This document shows, piece by piece, positions 1-62,966 of a stretch of DNA of 62,966 bases. Numbering within the stretch: position 1 is the stretch's first letter; each line of letters starts with the position of its first letter. The notes beneath the pieces are model-generated. The model had not been told where the DNA came from. It made no database searches and worked only from the letters and a program-made list of their open reading frames with translations. Position numbers and translations under genes: made by a program. Location: NCBI GenBank assembly GCA_903869365.1, contig CAIPYV010000074.1, positions 1-62,966 on the forward strand, written 5' to 3'. Source of the stretch: an uncultured Chlorobiaceae bacterium (GTDB taxonomy: Bacteria > Bacteroidota > Chlorobiia > Chlorobiales > Chlorobiaceae).

Positions 1-1139
1 GTTATAAGCGCCTGCTCAAGGATTTCCTTGCGATGTGCAACAAACAGAAATTTCGCATTACGGTTACGCCTCTTGTAAAACTCATAAAAATCGAATGCGG
101 CAACCACGGTCTTACCTGTTCCAGTAGCTGCAATGACAAGATTTTTATAGCGATTGTGTACTTCACGCTCTCGCTTCAAAGCCTCAAGTATGCGCTCCTG
201 AAACGGGTGCGGCGTAAGATCAAAGAAAACCGATGTAATCCCATATTTTCTTGTTCGTTCACGAACAATTGCATCCCTGAAACGCTCAGGCTCTTCTGTG
301 TCAAATGGAATAAATTCTTTGCTATTCCAGTAGGTCTCAAATTCGGCAGTAAATTTCTCCAGAATATGCCCCATATCCTGTGCAGTAACCTTAAGATTCC
401 ACTCGAGTCCGCTGGTAATGGCAGCATTGGACATGTTTGCCGAACCGATATAAGCAGTTGAAAAATTAGATTTCCGCTTAAAATGATAGGCCTTTGCATG
501 AAGCCTGGTGCGTTCGGTATCGTAGGATACGCGTACCTTAACGTTCGACATTTTAGCCAGCCATTCAACGGCAGGTGCATCGGATGCCCCCATGTATGAC
601 GTAGTGATAACCCTAACTGGTATCTTACGCAGAGACAAATCCTCAAAAGCGGGCATCAGCAGGCGGAGACCAGACCACTTGATAAACGAAACCAAAATGT
701 CAACACGGTCAGCAGACTTCATCTCCTCAAGCAGCTCATGTGCAAGTTGAGGCTCTTGTGGCGAACCGGTAAATAGACTGCTTTCAGTTAAAGATGTCTG
801 TGGTCGAGCAACTCTTGATGACCCATAATTGGAAGGGGTGATTTCAAGGAGTATTGGTTTTTTTTCTTGTACAAGGCGACGTTTTGCGAGGTGACTCAAG
901 CCCGGTTCACTGGCAACCTGACCAAGAATCCGATTGCAGATCTCCAGACGTTTTTCCGGGTCTTTTTCTTCTCGCAATGCCTGCTCGATTACCTTGGCCA
1001 CAAATGATGCATAGATGGCTGGCTGCTCTTCTTGATCGATTTTGCCAAAGACACTTCGTAGCTCTGGGTGCTGATCTAAAGCCTCTTGGAGAAGCTCATC
1101 GAGGAGTGCTTCATATATACCAAAAGCAAGTTGACTCAT
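1..1139 (-). CDS. PLD-nuclease / superfamily-2 DEAD-DEAH helicase, N-terminal part (runs off window)
   Basis: The coding sequence begins at the ATG whose first base is 1139 and stays open to base 1, giving about 379 N-terminal residues. A poorly recognised helical segment (1-130) is followed by a phospholipase-D-like nuclease domain with the half-site LHAKAYHF (about residue 213) and GSANMSNAA shortly after. A helicase Walker A, AATGTGKT, follows at about 336, and the FVAHRKEI helicase segment begins just before the window edge. This order (PLD, then SF2 helicase, often with a C-terminal DUF3427) is known from large bacterial helicase-nucleases predicted to act in DNA repair or defence. The start codon overlaps the stop of the upstream NUDIX gene by 4 bases (ATGA), so the two are probably translationally coupled. 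The motor's remaining motifs and the C-terminus lie outside the window. Confidence 0.85.
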   Translation of the reverse strand, partial: MSQLAFGIYEALLDELLQEALDQHPELRSVFGKIDQEEQPAIYASFVAKVIEQALREEKDPEKRLEICNRILGQVASEPGLSHLAKRRLVQEKKPILLEITPSNYGSSRVARPQTSLTESSLFTGSPQEPQLAHELLEEMKSADRVDILVSFIKWSGLRLLMPAFEDLSLRKIPVRVITTSYMGASDAPAVEWLAKMSNVKVRVSYDTERTRLHAKAYHFKRKSNFSTAYIGSANMSNAAITSGLEWNLKVTAQDMGHILEKFTAEFETYWNSKEFIPFDTEEPERFRDAIVRERTRKYGITSVFFDLTPHPFQERILEALKREREVHNRYKNLVIAATGTGKTVVAAFDFYEFYKRRNRNAKFLFVAHRKEILEQALI

Positions 1140-1540
1140 GAGGCATCTACCCTATTTTCAACAAGATAAGATTCTATTACCGGTACATCGGCTTCAGCCC
1201 AGTCGAGAGAATGGAGGTTATTAGGCGCCAACCAAGTTACAGCTGCATGTTCATTGAGAACTATATCACCAGCTGCAATTGAACAGATAAAAGGATGAAG
1301 TGTGACCGTGAAGGTCGGATACTCATACGTGCTAACTGGAAGAGATTTTCCTACACTTACCTGAATACTCAACTCTTCAAATAACTCACGATGCAAACAC
1401 TCTGTTGTTGATTCCTCATGATGGATCTTACCTCCTGGGAATTCCCATTTAAGAGGCAAACTCATAGCGGCACTCCGCTGTGCAGCAAGAACGAACCCAT
1501 CACGTTCTATAATAGCACAAGTTACTTGAAAATGATCCAT
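1136..1540 (-). CDS. NUDIX hydrolase, MutT-like (deoxy)nucleoside triphosphate pyrophosphohydrolase
   Basis: The product has 134 residues if it starts at MDHFQVTC, which follows a GAGAAGGG ribosome-binding site; an in-frame upstream start at 1585 is less likely. The complete NUDIX box is present: GGK followed by E, then REL and EEL in the spacing Gx5Ex7REUxEExxU (about residues 36-58). MutT-type members hydrolyse oxidised or non-canonical nucleoside triphosphates to monophosphates. The gene is immediately upstream of, and overlaps by 4 bases, the PLD-helicase gene, so the enzyme probably serves that system, either by sanitising nucleotides or by processing a nucleotide signal; that role is inference. 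Nothing suggests truncation. Confidence 0.85.
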   Translation of the reverse strand: MDHFQVTCAIIERDGFVLAAQRSAAMSLPLKWEFPGGKIHHEESTTECLHRELFEELSIQVSVGKSLPVSTYEYPTFTVTLHPFICSIAAGDIVLNEHAAVTWLAPNNLHSLDWAEADVPVIESYLVENRVDAS

Positions 1541-1871
1541 TTTGCCCTTCTCTTCATTATCTGGAACCTCACATGTAACAGGCAAATAAACTTTTCAATC
1601 GAAAGAGCGATTCGAAATAACCTCCTTTTATTTTACCAAATAAACCCGTCAAATGAAAACAATAAAGCCATTTACAGCTTTTCAACACAGGTTCCGTTCA
1701 TTACTGGATTTTCTTATAGAGTGTTTCCTGTGCTATGTCAGCCCCATTCGGCCATGACATTGTTTCCCCGTCTATAGATATGCCTGCAAAAAAAGCTTTT
1801 ATCCTTTAACGGCTCAAAGATTGGCCCTTTTGATGGATATTCGGAAAAATATACATCTCAGGGTTCACACT
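1541..1871. other. Intergenic region, no gene recognised
   Basis: This gap of about 330 bases separates the NUDIX-helicase operon from the end of the RND efflux operon. It should hold the NUDIX promoter and the 3' end of the efflux mRNA. On the minus strand there is a strong AGGAGG (complement of 1621-1626) with no ATG or GTG at a usable distance. An AAAAGCTTTT palindrome followed by a T-run near 1790-1803 might act as a weak terminator. No RNA gene or convincing promoter was found. Confidence 0.4.
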
Positions 1872-3296
1872 CTATTTCCATCCGCCTCCCAATGCTTTAT
1901 AAAGGTCAATCCGGTTGGTCAGATTCTGCTGACGTACCATAATCTCGTTCTGCTGCGCCGCATAGAGAGATCGCTGGGCATCCAGGAGGACAAAGTAACT
2001 GTCGATGCCATGGGCGTAACGGGCCTTCAAAATCGTATAGGCCTGTTCGCTGGATTTGACAAGTGCTTGCTGGGCGTGCAACTGTTCTGTATAGGTTGCA
2101 CTGGCCACCAGCGCATCCGCAACTTCCCGAAAAGCGGTCTGGATGGTTTTTTCGTATTGTGCGATGGCAATATCGCGGTTGGTTTTTGCCAGTTTGAGGT
2201 TGGATATCAGTCGCTCTCCCTGGAAAATCGGCATGTTCACCTGAGGGGAAAAGCTCCAGACACTGCTCGATCCCGACACAAAGAGATTGGTAAGGCTGCT
2301 GCTGGCAAACCCTGCGGAACCGGTAAGGCTGATGCTCGGGAAGAAGGCTCCCCGTGCTGCCCCAATATTGGCGTTTTCGGCTTTCAGTGCATATTCAGCC
2401 TTGCGGACATCCGGTCGGTCCAGCAGAACAGTGGATGGAATTCCCACGGGGAGCACTTCCATCAGCTGAACAGAGCTGAGACTTTCGGGCTTGAGGAGTT
2501 CAGGATCGATTACCTTGCCGACCAAAAGAGTAAGGGCGTTTTTGTCCTTTTCCACCTGACGCTGATATTGGGCGCGGTTTGCCCGGGCGGTTTCAACCAG
2601 GGTGCCGGATTGTGACACCTCCAGCTGAGACTTCGCTCCCAGATCGAAACTGCGCTTGATGAGATCGAATGATTCTTGCTGGGTCTTGAGTGTGTTTGCG
2701 GTCAACTGGAGCAGTTCACTATCGGCAAGATAGGTGAGATAGGCATTGGCCACCTCTGCGATCAGGCTTGTCTGGGCAGCCTTACGCCCTTCTTCCGTTG
2801 CAAGATACTGGTTCAAGGCGCGGGTGCTGAGGCTGCGGACGCGTCCGAACAGATCCAGTTCATAAGCCGTGACACCTATGCCGGAGGTATAGGACGAAAT
2901 CGTTTCCGAAGTTCCGGAAGTGCTGCTGTTTTCCGATAACCGTTGTCGAATGGCACTTCCCGACGCGTTAACCGAAGGCACGAGATCTGCACGCTGTATG
3001 CGATAGGTGCTGCGGGCAGCCTCTATGTTGAGCGTCGCTATCCGGAGGTCGCGGTTATTGGCAAGTGCGGCTTCAATAAGGCTCAGGAGCTTCAGCGATG
3101 TGAACATGCTCCGCCATCCGATATCAGCAACATGCGGTTCTCCTGCAGCTTCCAAAGCCGGCACGGGCCCAATCCCCGCCGAGGTCGGCCATTCTGTGGC
3201 GACAGGCGCCATGGGGCGTTCATAGCGAGGAGCCAGTGAACAGGATGTCAGCATGGCGGCAGACAGGCAGACAGGGATCAGCAGCTTAATGGTCAT
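1872..3296 (-). CDS. RND efflux outer-membrane lipoprotein (OprM/NodT family)
   Basis: This 474-residue protein starts with a lipoprotein signal peptide ending in the lipobox LTSC, consistent with outer-membrane anchoring. It carries the two tandem outer-membrane-efflux repeats of TolC/OprM channels, with long heptad-rich helices and the usual ending in which [12 protein letters not shown] is followed by LYKALGGGW. It forms the trimeric exit duct of a tripartite pump. Its start lies 11 bases inside the end of the RND permease gene, so the order adaptor-permease-duct on one transcript is clear. Length is normal for the family. The substrate cannot be deduced. Confidence 0.9.
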
Positions 3297-6200
3297 GGTT
3301 CGATCCCTTATCTTTTTGGTTTTCGGTCACTTCGGTTACAGGCTTCCTGGTAAAAAGGGATTGTACCAGGATGTAAAACAGCGGAACGAAGAAGATTGCC
3401 AACACCGTTCCCGACAACATCCCTCCGATAACGCCGATACCGATGGCGTGCTGGCTTGCCGAGCCTGCTCCAGAAGAGAATGCCAGCGGCGTTACGCCGA
3501 GAATGAAGGCCATGGAGGTCATGACAATCGGGCGTAACCGTTGTCGGGCGGCAGTCAGGGCTGCCTCCTTCAGGTTAACACCTTGTTCGTTGAGGGATTT
3601 GGCGAACTCCACAATAAGGATGGCATTTTTTGCCGTAAGGCCTACGGTGGTCAGCAGGCCCACTTTGAAGTAGACATCGTTTGAGAGACCGGCAAGGGAA
3701 GTTGCGAGAACCGTTCCAAAAACACCAAGCGGCACCACCAGCATGACGGCCAGCGGCACGGTCCAGCTTTCATAAAGAGCTGCAAGGCAGAGGAAAACAA
3801 AAAGCAATGAGAACGCATAGAGCAGCAGGGTTTGCTGCCCTGCTGCCCGCTCTTCGTAGGAAAGACCTGTCCATTCGATACCAAACCCTTCAGGAAGCTT
3901 TAATGACAGTTGCGTCAATACAGCCATCGCATCACCTGAACTGACGCCAGGAGCTGAAGCTCCCTGGATATTGACCGACGATATGCCATTGAAACGCTCC
4001 AGCTTCGGCGAACCGAAACTCCAGCGGCCAGTCGAAAATGCAGAGAAGGGTACCATATCTCCATTGGCGTTCCGGAGGTGCCAGCTGTTGACATCTGCAG
4101 GGTTCATGCGGAATGGAGCATCACCCTGCATAAATACTTTCTTGATGCGACCATCATGAATAAAATCATTGACATAAGAGGATCCCCAGGCAGTCTGCAG
4201 GGTGGTATTGATGTCGGCAATGGAAAGACCAAAGGCGCTGGCCTTTTCGTGGTCGATGTCAATCTTGTATTGCGGAACATCTTCAAGACCGTTGGGTCGC
4301 ACTCCGATCAGTGCTGAATTTTTTGCAGCCAGGCCCAGTAACTGATTTCGGGCATGCATCAGCGCCTCATGACCTTTGCCTTTACGATCAAGAAGCTGGA
4401 AATCAAAACCGGAAGCATTGCCAAGCTCCATGACGGCGGGTGGGTAAAATGCAAAGATCATGGCGTCCTTGACGCTTGACAGGACTGCCATCGTCCGTCC
4501 GGCTATTGAGGCGACATCTTGTCCCTTTTTTTTACGCTCACTCCAGTCTTTCAGTTGTACGAAGCCCATGGCCGAATTTTGGCCCTGACCGGCAAAACTG
4601 AAGCCAGTGACGCTGAAAACGCTTTCAACGACATCTTTTTCCTGGTTGAGCAGGTACTTTTCCATGACTTTCACACTTTCGAGTGTCCGTTCTTTCGTCG
4701 CTCCTGATGGGGTGGAAAGCTGAACGAACATGAACCCCTGGTCTTCTTCGGGCAGAAACGAGGTCGGAATACGCGAAAATACGAGGCCCAGCAGTATCAC
4801 AACCAACATGAATGCCGTAAGCGAACGTTTGACATTGCCAGACATGGCCTTCGCTCCGTTGACATATCGTTCACGGTTAACATTGAACAACTCATTGAAC
4901 CAGGCAAAGAAAGGCCCGGCAATCCCTTTACCGGAAAGATACTCGTTCTTTGGCTTCGGCTTGAGGAGGCTGGCACAAAGGGCAGGCGTCAAAATCAGTG
5001 CGACCAGAACAGAGAGAAGCATGGCCGAGACGATGGTAATCGAGAACTGACGAAAAATCGTACCGATAGAGCCTTTAAAAAATGCCATTGGTACAAAGAC
5101 TGCCGAAAGCACAAGGGCTATGCCGATCAGGGCACTTGAGATCTGCTGCATGGATTTTCTGGTGGCCTCCAGAGGGGAGAGTTGTTCCTCCTCCATAATG
5201 CGCTCAACGTTTTCGACCACAACAATGGCGTCATCCACCAGCAATCCGATAGCAAGCACCATGGCAAACATGCTGAGGGTGTTGATAGAGAACCCGAAAG
5301 CCGCCATTACTCCAAAGGTACCCAAAAGCACAACAGGTACCGCGATGGTCGGAACCAGAGTTGCACGGAAATTCTGCAGAAACAGAAACATCACTAAGAA
5401 CACAAGAAGAATTGCCTCGAACAAGGTATGAACGACACCTTCGATCGAGGTCTTGACAAAGGGTGCGGTATCGAACGGGAAAACGACTTGCACTCCGGGC
5501 GGCAGCAACGGCTTCAGTTCTTCCATTCTGGCTTTCACCAGATTTGCGGTATTCAGGGCATTGGCTCCGGTCGCAAGTGTTATTGCCATGCCGGCTGCGG
5601 ATTTGCCATTGAAGCGCGTTGTCATATCATAGTTTTGCACCCCAAGTTCGAGGCGAGCGACATCCTTGAGGCGAACCTGGGAACCGTCGGTATTGACCTT
5701 CAGCATGATTTTTTCAAAATCTTCAACGCTTTTCAGACGGGATTGGGCGGTAATCGTGGCGTTCAACTGTTGTCCCTGTACCGATGGCGTTCCACCCAAC
5801 TGACCGGCAGAAACGTCGGCGTTCTGGGCGCTTATCGCCGCCTGTACCTCGGTGATCGTGAGCTTGAAACTTGCAAGCTTGTAGGGATCAAGCCAGACAC
5901 GCATGGAATACGGTTGACCGAACACCTGGATGTTTCCTACACCGGGGACGCGGCTCAGCGGATCAAGTATTCTGGAGTTCAGGAAATCGTTCATGGTGAA
6001 TTCATCAACGCGACCATCGGCTGAGTAGACACCGACAACCATCAGAAACCCGGTGTCACCTTTGGTGACTTTTATTCCTTGCTGCTGGACTTGCTGAGGC
6101 AGGTTTGACATTATGGATTGCAACTTGTTCTGTACCTGAACCTGGGCTATATCTGGGTTGACTTCCGGTTCGAAGGTCAACGTAATGGTGACATTACCGT

Positions 6201-6453
6201 TGGAATCGCTGCCTGAACCAAAATAACGGAGGTGGTCAAGGCCGGTCAGCGCCTGTTCAATAACCTGCGTTACACTGTTTTCGACCGCTGCAGCAGAACC
6301 TCCCGGATAGGAGGCATTAATGTTGATGGTGGGTGCTGCAATGCGTGGGTATTGCTCAACAGGAAGGGTCTGTATGGCAATAAGACCCGCCAACATAATA
6401 CAGATGGAGATCACCCAAGCAAAAACTGGTCGTTCAATGAAAAATCCGGACAT
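3286..6453 (-). CDS. RND multidrug efflux permease (HAE1/AcrB family)
   Basis: This 1055-residue inner-membrane pump starts with the characteristic [14 protein letters not shown]. Proton-relay residues are visible: the Asp pair in [13 protein letters not shown] of transmembrane helix 4 and the Lys in [13 protein letters not shown] of helix 10. Two large periplasmic loops and about 12 transmembrane helices are expected, and the length matches AcrB/MexB. It would use the proton gradient to export hydrophobic compounds with the adjacent adaptor and outer-membrane duct. It lies 26 bases downstream of the adaptor gene and overlaps the duct gene. No local repressor gene is present. Substrates are unknown. 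Confidence 0.95.
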
Positions 6454-6479
6454 GTGCGTGATTACTTGAATGAAAGAAA

Positions 6480-7616
6480 TTATCGAGCAGGAACTGCAGG
6501 TTTTCCAGCCTCTACGGTATTCACCTTCATGCCTGGCTGAATTTTCATGATACCTTCATACACAACCTTCTCGCCGGCCTTGAGCCCACTCGTGACCATC
6601 CATGTGTCCCCGATGATTTCCGAAACTCCGATCGGACGCTGATTCACCTTGCCGTCTTGCCCAACGACCCATACCGAAACCGTTCCGTCAATGTTGCGGC
6701 TCACCGATTTCTGTGGCACAAGAATGGCCTGTTCGTCTTTCCATTGCTCCAGACGTGCATGGACAAACATACCGGGAAGCAGCTCGTTGCTGGGATTGGG
6801 AAACAGCACCCGAAGCAGAACCGTCCCGGTGCCCTGGTTGATCGTCACATCAGAAAATTTCAGTTTGCCTGGCTGTCCAACTGGTTTGCCGTCTACAAGA
6901 AGGCGGACGGGAGCCCCGCTCTTCAGGTCAGGATGATGCTTTCGCAAGAGCATCAACTCCTCACTCGACTGCGAAACGTCCACATAGATCTGGTCGAGCT
7001 GCTGTATAACAGCCAAAGCCACAGACTGATTGGCATTGACCAGCGCTCCTTCCGTCACCTTCGATTGCCCGATACGTCCGGAAATCGGAGACATGACTTT
7101 GGTATAGTCAAGATTGATTCTGGCCGTTGAAACATCAGACCTGGCGATGGCGACATCTGCCTGGGCCTGGGCAAGGCTTGCCTTTGCGTCATCATACTCC
7201 TGTTGGCTGACCCCGCCGATTGCTACCAGCTCTGTATAACGAGCTGCCTTAGCCTGGACTGATTTGACGTTTGCCTCAGCTTTGCCGAGGTTGGCGCGGG
7301 TGCTGTTATAAGCTGCCTGATACGGAGCGGGGTCAATCTGATAAAGCTGCTGGCCTTGCTTGACCAGACTGCCTTCCACGAAAAATTGCTTTGTGACAAT
7401 GCCGCTGACCTGAGGGCGTATCTCCGAAACCCGTATGGCTGAGGTTCGACCAGGAAGGTCTTTGGTCAATACCACAGGCTCTGCCTTCATGGTGACAACA
7501 CTGACCTCCGGTTTAAAATCTGAACCCATGCGGTTACCTGGCGAACTTTTCTGCCAGAGGTACCAAACGGCAATCGAGACAACAAGTAAGCCGGCAATGA
7601 TATAAGACCTTTTCAT
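6480..7616 (-). CDS. RND efflux periplasmic adaptor (AcrA/MexE family)
   Basis: This 378-residue protein has an N-terminal membrane anchor or signal segment (about residues 5-21), then a biotinyl-lipoyl half-motif (RPQVSGIV), a coiled-coil hairpin rich in Ala and Gln (about 95-160), the second lipoyl half ([10 protein letters not shown]), a beta-barrel and a membrane-proximal domain. It bridges the RND permease to the outer-membrane channel. It is first in the three-gene operon adaptor-permease-duct. The lysine-rich start MKRSY is well placed. Length is typical of the family. Confidence 0.93.
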
Positions 7617-7641
7617 GATGGAGATTATCTTTTAGAACCTT

Positions 7642-8052
7642 TTATTCACTCTTCTTCCTGTAACCCAACCCTGAGAACGATGCGATCAATGTTCCATCTT
7701 CATCTTTTATTTCTACTTGATGCCCGCATATCTTTTTATTTTTACTCACCTCTTTTGCTTCTGCCCTTATATATGATCCCCGGGGCGCTTTGAAGTAAGA
7801 AATCGACGCATTTATTCCGACTGTAGTACTTCCATCAGCATTACACGCTATTGCAAAAGCATAATCAGCAAGCGTAAATATTGCACCTCCCTGGACAATA
7901 TTGATTCCATTCTTATGCTTTTCCTCTATCTTCATTTCAACCAATGCATATCCCGGAGATACGTCCACTATCTCAATACCCAGCAACTGTGCGAACTGAT
8001 CGTTCTTCACATTTTTTAAAAGGTCTTTATCCATAGGTATTTCTTTTAACAT
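7642..8052 (-). CDS. PaaI-family hotdog thioesterase
   Basis: This small hotdog-fold protein has 136 residues, or 130 if it starts at MDKDLLKN. The active-site signature of PaaI/YbaW-like acyl-CoA thioesterases is seen in NIVQGGAIFTLADYAFA, where the Asp-bearing helix follows the QGG turn, plus FKAPRGSYIRAEA in the dimer-forming strand. The family hydrolyses (phenyl)acyl-CoA thioesters in the cytosol; the substrate here is unknown. It follows the ROK-kinase gene on the same strand by 46 bases and precedes the RND adaptor by 25, so co-transcription with either is possible. Neither candidate start has a strong ribosome-binding site. Confidence 0.8.
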   Translation of the reverse strand: MLKEIPMDKDLLKNVKNDQFAQLLGIEIVDVSPGYALVEMKIEEKHKNGINIVQGGAIFTLADYAFAIACNADGSTTVGINASISYFKAPRGSYIRAEAKEVSKNKKICGHQVEIKDEDGTLIASFSGLGYRKKSE

Positions 8053-8098
8053 ATTACAATAAGACCAGATACAAGCAAAATGACTCTCAGTGCCTGCA

Positions 8099-9022
8099 TC
8101 ATCCTGACTGTTTCATCCTCGAGAGCAAAGCGGCACCGAAAACACCGGCGCTGTCTCCGAGGAGAGGACGGAGAAGCGGTATGCTGAGTTCGCTCGTAAA
8201 GAGATGCTGCTCAATGGCTGTTACGGCTTCTTTTGCATAGAGCTGTTCTACCTGCCCGACCCCGCCACCGAGAATACAGAGATCAGGATCAAGGATATTG
8301 AGCACTTGTGCCAGCGCCTTACCGAAATAGAAGAGGAGGCGTTCGATCGTTTCAGCTGCGGCTGCGTCAGAGCCGGTGTCTGCTGAAATTTGCTCCAGAG
8401 TGCTGAATCGTCCGCCGCGTTGTTGATAGAACCGTTCAAGTGCAGGGCCTGAAATCACCGTCTCCACACATCCGCGCCTGCCGCAATAGCAGGGTTCTCC
8501 ATCAGGAATAAGCTCATTGTGCCCCCATTCGCCGGCAATACCATGAGCACCATGCCGCACCTTCCCATGGCAGACAATCCCTCCGCCTACACCTGTTCCG
8601 AGAATAATACCAAAAGCTGCCTTTGACGGGTCGCGCATGAGCGGAGCAGCTGAGCCCATGAGGGATTCAGCGAGTGCAAAGCAGTTGGCATCATTTTCTA
8701 TGATAAGAGCTCTCTTCAGAACTTTTTCAAGATCGCGTTTGAGATCGCAACCATTCAGGCATACCGTATTTGAATTTTTCATGATGCCATGGGCTGCATC
8801 ATACCTGCCGGGGGTGCCGATACCGATCACTTCCGGTGGAGCAAAGCCGGATTCCTGAGAGATCATCGAAACCAATTGCGTGATGCGCTCGAGGATATGA
8901 TAGTAGCCTTCACATGCCTCCGTAGCAATTCTGCGACGTACAAGAGGCTTCATAGCGCGGTCAATCACTACCGCTTCGATTTTGGTTCCCCCAAGATCTA
9001 TTCCCCAGTACGTTTCACCCAT
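8099..9022 (-). CDS. ROK-family sugar kinase (glucokinase-like)
   Basis: This is a 307-residue ROK kinase. The N-terminal phosphate motif GIDLGGTKIEAVVID, the GTGVGGGIV loop and the ROK zinc motif CYCGRRGCVETVISG are all present, as is the ENDANCFALAES substrate segment. The family phosphorylates glucose, N-acetylmannosamine or related hexoses with ATP; no DNA-binding domain is present, so it is an enzyme rather than a ROK repressor. The start was set at MGETYWG (9022) because it follows a GGAGAG site and gives an 8-base overlap with the upstream PAP2 gene, although the frame is open to 9064. Sugar specificity is not determinable. Confidence 0.85.
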   Translation of the reverse strand: MGETYWGIDLGGTKIEAVVIDRAMKPLVRRRIATEACEGYYHILERITQLVSMISQESGFAPPEVIGIGTPGRYDAAHGIMKNSNTVCLNGCDLKRDLEKVLKRALIIENDANCFALAESLMGSAAPLMRDPSKAAFGIILGTGVGGGIVCHGKVRHGAHGIAGEWGHNELIPDGEPCYCGRRGCVETVISGPALERFYQQRGGRFSTLEQISADTGSDAAAAETIERLLFYFGKALAQVLNILDPDLCILGGGVGQVEQLYAKEAVTAIEQHLFTSELSIPLLRPLLGDSAGVFGAALLSRMKQSG

Positions 9023-9617
9023 TGCCGCAACTCTCCTGACGCATGAAACGAGGCTGAAGAACATTTTTCCACACCCACGTCACCAGCAGATAAACAACGG
9101 TGGCGCTGCACACTCCGATCAACATTCCCGCCAGCACATCTCCAGGGTAATGAACGCCTACATAGACCCGAGAGAACGCAACGGCGAGCGCGTAAAAAAT
9201 CATGGTGATGGTAAACAATTGTTCAACAAGCACACCCCTGTGAAAAAAGATCCAGATGATGGAGGCGGATGCTGCGGAATTTGCCGCATGGGATGAGGCA
9301 AACGAATAACTTCTCGGCTGGTCAATAAGCAGGCGGACATGCTCAAGAGCAAAGCAGGGCCGGGTACGCTCTACAAGCGGTTTACATATCCCGGATGCAA
9401 CAAAATCAGAGAGGCCGACCGCAAGCAGTGCGAAACAAATAATGATAAAACCCTCTTTTCCCCGCCTGAGAGCAATAAACAGAGCTGCGAGAAAAAAAAT
9501 ATGTCCGGACAGCCTCTCTCTGGTCAGAAAGACCATGAGATCATCGGCTGCCGGATGAACCAGATGAAGGTTCAGCAGCTGGAACAGCCATACATCAGCC
9601 TGCTCAATCAGCGCCAT
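9015..9617 (-). CDS. PAP2-family membrane phosphatase
   Basis: This 200-residue protein has about six transmembrane helices. The three PAP2 motifs are visible: KPLVERTRP (KxxxxxxRP form), SFASSHAAN with the catalytic His, and SRVYVGVHYPGD (SRxxxxxHxxxD). Such enzymes dephosphorylate lipid pyrophosphates, commonly undecaprenyl diphosphate or phosphatidyl-type lipids, on the outer face of the inner membrane. The gene lies 10 bases downstream of yidC and overlaps the ROK-kinase start, so it probably belongs to the rpmH-rnpA-yidD-yidC transcript. The exact lipid substrate is uncertain. Confidence 0.85.
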   Translation of the reverse strand: MALIEQADVWLFQLLNLHLVHPAADDLMVFLTRERLSGHIFFLAALFIALRRGKEGFIIICFALLAVGLSDFVASGICKPLVERTRPCFALEHVRLLIDQPRSYSFASSHAANSAASASIIWIFFHRGVLVEQLFTITMIFYALAVAFSRVYVGVHYPGDVLAGMLIGVCSATVVYLLVTWVWKNVLQPRFMRQESCGNG

Positions 9618-9627
9618 AATTTATGTA

Positions 9628-11376
9628 TTACTTTTTAGCTCCCCCTTTTTTCTGTTTCAAGGACGATTTTGAAGAAGCAGTTCCGAGGTTTACTTTCGGC
9701 AGATCGTCAGTTGTTGTGGTTTTATTGATATAAAACTGCTGAGCGACACTGAAAATGTTAAACATCAAATAGTAGAGGCCAAGACCAGCAGGCATGTTAT
9801 TAAAAAACAGCAGCATCATGGCAGGAAAGATGTAGATCATCACTTTCATCTGCTCATTGGTCTGAGTCGTAGGAGTGATTTTCTGCTGCACAAAGACGGT
9901 CGCTGCCATAAGAATCGGAAAAACGGCGATATGATCCCCATACATGGGAATGCTGAAGCCAAAATCAAGAATCGAATCTGGAATAGAGAGATCCTTGACC
10001 CAAAGGAGTCCGTGCTGACGAAGCTGAATGGAGGAACGGAAAACGTAAAACATGGCATAGAGCAAAGGCATCTGCAGCAGCACAGGCAAACAGCCTCCAA
10101 GCGGGTTAACACCGGCTTCCTTGTAAATTCTTCCCAGTTCACTCTGAAGTTTTGCGGGATTATCCTTGTACTTTTCCTGAAGCTCCTTGAGTGCGGGCTG
10201 CAGGGCAGACATTTTTTTCATTGACTTCGTAGAAGCTATTGAAAGAGGATAGGTTACCAGCTTGATCAGCAGTGCGAAAATGATAATAATCAGACCGTAA
10301 TTACTGATAAAGGTATTCAGCCAGCTAAATACAGGTAAAATGATAAACTCTGCAAAAGGTCTTGTCAGCCAGTCCCATCCGAAATCCATGATCTTTTCAA
10401 GATCAGCCTTCTGAGCCTTGACAATATTATAATCCAAGGGACCAAGATAGAGACTGAACTTGTTTTCAACGACACTGCCGGTAGAGGGAACTCCCATTTT
10501 CAGGGCAGCGATGTAATCGGTAAAATCGTTAACTTTTCTTTTGCCGTCCAGAAACACTCCTTCAGAGCGCCCCTGAGGGATAAGTGCTGCAACGAAATAC
10601 TTGTTGCGGACAGCAACCCATTTCGCTTCACCGGACTGCTCTTCACGATAGGCCTGATTCTCCTTGACTGCTGCCAGCTTAACGACACTGCCGCCAAGGT
10701 AAGCACTGGCAATGGAACTCTGGGACTCGTCCTTACGGTCTTTTTCAGAATAGGCAAGTCCTCCATCCCACTGCAGTTGGTATTCATTGCCGGCAAGAGC
10801 ATTGCCAAATCCTGTCAGCTTGACATCATAGTCGACCTTGTAACTGTTGCCGCCAAACAGCCAGGTAATATCAATGGCCTGCTGAGGAGCAACATCAAGG
10901 TGATAGCGTACCGCATAACTCTCCTTTTCGCCGACAGTATGCAGTGTATCAAGGGTTACACTTCGGAAATAAAGGTCGCGCGTATCAATTTTTTTACCCT
11001 CTTTCGTCAGAAAAAGAAGAGAAAGAGCACCATTTTTATCCTTGCTGATCAGATCGAACATTTTATGATTGCTGTCCAGATGCTTTTTCAGTACAAAAGA
11101 CTTTAATGTTGCACCTTTGGTTGACAGTGTCGCACAAAAAAGATCATTTTCGACCTTCAGCAGCTGCTCTTTGCCACTGGCGGACGATGCAAAAGCTCCA
11201 AAATTTTCAGCGACAGGAACAAGCGATGCCTGAACAGCTTGTGCCTGAAGCTCAACCTTCTCCGTTTTCACTGCAGTTATCGGCTTCACAAGCTTTTTAT
11301 CTGGCGACATAAACTGAAGCCAGACAATCATGATCAAACCAATAAGCGCCAGACCGGTTACTGAATTTCTATCCAT
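9628..11376 (-). CDS. yidC: Membrane protein insertase YidC
   Basis: The product is 582 residues from ATG 11376 after a GAGTGG site; a GTG two codons earlier is possible. The Gram-negative arrangement is seen: an N-terminal anchor ([15 protein letters not shown]), a large periplasmic beta domain (about 60-340), then the conserved five-helix insertase core starting at [20 protein letters not shown]-like sequence, with [14 protein letters not shown] and [17 protein letters not shown], and a basic C-terminal tail (KQKKGGAKK) that can contact ribosomes. It inserts and folds membrane proteins alone or with Sec. Its place after rnpA and yidD near the origin is the classic arrangement. Confidence 0.97.
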
Positions 11377-11397
11377 TGCCACTCACATTTATTTAAA

Positions 11398-11646
11398 CTA
11401 AGAAACTTTTTTTTTCTTTAGAGGCACAGGATCAAACCCTCCCTTTGAAAAGGGATTACAACGCAAAACGCGCCATACCGTCAGCCATGAGGCATAAAAA
11501 AAGTTATGCCGTTGAAACGCTTCAAGAGCATAACTTGAACAGGTAGGAAAATATCTGCAGGACGGTCCAAGCAAAGGCGAAAGAAACGCCTGATAAAATT
11601 TTATCACCACAATCGGCACCTGATTAATAAACATCCAGCTTCTCAT
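11398..11646 (-). CDS. yidD: Membrane protein insertion efficiency factor YidD
   Basis: This is an 82-residue YidD. The conserved core is easy to read: [33 protein letters not shown], and [17 protein letters not shown], including the conserved cysteines. It is a small amphipathic protein associated with the inner membrane that supports YidC/Sec-dependent insertion. It sits between rnpA and yidC on the same strand, as in most bacteria. The C-terminus is a short lysine run. Confidence 0.95.
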
Positions 11647-11682
11647 GCTCTGTCATCCTTTCTCATCTCTGCTGCAGCCCAT

Positions 11683-12114
11683 TCATGAAGGGCTCATATT
11701 CTGCAATAACTTTCTGACTTCCCCTCTGAACGCTTCAAGGCCCGGAAAAGTTTTTTTTCGGCCAGTGTAAAGAAAAGCAATACAGAGCTGCTCGCGAGCA
11801 CCGCTTTTGTGAGGAAAATCAACTCTCCGCTCATCGCTCGATCTTTCAAGCCGATAAGCTTCTCTCATCATTCTTTTTACCCTGTTGCGCTGAACAGAAG
11901 AAGGGACTGTTTTTTTACTCACAGCAAACAGAATAACCGGCATTTCCGATACGCAATTATTTTCAGAAATGAGAGAGGCATACACCATTTTTAAAAAATC
12001 GCCTTTCAAACTTTTTCCCTTCCTGAACAAATGTGAAATCAGCAGCTTTTTCCTCAAAATCTCATGCTTTCGCAGAGAATGAACGTGTAACTTATTCAAA
12101 GCGTGAAGGAGCAA
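11683..12114 (-). CDS. rnpA: Ribonuclease P protein component
   Basis: This is the 143-residue RnpA protein that supports the RNase P ribozyme in cutting 5' leaders from pre-tRNA. The conserved RNR motif (RNRVKRMMREAYRL, about residues 78-91) and the N-terminal LISHLFRKGKS strand-helix are clear. No in-frame ATG lies near the expected N-terminus; the most likely starts are the TTG at 12114 or one a few codons downstream, and no strong ribosome-binding site is seen, so the exact start is uncertain. It follows rpmH by about 40 bases. The insertion SSDERRVDFPHKSGAREQ before the last strand is longer than in many homologues. Confidence 0.92.
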   Translation of the reverse strand: MLLHALNKLHVHSLRKHEILRKKLLISHLFRKGKSLKGDFLKMVYASLISENNCVSEMPVILFAVSKKTVPSSVQRNRVKRMMREAYRLERSSDERRVDFPHKSGAREQLCIAFLYTGRKKTFPGLEAFRGEVRKLLQNMSPS

Positions 12115-12156
12115 TTTTTTTTATGAGTCAACACAGACGGTTGACAGTGCAGCCAC

Positions 12157-12318
12157 CTACTGACCTGCCGTACCCATAGCACTGCTTACTGAAAGAGAGT
12201 GACGACCCTTGGCTCTTCTTGCGGAGAGGACTTTCCTACCATTCTTTGTCGCCATTCTCTGTCTGAAACCATGCTTATTTCTTCTTTTTCTATTCCGAGG
12301 CTGAAAAGTTCTTTTCAT
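12157..12318 (-). CDS. rpmH: 50S ribosomal protein L34
   Basis: A 53-residue, very basic protein begins [19 protein letters not shown], the unmistakable L34 start, with [20 protein letters not shown] following. The C-terminus ([13 protein letters not shown]) is a few residues longer than the usual 44-46. It is the first gene leftward of the origin, in the conserved order rpmH-rnpA-yidD-yidC, and is part of the large ribosomal subunit. Its promoter must lie in the oriC region to the right. Confidence 0.97.
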
Positions 12319-12784
12319 CGCTTATAACTCCAAACTTATTAAAAATTCAAAATACAGGGCGCGTAATTTAGCATAATGAACACTCATTAACAAATTCATC
12401 CATAACCTCCAAGAAATTCACCACTACATCTGATGCAATTTTCGGAAACAACAGAGCACTCAATGTTGTAAAAAAAACAACTCCAAAAAAAGTTATCCAC
12501 AGTGTTGATAACTTGTGGACAAAAAAAATCCATCATCCAAAACCCCGCAAAAACCCTATCATCGAAAGAATCAACATATGTTGACTACTTTTCTGTGTTC
12601 ACATAATAAAATACATAAAAATAACAAGATAGCCTGTTGAAATCCCGACATCACTCCTTTGCCCTATAGGAAAGCATTTTCATAAACGAAATTGTTTTTT
12701 GTCCACTTAAAACACTAACTTATGCACAGTAAATGTTGATAGTTTCGACAATCCAGACTTACACCTCGCAAATACCATTCTTTT
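12319..12784. other. Probable origin of replication (oriC), rpmH-dnaA intergenic region
   Basis: This gene-free stretch of 466 bases separates leftward rpmH from rightward dnaA. It contains a perfect DnaA box TTATCCACA (12493-12501), then TGTTGATAA (12503-12511, complement of TTATCAACA) and TGTGGACAA (12514-12522, complement of TTGTCCACA). A further perfect-consensus TTATGCACA lies at 12720-12728 and a near-box TTGTCCACT just after 12690. A very AT-rich segment around 12598-12630 could be the unwinding element, and a 14-bp palindrome sits at 12571-12584. The rpmH-dnaA gap is a known oriC position. That replication starts here is inference from sequence. Confidence 0.8.
12493..12522. promoter_or_regulatory. 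Tight cluster of three DnaA boxes
   Basis: Within 30 bases are TTATCCACA on the plus strand (12493), TTATCAACA on the minus strand (12503-12511) and TTGTCCACA on the minus strand (12514-12522), separated by one and two bases. One fits the consensus TTATNCACA exactly and the others differ by one base. The spacing is much closer than the helical-turn intervals common in oriC and could seed a DnaA oligomer or autoregulate dnaA. Confidence 0.75.
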
Positions 12785-14260
12785 ATGCTCGAAGTTACGC
12801 CAAAAGTGTTTCCGGAAAATCCGCAAACAAATTCACCGAAAGGGAATTCAGTGGCACTGCAAGTCTGGGACTCATGTCTTCATGCTATCAGAGAAAAAAT
12901 CAATCCCCTGGCGTTTAAAACTTGGTTTTTTCCGATCAGACCTCTTAGTTTTTCCGGAAGTGAACTGACTATTGAGGTGCCGAGTCAGTTTTTTTATGAA
13001 TGGATCGAAGAGAATTACTCATCTTTTTTAAAGGAGGCCCTGAAAGATGTCATCGGCCCTGAAGCAAGACTGATGTATTCCATAGTTATCGATAAATCAC
13101 AAGGGCAACCCGTAACGATAGAGTTACCGCACCAAAACGCCCTAAGCAGTGATTTCACAGCATCAACTCCTTTTACAACTGCTCACGCAAAAAACACAGA
13201 AGATTTTGAACGCAATCTTGCTCGCTTCGAAACGCATCTCAACATAAAATATACCTTTGAGACCCTTATAAGAGGCGATTGTAACTCCCTTGCTTTTGCC
13301 GCATCAAAATCAGTTGCACAAAGTCCCGGTCAGAACGCCTTTAATCCGCTCGTGATTTATGGCGGTGTAGGATTAGGTAAAACGCACATGATGCAGGCTA
13401 TCGGTAATAGCGTCAGGATCAACAGGCTGTCGGAAAGAGTATTGTATGTTTCAAGTGAGAAATTTGCCATTGATTTTGTCAATGCTATCCAGAACGGAAA
13501 AATTCAGGAATTTTCTTCCTTCTACCGATCAATTGATGTGCTCATTATTGACGATATCCAATTCTTTTCAGGGAAGGAAAAGACGCAGGAAGAAATATTT
13601 CATATTTTCAATACCCTGCATCAATCCAACAAACAGATAATACTCTCGGCAGACAGGCCCATCAAAGATATCAAGGGAATTGAAGATCGACTGATATCAC
13701 GGTTTAACTGGGGACTATCCGCTGATATACAACCGCCTGACTACGAAACACGTAAAGCAATTATACTGAGTAAATTACATCAAAGCGGCGTTAATCTTGA
13801 AGAAGCCGTCATTGAGTTTATTGCAACGAATATTACTGAGAATGTCAGAGAACTTGAAGGGTGTATTGTCAAACTTCTTGCGGCACAATCTCTTGACAAC
13901 AAGGAAATAGATCTCGAGTTTACCAAAACTACCCTTAAAGATATTATCCGGCATACAACGAAGCGGCTGACGCTTGACACTATCGAAAAATCAGTCTGTT
14001 CTTACCTCTCCATCACACCAAATGATCTGAAAGGTAAATCCAAAAAAAAGGAGATTGCTGTTGGTCGTCAGATTGCTATGTACCTTGCAAAACATCTTAC
14101 CGAATCTTCATTGAAAACCATAGGTCTGCATTTCGGTGGACGAGATCACTCTACAGTGATCCACGCCGTGAATACGATTGCAAAACGAGTGGAGTCGGTA
14201 GCTGAAGAGAGAAAAAGGATTGAAGAGATCAAAAAAAGGATTGAGATCAGTTCTATGTAA
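12785..14260 (+). CDS. dnaA: Chromosomal replication initiator protein DnaA
   Basis: This is a 491-residue DnaA. The N-terminal domain I ([24 protein letters not shown]), a linker, the AAA+ domain with Walker [14 protein letters not shown] (about residue 192) and Walker [11 protein letters not shown], and the C-terminal helix-turn-helix signature [15 protein letters not shown] are all present. It binds DnaA boxes, melts oriC and recruits the replicative helicase. The ATG at 12785 is preceded by an N-terminal extension of about 20 residues before the usual start-like region, so a downstream GTG (VALQVWD) could also be used. It precedes dnaN by 283 bases. Confidence 0.98.
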
Positions 14261-14543
14261 TGATATCTGTGTGAACAATATGTTGATTAGGTGTCGATGA
14301 CATCTTGATAACCATCACCTTATCAACATTGATTCATTGAACAGAAAATCATCAACAAGATATACACGAGTCTTACTGGTCGAAAGGTGTAAGTTATAAA
14401 CAGTCGGGTGATAGCGCAATGGCTATGTAAATTATTCTAATACCGTAAAATAGAAAATAATACCCATTGGTTATCCAGATATCAACACCCTCAACAACAA
14501 CAACAATTTTTTTATAAAAATTAAATAGTAAAAGTTGGAGCAG
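14261..14543. promoter_or_regulatory. dnaA-dnaN intergenic region with DnaA-box-like sites
   Basis: This 283-base AT-rich gap contains TTATCAACA (14320-14328) and TTATCCAGA (14471-14479), each one base from the consensus TTATCCACA, and several GTTGAT repeats (for example at 14282). It should carry the dnaN-recF promoter, probably DnaA-responsive. A second origin half in this gap, as in bipartite origins, is possible but unproven. Confidence 0.5.
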
Positions 14544-15668
14544 ATGAAATTAACTTCCTCAATCCGTCAACTGCAGGATGCTGTCAGTAAAGTCGCACAG
14601 GCAATTCCAGCGAAAGCCATTGATGCGCGTTTTGAAAATGTTCATTTATCTATTGAGTCAGGCTCACTTACTCTTTTTGCTACTGATGGAGAACTTTCCA
14701 TAACAGTAAAAAGTGAGGTGGAAACAAATGATAGTGGAAATATTGGTATTAAAGCCAGGACATTGCAGGATTTCCTGAGAAGCATGTATGATACTTCAGT
14801 TTCCTTTGTTATTGAACGTCAGGAGATAAGCGATCATGGTACGGTGAACATTACTACCGACAAGGGAAAATATAAAATTCCCTGCCAGTTTGAGAGCAAG
14901 CCGGAAAAACATGAAAAAACGTACGACATCTCTCTGGAACTGGCCACCACAGAACTTCTTGATCTGATACAGAAAACACTCTTTGCCTGTAGTGTCGACG
15001 GTATGAGACCTGCCATGATGGGCGTCTTGTTTGAACTGGAAGGAACTCTTCTTACGGGAGTGTCTACTGATGGACATCGATTGGTGCGATGCCGAAAAAA
15101 TTCTTCGACAGAAGTAGTAGAAAAGCAGAAATTTGTAGTCCCAGCAAGAGTATTGTCCATTATTCAGAAACTTCTTCAGAATGAATCGGTGACCATGCGC
15201 ATTGATGCCGATCGCAGATTTGTACGTTTTATCAGTGGCAATCTTGTTCTTGATGCGGCACTTATTGTTGAACCATATCCAAATTACGATGCCGTGATTC
15301 CGGTTGAGCATGATAAACATCTCATTATTGACCGTTCAGTCATCTATGATTCGGTCAAGCGAGTGGGACGTTTTTCGAGCATAGGCGATATCAAGATGGT
15401 GATTGAAGGTCAACTTCTTAAGATCATGGCAGAAAACACCAACGAAGGTGAGGCTGCCCAGGAAGAAATGCCTTGCAATTTCAGCGGAGAGGATATCACC
15501 ATAGGTTTTAATTCAAAATTTATTGAAGCAGCACTTGCTCATCTTGATGATAACGAGATACGTATTGAGCTGAAAAGTCCTACCACAGCTGTGATTTTCA
15601 AACCTCATAAGGAAGAGCAGGATGACAAACTTATCATCTTGGTTATGCCTGTCAGAATAAACAGTTGA
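14544..15668 (+). CDS. dnaN: DNA polymerase III beta subunit (sliding clamp)
   Basis: This is a 374-residue clamp. Three repeated clamp domains can be traced: N-terminal MKLTSSIRQLQDAVSKVAQAIP, central TLFACSVDGMRPAMMGVLFE with VSTDGHRLVRCR, and the C-terminal segment ending in TAVIFKPH and LIILVMPVRIN. It encircles DNA and tethers the polymerase. The start was set at ATG 14544 because GGAG lies directly upstream; a TTG nine bases earlier would overlap that site. recF follows after 16 bases. Confidence 0.97.
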   Translation: MKLTSSIRQLQDAVSKVAQAIPAKAIDARFENVHLSIESGSLTLFATDGELSITVKSEVETNDSGNIGIKARTLQDFLRSMYDTSVSFVIERQEISDHGTVNITTDKGKYKIPCQFESKPEKHEKTYDISLELATTELLDLIQKTLFACSVDGMRPAMMGVLFELEGTLLTGVSTDGHRLVRCRKNSSTEVVEKQKFVVPARVLSIIQKLLQNESVTMRIDADRRFVRFISGNLVLDAALIVEPYPNYDAVIPVEHDKHLIIDRSVIYDSVKRVGRFSSIGDIKMVIEGQLLKIMAENTNEGEAAQEEMPCNFSGEDITIGFNSKFIEAALAHLDDNEIRIELKSPTTAVIFKPHKEEQDDKLIILVMPVRINS

Positions 15669-15684
15669 AGAGTGGGGGAAATTA

Positions 15685-16794
15685 TTGAGACTACAAAGCA
15701 TCACGTATGAAAATTTCAGAAATCACCGGTTTTTGAGGTTTGAACCATCAACTGGCATCAATCTGTTGTATGGTCCCAATGGATCAGGAAAAACCTCCAT
15801 GCTTGAAGGGGTTCACTTTTGTGCGCTGACAAAAGGATTTGTCGGCGCTACAGATCATGATGCCCTTTTTTTTTCGCAGGACTTTTTTTTGCTGAACAGT
15901 ATTTTCTGTGATGATCATGATACTCCTCTTCGTATCAAACTCAGTTATACAAAAGAAAAAGAAAAACAGATTCTTTTCAACAACAGCGAGATCAAACCGT
16001 TTTCACGGCATATCGGGACTGTTCCCTGTATTACGTTTTATCCCGAAGAGATTGTTATCGTCAATGGTGCTCCTTCTGAAAGGAGACGTTTTATCGATAA
16101 TGCTCTCAGCCAATCCGATCGGCGATACCTTGAAGAGCTGATAGCCTACCGAAGAGTTCTCCAGCAGAGAAATGCCCTGCTTTTGTCTTTGTATGAACGG
16201 AACGCCGTGCAGCGCGATATGCTCTTTATATGGACTGAACAACTCTCAAAACTTGCAGCATCTCTTATCTACGCACGGGTGCATTTTGTCTCTCTTTTTT
16301 TCGAAAAGTTTCAAGAACTTTATGCACAGCTCTCGATTCATGAGGATCCATCGATACTTTACCGCTGTTCTGTTGGAAACATCAGTGCAGATATATCACT
16401 TGAGGAGCTTTACTCTCGTTTTATGCATAAATTTCAACAGACAGAGCAACATGAAATCGACCGTACCCAGACGATGATTGGTCCACATCGTGATGAACTG
16501 GTTTTTATGCTTAATGAGAGAGAAATCAAGAAATATGCATCACAAGGACAACTAAGAACATTTCTTATCTGCCTGAAATTGACACAGCACCGTTTATTTT
16601 CGGAACTCCTTGAAGAAAAACCTATCTGCCTGCTTGATGATCTCTTCAGTGAACTTGATGCAAAAAGAACTGATGCTCTCTTCCATGTTCTTGAAACATG
16701 TGGTCAAACCATTATCACCTCTGCAGAAAAAAAGGAATACAGGAATATAACCGCTCACTCTCTTCAGGCGCTGCAAACAAACAACACAAAATAA
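15685..16794 (+). CDS. recF: DNA replication and repair protein RecF
   Basis: This 369-residue SMC-like ATPase has N-terminal MRLQSITYENFRNH, Walker A YGPNGSGKTSMLE (about 29-41), the RRRFIDNALSQSD segment, signature YASQGQLRTFLICLKL, and Walker B ICLLDDLFSELD near the C-terminus. RecF with RecO and RecR loads RecA at gaps. The start is a TTG at 15685, supported by a GGGGG-containing ribosome-binding site at 15674-15679 and by the conserved N-terminus. It is in the dnaA-dnaN-recF order and its stop is 2 bases before the DciA-like start. Confidence 0.96.
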   Translation: MRLQSITYENFRNHRFLRFEPSTGINLLYGPNGSGKTSMLEGVHFCALTKGFVGATDHDALFFSQDFFLLNSIFCDDHDTPLRIKLSYTKEKEKQILFNNSEIKPFSRHIGTVPCITFYPEEIVIVNGAPSERRRFIDNALSQSDRRYLEELIAYRRVLQQRNALLLSLYERNAVQRDMLFIWTEQLSKLAASLIYARVHFVSLFFEKFQELYAQLSIHEDPSILYRCSVGNISADISLEELYSRFMHKFQQTEQHEIDRTQTMIGPHRDELVFMLNEREIKKYASQGQLRTFLICLKLTQHRLFSELLEEKPICLLDDLFSELDAKRTDALFHVLETCGQTIITSAEKKEYRNITAHSLQALQTNNTK

Positions 16795-16796
16795 CC

Positions 16797-17090
16797 GTGT
16801 CAAGAATAAGCGATCCAAAAAAAATATCTGTTCTGCTTGGGGATATGTGCGGATCTTTAGGCTTTGTCGAGGCTTACCAGCAGTACCAAACGCTTCAAAT
16901 ATGGGACAGTGTTGCAGGGGAAACCATAGCAAAGGCAACGACCATTGAGCGTTTTACCAATGGACAGTTATTTATCAAGGTCAAGAATCCTTCATGGAGA
17001 ATGGAGTTGAATTACCGTAAACAGGATATTCTCTCCAAACTGAATACAGCGCTCAAAAGTCCTATGGTGAAAGAGATTATCTTTAAATAA
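16797..17090 (+). CDS. dciA: DciA-like (DUF721) replicative helicase loader
   Basis: This 97-residue protein starts at the GTG 2 bases after the recF stop (SRISDPKKISVLLGDMC). The DUF721 core is readable: a helix, then YQTLQIWDSVAGETIAKATTIERFTNGQLFIKVKNPSWRMEL, split here by position only, and a C-terminal helix. DUF721/DciA proteins interact with and load DnaB in bacteria that lack DnaC or DnaI. Its location directly behind dnaA-dnaN-recF fits that role. The frame is open further upstream inside recF, but those residues do not look conserved. Confidence 0.8.
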   Translation: MSRISDPKKISVLLGDMCGSLGFVEAYQQYQTLQIWDSVAGETIAKATTIERFTNGQLFIKVKNPSWRMELNYRKQDILSKLNTALKSPMVKEIIFK

Positions 17091-17140
17091 CAACAGCCGT
17101 AATGTATTTACCACTACGACTGTAAATCCCTTTCTGCATC

Positions 17141-18364
17141 TCAGAGATCGCAGCTGAGCTGATATCTTTCAATCATTTTTTCAGCAAAAGCCTTTCCAAA
17201 ATCATTGCACTGTAAAAAATCCTCCTCATGAGGTTTAAATTTGATTCGGATATTCTGTTCAAATACCTTCAATTTCAACATGGTAAAATTGGATTCTATC
17301 ATTTTTACCGCCTCTCCACTCCATCCGTAGGAACCAAATGCGGCACCAAGCTTCCCCTTATCGCGAATAGGATTTATTGCTGCAAAAAGCTGATAGATCT
17401 GTGGGAGAATATTCTGGTTGATGGTCGGTGATCCGACGATAATTCCGGAACAATGAGCAATTTTATTCTCAAGTTCTTCAAAATGAACCGCTTCAATATC
17501 ACAGATATCAATATTGAAATCGCATGACTGCCTTAATCCGTCTGCTATCTTTTCAGCTAACAATGCTGTGTTTTCATAGGCAGAGACATAGGCAATCAGA
17601 ATATTTTTGTCGTGAGGCAATGCTATGGCTGTCGTGGCATAATCAAACGAAAGATCGACATATTTTTTCCAGAAACTTCTCAAAATAGGACCATGCCCGG
17701 GACAAATGATTTTGATATCAAGCGGCTTGATTTTTTCAATAGCCTGCAGCATATACTTACTGAAGGGTCTAAGAATCGAATTAAAATAGTAAGCAAATGA
17801 ATCGTCAAAGTTATCAACGGCATCATCAAACATCTCGTCATGACAGAAGTGTGATCCAAATGAGTCGCAGGTAAATAGAATCTGATCCTCCTCCAGCCAA
17901 GTGTAGATGGTGTCAGGCCAATGCAGATTCGGTGCAAGAATAAAATGCAGTGTCTTATTACCGAGACTGAGTGTATCTCCTGTTTTAACAACTTGAGATT
18001 TGAAATCATGACCAGTCTGATCGCGAAGAAATTTGATAGCATTTCCGCTACCAACGACCGTAGCATTCGGAGCTACAGCAAGAAGATTTCTGATGTTTCC
18101 TGAATGGTCTGGCTCGGTATGGTCAACGATGATGTATTCAAGGTCAACAGGATCTATAACTTGTTTTATTTTATCAAGATATTCTGGCCAAAACTTTTCT
18201 TTTGTTGTTTCAACAATAGTTTTTTTATCAGCATTGATAAAATATGAGTTATAGGTCGTTCCATATTTTGTTTCCATCACAATATCGAAGGTGATAAGAC
18301 CTGGATCCAGAACACCAATCCAGCTGACGTCCTGTGTGATGGGAAGCACTTTATTATCTGACAT
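17141..18364 (-). CDS. Flavodiiron protein (FprA family)
   Basis: This 407-residue protein has an N-terminal metallo-beta-lactamase-like diiron domain with HTEPDHSGN (HxExDH ligands, about residues 81-86), the TCDSFGSHF ligand segment and CPGHGP, then a C-terminal flavodoxin domain ([32 protein letters not shown]). Flavodiiron proteins reduce dioxygen to water or nitric oxide to nitrous oxide in the cytosol, a protective role suited to an anaerobe. It is monocistronic, convergent with the DciA gene. No rubredoxin domain is fused, so a separate electron donor is needed. Confidence 0.92.
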
Positions 18365-18469
18365 TATATTTCTTAGAAATGATTTAAAAAAATCGATACT
18401 ATAATACTACCGACAAACATCTTTGAGAGTTCCATCCATTACTGCAAGACAATATGAGAAGATAAAAGC

Positions 18470-20863
18470 TCACAAAGCATGTTCATCATCAAGATTACCT
18501 GTTTCAGTATGGCGGATTTCTTTTAGGAGAATAATACCTTCTGCAGAAAAAGCAAACAGGGTATCAGTTGAAAAAATAGTACTGTAATCCTGAGGTTTAA
18601 AAAACGGAAGAAATTTTTGACAGTGTTCATCAAGCCTCTTCAGATAAAAATGCGTATTCTCGTCCGGTTTCTCTTGTTTCCACTCGGATGCAAGTTTGCC
18701 TTTATCAAAAGATGAGGTGCCTGAACCACTCCCTGATACATAGTAGGTGATCCGGTCTCCTTTTGTGATGTCCATCCCAGATTTTATAGCAATTTCATAG
18801 GTAATTGATTTTGATCTTTTTCCGCTTTTGACATCTACGAGATATTGTTCGATTGAATTCTTAAGGGATTCAGTTCTTGAAAAGTCTGCAATGTCAAGTT
18901 CATGATTGAGTATCTTATTTCTGTATTCGGTGAAGAGGTCATGCAGTCCACAGATATTTTCTGTTAAGAGAGTCTCAAATCCTTTACGGACAAAATCACG
19001 ACCGAATTTTTCTCCGCTTCTGCTTGTCAACGATGACCCCTTCAGGATCATGACGTTATCATACCCAAGAAGGGCATAATTCTTTTTCATGTAGGAGATC
19101 ATTTTTTTAAATCTCCCGTCAAAACCTATGTTTATCCCCTTCGGCATCAGCAATGAAACTTCATGCACCAGTTCTCTTTCAGCTGATTCATTTGCTACTG
19201 AGGGCGGGGGCACAAACAGAATGCCATCTGTATCAACTTCGATGACTTTACAACCCCTTGATTCAAACTCCTGAATCATTTTTTTTGCCAGGTTCTGTCC
19301 TGTTGAGGTCACTTTATCAGCTTCAATGAAATCATTAAAAATCCCTCCGCCATATCCAAGATATCCATACATGGCATTAATCAGGATTTTAAACGAACTT
19401 TGCATTGCCTCAAAATTGTTAGCTAACGTAGTGTTGCCAAGAGCTTTTTCTTCTCGTGACTTATCTTTTGCCTTGAATCGAAGATCTTTTAAATCGTTGA
19501 GGATTCCCGGAAAAACTTTCAGATCATCGCTTTTAGGACAAATATTGTATGACAGCATAATCGATGGATAGAGAGATTCCACATCAGCATAGACTATGGG
19601 TCCGAGGATCCCTTTAAGAAATACTTCGGTATACCCTCCGGAATGCTGTTGTCCTATGGACGGTTTAGGAATTGATTGTTTGCGTCGCAGGTATTCACGA
19701 ACCAGCAGTACCTCTATTTTAGCTGCCTGTCCTATTCGTGATGTCATGGCATACGTATAAGGCAGCATTTGTGCAAGGTAAAAATTACTTCCCGACAACA
19801 GTGACGACAGGGCTCTTGTTTCCCTGACATCATCAAGAGCATAGGCCAGCAATTTTTCATGATTATTGTTCCAAAGAGATGCAATGTCTTTATAGTCGAC
19901 ATAGGTTCTGTCTGGAGAAGCAAATCCGAAATGTTTCGCAACAGCCTTCAGGCCATAACTCTGCATGGATCGTTTTGATATATCATAACTCTGAACAAGA
20001 AACAGCGTATCAATGACATGCCGTCCCGGAACATCAAAAAAAGGATAATCAATACTTCTTTCTGCAAATCGGATGCTTGCCTGGAAGGTTTTTGGAACAA
20101 GGCCATTTCTTCCAATCGAAAATTTGATACCATAATGATCACATCTCCGCTGCAGGTATGAGAGATCAAAGCTGAAAATATTATGCCCTTCAATGACATC
20201 GGGATCTTTTGCTGTGATCAACGCAATACACTCTTCAAGCAGAGTCTTTTCATCTCTACCTTTTGCATGCAGAACGGCTTCCCATCCCTTGCTGTCACTC
20301 AGCGAAATTATGATCACCTCATCTTCCTGGAATGCAGAATGCTCTGATTTTATTTTCACCGGATTGTAATTGGTTTCTATATCGAGCTGCATCCTGTACA
20401 GGTCATCAAAAATCATCCCTTTGAAGAGAGTCTTTCCGGTTTGAAGCAAATATTGGGTGACGGCATCACCTTTATTATATATATGTGAATAGTTCTCGTT
20501 CTCCTCAGTTGCAACATTTACCTCTCCCCTTTCCTTATAGGTTCTGCTATTGATAAAATCAATCGCCCCTCTGTACGTTTTCCAACTTTGAAAAATTGAG
20601 AGGCATTGATAAAAATTATTTCCACCAAGTTTTACAAGCCAAAACTTATCCTTGTTTTCTGGAACATATCCATCAAGCAATGTAACGTCTGAAATAAAAA
20701 TAAAAGGGAAAAACGGCTCGTCATGATATTGGACATGGTCACCATTTCGATTAAACACTCTGATATGGGTATCCGAAAGCTGATATGCTCCAACGATATT
20801 CTCCTCTTTATCTTTACCGAACAACAGGTCGTTATTAACGATTTCACTGATAATGCTCTCCAT
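18470..20863 (-). CDS. polB: Family-B DNA polymerase (Pol II-like)
   Basis: This 797-residue polymerase has the 3'-5' exonuclease motifs Exo I (LDIET, about residue 158), Exo II ([11 protein letters not shown]) and Exo III ([12 protein letters not shown]). The polymerase motifs are A ([10 protein letters not shown], about 428), B ([12 protein letters not shown]) and C (VDTDGIL, about 545). Motif C is DTDG rather than the more common DTDS. All catalytic Asp residues are present, so both activities are predicted. Length is near E. coli Pol II. The cellular role, repair or translesion synthesis, is inference. It lies downstream of mnmG on the same strand, with a parS site between. Confidence 0.9.
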
Positions 20864-20906
20864 AAGTGCACAATAAAATTATAAACAAGTGTAAGATGGT
20901 AACATT

Positions 20907-20922
20907 TGTTTCACGTGAAACA
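20907..20922. promoter_or_regulatory. parS site 1 (ParB centromere)
   Basis: A perfect 16-bp palindrome TGTTTCACGTGAAACA, identical to the canonical chromosomal parS bound by ParB/Spo0J. It lies in the gap between polB and the end of mnmG, about 8 kb from dnaA. An identical copy occurs at 22812-22827. Confidence 0.93.
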
Positions 20923-20934
20923 ATAGAGGTTTTT

Positions 20935-22800
20935 TTACCGTCCGAGGCGTATCATAAGTACTGAGACGTCAGATGGAGAAACACCAAAAATTCTTGATGC
21001 CTGACCGATTGTATCAGGTCGATGTTTTATTAACTTTTCCCTGCCTTCGTTTGACAGACCAGAAACAGTTTCATACTTGAATGAAACTGGTATTTGATGA
21101 GCATCAAGGCGAAGAATTTTATCAGCCATAAGAAGATCTCTTTTAAGATACCCTTGGTATTTCAGGTCAATATCCACCTGTTCGAAAATAGCGATGTCAT
21201 CAGTAACGGCAAACACAGACTCCCTGAAAGAAGCCGAATGTTCAAGAAGCAAATGTACATAGATACCGGGTCTCCGTAGCAGTGCAGAAACGTTTTGCGA
21301 AGAGGTAACCAGAGCATAACCAAGACGAGCCAGCAAAGGGTTTATCTCAGATGATGAAAGCTTTGATTTCAGGCAAAGTTCTTTCAGGTGTTCAATACGA
21401 GATTTTTTTTTCTCATTCTTGCTATATGTTTCGCTATTGACCAGCCCCGCATTAAAGCCAAAGCCATGGAGGCGTAAATCCGCATTGTCATGTCGAAGTA
21501 AAAGGCGATGCTCAGCTGATGATGTGAACATTCGATACGGCTCATTCGTATCCTTGGTAATGAGGTCATCAATAAGCACACCAATATAGGCATCGGAACG
21601 TTTTAGATGGAGTTGAGGACGGTGAAGCAGTTTCAATGATGCGTTTATACCTGCAATCAAACCCTGTGCAGCAGCTTCTTCATACCCTGATGTTCCGTTG
21701 ATCTGCCCCGCAAAAAAGAGATTCTCAAAGAGTTTTGTTTCAAGACTTCGGTTTATCTGGTATGGAAAGAAGTAATCATATTCAATAGCGTAGCCTGGAC
21801 GGATCATTTTAACCTTACTGAGGCCCGGGATAGATCGCAATCCTTCAATCTGTATATCTTCAGGTAATGATGTTGAAAACCCATTGACATACATTTCGTT
21901 GGTGTCGAATCCTTCCGGCTCAAGAAAGATATGATGGCTTTCCTTGTCAGGAAAACGACAGATTTTGTCTTCAATTGAAGGACAGTATCGCGGACCTATT
22001 CCCTGGACTTTTCCAGTAAACAGTGGTGAACGGTCGAATCCTCTTTTTAAGATGGCATGGGTATCAAGTGTTGTTTTGGTGACATAACAGCTTATTTGGT
22101 GGCGATTCAAAACTGGCAGTGTCTTGAAAGAGAATAGAACCGATTCATCATCTCCCTTCTGCTCATCAACAAGAGAGTAGTCTACACTTCTTGCATCAAT
22201 GCGGGGTGGTGTACCTGTTTTCAATCTTCCAGAACAAAAGCCAAGGTTGACCAGGTTTTCAGTCAATCCTGAAACAGGAGGTTCGGCAATGGTACGACCT
22301 CCAGGATAATGATTCATCCCGATATGAATCAGTCCGTTCAGAAATGTTCCGCAGGTGAGAATTACCGCTGCCCCCTGTATGATGCGACCAGAAGAGAGCC
22401 TGACACCAGTTGCTCTTCCTGATGAACACTCGATGCCGGTCACAGTGTCCTGGAGAAGATCGATATTTGCTTCCTCCTCAATAACCTTGCGCATGTAAAG
22501 AGAGTACCTTGTCTTGTCAGCCTGAGCTCTCGGCGAGTGCATTGCCGGCCCTTTGCTTCTGTTGAGCATCCGGAACTGGATTCCTGTGGCATCAATAGCT
22601 TTTGCCATCTCCCCGCCGAGCGCATCAATCTCTCTTGTGATCTGGCCCTTTGCCACTCCGCCGATTGCGGGATTGCAGGACATTCGAGCAATAGCGGTAA
22701 GATCCGAGGAGACGAGCAGGCAAGAGCAACCTATTCTTGCTGCAGCTAATACTGCTTCACATCCGGCATGTCCTGCACCGGCGACTATTATATCATACAT
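20935..22800 (-). CDS. mnmG: tRNA uridine-5-carboxymethylaminomethyl modification enzyme MnmG
   Basis: This 621-residue FAD enzyme has N-terminal dinucleotide-binding [17 protein letters not shown], the GidA signatures [12 protein letters not shown] and [12 protein letters not shown], and a C-terminal helical domain ([22 protein letters not shown]). With MnmE it installs the cmnm5 group on wobble U34 of several tRNAs. It is the usual length. The gene is bracketed by two perfect parS sites; gidA near the origin and par loci is a conserved theme, but no parA or parB lies in the window. Confidence 0.97.
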
Positions 22801-22811
22801 GATTCGTGAAT

Positions 22812-22827
22812 TGTTTCACGTGAAACA
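22812..22827. promoter_or_regulatory. parS site 2 (ParB centromere)
   Basis: A second perfect TGTTTCACGTGAAACA palindrome, identical to the site at 20907. It sits immediately upstream of the mnmG start codon, about 10 kb from dnaA. The two sites are 1.9 kb apart and flank mnmG exactly. Confidence 0.93.
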
Positions 22828-22900
22828 TTTATCGATAACTTGAACTATCCGCACAGAAGATACAAATTATGGCGCTTTTCTTTCCCTTCCGTATTTTAGT

Positions 22901-22929
22901 ATGTCATGATAGGGGTTATAGTGTATAAT
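22901..22929 (+). promoter_or_regulatory. Candidate sigma-70-type promoter for secD
   Basis: A perfect TATAAT (22924-22929) lies 17 bases after ATGTCA (22901-22906), which matches the -35 consensus TTGACA at four of six positions. It points towards secD and would leave a leader of about 165 bases. There is no experimental support. Confidence 0.35.
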
Positions 22930-23102
22930 ATACGCATTTTTATTATCTTTTGACAGTTTTTTACATAAACGAAGTGGTGAAAGATCGCTTATGCTATCCG
23001 CATAGAGTCGTTCCAGGTACATTGTAACCGTAGGCGGATTGTTAGCTAATCAATACCTCATTTTATATATTGGCTGAATTATTTCCATTCGAGCGAAAAG
23101 TG

Positions 23103-24944
23103 ATGCTATCAATGAAAAATAAACGTTTTAATCTTCTTCTTATTGCTGCAGTTACACTTGTAGCTGCCTGGTCTTTATGGCCGACATGGCGAGACTACTC
23201 CCTTTCGCAACAACTCAACAGTATCAAATCAGCACCGGATAGCCTTAAATATGTTCTGAGTAATCGTGATGAGATTGAGAATGCCCGTAAAAAAAGCCTG
23301 AAACTTGGTCTTGATTTGAAGGGGGGCATGCATCTTGTCATGGAGGTTGACCAGGTAGATCTGTTTGAGCAGAAAGCATGGAATAAAGATTCCAAGTTTA
23401 CTGCCATCATGAAGAGTGTCAGGACAAAGGCCTCGCAAAGCGATGCAAGAGTTCTTGATATTCTTTCCGGTGAGTTCAAAAATGAAAATATGCGCCTGAG
23501 CCGATATTTTTATGATATCCGCAACTCTGACCAGGAAATTGTTAAAAAGCTGGAAAAAGAGTCTGAAGATGCGCTGAACCGAGCAAAGGAGATTATCCGC
23601 AACCGTATTGATCAATATGGGGTAGCTGAACCGGTTATCACGACACAGGGCAGCAGAAAGCTTATTATAGAGCTTCCCGGCGTTTCCGATGAAAACAGAG
23701 TGAGAAACCTTCTGAAAGGAACTGCCAAGCTTGAATTCCGGCTGCTTCGTGATCCTGAAATACTGCTCAGAACACTTGACAGACTCAATACCTACGTTGT
23801 ACAGAACAATGCAGCACCGCAGAGTATTGCTGTTCCGACTGTTTCCCCTTCCGTTTCATCGCAGCTTAAGGCTCCAGTTCCTGCGAAGCCGGCAACAGCC
23901 AGGACATTATATGATGACATCCGCGTTTATCAGAATGGTACGGCCTACACTACCGAGCACTCAAAGGATTATGTTGTCTCTCTGCTTCGTCGCAGTGACA
24001 TCCAGGCACTGCTTCCTCAGGATACGGAACTGCTTCTGTCCGCTAAATCTGATGTTATTAATGGCGAAAAGCATTTTGCTCTGTATCTTGTAAAAAAGAC
24101 TCCAGAGTTAACGGGCGGTGTCATTACCGAAGCAAAAGCCACCTTCGGGTCACAGGGTGTGCAGCCTGAGGTGCTGATGGCTATGAACTCGGAAGGAACT
24201 TCAAAATGGGCTCGTATTACCGGGGCAAATATCGGGAAGCGGATTGCGATTGTTCTTGACGGGGCAGTTTACAGCGCACCGGTTGTTCAGTCGAAGATCC
24301 CCAGCGGTAACTCGGTCATCAATGGTATTGAAAGCCTTGAAGAGGCAAAAGATCTTGAAATTGTGCTCAAGGCTGGAGCTTTACCTGCTCCTGTCAGAAT
24401 TATTGAAGAGCGTTCGGTCGGACCATCGCTTGGAGCTGATTATATCCGTGCCGGAGTTCTTTCTCTTGGCTGGGCCTTCTGTGCGGTTTCCGTCTTTATG
24501 CTTGCCTACTATAAAAAAGCCGGTATTGCAGCCGATATAGCTCTTGTGCTTAATATTGTCATTGTCCTTTCAGTACTTGCAGGGTTTAATGCATCGTTGT
24601 CCTTGCCGGGTATTGCGGGTATTGTTTTGACCATTGGTATGGCTGTTGACGCGAACGTTCTTATCTATGAACGTATACGCGAAGAGCTTGATGGGGGCAA
24701 GGCGCTGAAATCTGCTATTGAAATGGGTTATGACCGTGCTTTTTCATCAATTCTTGATTCGCATGTCACAACACTTTCAGCTGCATTTCTTCTTTATACT
24801 TACGGCATAGGACCAATTCAGGGATTTGCCCTTACCCTGATGATCGGTACAGCCGCAAGCCTCTTTACGTCGATTGTGGTGACTAAAGAGATATTCTCGT
24901 TCCTGCTTGGAAGGAACCTTATGACACAAAAAAGTTTCGGATAA
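23103..24944 (+). CDS. secD: Protein translocase subunit SecD
   Basis: This protein has about 613 residues from ATG 23103; ATG 23112 (MKNKRFNLL) is equally possible, and a TTG at 23070 is unlikely. An N-terminal transmembrane helix is followed by [16 protein letters not shown], a large periplasmic domain with the [12 protein letters not shown] and IIELPGV motifs, and the C-terminal membrane domain with [22 protein letters not shown]. SecD with SecF uses the proton-motive force to pull exported proteins across the inner membrane. The periplasmic domain contains a Pro/Ala-rich linker (about residues 250-275). secF follows after 21 bases. Confidence 0.96.
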
Positions 24945-24965
24945 TTTTTCAAGACGCATCAACCC

Positions 24966-25901
24966 ATGAGGATATTTCATAAGACCAGCTTTGATTTTAT
25001 ACGATTCCGTAAAATTGCCTACGGTTTTTCACTTGTTCTTCTGGCGTCAGGGCTTCTATCTCTGGCGGTAAAAGGTTTGAATTACGGCATCGACTTCAGG
25101 GGCGGATCAGAAGTGCTGATCCGCTTTGAAAAGAATATTGATGTCAGTACGGTTCGCTCTGTTCTTGATGCTGCCGGTGTTTCCGGATCACTGAAACAGT
25201 ATGGCCTTGACCGTTCTTTCCTTTTCAGTACGGTTTTCAATGGTGAAACCAATGATTTAAAATCACTTGTTTCACATGCTCTGAACGACCGTCTCAAGGG
25301 AAATCATCATGAGATTGTCCGTATTGATGCGGTGGGGCCAAGCATTGCATCCGATTTGAAGTGGTCAGCTGTTAAAGCGCTGCTTGCCTCGCTGCTTGCG
25401 ATTCTGCTCTATGTCGGATTCCGTTTTGAGTTGAAATTTGCTACTGCAGGTGTGGTGGCTATTTTTCATGATATTCTGACCGTATTGGGGCTGTTCAGTA
25501 TTCTCGGCGGATTGTTTGATTTTATGCCGCTTGAAATGGATCAGAGCATCATTGCCGCATTTCTTACCATAGCGGGTTATTCCATTACCGATACTGTTGT
25601 GGTGTACGACCGAATCAGAGAGAGAATTCGGGGACAGAAACCTTCGGATTATGAAAGGATTTTTAACGAAAGCATGAACCAGACCTTGAGCAGAACGATT
25701 ATTACCTCTGGAACGGTACTTCTCTCAGTCTTAGTTCTTTTCATCTTTGCCGGACCCGCGATCAGAGGGTTTGCCTTTGCGGTTTTTATCGGGATCCTGA
25801 TTGGAACCTATTCATCGATTTTTGTGGCTGCTCCTCTTGTCTTTGACTGGCTGAGGTTGTCAAAAAGCCCTGTTCATCTGAGAGGAAGCAAGGTATCCTG
25901 A
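24966..25901 (+). CDS. secF: Protein translocase subunit SecF
   Basis: This 311-residue protein has six predicted transmembrane helices, the first-domain signature LNYGIDFRGGSEVLIRF and the core GYSITDTVVVYDRIRER, both typical of SecF. It partners SecD in the SecDF accessory complex at the inner membrane. It is encoded 21 bases downstream of secD on the same strand and 58 bases before the SurA-like gene, so all three may form one envelope-biogenesis operon. Confidence 0.96.
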   Translation: MRIFHKTSFDFIRFRKIAYGFSLVLLASGLLSLAVKGLNYGIDFRGGSEVLIRFEKNIDVSTVRSVLDAAGVSGSLKQYGLDRSFLFSTVFNGETNDLKSLVSHALNDRLKGNHHEIVRIDAVGPSIASDLKWSAVKALLASLLAILLYVGFRFELKFATAGVVAIFHDILTVLGLFSILGGLFDFMPLEMDQSIIAAFLTIAGYSITDTVVVYDRIRERIRGQKPSDYERIFNESMNQTLSRTIITSGTVLLSVLVLFIFAGPAIRGFAFAVFIGILIGTYSSIFVAAPLVFDWLRLSKSPVHLRGSKVS

Positions 25902-25959
25902 GACATAAGCAGCTGAGTACGGCAGATTAAACCATATTTTTTACGTAAGGAGTTGGGGG

Positions 25960-29238
<3,279 letters not shown>

Positions 29239-29308
29239 CTATAACTGGTGTGAATAAAACTGTTCCTCAAGATAATAAAAATGCCATCATTATACTTGCC
29301 TTATGTGC

Positions 29309-29692
29309 TCAGGAAGTGGCCCAGAACGCGTCTGGAAAATGCTCGATAACATAGGAGACGAGAGGGTTTTCATCCAGGTTTGCAACTTTTATGGCAACAA
29401 CTTCGAAACGGCAATCTCTCCTCTCTTCACCGGAAAAGGCCAGGTAGGCCCGTGCAGCCTTGATGATCTCCCGCTGCTTCGATAGTGTCACGGCTTCGGC
29501 CGGATCTCCTTTTTCTGTGGTTGAACGGGTTTTAACCTCGATAAAACAGAGTGTTGTTTGATGCATGGCCACAATATCGATTTCATGGCGGTGGTAGCGG
29601 TAATTGCGTTTAAGGATATGGTATCCTTTTTTTGCAAGGTATTCGGCGGCAAGTCGTTCACCCTCTTGTCCGAGTTGATGGGGATCAAGCAT
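29309..29692 (-). CDS. YraN/UPF0102 nuclease-fold protein
   Basis: This 127-residue protein has the UPF0102 signatures: LGQEGERLAAEYLAKKGYHILKRNYR (read in two halves), then HEIDIVAM and CFIEVKTRS, which provide the Asp-Glu-x-Lys residues of a restriction-endonuclease-like fold. Function in the family is not established, though Holliday-junction-resolvase-like or nuclease activity is suspected from the fold. It is 8 bases downstream of rnhB on the same strand, the common neighbour arrangement. Confidence 0.88.
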   Translation of the reverse strand: MLDPHQLGQEGERLAAEYLAKKGYHILKRNYRYHRHEIDIVAMHQTTLCFIEVKTRSTTEKGDPAEAVTLSKQREIIKAARAYLAFSGEERRDCRFEVVAIKVANLDENPLVSYVIEHFPDAFWATS

Positions 29693-29700
29693 GGCAGGTG

Positions 29701-30318
29701 TTATTGTTCACCAAGTTGACGGAGCTTGAAGCTTTTGCGGTGAATCGGACAGCGTCCATAGTGCATAATGGCTTGAACGTGTTCTGCGGTGCCATAGCCA
29801 ACATGTCGGTCAAAACCATACTCAGGCCACTCGTTACTGTATGCGCTCATAAGCTCGTCCCGCCAGGTTTTGGCAAGTACTGAAGCTGCGGCAATTGAAA
29901 AGACTTTCGAGTCTCCTTTTACAATGGTTGTATAGGGTATCCCGAGGCTTGTCCTGAACCTGTTGCCATCAACAAGCAGAAGATCCGGCCGGACGGACAG
30001 CGACTCGACGGCATTGTTCATGGCAAGCATGGTAGCCTGCAGGATGTTGATTCGGTCAATTGTTTCCGGCTCAACTGCAGCGACTGCCCAGGCAAGAGCA
30101 TTTTTTTTTATTTCAGGTACAAGTGAAGTTCGCACTTTTGCTGACAGTTTCTTGGAGTCATTAAGTTTTTCCAGCATATCTCCGTCAGGCTTGTACCAAC
30201 GGGGGAAGAGCACTGCGGCTGCAACCACCGGTCCGGCAAGAGGTCCCCGGCCAACTTCATCTATACCGCAGATAATGGCGATTGTTTCCCATAAGGGGAA
30301 TTCGTAGTCGGTGAGCAT
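29701..30318 (-). CDS. rnhB: Ribonuclease HII
   Basis: This is a 205-residue protein from ATG 30318. The catalytic signature [21 protein letters not shown] carries the first acidic residues, LLVDG carries the third, and the conserved [17 protein letters not shown] and [11 protein letters not shown] follow. It cuts RNA in RNA-DNA hybrids and at single embedded ribonucleotides. An in-frame TTG at 30450 would add 44 low-complexity residues unlike any RNase HII and was not chosen. It shares a transcript with the YraN gene. Confidence 0.95.
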
Positions 30319-30627
30319 TTGTTTGTTGTTCTTGTTATATTTCGTAAAATATACACTTTTTGTTTGTTTGTTTACGTCTAAAAATTCGAAATGTTGTGGG
30401 TTTGCAGTGCCTGCATTTTTGGAGGCATGCTTGCTTTTGCTCGTCAACAACTATTCAGCACTGAGAGATGGGGCTCGGCGTTCCCGGAATGACAGGGCGG
30501 GGGGAGTTCTGGTTCAGTGGGGTTTTGCTGTTTCCTTGTTATAATTTCTTATCTTGATCATTGGCTTGCAGACCTGTTTTTCTTCCGGTCTGCGGGTATT
30601 CCTTTTGAAAAGATAACGAGTGAGCGA
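30319..30627. other. rnhB-RNase E/G divergent intergenic region
   Basis: This gap of about 310 bases has an AT-rich part (30330-30380) suitable for promoters and a GC-rich segment (30461-30513) of unlike composition, which resembles a dispersed repeat. The long leader before the ribonuclease gene could be an autoregulatory 5' UTR, as in rne of enterobacteria; that is inference. No gene was recognised. Confidence 0.4.
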
Positions 30628-32313
30628 ATGAAGAAGAGTTCGAATAAGCAATTGTTGATGAACAAGACCGGTGACGAGATACAGGTTGCGCTTGTTGAAG
30701 AGGGTCGTCTGGTCGAATTGATTATTGAGCGCCCTGAGAGCAAGAGAAGTATTGGCGATATTTATCTTGGCCGGGTGCATAAGGTTATCGAGGGACTGAA
30801 AGCGGCTTTTGTCGATATAGGACAGAAGTCTGACGGGTTTCTCCATTTTTCCGATGTAGGGACAACCAGTGAGGATTATCGTGCGCTGATTGAAGATGAT
30901 GATGATGATGATTCTGCTGCAGGGGCTGATGATGATACTCCGTTTGACAGACTTTCTGTTGAAGCGCCTGCTGCTGAGCCGAGTGTGAAAGCTTCTGCGC
31001 GCAGCGGCGGCAAGAGACAGTCGGGGGATGCCGAGGAAAAGGCTGAAAAGCGCCAGTCGTATACCCAGATTATTGCCGGAAAGCTGAAGGCGAATGACTC
31101 GATTCTGGTGCAGGTTATCAAGGAGCCGATCAGCAGCAAGGGTTCTCGTCTTACTTCCGATATTACCATTGCGGGACGTTTCATGGTGCTTCTTCCTTTT
31201 GGCGGAGGCCAGGTGGCGGTTTCAAGAAGAGTTATTGCGCGCAAGGAGAGGGCTCGGTTGAAGAAGCTGGTGCGTTCGATGCTTCCGGAAGGTTTCGGGG
31301 CGATTATCCGTACGGTTGCTGAAGACCAGGAGGAGACCCTGTTGAAGCAGGATCTTGAAAAGCTTCTTGCCAAGTGGAAACAGATTGAGGAGAAGCTGCA
31401 GGATGCTGCTCCCCCACAGCTGATTTTCAAGGAGGATACGATTATATCGAGTGTTCTGCGTGACTCCCTGAATTCCGATGTTAGTGAAATTGTGGCGAAT
31501 TCACCGGTTATCTATAAAGAGACGCTGAACTACATCCAGTGGGCTGCGCCTGAAATGGTGAAAAATGTCACGCTCTACCAGGGCAAGCTTCCTCTGTTTG
31601 AGGGTTACGGTATAGCCAAGGATGTAGAGTCGATTTTTTCGCGTAAAGTATGGCTCAAGTCGGGCGGCTACATTATTATCGAGCATACCGAAGCTATGGT
31701 GGTTGTTGACGTCAACAGCGGCAGGTATGCCGCCAAACGCGAGCAGGAGGAGAACTCACTGAAAACCAACCTTGAGGCGGCGCGGGAGGTGGTGAGGCAG
31801 CTGAGGCTGAGGGATATCGGCGGCATTATTGTTGTTGACTTCATCGATATGCTTGATCAGAAAAATGCCAAGAAGGTGTATGACTCCATGAAAACCGAAC
31901 TTCGCAACGATCGGGCGAAATCAAACATTCTGCCTATGTCCGATTTCGGAATCATGCAGATTACCCGTGAAAGGATACGGCCGAGTCTGATGCAGCGTAT
32001 GGGGGATCAGTGTCCTGCATGCGGGGGTAGCGGCGTTGTACAGGCGAGGTTTACGACCATTAACCAGATTGAGCGGTGGTTGAGAAAGTATGCGCTGCAG
32101 CACTCCATGAAGTTTCAGCAGCTTGACCTCTATGTGAGCCCGACGGTTGTTGAACCGCTTCAAAATACCGATATGAAAACAGAGCTGAAATGGTTTCTCC
32201 AGCACATGCTGTTTGTCCAGGTGAAGGCGGATGAAAGCCTGAGAAGCGATGATTTCAGATTCTACAGCAGAAAAAACAACAAGGACATTACCGCGGAATA
32301 CGGGGATATATAA
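30628..32313 (+). CDS. rng: Ribonuclease E/G family endoribonuclease
   Basis: This 561-residue enzyme starts at [10 protein letters not shown]. An S1-like RNA-binding domain ([23 protein letters not shown]) is interrupted at about residues 88-150 by an acidic, low-complexity insert with seven consecutive Asp, then resumes at [16 protein letters not shown]. The catalytic DNase-I-like domain carries VVVDVNSG and VVDFIDM with the two metal-binding Asp, and the Zn-link CPACGGSG is present near the C-terminus. It is an RNase G-length enzyme, without the long degradosome scaffold of RNase E. It processes rRNA and decays mRNA. dapD follows 17 bases downstream. Confidence 0.93.
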
Positions 32314-32330
32314 TCATTTGAAAAAGTTTT

Positions 32331-33194
32331 ATGGGACAGTATGATGCATTGAAAGAGACTCTTCTTGGTTTTTCAACGTTAGGGGCAGCGGCGCTCTGGG
32401 ACATTCCTGAAGCACGCCGTGTGTTCGATCAGTTTAAGCAGTTGCTCAATGCCGGCCTGGTGAGGGCTGCAGAAAAATCTGGCGGGGAGTGGGTGGTGAA
32501 TGCCTGGGTCAAGGAGGGTATTCTGCTCGGCATGCGACTTGGCAGACTCCAGGAAAGCCATGTGCCGCTTGATGGCCAGTCGACAGGGCTTACCTTTATC
32601 GACAAGGATACATATCCGCTTAAAACGATAACGCTTGACAATAATGTCCGCATTGTTCCCGGGGGATCTGCGGTACGAGACGGCTCCTATCTGGCTCCTA
32701 CGGTGGTGATGATGCCGCCGGCCTATGTCAATGTGGGCGCATACGTTGATGAGGGAACCATGATTGATTCGCATGCCCTTGTCGGCAGCTGTGCGCAGGT
32801 AGGCAAAAAGGTACACCTTTCAGCTGGTGTTCAGGTTGGCGGTGTGCTTGAGCCGGTTGGAGCCATGCCAGTCATTATCGAGGATGAGGTGATGGTCGGT
32901 GGCAACTGTGGTATTTATGAAGGCACCATTGTCAGGGAGCGGGCGGTTATCGGTACAGGGGTTATTCTCAATGGTTCGACACCGGTTTACGATCTTGCCC
33001 GGAATACTGTCTACAGAAAGACAGCCGAAGCACCGCTTGTCATTCCTGCAGGGGCTGTGGTTGTTGCTGGATCCCGCAAGATCAAGGGTGATTTTGCTGC
33101 GGAACACGGGCTGTCCATCTATACGCCGGTGATTATCAAATACCGTGATGAACGGACGGATAGTGCAACTGCTCTGGAAGAGGCTCTCAGGTAA
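32331..33194 (+). CDS. dapD: 2,3,4,5-tetrahydropyridine-2,6-dicarboxylate N-succinyltransferase
   Basis: This 287-residue enzyme has a left-handed beta-helix from hexapeptide repeats ([28 protein letters not shown] region, and [20 protein letters not shown]). It transfers a succinyl group to tetrahydrodipicolinate in the lysine and meso-diaminopimelate pathway. Length and the N-terminal helical domain are as expected. It lies between the RNase E/G gene and the processing protease on one strand with very short gaps. Confidence 0.95.
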
Positions 33195-33197
33195 CTC

Positions 33198-34922
33198 ATG
33201 CAGAGCCATGGAGATGGTAATGGAGCCCTTCGGGAGGCGATCTCGTTGCAGCGGAGGCTGCAGGTGTTCCTTGTGGCTCTTTTTTGCTTCAGCTTTGTGC
33301 CTTCCGCCACGCTCTATGCCGCAACAGCTTCTAAAGACAAAGAGTACTTCGATATTGTAAAAAGTATTGATCTGTTCGGCGAAGTGTATCGAGAGGTGTC
33401 AAAAAATTATGTCGATACGCTCAATGTCAGCAAGCTGATCTATGCGGGTATCGATGGGATGCTCAATACTCTTGATCCCTATACGGTTTTTCTTGACGAA
33501 GAGGATGCGGGTGATCTTGATGATATGACCAACGGACAGTATGCTGGCATCGGTGTTATCATTTCGCCGGTTGATGGTGTGCTGTTTGTGACATCGGTTG
33601 TTGACGGCAGTGCTGCAGCAAAGGCTGGGATAAGGCCTGGTGATGCCATTGTCGCCATCGACAGCAAGGATGTCAGGAAGTCACCGTTTGATGAGGTCAA
33701 GTCGCTGATGAAGGGGGCTGCCGGTACTCCCCTTTCGCTCAGGCTGGAACGAGAGGGTTCGCTGCCTTTTTCTGTCAAGGTGATTCGGGAAGAGGTACGG
33801 GTCAGTCCGGTCAGTTATTCTGCTCTTCTTGATGGTATCGGCTATGTCGAGATGAAAAACTTCAGCACTCATTCGGCAGAAAATTTGCGTGAGGCTATTC
33901 AAGGTCTGCAGCGTCAAGCCTCGGAGAAGCGTATCCCGATGAAAGGAATTATTCTTGACCTGAGAAACAATCCCGGGGGACTTCTTACTGTTGCGGTCGA
34001 TGTTGCCTCGCTTTTTCTCAATAAAGGGAGTCTGGTTGTTTCCATACGCGGACGGATGCCCGATACGGCCAAAGACTATGTAACAGCGACCTCTCCCATT
34101 GACGCAACGCTTCCTCTTGCCGTGCTTATCAATTCCGATAGTGCATCTGCATCTGAAATTGTCGCTGGCGCAATCCAGGATCTTGATCGTGGTGTCATTA
34201 TCGGTGAGCGTTCTTTTGGCAAAGGACTGGTGCAGTCTGTTCTACGAATTTCCTACCACAACACCCTGAAGCTTACAACAGCAAAGTATTATACTCCCTC
34301 CGGCCGTTTAATCCAGAAAGCAAAAGAACCGGCTCATGATGCCCGCAAGGTGCTGCATAAGGGAAGAGAGGACAAAGGAGTTGTGGTTTTCTATACCAGA
34401 GGAAAAAGAAAAGTCTATGGCAATGGTGGTATCACACCGGATATCCAGCTTTCTGATCCGGCAAAATCTCCATATCTCTCTGCGCTCCGCAAGAAAAGCA
34501 TGCTTTTTCTTTTTACTTCATTCTACTGTTCATCTCACACGGTAATACCTTCCCAGCCGTTTGATCGCAAGGCATTGATGGCTTCGTTCAATGATTTTTT
34601 GCGCAGAAAAAATTTTGTTTACACTTCTGAGACTGAGCGTCGCTTCAATGAATTGAAGGAGAGCATGAAGAAAACTTCAGGTGCTCACAACAGCGAATGG
34701 ATGAAGACGCTTGCTGTGCTGCAGCAGGAGGTCAACAGGCTCAAGGAGCATGAGATTGCCAAGGAGTCTGAGAGGGTCGGGCTGATGCTTGAAGAGGAGA
34801 TTATCCGTCATTTTAGCGAGCGACTTGCCCGAAAGGTGGAGCTCGATCATGACCTGGTGGTTAAAAAAGCGCTTGAGCTGCTTTCCGATTCCCGTAAATA
34901 TTCAGGGACTCTTCACCCCTGA
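33198..34922 (+). CDS. C-terminal processing peptidase (S41 family)
   Basis: This 574-residue protein has an N-terminal signal anchor (VFLVALFCFSFVPS), a PDZ domain (GIGVIISPVDGVLFV to about LRLERE, residues 115-195) and the S41 protease core with catalytic Ser in NSDSASASEIVAGA and Lys in GERSFGKGLVQS. A C-terminal helical region of about 170 residues is rich in Glu and Lys. Ctp/Prc enzymes cleave C-termini of exported proteins in the periplasm. It begins 3 bases after the dapD stop and overlaps the convergent DUF2499 gene by 10 bases. Confidence 0.93.
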   Translation: MQSHGDGNGALREAISLQRRLQVFLVALFCFSFVPSATLYAATASKDKEYFDIVKSIDLFGEVYREVSKNYVDTLNVSKLIYAGIDGMLNTLDPYTVFLDEEDAGDLDDMTNGQYAGIGVIISPVDGVLFVTSVVDGSAAAKAGIRPGDAIVAIDSKDVRKSPFDEVKSLMKGAAGTPLSLRLEREGSLPFSVKVIREEVRVSPVSYSALLDGIGYVEMKNFSTHSAENLREAIQGLQRQASEKRIPMKGIILDLRNNPGGLLTVAVDVASLFLNKGSLVVSIRGRMPDTAKDYVTATSPIDATLPLAVLINSDSASASEIVAGAIQDLDRGVIIGERSFGKGLVQSVLRISYHNTLKLTTAKYYTPSGRLIQKAKEPAHDARKVLHKGREDKGVVVFYTRGKRKVYGNGGITPDIQLSDPAKSPYLSALRKKSMLFLFTSFYCSSHTVIPSQPFDRKALMASFNDFLRRKNFVYTSETERRFNELKESMKKTSGAHNSEWMKTLAVLQQEVNRLKEHEIAKESERVGLMLEEEIIRHFSERLARKVELDHDLVVKKALELLSDSRKYSGTLHP

Positions 34923-35599
34923 ACGTTGAGCCTCTGGCCTGCCTCAAACTCACGTATTTTACGATGCGCACCAAAGGCAATCATGAGATTGCTGACGGTC
35001 AGCAGACTTTCAGCAAGTCCGTGAAGCAGGTCGTCGTGTGAAAGTGTCGGATAACCCCGAACCACCGTGGCAAGGTAGATACAGTAAACAGTCACAGAGA
35101 TAAAGACCAGTACAAACCAGAATCCGGCCACTGTAAGGGCAGAAAAAACGGTCCGGTCTCGCCTGAAGAGCACCAGCAGAAGTACCAGAAAGGTGAGATA
35201 GACGACGCTTGAAAGCTGCAGGATGGTATCAAAGATATCGGCACCCATGTAGGATTGCGGTTTTCCGGCAAAAACGATTGCTAAACATGCTGTTGAAGAG
35301 AGCGCTGCGGAACTTTTTCCCGTTGCTTTCAGGAGTTTCAGGGTCGCCCACAGGAGTGAAATGCTGCCGAAAAAATTAATGACCTCTGACAGATCCAGAA
35401 GGAGAGGAATAGAATCAGTTGAGATGTGGTAACCCAGAACAAAAAAACTGCCGATCCAGTGCGGCAGCATGGCAATGCCAAAGAGTCGGATGTCCCGCCT
35501 CCCTGTCAGCATTCCATATCGAAAAATCAGGAAGGCGCCTATGCCCCATTCAAGAGCGGAAGAGATATGAATGATCCAGTTTGGAAAAGAGAGAAGCAT
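34913..35599 (-). CDS. Membrane protein, fusion of DUF2499 (Ycf49-like) and DUF3593
   Basis: This 228-residue protein has about seven transmembrane helices. The N-terminal half (SFPNWIIHISSALEWGIGAF, then FGIAMLPHWIGSFF) matches the Ycf49/DUF2499 family of cyanobacteria and plastids as I recall it. The C-terminal half (GFWFVLVFISVTVYCIYLAT, then HGLAESLLTVSNLMIAFG) matches DUF3593, which in cyanobacteria is usually a separate neighbouring gene. Function is unknown, but the phylogenetic spread and its place directly after bchP, whose TAA is followed at once by this ATG, point to pigment or photosystem biogenesis. That role is inference. Confidence 0.75.
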   Translation of the reverse strand: MLLSFPNWIIHISSALEWGIGAFLIFRYGMLTGRRDIRLFGIAMLPHWIGSFFVLGYHISTDSIPLLLDLSEVINFFGSISLLWATLKLLKATGKSSAALSSTACLAIVFAGKPQSYMGADIFDTILQLSSVVYLTFLVLLLVLFRRDRTVFSALTVAGFWFVLVFISVTVYCIYLATVVRGYPTLSHDDLLHGLAESLLTVSNLMIAFGAHRKIREFEAGQRLNVQG

Positions 35600-36742
35600 T
35601 TAACAGCCCTTGATCAGGTGGTAGATGTTTTTGGAAAAGATTTTCATCTGGGTTGACCATGGGGCCGGTACCATTTTTTTATAGAGATAGGAGTCAAAGG
35701 TGATCTGCTGCACATCATCGTCGGCGCATATAGCGACAAAACTTTCCCTCAACCGGTCATTGCGGTAGTAAACTGCCTGCAGTACCTCAAGCCCGAAAAA
35801 GATCGGGGCATAGAGCTTGCGGAATTCATCTTCATAGCTCTTGAGGGGTGCGTTTTTTTGCAGGTGCGCAATCATGGCTTTTGCTCCCAGCTTGCCCGAT
35901 CGCATAGCAAAGAAAATACCCTCTCCGTTAGCGGGTGTTACCAGCCCTGCAGCATCCCCGATAAGGATGGATTTCTCTGCAGTAAATGATTTACGCGGTT
36001 TCATAGGGATTTTAGCCGCTTCGTCAAGATAGGGTCGATCCGTAATTCCTATTTTTTCAATAAAACGCTTCTGAAGCGCCTTAATGTTGTGCCGGTTGTC
36101 TTCGGTACCGGTACCGATGGCGAGGTGATCTGCCTTTGGAAAAATCCAGCCGTAAAAGTCGGGAGAGACTTCACCGTCAAACCAGATTTCAACAATATCA
36201 CTGAATTTTTTGATGGCGGGCGTGTATTTGAATCGCTGCTGCATGGCAATGACTTTCAGCTCATTAGGCGGAAAGTGCAGCTCATCAGCGGTTTTCGAGT
36301 TTGCCCCGTCAGCGCCGATAATTCGGTGTACCTCAAGCGGTGGTACCTTGTTGTTGAGGGTGCTGATAACAAAGCCGCTGCCCGAAGGCTTGATAGATGT
36401 AACCAGCCCTTCAACAACGCTCGCGCCTGCTTTTTCGGCTTCTCGGCGAAGATAGGTGTCAAATAATTCACGGCGTACCATGCCGACATAGCCGTTCGGC
36501 ATACGCATCTCAATAATTCTGCCTTTCGGAGAGCGAGCCCTCATGCGGGAAAGCTTTTTTTCCACAAGGTCGGAAGGTATGTTGAACTCTTCGATCAGGC
36601 CAAGAGGAATGGCGCCTCCACAGGGCTTGACATTATCAAAGTTTCTTTCGATAAGAAGAGTTGAAACTCCTGCCCGTGCCAGTTCGGCTGCAGCAACAGC
36701 TCCTGACGGCCCACCTCCTATGACGGCGACATCGTAACGCAT
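35600..36742 (-). CDS. bchP: Geranylgeranyl reductase, (bacterio)chlorophyll BchP type
   Basis: This 380-residue FAD enzyme has the N-terminal Rossmann motif [21 protein letters not shown], the BchP/ChlP hallmark [26 protein letters not shown], and the second FAD motif [22 protein letters not shown]. It reduces the geranylgeranyl tail to phytyl in (bacterio)chlorophyll a synthesis. Archaeal-type lipid reductases are related but lack this exact set. It is the strongest phototroph marker in the window. It appears to be the first gene of a two-gene operon with the DUF2499-DUF3593 protein. Confidence 0.9.
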
Positions 36743-36777
36743 TGTTATAAAATATAATTAACCAGCATTGATGTTCC

Positions 36778-38253
36778 TTAAACCAGCTTTGACGCGAGAA
36801 ACTCTTTGACTCTCGAAATGTCGATTCTCTCCTGCAGAGCGCTGTCGCGGTAACGAACGGTTACGGTGTTTTCTTCCAGCGACTGGTGGTCAACCGTGAT
36901 ACAGAAGGGTGTGCCGATTTCATCCTGCCTCCGGTAGCGCTTACCTATAGAGCCGGCATCATCATACTGGACAAGGAAGTCTGTGGAAAGCTCATCACGC
37001 AGCTTCCCCGCTGCATCACCCATTCCACCCTTTTTCATGAGTGGCAGTACCGCTGCTTTTACTGGTGCCACTTTAGGCGAGAGCTTCAGTACTACGCGCT
37101 CTTCACCGTCAACGGTATCCTCAGTGTAAGCGTCTGCAAGAAGTGCAAGGAAGAGTCGATCGCATCCGGCTGAGGTTTCAACGACATAAGGAAGGTAACG
37201 CTCGTTGGTGAGCTGGTCGATATACTCCATATTCTTGCCTGAGAACTCCTGATGTTGTTTCAGGTCAAAATCGGTTCTCGAGTGGATCCCTTCAATCTCC
37301 TCGATACCAAACGGGAATTCGAATTTGATGTCGTAGGCAAGGTCGGCGTAGTGAGCCAGCTTGTCGTGTTTGTACCAGTGCAGTTTTTCCCTGCTGATGC
37401 CAAGAGAGCTGGTGTACCAGTTAAAACGCTCTTCTCTCCATGCTTCAAACGCTTCAGCCTGGCTGCCGGGTTTTACAAAGTACTGCATCTCCATCTGCTC
37501 AAACTCAACCATGCGGAAGATGAAGTTTCCTTTCACGATCTCATTTCGGAAAGCTTTGCCGATCTGCGCAATACCGAAGGGTACTTTCATCCGTGAAGAT
37601 TCACGAACGTTGTGGAAGTTTACAAAAATGCCCTGTGCGGTTTCAGGGCGGAGATAGACAATACTTGATGTATCAGCCACTGCGCCCATATTGCACTGAA
37701 ACATCAGGTTGAACTGACGCACCTCTGTCCAGTCGCCCGATCCGGTATCCTGAGCCTTGATTCCCTCAGCAATAATCAGTTCATAGAGAGCGCGGTTTGA
37801 ATCCGTTGCACCGGCAGCAGCTTCGTAGGTGTTCTGTACTCTGAGGAGATCCTCTTCTTTTCCGTCGCGGCGCAGTTTTTCGATATGGTTTTCAATCAGA
37901 TGGTCGGCTCGGTAGCGTCGCTTGGTAGTTTTGTCATCAATCATCGGGTCGTTGAAGCTCGATACATGGCCAGAAGCCTCCCAGACTCGCGGATTCATCA
38001 TGATCGAGGCATCAAGGCCGACAATATTGTGATGGCGGCGTGTCATCGAGTTCCACCACAGATCCTTGATATTTTTCTTCAACTCACTGCCTAACGGCCC
38101 ATAGTCGAAGCAGGAAGAGAGGCCTTCATATATTTCCGAGGAGGGAAAAATAAATCCGCGACGCTTCGCAAGTGAAACCAGCTTATGCATGACTTTATCA
38201 GGTGGCAGATTCACACTCTGTACCCGTTTCTGCTCAGAATTGCTCATGGTCAT
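36778..38253 (-). CDS. glyS: Glycyl-tRNA synthetase (single-chain alpha-2 type)
   Basis: This 491-residue class II synthetase is of the eukaryote/archaeal-like homodimer type, not the alpha2-beta2 bacterial form. It has KRRGFIFPSSEIYEGLSSCFDYGPLG at the N-terminus, motif 2 FGIAQIGKAFRNEI, and SAGCDRLFLALLADAY with motif 3. The C-terminal anticodon-binding domain (APVKAAVLPLMKKGGMGD, RYRRQDEIGTPFCITVD) is complete. It charges tRNA-Gly. Start may be this ATG or the second one two codons later. Confidence 0.96.
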   Translation of the reverse strand: MTMSNSEQKRVQSVNLPPDKVMHKLVSLAKRRGFIFPSSEIYEGLSSCFDYGPLGSELKKNIKDLWWNSMTRRHHNIVGLDASIMMNPRVWEASGHVSSFNDPMIDDKTTKRRYRADHLIENHIEKLRRDGKEEDLLRVQNTYEAAAGATDSNRALYELIIAEGIKAQDTGSGDWTEVRQFNLMFQCNMGAVADTSSIVYLRPETAQGIFVNFHNVRESSRMKVPFGIAQIGKAFRNEIVKGNFIFRMVEFEQMEMQYFVKPGSQAEAFEAWREERFNWYTSSLGISREKLHWYKHDKLAHYADLAYDIKFEFPFGIEEIEGIHSRTDFDLKQHQEFSGKNMEYIDQLTNERYLPYVVETSAGCDRLFLALLADAYTEDTVDGEERVVLKLSPKVAPVKAAVLPLMKKGGMGDAAGKLRDELSTDFLVQYDDAGSIGKRYRRQDEIGTPFCITVDHQSLEENTVTVRYRDSALQERIDISRVKEFLASKLV

Positions 38254-38417
38254 TCTAAATTTTGTGAAAAAATCCCTCGGGATTCCTGTTCAATAGAAAA
38301 CATTGAATATAAGAAACAAAGGAAGATTATTTGCCAGATGAGGATGTTGTGTGGCTTATCATCCCGATCGGAAATGAGATATGGTAATTGTATTGCTGAT
38401 TCTCTGAAATCAAAGCC

Positions 38418-38735
38418 TTATCCTGTCTGGATTTCGGTTTTAAGGGCGATCTCTTCGAGAATTGAGCTAACTTTCAGGCAGTTGCTCATGGGACCGAAAT
38501 AGACGATGCTTCGGCCTCGGGTGTGGACTTCCCAGGTAGCACGTTCGGCTTTCAGTCGGCTGCACTGCGTCGCTTTGATGATTTGTTGAATGACCTCGTC
38601 GAAGGAGTGCACTTCATCATTGAACAGCACGACGCGGTATGCGTCGAGGGTGTCGGTGCCGGAACTTTGTTCGGTCACTTTTGTTACTGGCACCGGTAAG
38701 GATGCTTTCCACCTGGTCAGAAGGGAGAAGTTCAT
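38418..38735 (-). CDS. clpS: ClpS-like Clp protease adaptor
   Basis: This 105-residue protein has the ClpS core [20 protein letters not shown] and the following helix [25 protein letters not shown], matching the N-end-rule adaptor fold of ClpA/ClpC. The Asn-Asp pair that grips the N-terminal residue is present (FNDE). The N-terminal 30 residues are extended and probably flexible. No clpA or clpP is adjacent. The ending diverges from E. coli ClpS, so substrate preference may differ. Confidence 0.8.
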
Positions 38736-38805
38736 AGGTATACCGTGCGTTCTTTTTTAAAACTGTAAAATAGGCAAAGCCTCCCCACAGTTGCAAGAGT
38801 GAAGG

Positions 38806-39753
38806 TTATTCTTCAATAACCGGTTCGAGGGCTCCAAGTGAAAAGGTGCCTGTCGGTGCTATCTGAACTTTGAAATGTGCTCCGACAGGGAGTGTCATCA
38901 AATTGGTGATGTGGCCGTAAGAAATCCCTGAGAGCACCGCTGTGTGCTTGTTGAGCGTGCTGTAATAGTCAAAAACTTTTTTCATTCGTTCATCCTCTCC
39001 GATTTTTCCGGGTTCACCTGAGAACTGGCCAAAAAGTATAGCGCTGCAGCATGCAAGAAGGTTTGCATTGGAAAGATGCGAGAGCATGCGATCGATCCGG
39101 TATGCGGGTTCGTTGATGTCTTCGAGAAAAAGAAGGGTATTTTTGAAAGAGGGCAGAAAGGGGGTGCCGATCATTGAAGAGAGTACTGAAAGGTTCCCTC
39201 CGATGAGTTGGCCTTCGACGGTTCCTGCTCTGATGCAGGTAAGAGAATGACTCTGGTGGTTCTGAAGCGAAAGTGCATAGTTTGGTGAGGTGAGCATACC
39301 CCAGAAATGCTCTTCAGTATAGGGTGTGGGCGAATAGAGTTCTGTGGCAAGCATGGGGCCAGAGAAGCTGATCAGGCCGGTTTTTGCGTAGAGGGCGAGA
39401 GAGAGTGCGGTAATGTCAGAATAACCGGCAAAGATTTTTGGATTGGCGGCTATAAGGGTGTAATCGATATTGTTGAGCAGGCGGGCTGCTCCGGCTCCCC
39501 CTCTCAGGCAGAATATGGCCTGGACTGACGGGTCGCTGAACATGTCGTGGATATCGTGCAGCTTTTGTTTGTCTGCAATGGCCGGATCAGGATCAATACG
39601 GTTCAGGTGGAGGGAGGGTTTGACCGAATAACCGTTTTTTTCGAGATAGCTGACAGCCTGTGCGATTTTTTCGGGATAAGCGCAATGTGATGATGGAGAG
39701 ATAAGCCCGATGGTATCTCCCTTGCGCAGGGCCTTTGGGGTAAGGTTTTTCAT
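38806..39753 (-). CDS. LD-carboxypeptidase (S66 family)
   Basis: This 315-residue enzyme starts at MKNLTPKALRKGDTIGLISPSS, the usual S66 beginning. The nucleophile Ser lies in FAGYSDITAL, with FCLRGGAGAARLL upstream and the catalytic His region SGISYGHITN near the C-terminus. Family members cleave the D-Ala from murein tetrapeptides in recycling, or detoxify microcin C (MccF). The frame extends seven codons further upstream, into the terminator of atpC, so the downstream ATG is preferred. The gene is probably monocistronic. Confidence 0.88.
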   Translation of the reverse strand: MKNLTPKALRKGDTIGLISPSSHCAYPEKIAQAVSYLEKNGYSVKPSLHLNRIDPDPAIADKQKLHDIHDMFSDPSVQAIFCLRGGAGAARLLNNIDYTLIAANPKIFAGYSDITALSLALYAKTGLISFSGPMLATELYSPTPYTEEHFWGMLTSPNYALSLQNHQSHSLTCIRAGTVEGQLIGGNLSVLSSMIGTPFLPSFKNTLLFLEDINEPAYRIDRMLSHLSNANLLACCSAILFGQFSGEPGKIGEDERMKKVFDYYSTLNKHTAVLSGISYGHITNLMTLPVGAHFKVQIAPTGTFSLGALEPVIEE

Positions 39754-39760
39754 AGAACCA

Positions 39761-39797
39761 AAAAACATCAGCACCCATAACGATGCTGATGTTTTTT
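39761..39797. terminator. Bidirectional Rho-independent terminator after atpC
   Basis: The stem AACATCAGCA / TGCTGATGTT encloses a loop of about 10 bases and is flanked by A-runs on the left and T-runs on the right, so it has a U-tract on either strand. It ends the atpDC transcript just upstream of the LD-carboxypeptidase start. Confidence 0.8.
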
Positions 39798-39813
39798 ATT
39801 CATTTGGATGAAA

Positions 39814-40080
39814 TCAGGAAATATTTTCGGTCAGCAGAATAGCTTTGTTGCTGCTGACTTCCAAAAAGCCGTCCGAAATGGAAAATGCTTGTTCGGTGCG
39901 ATCTGCCAGAACAAGCTTGACCTTGCCGGTTTTCAGTGAAGAAAGAAGAGGTGCATGGTTCCTCAGTATCTGAAATTGCCCACTCTCTCCCGGTGCTGTA
40001 ACACTGACAACCTCCCCTGAAAAATAGAGTTTCTGGGGAGTGACGATCTCTATTTTGAACCCTTTATCGGAATTCGCCAT
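39814..40080 (-). CDS. atpC: F1 ATP synthase epsilon subunit
   Basis: This 88-residue protein has the epsilon beta-sandwich: [42 protein letters not shown], read as consecutive short motifs, then [18 protein letters not shown]. The C-terminal helical hairpin of E. coli epsilon is missing, giving the short form common in Chlorobi and Bacteroidetes. It is part of the F1 central stalk and follows atpD by 14 bases. A terminator lies directly downstream. Confidence 0.93.
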
Positions 40081-40094
40081 GATTCTTGCTTGGT

Positions 40095-41504
<1,410 letters not shown>

Positions 41505-41580
41505 TTATAGAGTAATCAAACGTTCAGGTTTCCAATGTTCAGTACTTGGGCACCCGTTATAATGGCACTTCAGGATACGA

Positions 41581-41652
41581 GCCACCTGCGGGAGTCGAAC
41601 CCACGACCTACTATTTACGAAACAGTTGCTCTACCAACTGAGCTAAGGTGGC
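41581..41652 (-). tRNA. tRNA-Thr (anticodon CGU)
   Basis: The minus strand folds as a complete 72-base cloverleaf: acceptor GCCACCT pairing with AGGTGGC, D-arm GCTC/GAGC, anticodon stem ACTGT/ATAGT with loop TTCGTAA giving CGT, and T-arm GTGGG TTCGACT CCCGC. The 3' CCA is not encoded. CGU reads the threonine codon ACG. It sits upstream of atpD on the same strand. Confidence 0.93.
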
Positions 41653-41804
41653 TAAGCATAAAAAAAATCGAGCTGAAATATAATTTTTTTGAGAAAGAAA
41701 CACAAAGATAAATACATCCCATTTATAGCCTTCAAAAAAAAGAAGAATTGTATATTAAGGGCGGAGGCAGTTTGTGCGTTTGCTTTTTTTTAACGGGAAC
41801 TGGT

Positions 41805-42356
41805 ATGAAAATGATGAAGATGATGAGGAATGCTTTACGCATCGTGGTGGTTGGTTGTTTTTTATGGGCGGGTTCACCGGGTAAGCTCTCTGCGGTTCCT
41901 TCTGCAGAAACGCCTCCTCCTGTTCCGGCGTTTTCAGTTGTCTCTCTGGATGGAAAAACAGTAGGTTCGGCAAACCTTACCGGTACCACCTATATTGTTA
42001 ATTTTTTTGCTTCATGGTGTCCGCCGTGCCGTTCAGAAATTCCTGACATGGTTGTCCTTCAGAATCAATACGGTCGAAAAGGCTTTACCTTTATTGGAGT
42101 GGCGCTTAACGAAACCGAGCCAACTATCAGAGAGTTTATCAAAAAGAACAAGATCAACTATCCTGTTGTTATGGCTAACGAGCAGATAGTCAATGCCTTC
42201 AGCCGTTATGTGGATGGCGGCATCCGTGCCATTCCAACCTCATTTGTGGTTAACTCTTCAGGAAAGATCAGTCAGGTCATTACTGGTGCAAGAAGCAAGG
42301 AAGTGTTTGAAAAAATAATTCTTGATGCTCAAAAGAAACGCAAGATATCTAAATAA
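41805..42356 (+). CDS. TlpA/ResA-like exported thioredoxin
   Basis: This is a 183-residue protein from ATG 41805; the frame is open to 41748, but the later start gives a clean signal peptide (MKMMKMMRNALRIVVVGCFL). A thioredoxin fold follows, with the redox motif WCPPC (about residues 70-74) in FFASWCPPCRSEIPDM and the cis-Pro region GIRAIPTSFVV. Members reduce disulfides in the periplasm, for example during cytochrome c maturation or in stress defence. It is monocistronic with its own terminator at 42426-42466. The specific client is unknown. Confidence 0.88.
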   Translation: MKMMKMMRNALRIVVVGCFLWAGSPGKLSAVPSAETPPPVPAFSVVSLDGKTVGSANLTGTTYIVNFFASWCPPCRSEIPDMVVLQNQYGRKGFTFIGVALNETEPTIREFIKKNKINYPVVMANEQIVNAFSRYVDGGIRAIPTSFVVNSSGKISQVITGARSKEVFEKIILDAQKKRKISK

Positions 42357-42425
42357 AGCCTTCATCAGATGATTGATGGTTGTCAGCCCCGGATGATGTT
42401 TACCATCCGTACATACTTTAGTCTT

Positions 42426-42466
42426 AAACGTCTGCAGTCAGTGATGGTTGCGGACGTTTTTTTTGT
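42426..42466 (+). terminator. Rho-independent terminator of the TlpA-like gene
   Basis: The inverted repeat AAACGTCTGCA / TGCGGACGTTT, with a loop of about 12 bases, is followed by a long T-run. It lies 70 bases after the stop of the thioredoxin-like gene and before pckG, so the two genes are separate transcription units. Confidence 0.75.
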
Positions 42467-42494
42467 ATAACCTTTAGACAATGAAAGAAAGATC

Positions 42495-44360
42495 ATGACT
42501 TTACTTCAGATTAATCCTCCGGATTATGTGAAAAACAAAAAGCTGATTCAGTGGGTACAGGAAACCGCTGACCTCTGTCGTCCGAACTCAGTTCACTGGT
42601 GCGATGGTTCTCAGGAAGAGTACGATACCCTCTGTGGGCTGATGGTGAAGAGCGGCACCTTCATCAAACTTTCCGAAGAGAAACGTCCTAACAGCTATCT
42701 GTGTCGTTCGGACCCGAGTGATGTTGCAAGGGTTGAGGACAGAACCTATATCTGCAGTCTCCGTCGCCAGGATGCAGGACCGACGAATAACTGGGTTGCT
42801 CCCAAAGAGATGAAAGAGACTCTCAATCAGCTTTTCACCGGTTGTATGGAAGGAAGAACCATGTATGTCATTCCTTTCAGCATGGGTCCGCTTGGGTCGC
42901 CTATTGCTCATATCGGTGTTGAAATTTCCGATTCCCCTTATGTGGTGACCAACATGCGCATCATGACGAGAATGGGGCGTAACGTCATGGAACTGCTTGG
43001 TGAAACCAAAGAATTTGTGCCTTGTCTGCACTCTGTCGGTGCGCCGCTTGAGCCCGGTGCGATTGATGTTGCATGGCCCTGCAATGGAAAGAAATATATC
43101 GTTCATTTCCCTGAAGAGCGCTTGATTGTCTCTTATGGCAGTGGTTATGGCGGTAATGCTCTGCTTGGTAAGAAATGTTTTGCGTTACGTATTGCATCTT
43201 CCATGGCCAGGGATGAAGGCTGGCTTGCAGAGCATATGCTGATTCTCGGTGTTGAATCTCCTGAAGGTGAAAAAACGTATGTTGGCGCCGCATTCCCGAG
43301 TGCCTGTGGTAAGACAAATTTTGCCATGCTTATTCCCCCCGAATCGTTTGAGGGCTGGAAGGTGACGACTATCGGAGATGATATTGCGTGGATCAAGTCT
43401 GGTGATGATGGTCGCCTTCATGCTATTAACCCGGAATATGGCTTTTTCGGCGTTGCTCCTGGTACCTCGGAACAGTCGAATCCGAATGCCATGGCGACTC
43501 TTGCAAAGAACTGTATCTTTACCAATGTCGCCATGACCCCGGACGGAGATGTCTGGTGGGAGGGCATGACCAAGGTTCCACCTGATGAACTGATCGATTG
43601 GCAGGGTAATCGCTGGACGCCTGATTGCGGAAGGGTTTCTTCGCATCCTAATGCCCGTTTTACCTCTCCTGCAAGTCAGTGTCCTTCGCTTGATCCCGAC
43701 TGGGAAAATCCTAAAGGTGTACCGATCAGTGCCTTTATTTTCGGCGGGCGCCGCGGTGATACGGTTCCTCTTGTTTATCAGTCGGCTAACTGGAATTTCG
43801 GTGTCTATCTTGCAGCAACCATGGGTTCTGAAAAAACTGCTGCTGCCGCCGGCACGATCGGCGAAGTTCGCCGCGACCCTTTTGCCATGATTCCGTTCTG
43901 CGGCTATCATATGGGTGATTATTTCAATCACTGGCTTCATGTCGGGCGTACTCTTCAGGAACCGCCAAGAATTTTCGGTGTCAACTGGTTCCGCAAAGAT
44001 GAAAACGGCAAGTTTCTCTGGCCAGGTTTCGGCGATAATATGCGTGTGCTGAAATGGATTGTCGGACGTGTTCGAGGACATGCTGCCGCGGTTGAAAGTC
44101 CCCTTGGCTGGATGCCAAAGTATGAGTCGATCGACTGGAGTGGTCTTGATGAGATGACGTCAGAGAAGTTTTCAAAACTGATGTCGGTAGACCGTGAAGC
44201 ATGGAAGAGGGAGCTTCTTTCACACGAAGAGCTGTTTGCATTGATTTATGACAGACTGCCCAAAGAGTTTTCCCACATTCGAGAACTTATGCTCTCAACA
44301 CTTTGGATGTCTCCAAGGCACTGGTCACTGGCTCCGGAAGATTATTCTCTCGACAACTAA
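42495..44360 (+). CDS. pckG: Phosphoenolpyruvate carboxykinase (GTP)
   Basis: This 621-residue GTP-type PEPCK has the P-loop-like [13 protein letters not shown] (about 274-286), [22 protein letters not shown], the guanine-site region [15 protein letters not shown], and substrate-binding [20 protein letters not shown]. It interconverts oxaloacetate and PEP with GTP/GDP, linking the TCA or reductive TCA cycle to gluconeogenesis, a key branch point in an autotroph. The gene is monocistronic with a strong terminator downstream. Confidence 0.97.
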
Positions 44361-44376
44361 TTGTTGTAGAACAACA

Positions 44377-44416
44377 GAAAAGGCACCTTTAAACGGTGCC
44401 TTTTCTATTTTTTTTC
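44377..44416. terminator. Rho-independent terminator between pckG and dodecin
   Basis: The perfect stem AAAAGGCACC / GGTGCCTTTT with a 7-base loop is followed by CTATTTTTTTT on the plus strand. Its A-rich left flank lets it also end the convergent dodecin transcript. Confidence 0.88.
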
Positions 44417-44428
44417 CTGTTGTTGTCA

Positions 44429-44641
44429 TCAATCTTCATCGAGGGTAAAGCCGATCTTTATGGTCACCTGCCAATAGGCAATTTTCTGGTTCTCTACATG
44501 GCCGCGGGTCTCGACTACTTCAACCCACTTGATATTTCGGATTGACTCAGATGCTTTTGCAACAGCATTATTGACGGCTTCTTCAATGCTTGTTGGCGAA
44601 GAACCTACAATTTCGATTTTCTTATAAATGTGAGCGCTCAT
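44429..44641 (-). CDS. Dodecin family flavin-binding protein
   Basis: This 70-residue protein reads YKKIEIVGSSPTSIEEAVNNAV, then KWVEVVETRGHV and YWQVTIKIGF, the standard dodecin sequence with the Trp that sandwiches flavin (IKWVEV). Dodecins assemble as hollow dodecamers that store or sequester riboflavin/FMN, or CoA in some halophile and Gram-positive members. It is monocistronic, sharing a terminator with pckG. Confidence 0.92.
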   Translation of the reverse strand: MSAHIYKKIEIVGSSPTSIEEAVNNAVAKASESIRNIKWVEVVETRGHVENQKIAYWQVTIKIGFTLDED

Positions 44642-44777
44642 GGCGTGTCATGGTTTAAGTGCTTGAAAAAAAGAAGGTACACGTAAGGTGACGCGTGTTT
44701 CAGGTCAGCACTTATATTAGCAATTCATGAGAAATCTTCAAATAACCTTTCTCTGCACAGGGGAGATCAGTTATTTT

Positions 44778-45650
44778 TTATCGGGTACTCTCTTTTTCAT
44801 CCTGGTAATTTCTGATAAGGTTTTCGGCGGAAAGGGATGCTTTGGTATAAGCAGTTTCCATTGAGCTGATAAAGTTACTGGTTGAACGCCAGAACGGAAT
44901 TGGTCCGAGTCGCTTAATCATGGAGGCTGGCACTTTTGGCAGAGTATGGGTGATTGCGTGCCCGGTTGCCGGGCTGGTGCCCCAGAAAGTATGGTTGGTC
45001 GGAAGAGGTTCCGGCGGGGCTACTGGTTCATGATATTCCTTTTTTCCCCTTGGGCCCTGCAGTCTGTTGCCGATAGCCTTGAGAGAAGCATCTTTCTCCA
45101 TTCCCCGTAAGGTGAAGAGGAGAAATGGGTCACGGTCTAAGGCTTCGGCCATGATATAGAGAACAGCGGCAATGTGTTTGCAGGGGTTTGAGTAGTCCGG
45201 GCATGAGCAGGTGGTCTGCAGATCATTGTATTTTTCTGGGAAGAGAGGAATTTTGGCGGTTTTACATTCCTGCTCTATGCTTTCCGGCATTTCGTTGTTG
45301 AGGAGTTGTGCTATGAAAAGCGGTTTTGCTGAAAGTTTTGCGGTCAACGTTTCCAGCTGTATTTTCGAATAGGGGTTGAGTTTGATCGTAACGGTGTAAG
45401 GTTTTGATCTTGAACCCTGAACTTTGGCCGATACTCCTTTGGAGGTCATGGCAAGATCGGTGACCTGGCCGCTACGGGCATAGGTTTTCCCGCGTGCAAG
45501 TCTTGAGCCGACAGGAAAACTTTCGAGCGTCTCTATCCAATGTTTCCCCCACCATGTTTTAGCAAGTGCCCCCCGTTTGGTTTGCGTCTTGATGCCCCCT
45601 TTTGCCGCTTTAGGCTTCGTAGGGATGTAGCGTAGATGCCATGGTGCCAT
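44778..45650 (-). CDS. SWIM zinc-finger protein
   Basis: This 290-residue protein has a central SWIM domain CSCPDYSNPCKHIAAVLY (CxCx6CxH, about residues 155-172), an N-terminal conserved segment (AKTWWGKHWIETLESF) and a less conserved C-terminal part. SWIM domains bind DNA or proteins. It begins 4 bases after the stop of the SNF2 helicase gene on the same strand, and the same pairing occurs in many bacteria, so the two products very likely work together. Function is unknown; a chromatin-like or transcription-coupled remodelling role is guesswork. Confidence 0.85.
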   Translation of the reverse strand: MAPWHLRYIPTKPKAAKGGIKTQTKRGALAKTWWGKHWIETLESFPVGSRLARGKTYARSGQVTDLAMTSKGVSAKVQGSRSKPYTVTIKLNPYSKIQLETLTAKLSAKPLFIAQLLNNEMPESIEQECKTAKIPLFPEKYNDLQTTCSCPDYSNPCKHIAAVLYIMAEALDRDPFLLFTLRGMEKDASLKAIGNRLQGPRGKKEYHEPVAPPEPLPTNHTFWGTSPATGHAITHTLPKVPASMIKRLGPIPFWRSTSNFISSMETAYTKASLSAENLIRNYQDEKESTR

Positions 45651-45654
45651 AAGG

Positions 45655-48600
45655 TTATTCTCCCGATGCTTCTTGCCCGAGCATAATCAGGTTACGTAAA
45701 TCATTATTTGACAGTTCGGTCAGCCACTGTTCTCCGGTTCCAAGAACTTTACCGGCAACGGCTGTTTTTTTATCGATCATATCGTCAATACGTTCTTCGA
45801 GCGTTCCTGCTGTAATGAATTTGTGAACCTCAACGTTTTTATTCTGCCCGATACGGAAGGCCCGGTCAGTCGCCTGATTTTCTACGGCAGGGTTCCACCA
45901 TCGGTCATAGTGAATGACATGATTGGCTGTGGTAAGATTGAGGCCGGTTCCTCCAGCCTTCAGCGAAAGAATAAAGATTCCTGGAGATTTGCTCTCTTGC
46001 TGAAAGGTATCGATCATCTGGTCGCGTCTTTTTTTACTGATGCCGCCATGCAGGAAAAAAACCTCTTCACCGAACAGTTTCTGCAGGTATTGCTGAATGA
46101 TTTTGCCCATTTGGGTAAACTGGGTAAAAATAAGAGTTTTTTCACCGGCTTCCCTGATTTCATCAAGCAGTTCTGTCAGACGCTGCAATTTGCCGGAACG
46201 GTTGACGATGTCGGAATTATCGCCGAGAAAATGGGCCGGATGGTTGCAGACCTGTTTAAGTTTGAGCAGGAGGGCAAGCACCAGTCCCCTTCTGTCGATG
46301 CCTTCTGCCAATGCAATTTTTTCGTGCAGTTCGTCTACAACCGCTTTGTAGAGGGAGGCTTGTTCTTTGGTGAGGGTGCAATACTCCTTCATTTCAATTT
46401 TATCGGGAAGATCTGAAATGATCGAAGAGTCGGTTTTCATACGGCGCAGAATAAACGGTCCGGTCAGTCTCTTTAATCGATGAGATGCTTCAGTATCGCC
46501 GTACCACTGTATCGGGGTATAAAAGTTTTCTCTGAAAAAGTGCTGGGTACCGAGAAAACCCGGATTGAGAAATTCCATCAATGCCCACAGGTCGCCGACA
46601 TGGTTTTCAACCGGTGTTCCGGTCAGGGCGATACGGTAATCCGCCCGGATTGAGCGGGCTGCTTTTGACTGCTTTGTTTCGGGGTTTTTGATATTCTGCG
46701 CCTCATCAAGGACGATACCTGCCCATGCGACCTCTGCAAACAGTTCAATATCGCGCATCAGCAGGCCGTAGCTTGAAATGACAAGGGCTGATTCGCTGGC
46801 AGCTTTGCGAAAATTGGCGGCTTTCATCCGGTCGATGCCGTGATGGATCAGTATGGTTATATCCGGCGTGAACTGTTGAGCCTCTTTCCGCCAGTTGTTG
46901 ACGACCGAGGTCGGGCAGATCAGCAGAACTGCTCTTTTTTCGCCAAGATCCCGTTCTCTCTGAATCATGGCAAGAGTCTGGATGGTTTTTCCGAGGCCCA
47001 TGTCATCGGCAAGGCAGGCGCCAAGGCCCCATCGCCGAAGAAAAGAGAGCCATGAATAGCCGCGCTCCTGGTAGGGTCTTAGCGTTCCCTGAAACCGCTC
47101 TGGCTGTGGGAGCATCTCGAACTGGTTATCGCCGGAAAGCTTTTCCAGCAGTTCCTGAAGCCATCCATCAACTTCTATTGAGCGTATGAGCACTCCATCC
47201 TCTTTTCTTTTTGCGCCAAGTGCTGTTGTGAGGATATGGCGGGCTGAGAGCTCTTCCTTTGGTTTTTTTTCAAGGAAACGAACAGCAGCGGCAAGCTCTT
47301 TGTGGTCAAGTTGTGTCCATTGTCCGCGAACTTTCAAGAGAGGTGCTTTTAATGCGGCTAACGTTTTCAGTTCATCCAGATCAAGTTCTTCGTTGCCGAG
47401 AGCTGCGGCATAATTGCAGGCTATCATCGTGTCGAGCGTCAGGCCCGAACCGCTTCCCTGCATTACAGGAACTTTGGTTTTCGTTTTAATACCAATCCGG
47501 TTGAATCCTCCACGACCGCTCCACCATGATGGAAGCATGACAATAAAACCACTACTGCGAAGGAACTCAGCGTACTCTGTGAGGAAACTGTAGGCTCCGT
47601 CGGCATCAAGGGTAAATCCTCCGGGTTTTGTCTTTTTCAGACTTTCGGTGACTGCTGGATAGAGAGCGGAAGCTTGACCTAATGCTGTCAGTATAAATTC
47701 TGTATAATCAGGGAGGTACGATGTAATGTGTTGTGAGGCGGCGCTCTCAGGTTTCCACAGATCCGCAGTGTTGAGTATAAGACTTGGGTCGGTTTTCAAC
47801 TGAAGCTGATAGATGACCTGCCAGAGATCTTTATTTTTACCGGTTTCTTGCGGTTCTGCAAGCTGGAAGCAGAAGGTGAACGGTGAAGATTCAAGCACAT
47901 CGATTGGACGGCGCCATAGCGAGAGCTGGTGGCCAAGCTTTTCAATTTCGTGCAATTTATTCCAGACTATTTGAGGTTGAGCATTTGTCAACGCCTGTAA
48001 CCAGGCATCATGAATGCTTTCGGATGGTTTGGCGGTTACCCTATTTATTTTTTCAGAAGGGCGTACTATGCTGTCAACCATAGAGGAGAGCAGCTGTTGC
48101 AGCACGGATGATGTTGCTTGTTCGGGGGGTCTGGTATCAGTGGTGCTGATCGCTCGGCATACTGGCGGCATGTTCTGTGCAAGTTTTTCAAGCACTCTTG
48201 AGCCGTCGGTGTCAGGCAACGGAAGCCATCGGGCTTCCCAGACGTTATGATGCAGAAGAACTGAGGGAAGAAACTGGTGGCCTGCAACAAGGTTCAGAGC
48301 AACGTTTACAACCTGCCGAATCCAACGGATCGAAGTGCCGAAAATGACGCCGCTCTCGTGGATGTTTCCCGCATCGGCAAGGTACGAAAGTTCCTGCAGG
48401 GAGTTGATATCCAGTGAAAGAGCTGTAATAATAAAGGGCTGGAGAGACTCTTTGCGGCGTTTGTCAGGTTCATCACCAAGAAGGGAAGATGATGGTAAAG
48501 GCTTTTGACCGCGGCATGGGAGCCATGCGACAAGTTCTTCTGTTGTATTTTTACTAAAGGCGAAAGAGATACCGATACCGTGTAATGCGAGCCGAAGTTC

Positions 48601-48678
48601 TATAAGATTGCCTGGTGAGCTTCCTTCACTCCAGAGCATCGCCGTGCCATCCAGCACTGAAACATGCAGTGCTATCAT
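45655..48678 (-). CDS. SNF2-family DEAD/DEAH helicase
   Basis: This 1007-residue protein has a large N-terminal region (about 1-530) of the bacterial SNF2-associated type, then the two-lobe SNF2 ATPase: ADDMGLGKTIQTLAM (motif I), DEAQNIKN (motif II), ALTGTPVENHVGDLW (motif III) and the C-lobe ending in RIGQNKNVEVHKFI (motif VI). Such enzymes are DNA translocases related to RapA and Swi2/Snf2, but lack the RapA N-terminal domains. It is first in an operon with the SWIM protein. No nuclease or methylase is adjacent, so it is not an obvious DISARM-type system. Confidence 0.92.
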   Translation of the reverse strand: MIALHVSVLDGTAMLWSEGSSPGNLIELRLALHGIGISFAFSKNTTEELVAWLPCRGQKPLPSSSLLGDEPDKRRKESLQPFIITALSLDINSLQELSYLADAGNIHESGVIFGTSIRWIRQVVNVALNLVAGHQFLPSVLLHHNVWEARWLPLPDTDGSRVLEKLAQNMPPVCRAISTTDTRPPEQATSSVLQQLLSSMVDSIVRPSEKINRVTAKPSESIHDAWLQALTNAQPQIVWNKLHEIEKLGHQLSLWRRPIDVLESSPFTFCFQLAEPQETGKNKDLWQVIYQLQLKTDPSLILNTADLWKPESAASQHITSYLPDYTEFILTALGQASALYPAVTESLKKTKPGGFTLDADGAYSFLTEYAEFLRSSGFIVMLPSWWSGRGGFNRIGIKTKTKVPVMQGSGSGLTLDTMIACNYAAALGNEELDLDELKTLAALKAPLLKVRGQWTQLDHKELAAAVRFLEKKPKEELSARHILTTALGAKRKEDGVLIRSIEVDGWLQELLEKLSGDNQFEMLPQPERFQGTLRPYQERGYSWLSFLRRWGLGACLADDMGLGKTIQTLAMIQRERDLGEKRAVLLICPTSVVNNWRKEAQQFTPDITILIHHGIDRMKAANFRKAASESALVISSYGLLMRDIELFAEVAWAGIVLDEAQNIKNPETKQSKAARSIRADYRIALTGTPVENHVGDLWALMEFLNPGFLGTQHFFRENFYTPIQWYGDTEASHRLKRLTGPFILRRMKTDSSIISDLPDKIEMKEYCTLTKEQASLYKAVVDELHEKIALAEGIDRRGLVLALLLKLKQVCNHPAHFLGDNSDIVNRSGKLQRLTELLDEIREAGEKTLIFTQFTQMGKIIQQYLQKLFGEEVFFLHGGISKKRRDQMIDTFQQESKSPGIFILSLKAGGTGLNLTTANHVIHYDRWWNPAVENQATDRAFRIGQNKNVEVHKFITAGTLEERIDDMIDKKTAVAGKVLGTGEQWLTELSNNDLRNLIMLGQEASGE

Positions 48679-48802
48679 CAGTTAACCTGTTTCTGTAAGG
48701 TGTTTTCCATCTTTTTTAGAATATGCGGAAGATTGCTGAAATAAGCAATGACGAGGAGTGTAAAGATAATCAGAAAAATGGCGCTTACCGATGATGGGTG
48801 AG

Positions 48803-48839
48803 GCCCGAAACAATCGTAACGCTGATGATTGTTTCGGGC
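48803..48839. repeat. Perfect 13-bp inverted repeat downstream of the acetate-transporter gene
   Basis: GCCCGAAACAATC and its exact complement are separated by 11 bases, 15 bases beyond the stop of the minus-strand transporter gene. The hairpin is very stable but lacks a T-run on either strand, so it may be an mRNA-stabilising hairpin, an unusual terminator or a protein-binding site. Confidence 0.8.
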
Positions 48840-48853
48840 AATAAAGGGTAGGT

Positions 48854-49399
48854 TTACACTCCCAGAGAGTGGAGCAGGAGTGGAATGGCGCAGAGTCCGA
48901 TGGCAATGTTGGTTGCACCGCAGATCTTGGTGATCAGTGTATTCTGCTTGTACCAGGCAAATGGAAGTAATATGGTCAGTAGGTTGATGAGCAGCAGTAC
49001 CGTGCCCAGCGGCCAGATTTTCCCCATCAGGATTGCTTTGTAGCTGAAAACCGCGGTCATGAAAAAGATAGCGAGAAACAGGTGAGCGTAGATCTTTTTG
49101 TCACCGGGGTTGTAGAAATGCATGGCTACAACAACCCAGAACAGCCCGTAGGTTGCAAAGATGGTCCCGATGTAAATTCTTGCTTCAGGCGGCATTCCAA
49201 CATCGAACAGGTAGAGGCAGACTGCGGTGAAAAGCTGGGCAATACCGCCGAAATAGAGGGCGATATGGGCAAGATTTCTTCCCAGCTTTGCGTGATCAGT
49301 ATTCTTGTCAAGCCCGAATCCCAACTGTTCCAGGCCGAACACCCAGACAGTGACCATAAGTCCAAATAACCCGATAGCTTCCGGATTAACTACATTCAT
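48854..49399 (-). CDS. GPR1/FUN34/YaaH (SatP-like) acetate transporter
   Basis: This 181-residue protein has six transmembrane helices. It begins NPEAIGLFGLMVTVWVFGL, corresponding to the NPAPLGL signature of the acetate uptake family, and has YFGGIAQLFTAVCLY and the TYGLFWVVVAM helix typical of SatP. The family moves acetate or succinate with protons across the inner membrane. Green sulfur bacteria photo-assimilate acetate, which fits. It is a single gene with a 211-base upstream gap. Confidence 0.82.
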   Translation of the reverse strand: MNVVNPEAIGLFGLMVTVWVFGLEQLGFGLDKNTDHAKLGRNLAHIALYFGGIAQLFTAVCLYLFDVGMPPEARIYIGTIFATYGLFWVVVAMHFYNPGDKKIYAHLFLAIFFMTAVFSYKAILMGKIWPLGTVLLLINLLTILLPFAWYKQNTLITKICGATNIAIGLCAIPLLLHSLGV

Positions 49400-49610
49400 T
49401 GGTAGAACTCCTTTTTGTTTTAGTGTGTTATTGTTATAGCCGTCGCCATGGTATAGCTGGTTGAAACGGCTGCGTAAATGTACTGCTATTATTTTTTAAA
49501 GAATAACAGTATTGTTCTGACGACCTTTTATGTTTGCCGGTTTCTTTTAATACCTTTGAGGTCTGATGAAGATGATAACTGAATATGATAAATGAAGATG
49601 TATTGCTGCG

Positions 49611-50921
49611 ATGACCTTATCTGCTGAAGAGTCCCCGATAAATAATCCGTTCAAGCCTGAATCTCAAAGAGGTCAGGGGGTTTCGGGACAGCTGCTTTCT
49701 GCTTTTCCTGCCTTCAGGAGCCGGAATTTTCGGCGATATTTTCCTGGTCAGGTGATTTCCATGATCGGCACCTGGATTCAGATGGTGGCGCAGGGTTGGC
49801 TGGTGCTTGAAATTACCGGTTCGGCTTTTGATGTTGGAGTTGTTGCTGCCGCTTCGACCCTGCCAACCCTCTTTCTTTCGCTTTTAGGCGGGGTTATTGT
49901 TGATCGCTATCCGAAGCGGACTATTCTGCTTTGGACTCAATCATCCGCAATGCTTCTGGCGTTTATTCTCGGTATTTTTGCAATGACGGGGATGGTAACC
50001 ATCTGGATCATTATTGTTCTTTCGTTTCTTCTCGGGTGTGTCAATGCGCTCAATGTTCCTGCACTGCAGGCTTTTCTCAGTGAAATCGTAGATCGGGAGG
50101 AGCTTTCATCAGCTATTGCGATGAATTCGGCAATTTACAATGGCTCTCGGGTGATAGGGCCTGCTATTGCTGGATTTCTTATTTCAGCAACTGGTACGGG
50201 AGTGGCGTTTATCGTCAACGGAGTAAGCTTTTTTGCTGTTATCCTTGCCCTGCTCTCCATGACGGATCTGCCAAAAGAGGTGGGTGAGAAAGTTTCCATT
50301 CATCCGTTGCAGTCGATCAAGGAGGGGTTGAAATATTCATGGGAGCATCCGTTGATACGAACCATTGTACTTTTTATCGCTGTTATTGCAATTTTTGCAT
50401 GGTCCTATGTCACGATGCTTCCGGTTATAGCCAAACACAGGTTCGGGATGGGAGCTTCAGGTCTTGGCTATCTTTACGGTGTTTCGGGCCTTGGTTCCGT
50501 TGTTGGTACCGTGGTTGTGTCCATATATTCCAGAAAAATCGACCGGATGGTTTTTATTGCTGGCGGTAATATTCTTTTTGCTCTTGCCTTGATCGGGTTT
50601 ACGCTTACAACGCTTCTGCCGGTAGCATTTTTATTTCTTTTCATCGCAGGGTTTGGACTTGTTGCAGCGGTTTCAACTATGAGCGCCACTATTCAGAGTA
50701 CGGTCGACGATCGTTTTCGGGGACGGGTCATGAGCCTCTATATGATGGTTTTCATGGGTTTCATGCCGATAGGGAACCTTGAGATCGGTTATCTGTCGGA
50801 ACACTTCGGGACAGGGTTTGCCATTCGCATCGGCTGCGTGGTCACGATCCTGGCTTCGCTGCTCCTTGTTTATTCCGGCAAAAGTGTCCGAACGGCTTAC
50901 CATCGATATAAAGCTTTATGA
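49611..50921 (+). CDS. Major facilitator superfamily exporter (MFS_3/EntS-like)
   Basis: This 436-residue protein with about 12 transmembrane helices has a long cytoplasmic N-terminus and then FRSRNFRRYFPGQVISMIGTW, the beginning typical of the MFS_3 drug and siderophore exporter group. GGVIVDRYPKRTILL is the loop 2-3 motif. Homologues export enterobactin, macrolides or other small molecules. No siderophore genes are nearby, so the substrate is unknown. The UPF0149 gene follows after 24 bases and may be co-transcribed. Confidence 0.85.
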   Translation: MTLSAEESPINNPFKPESQRGQGVSGQLLSAFPAFRSRNFRRYFPGQVISMIGTWIQMVAQGWLVLEITGSAFDVGVVAAASTLPTLFLSLLGGVIVDRYPKRTILLWTQSSAMLLAFILGIFAMTGMVTIWIIIVLSFLLGCVNALNVPALQAFLSEIVDREELSSAIAMNSAIYNGSRVIGPAIAGFLISATGTGVAFIVNGVSFFAVILALLSMTDLPKEVGEKVSIHPLQSIKEGLKYSWEHPLIRTIVLFIAVIAIFAWSYVTMLPVIAKHRFGMGASGLGYLYGVSGLGSVVGTVVVSIYSRKIDRMVFIAGGNILFALALIGFTLTTLLPVAFLFLFIAGFGLVAAVSTMSATIQSTVDDRFRGRVMSLYMMVFMGFMPIGNLEIGYLSEHFGTGFAIRIGCVVTILASLLLVYSGKSVRTAYHRYKAL

Positions 50922-50945
50922 AGTTTCAAATAAACAAGCACTTTT

Positions 50946-51665
50946 ATGGCCAAGAAAGATTATTTAGGGAAGAGCATTAACGTCATAACTGACAGTGAGC
51001 TTGAAGAGCTTGATGATTTTCTTTTTTCGGATGCAGTCCCTGAAGAGGTCATGTCGATTGATATGATTGACGGATTTCTTACCTCGTTGATCATTGGGCC
51101 GGTAACTGTTCTTCCCAGTAGATGGTTGCCTTTGGTATGGGACATGAGTGGTGAAGGAAAAGAACCGGAATTTGAGAGTGTTGAGCAGAGACAACGACTC
51201 ACGGCTCTGTTGATGAAGATGGCGAACCGCATCATTATGGAGTTAGTGTATACTGATGCTTTTGAGACACTGCCCGATTCGGGTTTCTATGAAATTGAGG
51301 ATGAGAAAGATAATGCTGTCATGTTGTGGGCAGCGGGATTTATTGCCGGAGTTCTAATGAGCGATTCGGAATGGGAAGAGGCGGCCGCTGATAAAAATGT
51401 TTTAACGCTGTTGTCTGCATTTTATGCGTTTCTTGCCCATACAGACGATTCCATGACGCCAATATTGAGGGGAGAGTTGAGGGAACTCTGGAAGAGTATA
51501 CCGGAATGTGTGAGGGCAACCAATGAAATAATGCATCCTGACATCCGTTCGGAACTCGAATTGGCACAAGAGATGATGTTTACAACCAAAGTGGCGCGAA
51601 CAGGGCGCAATGAACCTTGCCCCTGCGGCAGCGGAAAAAAATTCAAGAAATGTTGTGGCAGGTGA
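50946..51665 (+). CDS. UPF0149/YecA-family protein with SEC-C zinc motif
   Basis: This 239-residue protein has a UPF0149 domain: LEELDDFLFSD, then MIDGFLTSLIIGP and AAGFIAGVLMSD (about residues 15-160). It ends in a SEC-C motif (NEPCPCGSGKKFKKCC), the zinc-binding tail also found at the end of SecA and used to contact SecB or ribosomes. YecA-like proteins have a suspected role with ribosomes or exported proteins. Its stop overlaps the start of the MsrB gene (TGATG), which suggests coupling. Confidence 0.88.
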   Translation: MAKKDYLGKSINVITDSELEELDDFLFSDAVPEEVMSIDMIDGFLTSLIIGPVTVLPSRWLPLVWDMSGEGKEPEFESVEQRQRLTALLMKMANRIIMELVYTDAFETLPDSGFYEIEDEKDNAVMLWAAGFIAGVLMSDSEWEEAAADKNVLTLLSAFYAFLAHTDDSMTPILRGELRELWKSIPECVRATNEIMHPDIRSELELAQEMMFTTKVARTGRNEPCPCGSGKKFKKCCGR

Positions 51666-52255
51666 TGTTTTATACAATGAAGCTTAACGTTACAGTTTTT
51701 GTCATGAAACAGTTTTGTTTCTTGCTGCTTGTGTTTGGAGCACTGCAGTTCTCTTTGAAAGCGTCTGCGGAAAAAAATCAGTCACACGGAACCATGGAAA
51801 AGCAACACACTTCCAATCCCTATTATTCACGGACTGATACCTCGAAACTTAATCTGCCTGACGCGGAGTGGAAAAGGGTGCTTTCTCCGGAAGTTTATGC
51901 CACAGCCCGTCAAAAAAAGACTGAACTGTCGTTTACCGGCAAGTTCTGGGATTATACGGGGAAGGGCACTTATTACTGTGCGGCATGCGGGAATGCCCTT
52001 TTTCGCTCTGATGCCAAATTTGCCTCGACCTGCGGCTGGCCAAGTTTTTTTGAGGTGGTGCGAAAAGGCAGTGTGACCTATCTTCCGGACCGTTCATTCG
52101 GCATGGATCGGACTGAGGTACTCTGCGGGAGGTGCGGCGCACATCTTGGCCATCTCTTTGATGACGGACCGCCTCCTACAGGGAAGCGGTTTTGCATGAA
52201 CTCTGTTGTGCTGGATTTTGTTGCGGACAGGCGTGGCAGCAAAAAGGGAGAATAG
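51665..52255 (+). CDS. msrB: Peptide-methionine (R)-S-oxide reductase, exported MsrB
   Basis: The product has 196 residues from ATG 51665; starts at 51677 or 51704 (MKQFCFLLLVFGAL) are alternatives. A signal peptide precedes the MsrB domain, which has the zinc-type pairs CAACG and CGRCG, GWPSFFEV and the catalytic Cys in RFCMNSVVLDF. It repairs R-methionine sulfoxide, here probably in the periplasm. The first base overlaps the preceding gene's stop (TGATG), and the last base lies 3 bases from the convergent EmrB stop. Confidence 0.92.
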   Translation: MFYTMKLNVTVFVMKQFCFLLLVFGALQFSLKASAEKNQSHGTMEKQHTSNPYYSRTDTSKLNLPDAEWKRVLSPEVYATARQKKTELSFTGKFWDYTGKGTYYCAACGNALFRSDAKFASTCGWPSFFEVVRKGSVTYLPDRSFGMDRTEVLCGRCGAHLGHLFDDGPPPTGKRFCMNSVVLDFVADRRGSKKGE

Positions 52256-52258
52256 AGT

Positions 52259-53854
52259 TCAGTGTGTTGATGAGAGGTCGGCTTTTTCTCCTTTCTGTAT
52301 TCTGATTAAAAGAAGGAGAGGAAGTGCGAGTGCAAAGAGAAGTGAGATGAGCATAAATGCATCCATGTAAGCAAGATGGTGGCTTTGAACGAGAACGGTT
52401 CCGTCCAGCGCTTTTACGGCTGCAAGTTCGGCTTCGTTCTGTGACAGTCCGGCTTTCATGGTTGCCATCTGCTGTACAGCATCGAGCCTTGTTACTGCTG
52501 CGGGATCATAGGCAGAAAGATGGCTCAGCAGTTCCACCCGATGTGCCGCAACCCGTCTTGCGATATAGGTATTGGTGAGCGCAATGCCGAATGAACCTCC
52601 AAGCTGACGGACCATGTTGTTGAGTCCTGTTGCCTGTCCGATGTCTTTGCCGTGCAGCCCTGATACGGCAAGCATGGTGACTGGAATGAAGATAAAGCCA
52701 AGTGCGAAACCGCGCAGGAGCAGTATCAGAAAGAAGTTTTCCGAACCTGACTGCATGGTCTGCTGGCCGAGTTCCCAGCAGAAGATGGTAAAAGCGACCA
52801 TGCCGATTGCCATGAGTTTTTTGGGGTTGATGCCTCGTTGCATGGCGATGCCGAGGGGCATGGAGATCATGCCGGTTACCATGGCGCTGGGGAAGAGCAC
52901 CATCCCTGTCAGGAGTGCGGTAAAGCCGAGCAGGCGCTGGACAAAGACAGGAAAGACAAAGAGTGATCCATAGAGGCCATAACCAACAACAAAGGTGAGT
53001 ACTGCGGCTATTGCAAGGTTCTTGCTCCGGGCAAGGACTCGAAGGTCGACGGCGGGTTCCTCGGTGTGCAGTTCCCACCAGACAAATGCCACGAGTGAAA
53101 CAGCGGCGATGATGGTAAACCAGGTGATATAGGGAGTTTCAAACCAGTCTTTCGACTCTCCCCTTTCAAGAATGAACTGCAGGGAGCCTATGCCCACGGC
53201 AAGCAAGCCGATTCCGGTCCAGTCGATTTTAGAGACGGTGTGCTGCACTTTCGGTTCCCTGAGAAAGGTAAAGGCGGACCAGGCGGCAAGCAGGCCGACA
53301 GGGATGTTGACGAAAAAGCACCACTCCCATGAGAAGTAATCAACAAGAAATCCTCCGAGCAGCGGTCCTATGGTAGGGCCGAGCACAAGTCCCATGGAAA
53401 AGATGCCGGTTGCCTTGCCGCGTTCTTCGGGACGGTAGGTTTCGTAGAGAATCGCCTGGGAGGTCGGAAGGAGCGCGCCGCCCCCGAGACCCTGCAGAAA
53501 GCGGAAAAAGACCAGTGCCCAGATGTTCGGGGCCATGCCGCACAAAAGAGAGGCAAAGGTAAAAAGCAGAATGGAGCCGATGTAGTAGTTGCGTCGTCCG
53601 AGCAGGTTTCCGAGAAATCCTGAAAGAGGGATCACAATAACGTTGGCAATGGCGTAACTGGTGACGACCCATGCGACATCATCGATACTGGCGCCAAGGT
53701 TTCCGCTGATCTGGGTAAGCGCTACATTCACAATGGTAGTGTCGATCAGTTCAAGCATGGCTGAAACGATCACGGTCAAGGTGATGATTATTTTCCTGAA
53801 TCCGGTTTCATAGGAATGAAGGGGATTCGGGATGACATTGTAATCAGGTTTCAT
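52259..53854 (-). CDS. DHA2-family MFS drug exporter (EmrB-like)
   Basis: This 531-residue protein has 14 predicted transmembrane helices. It shows the DHA2 signature LDTTIVNVALTQI (as LIDTTIVNVALTQIS) and the loop motif GFLGNLLGRRNYYIGS, and ends in a hydrophobic helix followed by a short charged tail. With an EmrA-type adaptor and TolC it exports hydrophobic drugs across both membranes, powered by protons. It overlaps the adaptor gene by 4 bases (ATGA). It is last in the sigma-54-associated tolC-usp-emrA-emrB operon. Confidence 0.92.
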   Translation of the reverse strand: MKPDYNVIPNPLHSYETGFRKIIITLTVIVSAMLELIDTTIVNVALTQISGNLGASIDDVAWVVTSYAIANVIVIPLSGFLGNLLGRRNYYIGSILLFTFASLLCGMAPNIWALVFFRFLQGLGGGALLPTSQAILYETYRPEERGKATGIFSMGLVLGPTIGPLLGGFLVDYFSWEWCFFVNIPVGLLAAWSAFTFLREPKVQHTVSKIDWTGIGLLAVGIGSLQFILERGESKDWFETPYITWFTIIAAVSLVAFVWWELHTEEPAVDLRVLARSKNLAIAAVLTFVVGYGLYGSLFVFPVFVQRLLGFTALLTGMVLFPSAMVTGMISMPLGIAMQRGINPKKLMAIGMVAFTIFCWELGQQTMQSGSENFFLILLLRGFALGFIFIPVTMLAVSGLHGKDIGQATGLNNMVRQLGGSFGIALTNTYIARRVAAHRVELLSHLSAYDPAAVTRLDAVQQMATMKAGLSQNEAELAAVKALDGTVLVQSHHLAYMDAFMLISLLFALALPLLLLIRIQKGEKADLSSTH

Positions 53855-54891
53855 TTTATTTGTACGTCGACGATAACGTTCATGCCTGCGGCAAGCTTGT
53901 GATCTTTGTCGGGCTTTTCGGTAAAGATGATTTTGACTGGTACACGCTGCGTGACCTTTATGAAGTTACCGCTTGCATTGTCTGGGGGCAGCAGAGAGAA
54001 TTTTGCACCGGTGCCCGAAGAGAGTGACTCAACTTTTCCATTGAACTCTTTATCAGGGTATGCGTCAACTTTAATCGTGACTGGTTGCCCCGGGTGGATT
54101 TTTTCAAGCTGGGTCTCCTTGAAATTTGCTACTACCCAAAGATCGCTGCTGCCGACCAGAGCAATGAGCAACTGGCCGGGTGAAACATACTGTCCGGGTT
54201 CTATATTTTTTTTTGATATATGTCCTGATGCCGGCGCGGCAATGCTCGTGTAGGATAACTGCAGTTCAGCATTACGGAGTTCGGCTTCACGCTTTTTTAC
54301 CTCTGCTTTCTGCAGCGGTATCTGGGCCAGTGAGGCCTGATACTGGTTTCCGGCTGCGGTATACTGAGCAGAAGCTGCCTGCGCTCCGGCCTTGACGCCA
54401 TCAAACTCTGCCTGTGAAATCACGTCCTGATTCCGGAGATTTTCACCACGGTGAAGGTCAGCCTGCTGTTTTCTACTTGTTGCCGCAGCTGCGTTTGCTG
54501 ATGCGCTGGAAGCATTTGCCTGTTCAGTTGTTGCCTTTAATCCCGCTCTGGCGCTCTCTACAGCTGCAGCGGCTATGTCCCGGCGGACTTCATAGTCGGC
54601 AGCTTCAAGCCGGATAAGGGTATCCCCCTTATGGACCTGCTGGTTATCGCTTGCCAGAACATCCTGTACTTTTCCAGGGATTCGGGAAATAACCGGGTAG
54701 ACATCTCCCTCTATCTGGGCGTTGTCGGTTTCAACGTAGAGGAAAGAGTGGTAGATGGTTTTTCCTCCCCAGAGAAGGGCTGCAGCAATAAAAACGGCAG
54801 CAATAATGATGCGGAGCGGGTTTGAGGCCTTTGCCGGGTCTTTTCCGAGGTTCTTGTTCTCTGGTATTGTTTTTGACTCAGGTTGTTCCAT
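53851..54891 (-). CDS. HlyD/EmrA-family membrane fusion protein
   Basis: This 346-residue protein has one N-terminal transmembrane helix (LRIIIAAVFIAAALLWGG), a lipoyl-like half (VSRIPGKV form, near residue 70), a long Ala-rich coiled coil (about 95-195), and the second half IAAPASGHISKKNIEPGQYV, followed by a beta-barrel. It joins the EmrB-like pump to TolC in the periplasm. It is 43 bases downstream of the usp gene and overlaps emrB by 4 bases. Confidence 0.92.
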   Translation of the reverse strand: MEQPESKTIPENKNLGKDPAKASNPLRIIIAAVFIAAALLWGGKTIYHSFLYVETDNAQIEGDVYPVISRIPGKVQDVLASDNQQVHKGDTLIRLEAADYEVRRDIAAAAVESARAGLKATTEQANASSASANAAAATSRKQQADLHRGENLRNQDVISQAEFDGVKAGAQAASAQYTAAGNQYQASLAQIPLQKAEVKKREAELRNAELQLSYTSIAAPASGHISKKNIEPGQYVSPGQLLIALVGSSDLWVVANFKETQLEKIHPGQPVTIKVDAYPDKEFNGKVESLSSGTGAKFSLLPPDNASGNFIKVTQRVPVKIIFTEKPDKDHKLAAGMNVIVDVQIK

Positions 54892-54934
54892 GTTATCTCT
54901 TGTTATTGGCGTGAAAAGTATCGTTCTGAACCTT

Positions 54935-55378
54935 TTATTCTGCAGTTGTAAGCGTATTTGCCGGTGTTTTCAGTATTACAACGGGGCAGAACGCTTTGCG
55001 CATCACTGTTTCTGCAGTGCTTCCCACCAGAAGACGGGCAATGGCAGTGTTGCCGTGTGATCCGAGGAGAATCATATCTGCGTTCTGTGCTTTTGCATAG
55101 TCAAGAATAACCGCTGCAGGTGCTCCGTACTGAACAGTAAAGATGGCGTGCGCTTTGTTTTGAGAAAGCATATCGCTGTATCGTGAAAATTCATGCAGGT
55201 GTTTTTTCAGGAAGGTGCCGTCGTTATTTTCTTCCGGTGCTACAGAGAGAATAATGAGTTCCGCACTGCGGCTGTGCATTGCAGCTGCATAGCGTACCAC
55301 AAAATCTGAAGCGGCGGAAAAATCTACGGCGCAGATTATTTTTTGGAGTGCTATCGTCATGTTACCAGAAGAGCTCAC
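54935..55378 (-). CDS. Universal stress protein (UspA family)
   Basis: This 147-residue protein has the Usp fold: KIICAVDFSAASDFVVRYAAAMHSR, the strand ELIILSVAPEE, and the ATP-binding signature DMILLGSHGNTAIARLLVGSTAETVMRKAFCPVVIL (GxxGx9G(S/T) type), indicating an ATP-binding Usp. Such cytoplasmic proteins respond to starvation or redox stress. Unusually it is inside a drug-export operon: its start overlaps the end of the tolC gene by 17 bases and it precedes the adaptor gene. Confidence 0.9.
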   Translation of the reverse strand: MSSSGNMTIALQKIICAVDFSAASDFVVRYAAAMHSRSAELIILSVAPEENNDGTFLKKHLHEFSRYSDMLSQNKAHAIFTVQYGAPAAVILDYAKAQNADMILLGSHGNTAIARLLVGSTAETVMRKAFCPVVILKTPANTLTTAE

Positions 55379-56687
55379 CGGTTGCGCGTTTCATGGTATA
55401 GTTGCTGATGACATAGGCATAGTCTGCCTGGAGTCTTGCAAGTTCCGCCTGGGAGAGTGAGGCTTCGGTGTTCAGCAGATCAAGTACCGTGGCCATCCCA
55501 TTTTCATAGCGAGTTCTGGCATGTTGGGCGGCAAGTTTTGCTTGCTGTACCTGTGCTTCGGTCGTTATGATCTTTTCCGATGCGGTCTGGAGTGCATGGG
55601 TTGTCTCTTCGATATCAGCTTTGACCTGCTGCTGGGTATCAAACTTTCGTTGAGCAGCGGCGTGCATGAGGGCGGTAGCTTCCTGCCGTTCTGCACTTGT
55701 TTTGAACCCGCTGAAAAGAGGCACCTCCAGATGGAGAGCGCCCACAAAATTCTCCCGGATTTCATAAATGTCAGGCATAAGGCCATTGGTGATACCATAG
55801 GATGCACTGCCGGAGAGTACCGGAAGACCCTCTTTCATAGCGATGGAACGTCGTTGCCTGGCTGCTTTTTCCTGTTCGTCGGCAAGTTTCATTTCAAGTC
55901 GCTGATCTAACGCGTGAGTGACCTTTCCGGTGTTTTCATGATCCGGCGGTGCTACTGAAAACGATCCCTGGATTCTGAGCGGCACGTTGTCAGCTATCCC
56001 GGTCAGGCGACGCAAGTTAATTTCCTGCCGGAGCAGTTCATGTTTCAGGTCAAGCATTTTGCTTTGTGCTGCAGCTATTCGTACTTCTGTGGAAAGAACG
56101 TCAAATTTTGTCGCTGCGCCGGTCTGGTAACGTTTTGATGTGAAATCGAGTGCTTTGTTGAGCGCTGCAATCTCTTTCTGTTCAACCGTTATATTCTCCC
56201 GCAAAAAAAGAATGCTGTAAAAGAGCTGGACAGCCTGAAACGAGAGATCTCTTCGGGAGATTTCAAGAGAGTGTTCAGCTGTTTTTTTTCCAGTTTGTGC
56301 AAGATCGACCGTAGCGCCTCTTTTCCCGAAGTCGTACAGGGTTGCCTTGGCGGTGACTTTGGCTTCATAGTTGTCGTTCGGCGCAAACTTGAGCATGGGA
56401 CTTCCAAAGAAACTCATTTCCGATACGGGGTTGAGGTAGGTGTATCCTCCGCTGGCCGAAATTCGGGGATAATATGCGCTTCTGTTTTGGGTAATTCGGG
56501 CATCGGCAGCACTTACCTCATCTGCTGCGGCCTTGAGCGCCGGATTATTTTCACGGACAAGACGAATGGTTTTTTCAATGGTAAGCGACTCTTTCACCGG
56601 TTCTTCTGCTCCGATTGCCAGTAACGGCATGGCAAGCATCATTGCCGTTGCTGCGATTCCAGCTGTTCTGGTCAGACTTCTGTTCAT
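55362..56687 (-). CDS. TolC-family outer-membrane efflux protein
   Basis: This is a 441-residue protein from ATG 56687 (MNRSLTRTAGIAATAM), which gives a clean cleavable signal peptide ending near AIGA. The frame is open to 56759 but that would overlap the promoter. Two repeats of the outer-membrane efflux domain and the ending RLQADYAYVISNYTMKRATGEL are typical. No lipobox Cys is present, unlike the other duct at 1872-3296. It forms the outer-membrane channel for the EmrAB-like pump and is first in the operon. Confidence 0.9.
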   Translation of the reverse strand: MNRSLTRTAGIAATAMMLAMPLLAIGAEEPVKESLTIEKTIRLVRENNPALKAAADEVSAADARITQNRSAYYPRISASGGYTYLNPVSEMSFFGSPMLKFAPNDNYEAKVTAKATLYDFGKRGATVDLAQTGKKTAEHSLEISRRDLSFQAVQLFYSILFLRENITVEQKEIAALNKALDFTSKRYQTGAATKFDVLSTEVRIAAAQSKMLDLKHELLRQEINLRRLTGIADNVPLRIQGSFSVAPPDHENTGKVTHALDQRLEMKLADEQEKAARQRRSIAMKEGLPVLSGSASYGITNGLMPDIYEIRENFVGALHLEVPLFSGFKTSAERQEATALMHAAAQRKFDTQQQVKADIEETTHALQTASEKIITTEAQVQQAKLAAQHARTRYENGMATVLDLLNTEASLSQAELARLQADYAYVISNYTMKRATGELFW

Positions 56688-56765
56688 AATAGCTCGATGA
56701 TTTGTTCCGTTATGGTACTGACAGAGCGAAAAATATCTGTTCGTCCTTGTCATGTACACTTTCTT

Positions 56766-56781
56766 TGCAATTTGTATACCA
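56766..56781 (-). promoter_or_regulatory. Sigma-54 (-24/-12) promoter of the tolC-usp-emrAB operon
   Basis: The minus strand reads TTGGTATACAAATTGCAA, fitting the sigma-54 consensus YTGGCACGrNNNTTGCW: TGG at -24 and TTGCA at -12, with exactly 10 bases between GG and GC. Only the middle CAC differs (TAT). It lies about 80 bases upstream of the tolC-like ATG and adjacent to the gene of a sigma-54 activator. Functionality is inferred. Confidence 0.75.
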
Positions 56782-56868
56782 AAGAGCGGAATGGTGTCAG
56801 TAATCTCTACAACCCTTGCTGCATAAGGCTTGTCGTTGTCTGCTTGATTTTTGAATTCTGAAAAAATA

Positions 56869-56905
56869 AGAAATTTCTCTATAATGTGTTCTTAATATTT
56901 AAGAA
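56869..56905. promoter_or_regulatory. Candidate enhancer (upstream activating sequence) for the sigma-54 activator
   Basis: A perfect inverted repeat TTCTTAA-TAT-TTAAGAA occupies 56889-56905, and the palindrome AGAAATTTCT lies at 56869-56878. Both are about 110-150 bases upstream of the predicted operon start, where sigma-54 activators usually bind. They are also just before the activator's own start codon, so they could mediate autoregulation. AT-richness makes chance repeats possible. Confidence 0.45.
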
Positions 56906-56928
56906 TTATCTGACTTTGCTATAGCGCT

Positions 56929-59028
56929 ATGAGTATTTCTTCTGTTCATGAGGCACATCTTCTGATGCAGTACATCAGCGATGCGGTGGGTTCAATTCGC
57001 GATCCTGATGAGCTTTTCCGAACAGTTACTGATAAACTGCGCCTTGTCTTTGAGTTTGATTCTGTTGTGATTATCACCTTTGACAAAGAGCGACGGTATA
57101 GCAACGTTATTTTTGAAATGCTTCGATTTCATGTTCCTGAAGGTATCGCTCGCAAAAAAAGAGCTGTTGCGGGGTCATGGATAGAGCCGCACATGACCGA
57201 TCTGTCTGTTTCGGTTTTCAGCATTGAAGAGGTTCTTGACCGTTATCCGGCAGATTATCCAGTGCCGCATGTGCTTTATGATGTTGGTATGCGTCAGGTT
57301 GTGTTGTCGCCGCTTCGGACAGGTGGAAAGATTATAGGGTTTCTAAATTTTGTGTCAAAAGATGAAAAAAACTGGTCGGAGAGCGATAAGGAACTTCTTG
57401 CCACCCTTTCATCCCCAATTGCCGTTGCGGTAAGCAATACTCTTGCGTACGAGGAGCTACGGCTTCGTGAAGCTCAGACTGTTATGCAACTTGCGGTCAA
57501 CAATGCCCTTCTTACCATAAAGGACCGGAACAGGATGCTCCTCGCGGTTTGTGAGCAGATAGATAAACTGGTGCCCTGTACTTTTCTTGGTATTCGTGTT
57601 ATGGGTGATGATGGCAAGTTTCACATTTTCGATAATTTCATGCGTGAAGACGGGAGTGGCTTTTTTCCTGTCTCTTTTGCTGAAAAGCTTGATATTACCA
57701 ATTTTGAAGAGATAGCAAAAGAGAGCTTTTCATTGATTACAAATCCTGGATGTTATGGCGGAGAGGCATTTCTTCGACTTTGCGCAAAGTATCGCATATT
57801 AGCGCTTGCCAGAGACAAATTTGGTGTCTGCTCTCTGATAACTGTTCCGTTATGGGATACGCCGGGAAGTCGTGCAGGTCTTATTATTTCTGATACTTCA
57901 CGTTCTTTTGATGAGCACGACCAAGCAACGGTAAGCCTGATTGTCCCCCAACTCTCACTTGCTCTGCAGAACTATCTGGCATTTGAGGAGATCGATGAGC
58001 TTCGCCGAAAGCTCGAAGGCGAACGTACTTGTCTTATCGAGGAAATCAAGGCAGGGCATAACTTTGAAGAAATCATTGGCAACAGTATACCTCTGAAGTC
58101 GGTACTGCATCGTGTGAGTCAGGTCGCTCCTACTGATGCCACCGTATTGATCCAGGGAGAAACAGGTTCCGGAAAAGAACTTTTTGCCAGGGCGCTTCAC
58201 AATCTTTCAAACCGCAGGCAGCGTGCATTGATCAAGATCAATTGTGCAACACTGCCGGGGGCACTGATTGAATCGGAGCTTTTTGGTCATGAAAAAGGGA
58301 GTTTTACCGGTGCCATAGAACGGCGGATCGGTAAGTTTGAGCTGGCTGAAGGAGGTACTATTTTTCTTGATGAAATCGGTGAGCTGCCGCTGGAACTTCA
58401 GGCAAAACTGCTTCGTGTGCTTCAGGAGCGTGAGCTTGAACGTCTTGGTGGAAAAATGGTGATCAAGGTTGATGTGCGGGTTATTGTCGCAACGAACCGT
58501 GATCTTGCAAAGGAGGTTGCTGAAGGGAGGTTTCGGGAAGATCTTTTTTTCCGGCTCAATGTTTTTCCTCTTGCCATTCCGTCACTTTGTGAACGGCGCG
58601 ATGATATTCCCATGCTTGCAGCACACTTTGCCGCAAAATTTTCAAGGGAGTTCGGCAAACCGCTCCTCATGTTCAAGGAGCGTGATATGCAACGTCTGGT
58701 TGCCCGTGAGTGGAAGGGTAATATTCGTGAACTTGCACATCTTGTCGAACAGGCGGTTATTGTTTCTGAAGGGCCATCGCTTGATTTTTCATCGATTCTT
58801 TCTTTTCCTGAGTCTGTTGTTGATCGTGCTCTCAAGGGAGAGGTTAAAACCATGCATGATTTTACTCTTGATGTTGCCTTGATGGAAAAAGAGCTGATTC
58901 TTGATGCCCTCGAACGTTCAAACGGCAGGGTGAGTGGTAGCGGCGGAGCTGCTGAGCGGCTTGCCATGCACCCGAAAACGCTCTATTCACGTATTGAAAA
59001 GCTCCGTATCCACAAGCGATATCAATAG
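56929..59028 (+). CDS. Sigma-54-dependent transcriptional activator (GAF-AAA+-Fis, FhlA/NorR type)
   Basis: This 699-residue protein has two GAF-like sensory domains (about 10-175 and 185-350), a short linker helix, the AAA+ sigma-54 interaction domain with Walker A GETGSGKELFARA (about 409-421), the loop GSFTGA (about 457; the usual form is GAFTGA), Walker B GGTIFLDEIGEL, and a C-terminal Fis-type helix-turn-helix (GSGGAAERLAMHPKTLYSRI, about 665-685). It contacts sigma-54 RNA polymerase through the loop and remodels it using ATP. The divergent efflux operon with a -24/-12 promoter is the obvious target. The ligand sensed is unknown; FhlA and NorR relatives sense formate and nitric oxide. 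Confidence 0.93.
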   Translation: MSISSVHEAHLLMQYISDAVGSIRDPDELFRTVTDKLRLVFEFDSVVIITFDKERRYSNVIFEMLRFHVPEGIARKKRAVAGSWIEPHMTDLSVSVFSIEEVLDRYPADYPVPHVLYDVGMRQVVLSPLRTGGKIIGFLNFVSKDEKNWSESDKELLATLSSPIAVAVSNTLAYEELRLREAQTVMQLAVNNALLTIKDRNRMLLAVCEQIDKLVPCTFLGIRVMGDDGKFHIFDNFMREDGSGFFPVSFAEKLDITNFEEIAKESFSLITNPGCYGGEAFLRLCAKYRILALARDKFGVCSLITVPLWDTPGSRAGLIISDTSRSFDEHDQATVSLIVPQLSLALQNYLAFEEIDELRRKLEGERTCLIEEIKAGHNFEEIIGNSIPLKSVLHRVSQVAPTDATVLIQGETGSGKELFARALHNLSNRRQRALIKINCATLPGALIESELFGHEKGSFTGAIERRIGKFELAEGGTIFLDEIGELPLELQAKLLRVLQERELERLGGKMVIKVDVRVIVATNRDLAKEVAEGRFREDLFFRLNVFPLAIPSLCERRDDIPMLAAHFAAKFSREFGKPLLMFKERDMQRLVAREWKGNIRELAHLVEQAVIVSEGPSLDFSSILSFPESVVDRALKGEVKTMHDFTLDVALMEKELILDALERSNGRVSGSGGAAERLAMHPKTLYSRIEKLRIHKRYQ

Positions 59029-59048
59029 GTTCCTGGAGAGTGAGGATG

Positions 59049-59474
59049 TTATGGCAACACGTTGAGCTTACTATGATAACGGGCGATGATTGACGAGTCT
59101 CCTTCCCATGAGCGCCAATGCTTCAGTGCAATCTCGCCGATGCCGATTTTCTTACCCTGAAAGATGAAGGTAACATTACCTCCGGAACCCACACCAATGC
59201 CATCAGCCGTATAGTGCGGTTCAGTGGCAAGTGCGCTTATATATTGCTTGTCGTAGTGATCAATGGTCCAGCAGTATCCTGTGGTTGCGTTTTCCGGCAG
59301 ACTTATTCGGGCGGTATCGCCGAGTCGGATATCTACAGTTCGGTTATTATCGGTTTGAAAGAGTTCATGCTCCATTCTTGTATAGATATCCGGGTTGGTG
59401 CAGGAAGTTAGGCCAGTGGAATACGGAAGAGACGCAACCATCAGCATAGCAGTTATTCTGATTTTTCCGTTCAC
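59049..59474 (-). CDS. Chagasin-like (I42) cysteine protease inhibitor lipoprotein
   Basis: This 141-residue protein starts at a GTG. An N-terminal signal with lipobox LTSC suggests an outer-membrane or periplasmic lipoprotein. The chagasin loops can be read: LPENATTGYCW (NPTTGY loop), GVGSGGNVTF (GGG-like loop) and KHWRSWEGD (RPW-like loop). Chagasin-family proteins inhibit papain-like (C1A) peptidases by wedging these loops into the active site. The next gene upstream is a papain-like protease 11 bases away, strongly suggesting a cognate pair. Assignment is from motifs; overall similarity is unchecked. Confidence 0.75.
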   Translation of the reverse strand: MNGKIRITAMLMVASLPYSTGLTSCTNPDIYTRMEHELFQTDNNRTVDIRLGDTARISLPENATTGYCWTIDHYDKQYISALATEPHYTADGIGVGSGGNVTFIFQGKKIGIGEIALKHWRSWEGDSSIIARYHSKLNVLP

Positions 59475-59485
59475 TTGAACATGGT

Positions 59486-60190
59486 TTAAAGTGTTATGCC
59501 ATAACTTTCGTTAAAGAATGCCGCATCGATATAGGCTTCGCTGGCGTAAGCGAAACCCTGATCACCCCATGTTGTTCCCCAGCTATTGCGGACAATGAAG
59601 CGATTGTCAGCGGTGTAGCCAACAATAGCAACGCAGTGCCCGCCGCGAGTCGTGCCGGGTTGAAAGGTATCAAGCCTGCCTTGGGTTGCTGTGGCGTGAT
59701 CCCAGGTTGCATCGATATTCAATGCTGCCTGAATCGGGCCGTGGACCGCGAGCCATGTGCGCCAGTTGTTAACATTGTTTCCGAGGTTGAAATATGAGGC
59801 AATCTTGCGAGTTGCAGCGCTTGCATAGAAGGTTTTTTCGTCACCAGTGTAGAGGTAGTTCGCGATATGGAACGGGAGGAGGGTGTCAAGCACCGCGCCT
59901 TTATTTTTCAGGATATCAACGGCGCCCTTCAGTGAGGTGCCGGCTGACTCGATGAAGGTGTTAGGATTTGGACGCGGGGATATACAGCGGTTGTCGTCAG
60001 TTATTTGGGCATGGATTGTATACGTTTGTATTGACGGTGAGTAGCTATAAATTTTGGCCTTCGCGGAATTTAGTGGAATAACGGAATAAAATGGCATGCT
60101 GGAGTTTCTCATGTATCCGATTGCACTTATAACGGCTTCGCATGTGGGATTGCTGCGTTTTTTGAAGGCGTTGCCTGATGATTGTAGCCC
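59486..60190 (-). pseudogene. Papain-like (C1A) cysteine protease, 5'-truncated
   Basis: The frame is open from 60190 after an in-frame TAA (60191-60193). The active-site His region GGHCVAIVGYTADN and the Asn region VRNSWGTTWGDQGF of papain-like peptidases are intact. The only plausible catalytic Cys, in NPTCEAVISAIGYM (codon 60142-60140), lies 10 residues upstream of the first ATG (60112), and no ATG, GTG or TTG precedes it in this frame. The gene has therefore probably lost its start, signal peptide and propeptide through deletion or frameshift. From ATG 60112 a 208-residue product without the Cys could still be made. It sits beside the chagasin-like inhibitor. Confidence 0.7.
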
Positions 60191-60600
60191 TTATGATGTG
60201 GTTGCGTGCTTTATTTAAATTTTCAGCTTTCTTTTTTGGAGATAATTGATCATTATATGCTTGAGCGATATGAGAAAGAGTATTGGACTCTTCAATGAGG
60301 ATCTGTTTTGGTTTTGATTGAGAGAGAACAACAAAATCAGAATATGCAGGTAGAAAGTGAGTCCTATATAATTTGAATATTTCTTCTGGAATTTTTGAGC
60401 GCTTTGTCTATTTCTTTCTCTGGATCGTATGACTTCAATGGCAGAATGCTTCCTCTGCAACTTGAAATATCTTCATACAATAACTTGATTTTCAGTTTTT
60501 TACCCAATTTATGCTCAATAAACGCATTGATTTCTTCGATCGTTTGAAAAGATGCAGGGCTTTTGCCCATTATTGTTTCAAAAATTTCGCCGGTAGGCAT
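60045..60600 (-). pseudogene. Frameshifted ORF of unknown function
   Basis: A 78-residue ORF (60600-60364) starts at MPTGEIFETIMGKSPASF after a strong AGGAGAAGGG site and stops at NIQII. Near 60388, at an A5 run, the +1 frame continues in coding-like sequence without its own start: KIPEEIFKLYRTHFLPAYSD, later QAYNDQLSPKKKAENLNKAR and IIRATIIRQRL, open to 60045. Removing one A joins the two into about 184 residues. The tail overlaps the truncated papain-like gene, so the 3' end may be a deletion junction. I do not recognise the family. Sequencing error or true programmed frameshifting cannot be excluded. Confidence 0.5.
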
Positions 60601-60630
60601 ATTGTCCCTTCTCCTTTTGCCTTGTTCCCC

Positions 60631-60804
60631 TTAAAAAGGGTGTTCGTCAATCAGTAACAAGTATTTTTTCGTGGCACTGCGTCCGTATAATACGCATTTA
60701 TCCCGATAAAGCTGATTAATTTCTTTTACTTCGACGTAAAATGTACGCTTTTTCATACCAAAATACAAAACGCAGAAGATGCCTGAAATGAGAAACTCTT
60801 TCAT
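60631..60804 (-). CDS. Small hypothetical protein (57 aa)
   Basis: The ATG at 60804 follows a good site (GGAAAGG) and opens 57 codons: a hydrophobic start (FLISGIFCVLYFG), then a basic stretch with FYVEVKEINQLYRDKC and KKYLLLIDEHPF. The stop is 30 bases before the frameshifted ORF, suggesting a small operon. A downstream ATG (60756) would give 41 residues. No family is recognised; amino-acid composition is protein-like, but shortness makes chance possible. Confidence 0.35.
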   Translation of the reverse strand: MKEFLISGIFCVLYFGMKKRTFYVEVKEINQLYRDKCVLYGRSATKKYLLLIDEHPF

Positions 60805-61008
60805 AGCCTTTCCACTGGCTTCCGCTATCTTGATGAGTTATATCCGAAGTTTCGGCACTTTTTATTCATTCAGTTGAGTTGTTTGAAAGTAACAAATCCT
60901 TTTGCTGATATACTTGCGAAACAAGGGATTGTCATCTTTGATTATGACGAATCAATTGTGGAGAGCGAATTACAAGGAGTTGCTCAATTTAGTCATGAAG
61001 TCATCTGA
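60787..61008 (+). pseudogene. Start-less ORF remnant, unknown family
   Basis: After an in-frame TGA (60784-60786) the plus strand stays open for 73 codons with coding-like composition: GFRYLDELYPKFRHF, VTNPFADILAKQGIVIFDYD and ESELQGVAQFSHEVI, then TGA. No ATG or GTG precedes it. The end (GIVIFDYD) faintly recalls the C-terminus of small nucleotidyltransferases of toxin-antitoxin type, but this is weak. It is probably the 3' remnant of a deleted gene. Confidence 0.35.
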
Positions 61009-61040
61009 AGTAGTATCGCCCGTTTGGAATGGGTGAGGTT

Positions 61041-61265
61041 TCAATTCTGTTGTTGAAGGCGTTCCCCTATCCATATTTTTATCACCGACTGGCGCGATAC
61101 CCCGAGACGGGTTGCCTCCTTGTCGAGCGAATCGATCATCCAGACTGGAAAATCGACATTCACCCTTTTATGCTGTTGTTTTATCCGACGCGCCTTGTTC
61201 AGATCAAGGTAAGGTGTGATATCTGAACCATCATCAAACGCTTTGTCAAATTCTTCTGTTTTCAT
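61041..61265 (-). CDS. brnA: BrnA-like antitoxin
   Basis: This 74-residue protein has a short acidic N-terminus (EEFDKAFDDGSDITPYLDL) and a ribbon-helix-helix-like C-terminal part (KRVNVDFPVWMIDSLDKEATRLGVSRQSVIKIWI, read in sections). That is the BrnA pattern: toxin-neutralising N-terminus and DNA-binding C-terminus. Its start lies 20 bases inside the toxin gene, so the pair is translationally coupled with the toxin first, the normal brnTA order. BrnA with BrnT represses the operon promoter. Confidence 0.85.
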   Translation of the reverse strand: MKTEEFDKAFDDGSDITPYLDLNKARRIKQQHKRVNVDFPVWMIDSLDKEATRLGVSRQSVIKIWIGERLQQQN

Positions 61266-61515
61266 ATAGTGCCACCTCCTCAGTGCGAGATCTCCTTACT
61301 GAAATTATTCTTATGGTTTCTCCTCTGAAGGTTACTATTCCAGACCAGTATCTGTCTGAAATCGTGCCGATAACAATCAACCGAGGTTCTCCCACTGTTT
61401 TTGCTGGAATTTCAACAAGATCATCATCATCCCACAATACTTGAGCCTCAATAAAGTCGATATTGTGCTTTATCTTATTCAGTCTGCTTTTTTCAGGATC
61501 AAACTCAAATTGCAT
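61246..61515 (-). CDS. brnT: BrnT-like toxin (ribonuclease)
   Basis: This 89-residue protein begins MQFEFDPEKSRLNKIKHNIDF, and has the central WDDDDLVEI and the C-terminal RIISVRRSRTEEVALYE, all standard BrnT landmarks. BrnT is a RelE-like endoribonuclease that halts growth when unopposed. The catalytic-type Arg pair in SVRRSR is intact, so the toxin appears functional. It overlaps brnA by 20 bases. It lies in a region of gene decay and mobile DNA, a common place for such modules. Confidence 0.87.
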   Translation of the reverse strand: MQFEFDPEKSRLNKIKHNIDFIEAQVLWDDDDLVEIPAKTVGEPRLIVIGTISDRYWSGIVTFRGETIRIISVRRSRTEEVALYENRRI

Positions 61516-61555
61516 GGTATTTGATTGATGCTGTTTTTATACCAAAAGTATATAA

Positions 61556-61811
61556 AGAAATGTCCAAAAGCAAAAAGTTAAGGTCGACGTCTTGGTAAAA
61601 ATGGGGTATGGCGGTTCAATAAAAGATGCAGGCGAAGCGGTCGGCGGGAGCGGTGACGGAGGTATTGACGGTATTATCAAGGAGGATCGTCTGGGTCTTG
61701 ACATTATCTACATTCAGGCCAAACGATTGGAAAACAACGTCTTGCGCCCAGACATACAGAAGTTTGCAGGGGCGTTGCAGGGCAAGCGGGCCCAGAAGGG
61801 AGTTTTTATTA
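61556..61811 (+). pseudogene. Mrr-type restriction endonuclease remnant, cut by an IS630 insertion
   Basis: About 85 codons of an Mrr catalytic domain are readable: VDVLVKMGYGGSIKDAGEAVG, then SGDGGIDGIIKEDRLGLD and IYIQAKR, giving the Asp and Gln-x-Lys active-site residues, followed by KFAGALQGKRAQKGVFI. In-frame starts are only an internal TTG (61592) or ATG (61601), because a TAA precedes the frame, so the N-terminal half is gone. The C-terminus is lost at the IS boundary near 61808-61811, where the frame runs into the element. Intact Mrr proteins cut methylated DNA. No rest of the gene appears on the right side of the IS. Confidence 0.75.
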
Positions 61812-61819
61812 AGCGCTCA

Positions 61820-62395
61820 TCAAAAAGTCATTACGTAATCCTTACCAAAACCGTCCAAGATTTTGCAGACATCTTCTTCAAGGGTTTTTTCATTTCGCGT
61901 CTTGAATTCCATCAATTCATACTTCAGCTTGTGCCAATACTTTTCAATTCGATTGAGTTCTGGACTGTAAGGTGGCAAGAAATAAAGAGTCAGCCCCTTT
62001 TGAGCCAGCACCTTTAACATCGGTTGAACCGCTTTTGCTTTATGGAATGACGCATTGTCCAGAATGACCGTTAAAGGTTTGCCCACGTAGTTCATCAGCA
62101 GACCAAGAAAGCCGATAAATATAAGTGAATTTGTTGGTTGCCACAGCGCAACTGAGAACAAATCACCCGTTGAGAGCATAGCTCCGATGACATTCAGGCG
62201 TTTTCCCCGGTTGGCGTCAATCTTGTGACATTTGCCTATTGGAGTCCAGGCGCTACGGTTTGGCTGGGCCAGTGCGAAACCAGTCTCATCGACAAAGGCT
62301 AAGATCCTATCATCGCGTTCGACTTCATCTTTCATCAATTCTATTTCTAACTGTGCTTGTCTAAACCAGACTTCATCTCGTTTTTTTTTAACCAC
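61820..62395 (-). CDS. IS630-family transposase, ORF B (DDE catalytic part)
   Basis: This 191-codon frame carries the DDE triad: FVDETGF, LTVILDNASFHKA and PPYSPELNRIEKYWHKLK. The N-terminal residues VKKKRDEVW overlap ORF A in the -1 frame. It is expected to be translated by frameshifting from ORF A at the A9 run (62381-62389) rather than from its own GTG. It cuts and joins element ends at TA sites. All catalytic residues are intact. Confidence 0.9.
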   Translation of the reverse strand: MVKKKRDEVWFRQAQLEIELMKDEVERDDRILAFVDETGFALAQPNRSAWTPIGKCHKIDANRGKRLNVIGAMLSTGDLFSVALWQPTNSLIFIGFLGLLMNYVGKPLTVILDNASFHKAKAVQPMLKVLAQKGLTLYFLPPYSPELNRIEKYWHKLKYELMEFKTRNEKTLEEDVCKILDGFGKDYVMTF

Positions 62396-62814
62396 AGGCG
62401 TGTACGTTTCCAGACAAAACCAAGTGCTTTCAACGCATTAGTTACGGTACCAACGCTCACGTTTACATTGCACTCTTCCTTTAACCGAGCCACTATCGCT
62501 GGAGCTGTCAGTGCTTCCTTTTCCGCCCAAATCGTGATCTGTTCAAGGTGAATGGCGTTTAGTTTCGGAGGTGCGCCGCTTCGATGCATGTCATATAAAG
62601 CGGCAAACCCCTTTGATAACCAGTTCTTACGTCGGTCATAAACCGTATCGATATTCAGGTCTTGCAATGCCACGATGGCCTTTGCACTCAACCCGTCGTT
62701 GAAATATAACAGTGTTTGAGCCCGATGACGTGCTTGCCAATCTCTTCCTTTTGCCACAACTTTTTGTAGCTTTGCACGATCGTCGGCAGATAATTCAAAG
62801 TAACTTAACTTCAT
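62347..62814 (-). CDS. IS630-family transposase, ORF A (helix-turn-helix part)
   Basis: This 155-codon frame starts MKLSYFELSADDRAKLQKVV and has tandem helix-turn-helix segments (HRAQTLLYFNDGLSAKAIVAL, then AIVARLKEECNVNVSVGTVTNAL), the DNA-binding half of IS630 transposases. It ends 9 residues after the slippery A9. A -1 shift there joins it to ORF B to give about 331 residues, the usual length for the family. Confidence 0.9.
   Translation of the reverse strand: MKLSYFELSADDRAKLQKVVAKGRDWQARHRAQTLLYFNDGLSAKAIVALQDLNIDTVYDRRKNWLSKGFAALYDMHRSGAPPKLNAIHLEQITIWAEKEALTAPAIVARLKEECNVNVSVGTVTNALKALGFVWKRTRLWLKKNEMKSGLDKHS
62381..62389 (-). promoter_or_regulatory. Probable -1 ribosomal frameshift site
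   Basis: On the minus strand GGTT is followed by nine A and then C. ORF A reads tta-aaa-aaa-aac and ORF B reads gtt-aaa-aaa-aaa, one base back, so an A-AAA-AAA slip to -1 links them. This is the mechanism known in several IS families. Confidence 0.7.
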
Positions 62815-62881
62815 GATTTACAAGGGCAGGTGTTTGTGTTTACCTTCTTGCCCTTATATTACGGAATCATTGTGCGCTGTA

Positions 62882-62966
62882 GATAAGCATTGTGAGAGAT
62901 GAAGGTCGGCCCTTCGCACTCGGCTTGCAGGAGCAGGGTGCAAACCACTGTAAGCGGCGTTGGTTA
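62882..62966. other. Right flank of the IS element, unassigned
   Basis: These 85 bases follow the IS end. No reading frame continues the Mrr remnant and no gene is recognisable. The stretch ends in TAAGCGGCGTTGGTTA, which is too short and too close to the edge to interpret. Confidence 0.4.

What the first reader, a model, noticed from the sequence alone, without database searches (positions are those of the whole stretch)
59049..60190. Chagasin-like inhibitor next to a papain-like protease
A lipoprotein with the three chagasin loops lies 11 bases from a C1A protease. Inhibitor-protease pairs of this type are rare in bacteria and may represent a secreted protease with its self-protection partner.
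Basis: partly seen in the sequence, partly recalled or inferred. Interest (0 to 1): 0.6.

Follow-up and report, generated by a model that had tools for sequence, protein, structure and literature searches.

The report
Protease inhibitor beside its broken protease
A green sulfur bacterium keeps an intact inhibitor of papain-type proteases next to what was once its partner protease, but in this genome the protease gene has lost its front half, with the catalytic cysteine, so the pair is real in relatives and broken here.

Summary
The inhibitor (59474..59049, minus strand) is a genuine chagasin-family (I42) protein: Pfam PF09394 at 63 bits, chagasin in the PDB by sequence, only I42 folds at the top of a structure search, and all three inhibitory loops present (NATTG, GSGG, RSW). 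It has a signal sequence with a lipobox-like cysteine.

The neighbouring "C1A protease" is not intact. Only its last ~160 residues (59971..59486) are protease. Intact relatives are ~270 residues; their first ~107, including the catalytic Cys and oxyanion-hole Gln, are missing here and nowhere else in the genome. The ORF's start codon and first ~47 codons come from unrelated DNA that includes an ISL3-type transposon end. No other papain-family gene was found in this genome.

The pairing is real elsewhere. All 16 full-length proteases of this subfamily in 86 Chlorobiaceae genomes have I42 directly downstream, in several genomic contexts; Roseateles has the pair too. A second genome (G877) also has an eroded protease beside a full-length inhibitor, and three keep the inhibitor with no protease.

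"Secreted protease" is not supported: no intact relative shows an N-terminal signal sequence. T6SS effector/immunity was tested through TssC: absent. This is a new member of known families, with a decayed partner.

The parts
59049..59474 (-). Intact chagasin-family (I42) inhibitor CDS, GTG start, 141 aa, predicted lipoprotein
   Evidence: PF09394 63.1 bits; PDB chagasin E 1.4e-8; AF2 model pLDDT 83, core blocks mostly above 90; top Foldseek hits are I42 structures
59400..59474 (-). Signal-like N-terminus MNGKIRITAMLMVASLPYSTGLTSC, Cys25 in lipobox position
   Evidence: Read from sequence; hydrophobic stretch, with a Cys in the equivalent region of nearly all relatives (not G877); no signal-peptide predictor was available
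59274..59291 (-). Inhibitory loop L2, NATTGY (chagasin NPTTGF)
   Evidence: Alignment A3; motif definition PMC2607524, PMC5014320
59178..59189 (-). Inhibitory loop L4, GSGG (chagasin GxGG)
   Evidence: Alignment A3
59106..59114 (-). Inhibitory loop L6, RSW (chagasin RPW/F)
   Evidence: Alignment A3
59475..59485 (.). 11-base gap between protease-remnant stop and inhibitor start
   Evidence: equivalent start candidates lie 11 bases downstream in G012, G1011 and G899
59486..59971 (-). C-terminal ~160 codons of a papain-family (C1A) protease: remnant with the active-site His (59636-59638) and Asn (59585-59587), without catalytic Cys or Gln
   Evidence: PF00112 profile 73-203 of 220; up to 81% identity to intact relatives over 156 columns; breakpoint
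59972..60112 (-). Start codon and first ~47 codons of the chimeric ORF, not protease sequence
   Evidence: No homology to intact proteases; residues 1-109 of the ORF have pLDDT under 50 in the model
60055..60111 (.). Degenerate terminal sequence of an ISL3-family insertion element
   Evidence: 76-79% identical to terminal segments beside ISL3 transposase genes at contig ends of G016 and G021; neighbouring ORF has PF14690 Zn_ribbon_ISL3
60165..60600 (-). Remains of a two-gene overlapping unit of unknown function (60600..60364, then a partner in another frame cut off near 60165)
   Evidence: Complete counterpart in G014:C11 (L079); no Pfam match
56929..59028 (+). Convergent neighbour: GAF + sigma-54 activator + Fis-type HTH regulator, the normal 3' neighbour of the inhibitor in this genus
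   Evidence: Pfam; synteny

Best explanation
This locus is the decayed form of a two-gene protease/inhibitor unit. In the ancestor, a single-domain papain-family protease of ~270 aa without a signal sequence lay directly upstream of a chagasin-family lipoprotein that would plug the protease's active-site cleft with loops L2, L4 and L6. In this genome a rearrangement joined an insertion-element fragment into the protease gene at ~59971, removing the first ~107 codons with the catalytic Cys and oxyanion-hole Gln, and separated the unit from its usual upstream aminotransferase gene. The protease is dead. The inhibitor is complete and most likely still folds, is exported to the cell envelope, and can bind papain-type enzymes. 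With no other papain-family gene found in the genome, it is now an orphan: either a leftover, or a guard against papain-type proteases from outside or from neighbouring cells. Shown here by computation: inhibitor identity and fold, loss of the protease's front half, conserved pairing elsewhere, absence of another PF00112 gene. Inferred: export, inhibitory activity, present role.
For: I42 identity: PF09394, PDB chagasin E 1.4e-8, Foldseek top hits almost all I42. Truncation: PF00112 match starts at profile 73; relatives match only from residue 112; DNA homology stops there against paired relatives, refined to ~59971. Missing half not elsewhere. Only one PF00112 match in G000. Insertion-element junction. 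Pairing: all 16 full-length proteases in 86 Chlorobiaceae have I42 downstream on the same strand, in at least three further contexts in the sister genus, and in Roseateles. Second decay case: G877 (L127), 112-aa eroded remnant next to a full-length I42. Inhibitor without protease: G010, G024, G026. Orphan inhibitors are known in Pseudomonas (PMC5014320).
Against: An assembly error at the junction cannot be excluded without reads, though the missing half lies on no other contig of a 99.99% complete assembly. Truncation looks recent: remnant pN/pS against relatives is 0.17-0.21, like intact copies, so survival of the inhibitor in this genome says little about selection on it. Inhibitory activity is not tested. 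Other cysteine-protease families (C1B, C2) were not searched in the genome.
Confidence: 0.85

Rival explanations
1. Working self-protection pair: an active secreted protease and its periplasmic inhibitor.
For: Intact pair architecture in 16 Chlorobiaceae genomes and in Roseateles. Among those genomes no full-length protease was found without the inhibitor, while inhibitor without intact protease occurs in five, as expected if losing the inhibitor first is harmful.
Against: In this window the catalytic Cys and N-terminal domain are gone. Intact relatives show no N-terminal signal sequence. Homologues in Nitrosomonadales (L027) and Microvirga have no I42 nearby.
Confidence: 0.04
2. Effector/immunity module: the leaderless protease is injected into other cells and the envelope-anchored inhibitor protects kin; the window keeps an orphan immunity gene.
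For: Leaderless protease plus exported inhibitor; inhibitor retained after protease loss in several lineages; sporadic distribution and an HGT-like link to Roseateles.
Against: No TssC (PF05943) in any of 10 genomes tested, carriers of intact pairs included. No trafficking domain on the protease. Other injection systems were not tested.
Confidence: 0.1
3. The inhibitor mainly targets proteases from outside (as in Pseudomonas), and the protease neighbour was incidental, so its loss does not matter.
For: Most I42 loci in the Pseudomonadota sample have no recognisable C1A next door (26 of 29); Pseudomonas Cip1 inhibits plant proteases and most Pseudomonas lack C1A (PMC5014320); G000 has no other PF00112 gene.
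Against: Strict adjacency of protease and inhibitor in 16 of 16 Chlorobiaceae cases, in several contexts, is hard to explain as incidental.
Confidence: 0.25

Closest known systems
Chagasin / ICP family, MEROPS I42 (chagasin 2NNR, amoebiasin/EhICP2 3M86, Pseudomonas aeruginosa ICP 2WGN)
   Same: Pfam family, Ig-like fold model, NxTTG, GxGG and RxW loops
   Different: Pro of L2 is Ala (NATTG) and Pro of L6 is Ser (RSW); has a signal sequence with a lipobox-like Cys, which protozoan chagasins lack
Cip1 of Pseudomonas syringae (PMC5014320)
   Same: Exported bacterial chagasin; most Pseudomonas genomes encode no C1A protease, and here no C1A gene is intact
   Different: Cip1 acts on plant proteases; here the inhibitor sits beside a protease remnant and the relatives have an intact adjacent protease
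Xylellain-type bacterial C1A peptidases (PDB 3OIS)
   Same: Best PDB match of the intact subfamily profile (E 1.7e-13); short single-domain C1A
   Different: The window copy lacks the N-terminal half with the catalytic Cys

Membership tests
Chagasin family I42 (PF09394) | Profile match over curated cut-off | tested here: met
   63.1 bits vs 27.2
Chagasin family I42 (PF09394) | Three loops: NPTTG, GxGG, RPW/F | tested here: met
   NATTG, GSGG, RSW in window; P to A and P to S changes shared by close relatives
Chagasin family I42 (PF09394) | Ig-like beta fold of the family | tested here: met
   AF2 model; Foldseek ranks 1-15 are all I42-fold structures
Chagasin family I42 (PF09394) | Tight-binding inhibition of C1A peptidases | not testable with these tools
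   needs an assay
Papain family C1A (PF00112), window copy | Catalytic Cys and oxyanion-hole Gln | tested here: not met
   region absent; break at ~59971
Papain family C1A (PF00112), window copy | Catalytic His and Asn | tested here: met
   GGHC and NSWG retained
T6SS effector/immunity pair | T6SS sheath gene (TssC) in carriers | tested here: not met
   0 of 10 genomes
Bacterial lipoprotein | Signal sequence ending in a lipobox with Cys | tested here: inconclusive
   GLTSC in window and a Cys in most relatives by eye; G877 lacks the Cys; no predictor was run

The most novel reading that the evidence does not exclude
Chlorobiaceae carry a two-gene module in which a leaderless papain-type protease is always paired with an envelope lipoprotein inhibitor, used in self/non-self or lysis-related protection; the protease is repeatedly lost while the inhibitor is kept as an orphan immunity factor, and this window catches that loss in progress.
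Probability: 0.15. Interest if true: 0.6.

Novelty: new member of a known kind. Interest (0 to 1): 0.33.

Why it matters
Roles of bacterial chagasins are mostly unknown, and whether they control their own or foreign proteases is an open question in the literature (PMC5014320, PMC2784779). Chlorobiaceae offer a natural series: intact pair, eroded protease plus inhibitor, and inhibitor alone, in closely related genomes, where the question can be tested. It also warns against reading the ORF in this window as an active protease.

Tried and rejected
T6SS effector/immunity: no TssC in 10 genomes. Missing N-terminal half elsewhere in the genome: not found. Another PF00112 target in the same genome: none. 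First taken as a frameshift, the two overlapping ORFs at 60165-60600 proved to be a conserved two-gene arrangement (G014). Pair on phages or plasmids: no match in phage records; two plasmid matches, the better one (Microvirga) without an annotated I42 neighbour; viral contigs hold distant C1A relatives but none with I42 nearby. NCBIfam gave nothing. Selection on the inhibitor after protease loss: dS too high or counts too small to decide. Gain versus loss in G010, G024 and G026 was not resolved: their boundaries are clean and nearly the same. Structure of the complex could not be predicted with the tools at hand.

Full report
What is there. ORF 59474..59049 (-) is an I42 inhibitor. Eleven bases upstream ends an ORF (60112..59486) that matches the papain family only over profile positions 73-203 of 220.

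The inhibitor is sound. It matches chagasin in the PDB by sequence (2H7W, E 1.4e-8). Its AlphaFold model (30-row alignment, mean pLDDT 83, low only in the signal region and moderate around residues 80-100) finds amoebiasin/EhICP2, chagasin and Pseudomonas ICP structures first. Loops L2, L4 and L6 read NATTG, GSGG and RSW. The motif definitions and the roles of T31, T32 and W93 are from PMC2607524; bacterial use of the same motifs is from PMC5014320. The two prolines of the canonical motifs are replaced, as in close relatives; PMC2607524 gives P30 a structural role. The N-terminus looks like a signal sequence with a lipobox-like Cys; a Cys occurs there in nearly all relatives, G877 being an exception.

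The protease is not sound. Intact members of the subfamily (~270 aa) carry Q-E/G-x-TGSCVGW around the catalytic Cys. The window ORF aligns only to residues 112-271 of their profile. DNA homology of the whole locus to paired relatives stops at one point, 59967; with the closest protease lineage (G1069, G1011) it extends to about 59971. Beyond lie 57 bases resembling the end of an ISL3-family element, seen beside ISL3 transposase genes at contig ends in G016 and G021, then a cut-off two-gene unit that is complete in G014. The start codon of the annotated-looking ORF (60112) therefore lies at the edge of the transposon fragment. A search for the missing half found only the remnant itself, and no other PF00112 gene was found in the genome. 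The usual upstream neighbour, an aminotransferase, lies on another contig without the protease. In the model of the remnant, residues 1-109 have pLDDT under 50 (shallow alignment).

The pair elsewhere. In 86 Chlorobiaceae genomes there are 16 full-length proteases of this subfamily. All 16 have an I42 gene downstream on the same strand (15, the sixteenth, G873). In the window's genus the unit sits between an aminotransferase and a sigma-54 activator gene; in the sister genus it sits in at least three other settings, next to what look by eye like a methyltransferase gene, amino-acid ABC transporter genes, or a ketoacyl-ACP synthase-like gene. Roseateles oligotrophus also has it. So the two genes travel together. 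It is not universal: relatives in a Nitrosomonadales MAG (L027) and on a Microvirga plasmid lack an I42 neighbour. In a sample of 398 Pseudomonadota genomes, 29 have I42 and three of those have a recognisable C1A next door; the C1A profile I built for this may miss divergent proteases. In 296 Bacteroidota genomes, 33 have I42, and about half of the loci fetched have a C1A neighbour, some of them larger C1A proteins of other subfamilies.

Decay. Five genomes of the genus keep I42 at this locus type without an intact protease. G000 and G877 have remnants with different lesions; G877 retains only ~112 codons of eroded frame. G010, G024 and G026 have none; in G026 the inhibitor's last residues also differ. 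The clean, similar boundaries in those three leave gain versus loss open; the two remnants are unambiguous losses. The G000 remnant still has 81% identity to G1011 and low pN/pS, so its truncation is recent and the survival of the inhibitor here is weak evidence of selection. Tree resolution within the genus is poor.

Mechanism and compartments. The expected action, blocking the active-site cleft by loops L2/L4/L6, follows from chagasin-peptidase structures described in PMC2607524; it is inferred here. A puzzle is location: no intact protease shows an N-terminal hydrophobic stretch, while the inhibitor does. PMC10380794 notes that signal peptides are absent from intracellular prokaryotic C1A peptidases. 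The unit may guard the envelope against protease released by lysis or exported by an unknown route. A T6SS route was tested through TssC and not found in carriers.

Conclusion. What is left is most likely an orphan inhibitor. I file the inhibitor as a new member of a known family, and the pair as a conserved but little-described unit of Chlorobiaceae; I found no paper describing it in the open-access library searched.

Noticed in passing
61041..61515 (-): BrnT-like toxin gene (PF04365) followed by a CopG-type antitoxin gene (PF12441); the DNA is present in many genomes of the genus at 74-85% identity.
   Followed up: partly
61592..62017 (+): Fragment of an Mrr-type restriction endonuclease (PF04471) whose frame runs into the transposase region at its 3' side.
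   Followed up: no
61820..62814 (-): IS630-like transposase in two overlapping frames (HTH part 62814..62347, DDE_3 part 62395..61820) at the contig end.
   Followed up: no
L079 1009-1768 (G014:C11) and window 60165-60600: Two small overlapping genes of unknown function with no Pfam match, conserved as an overlapping arrangement in two genomes.
   Followed up: partly
L114 808-2505: A Pseudomonadota protein joining an ImmA/IrrE-type M78 peptidase domain with an I42 domain, directly followed by a C1A protease gene.
   Followed up: no
L012, L014, L020, L135: Larger C1A proteases (about 670-680 aa open frames), some with weak DUF346 or lectin-like repeat matches, also followed by I42 genes: a second kind of C1A-I42 pair in the same genus.
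   Followed up: partly
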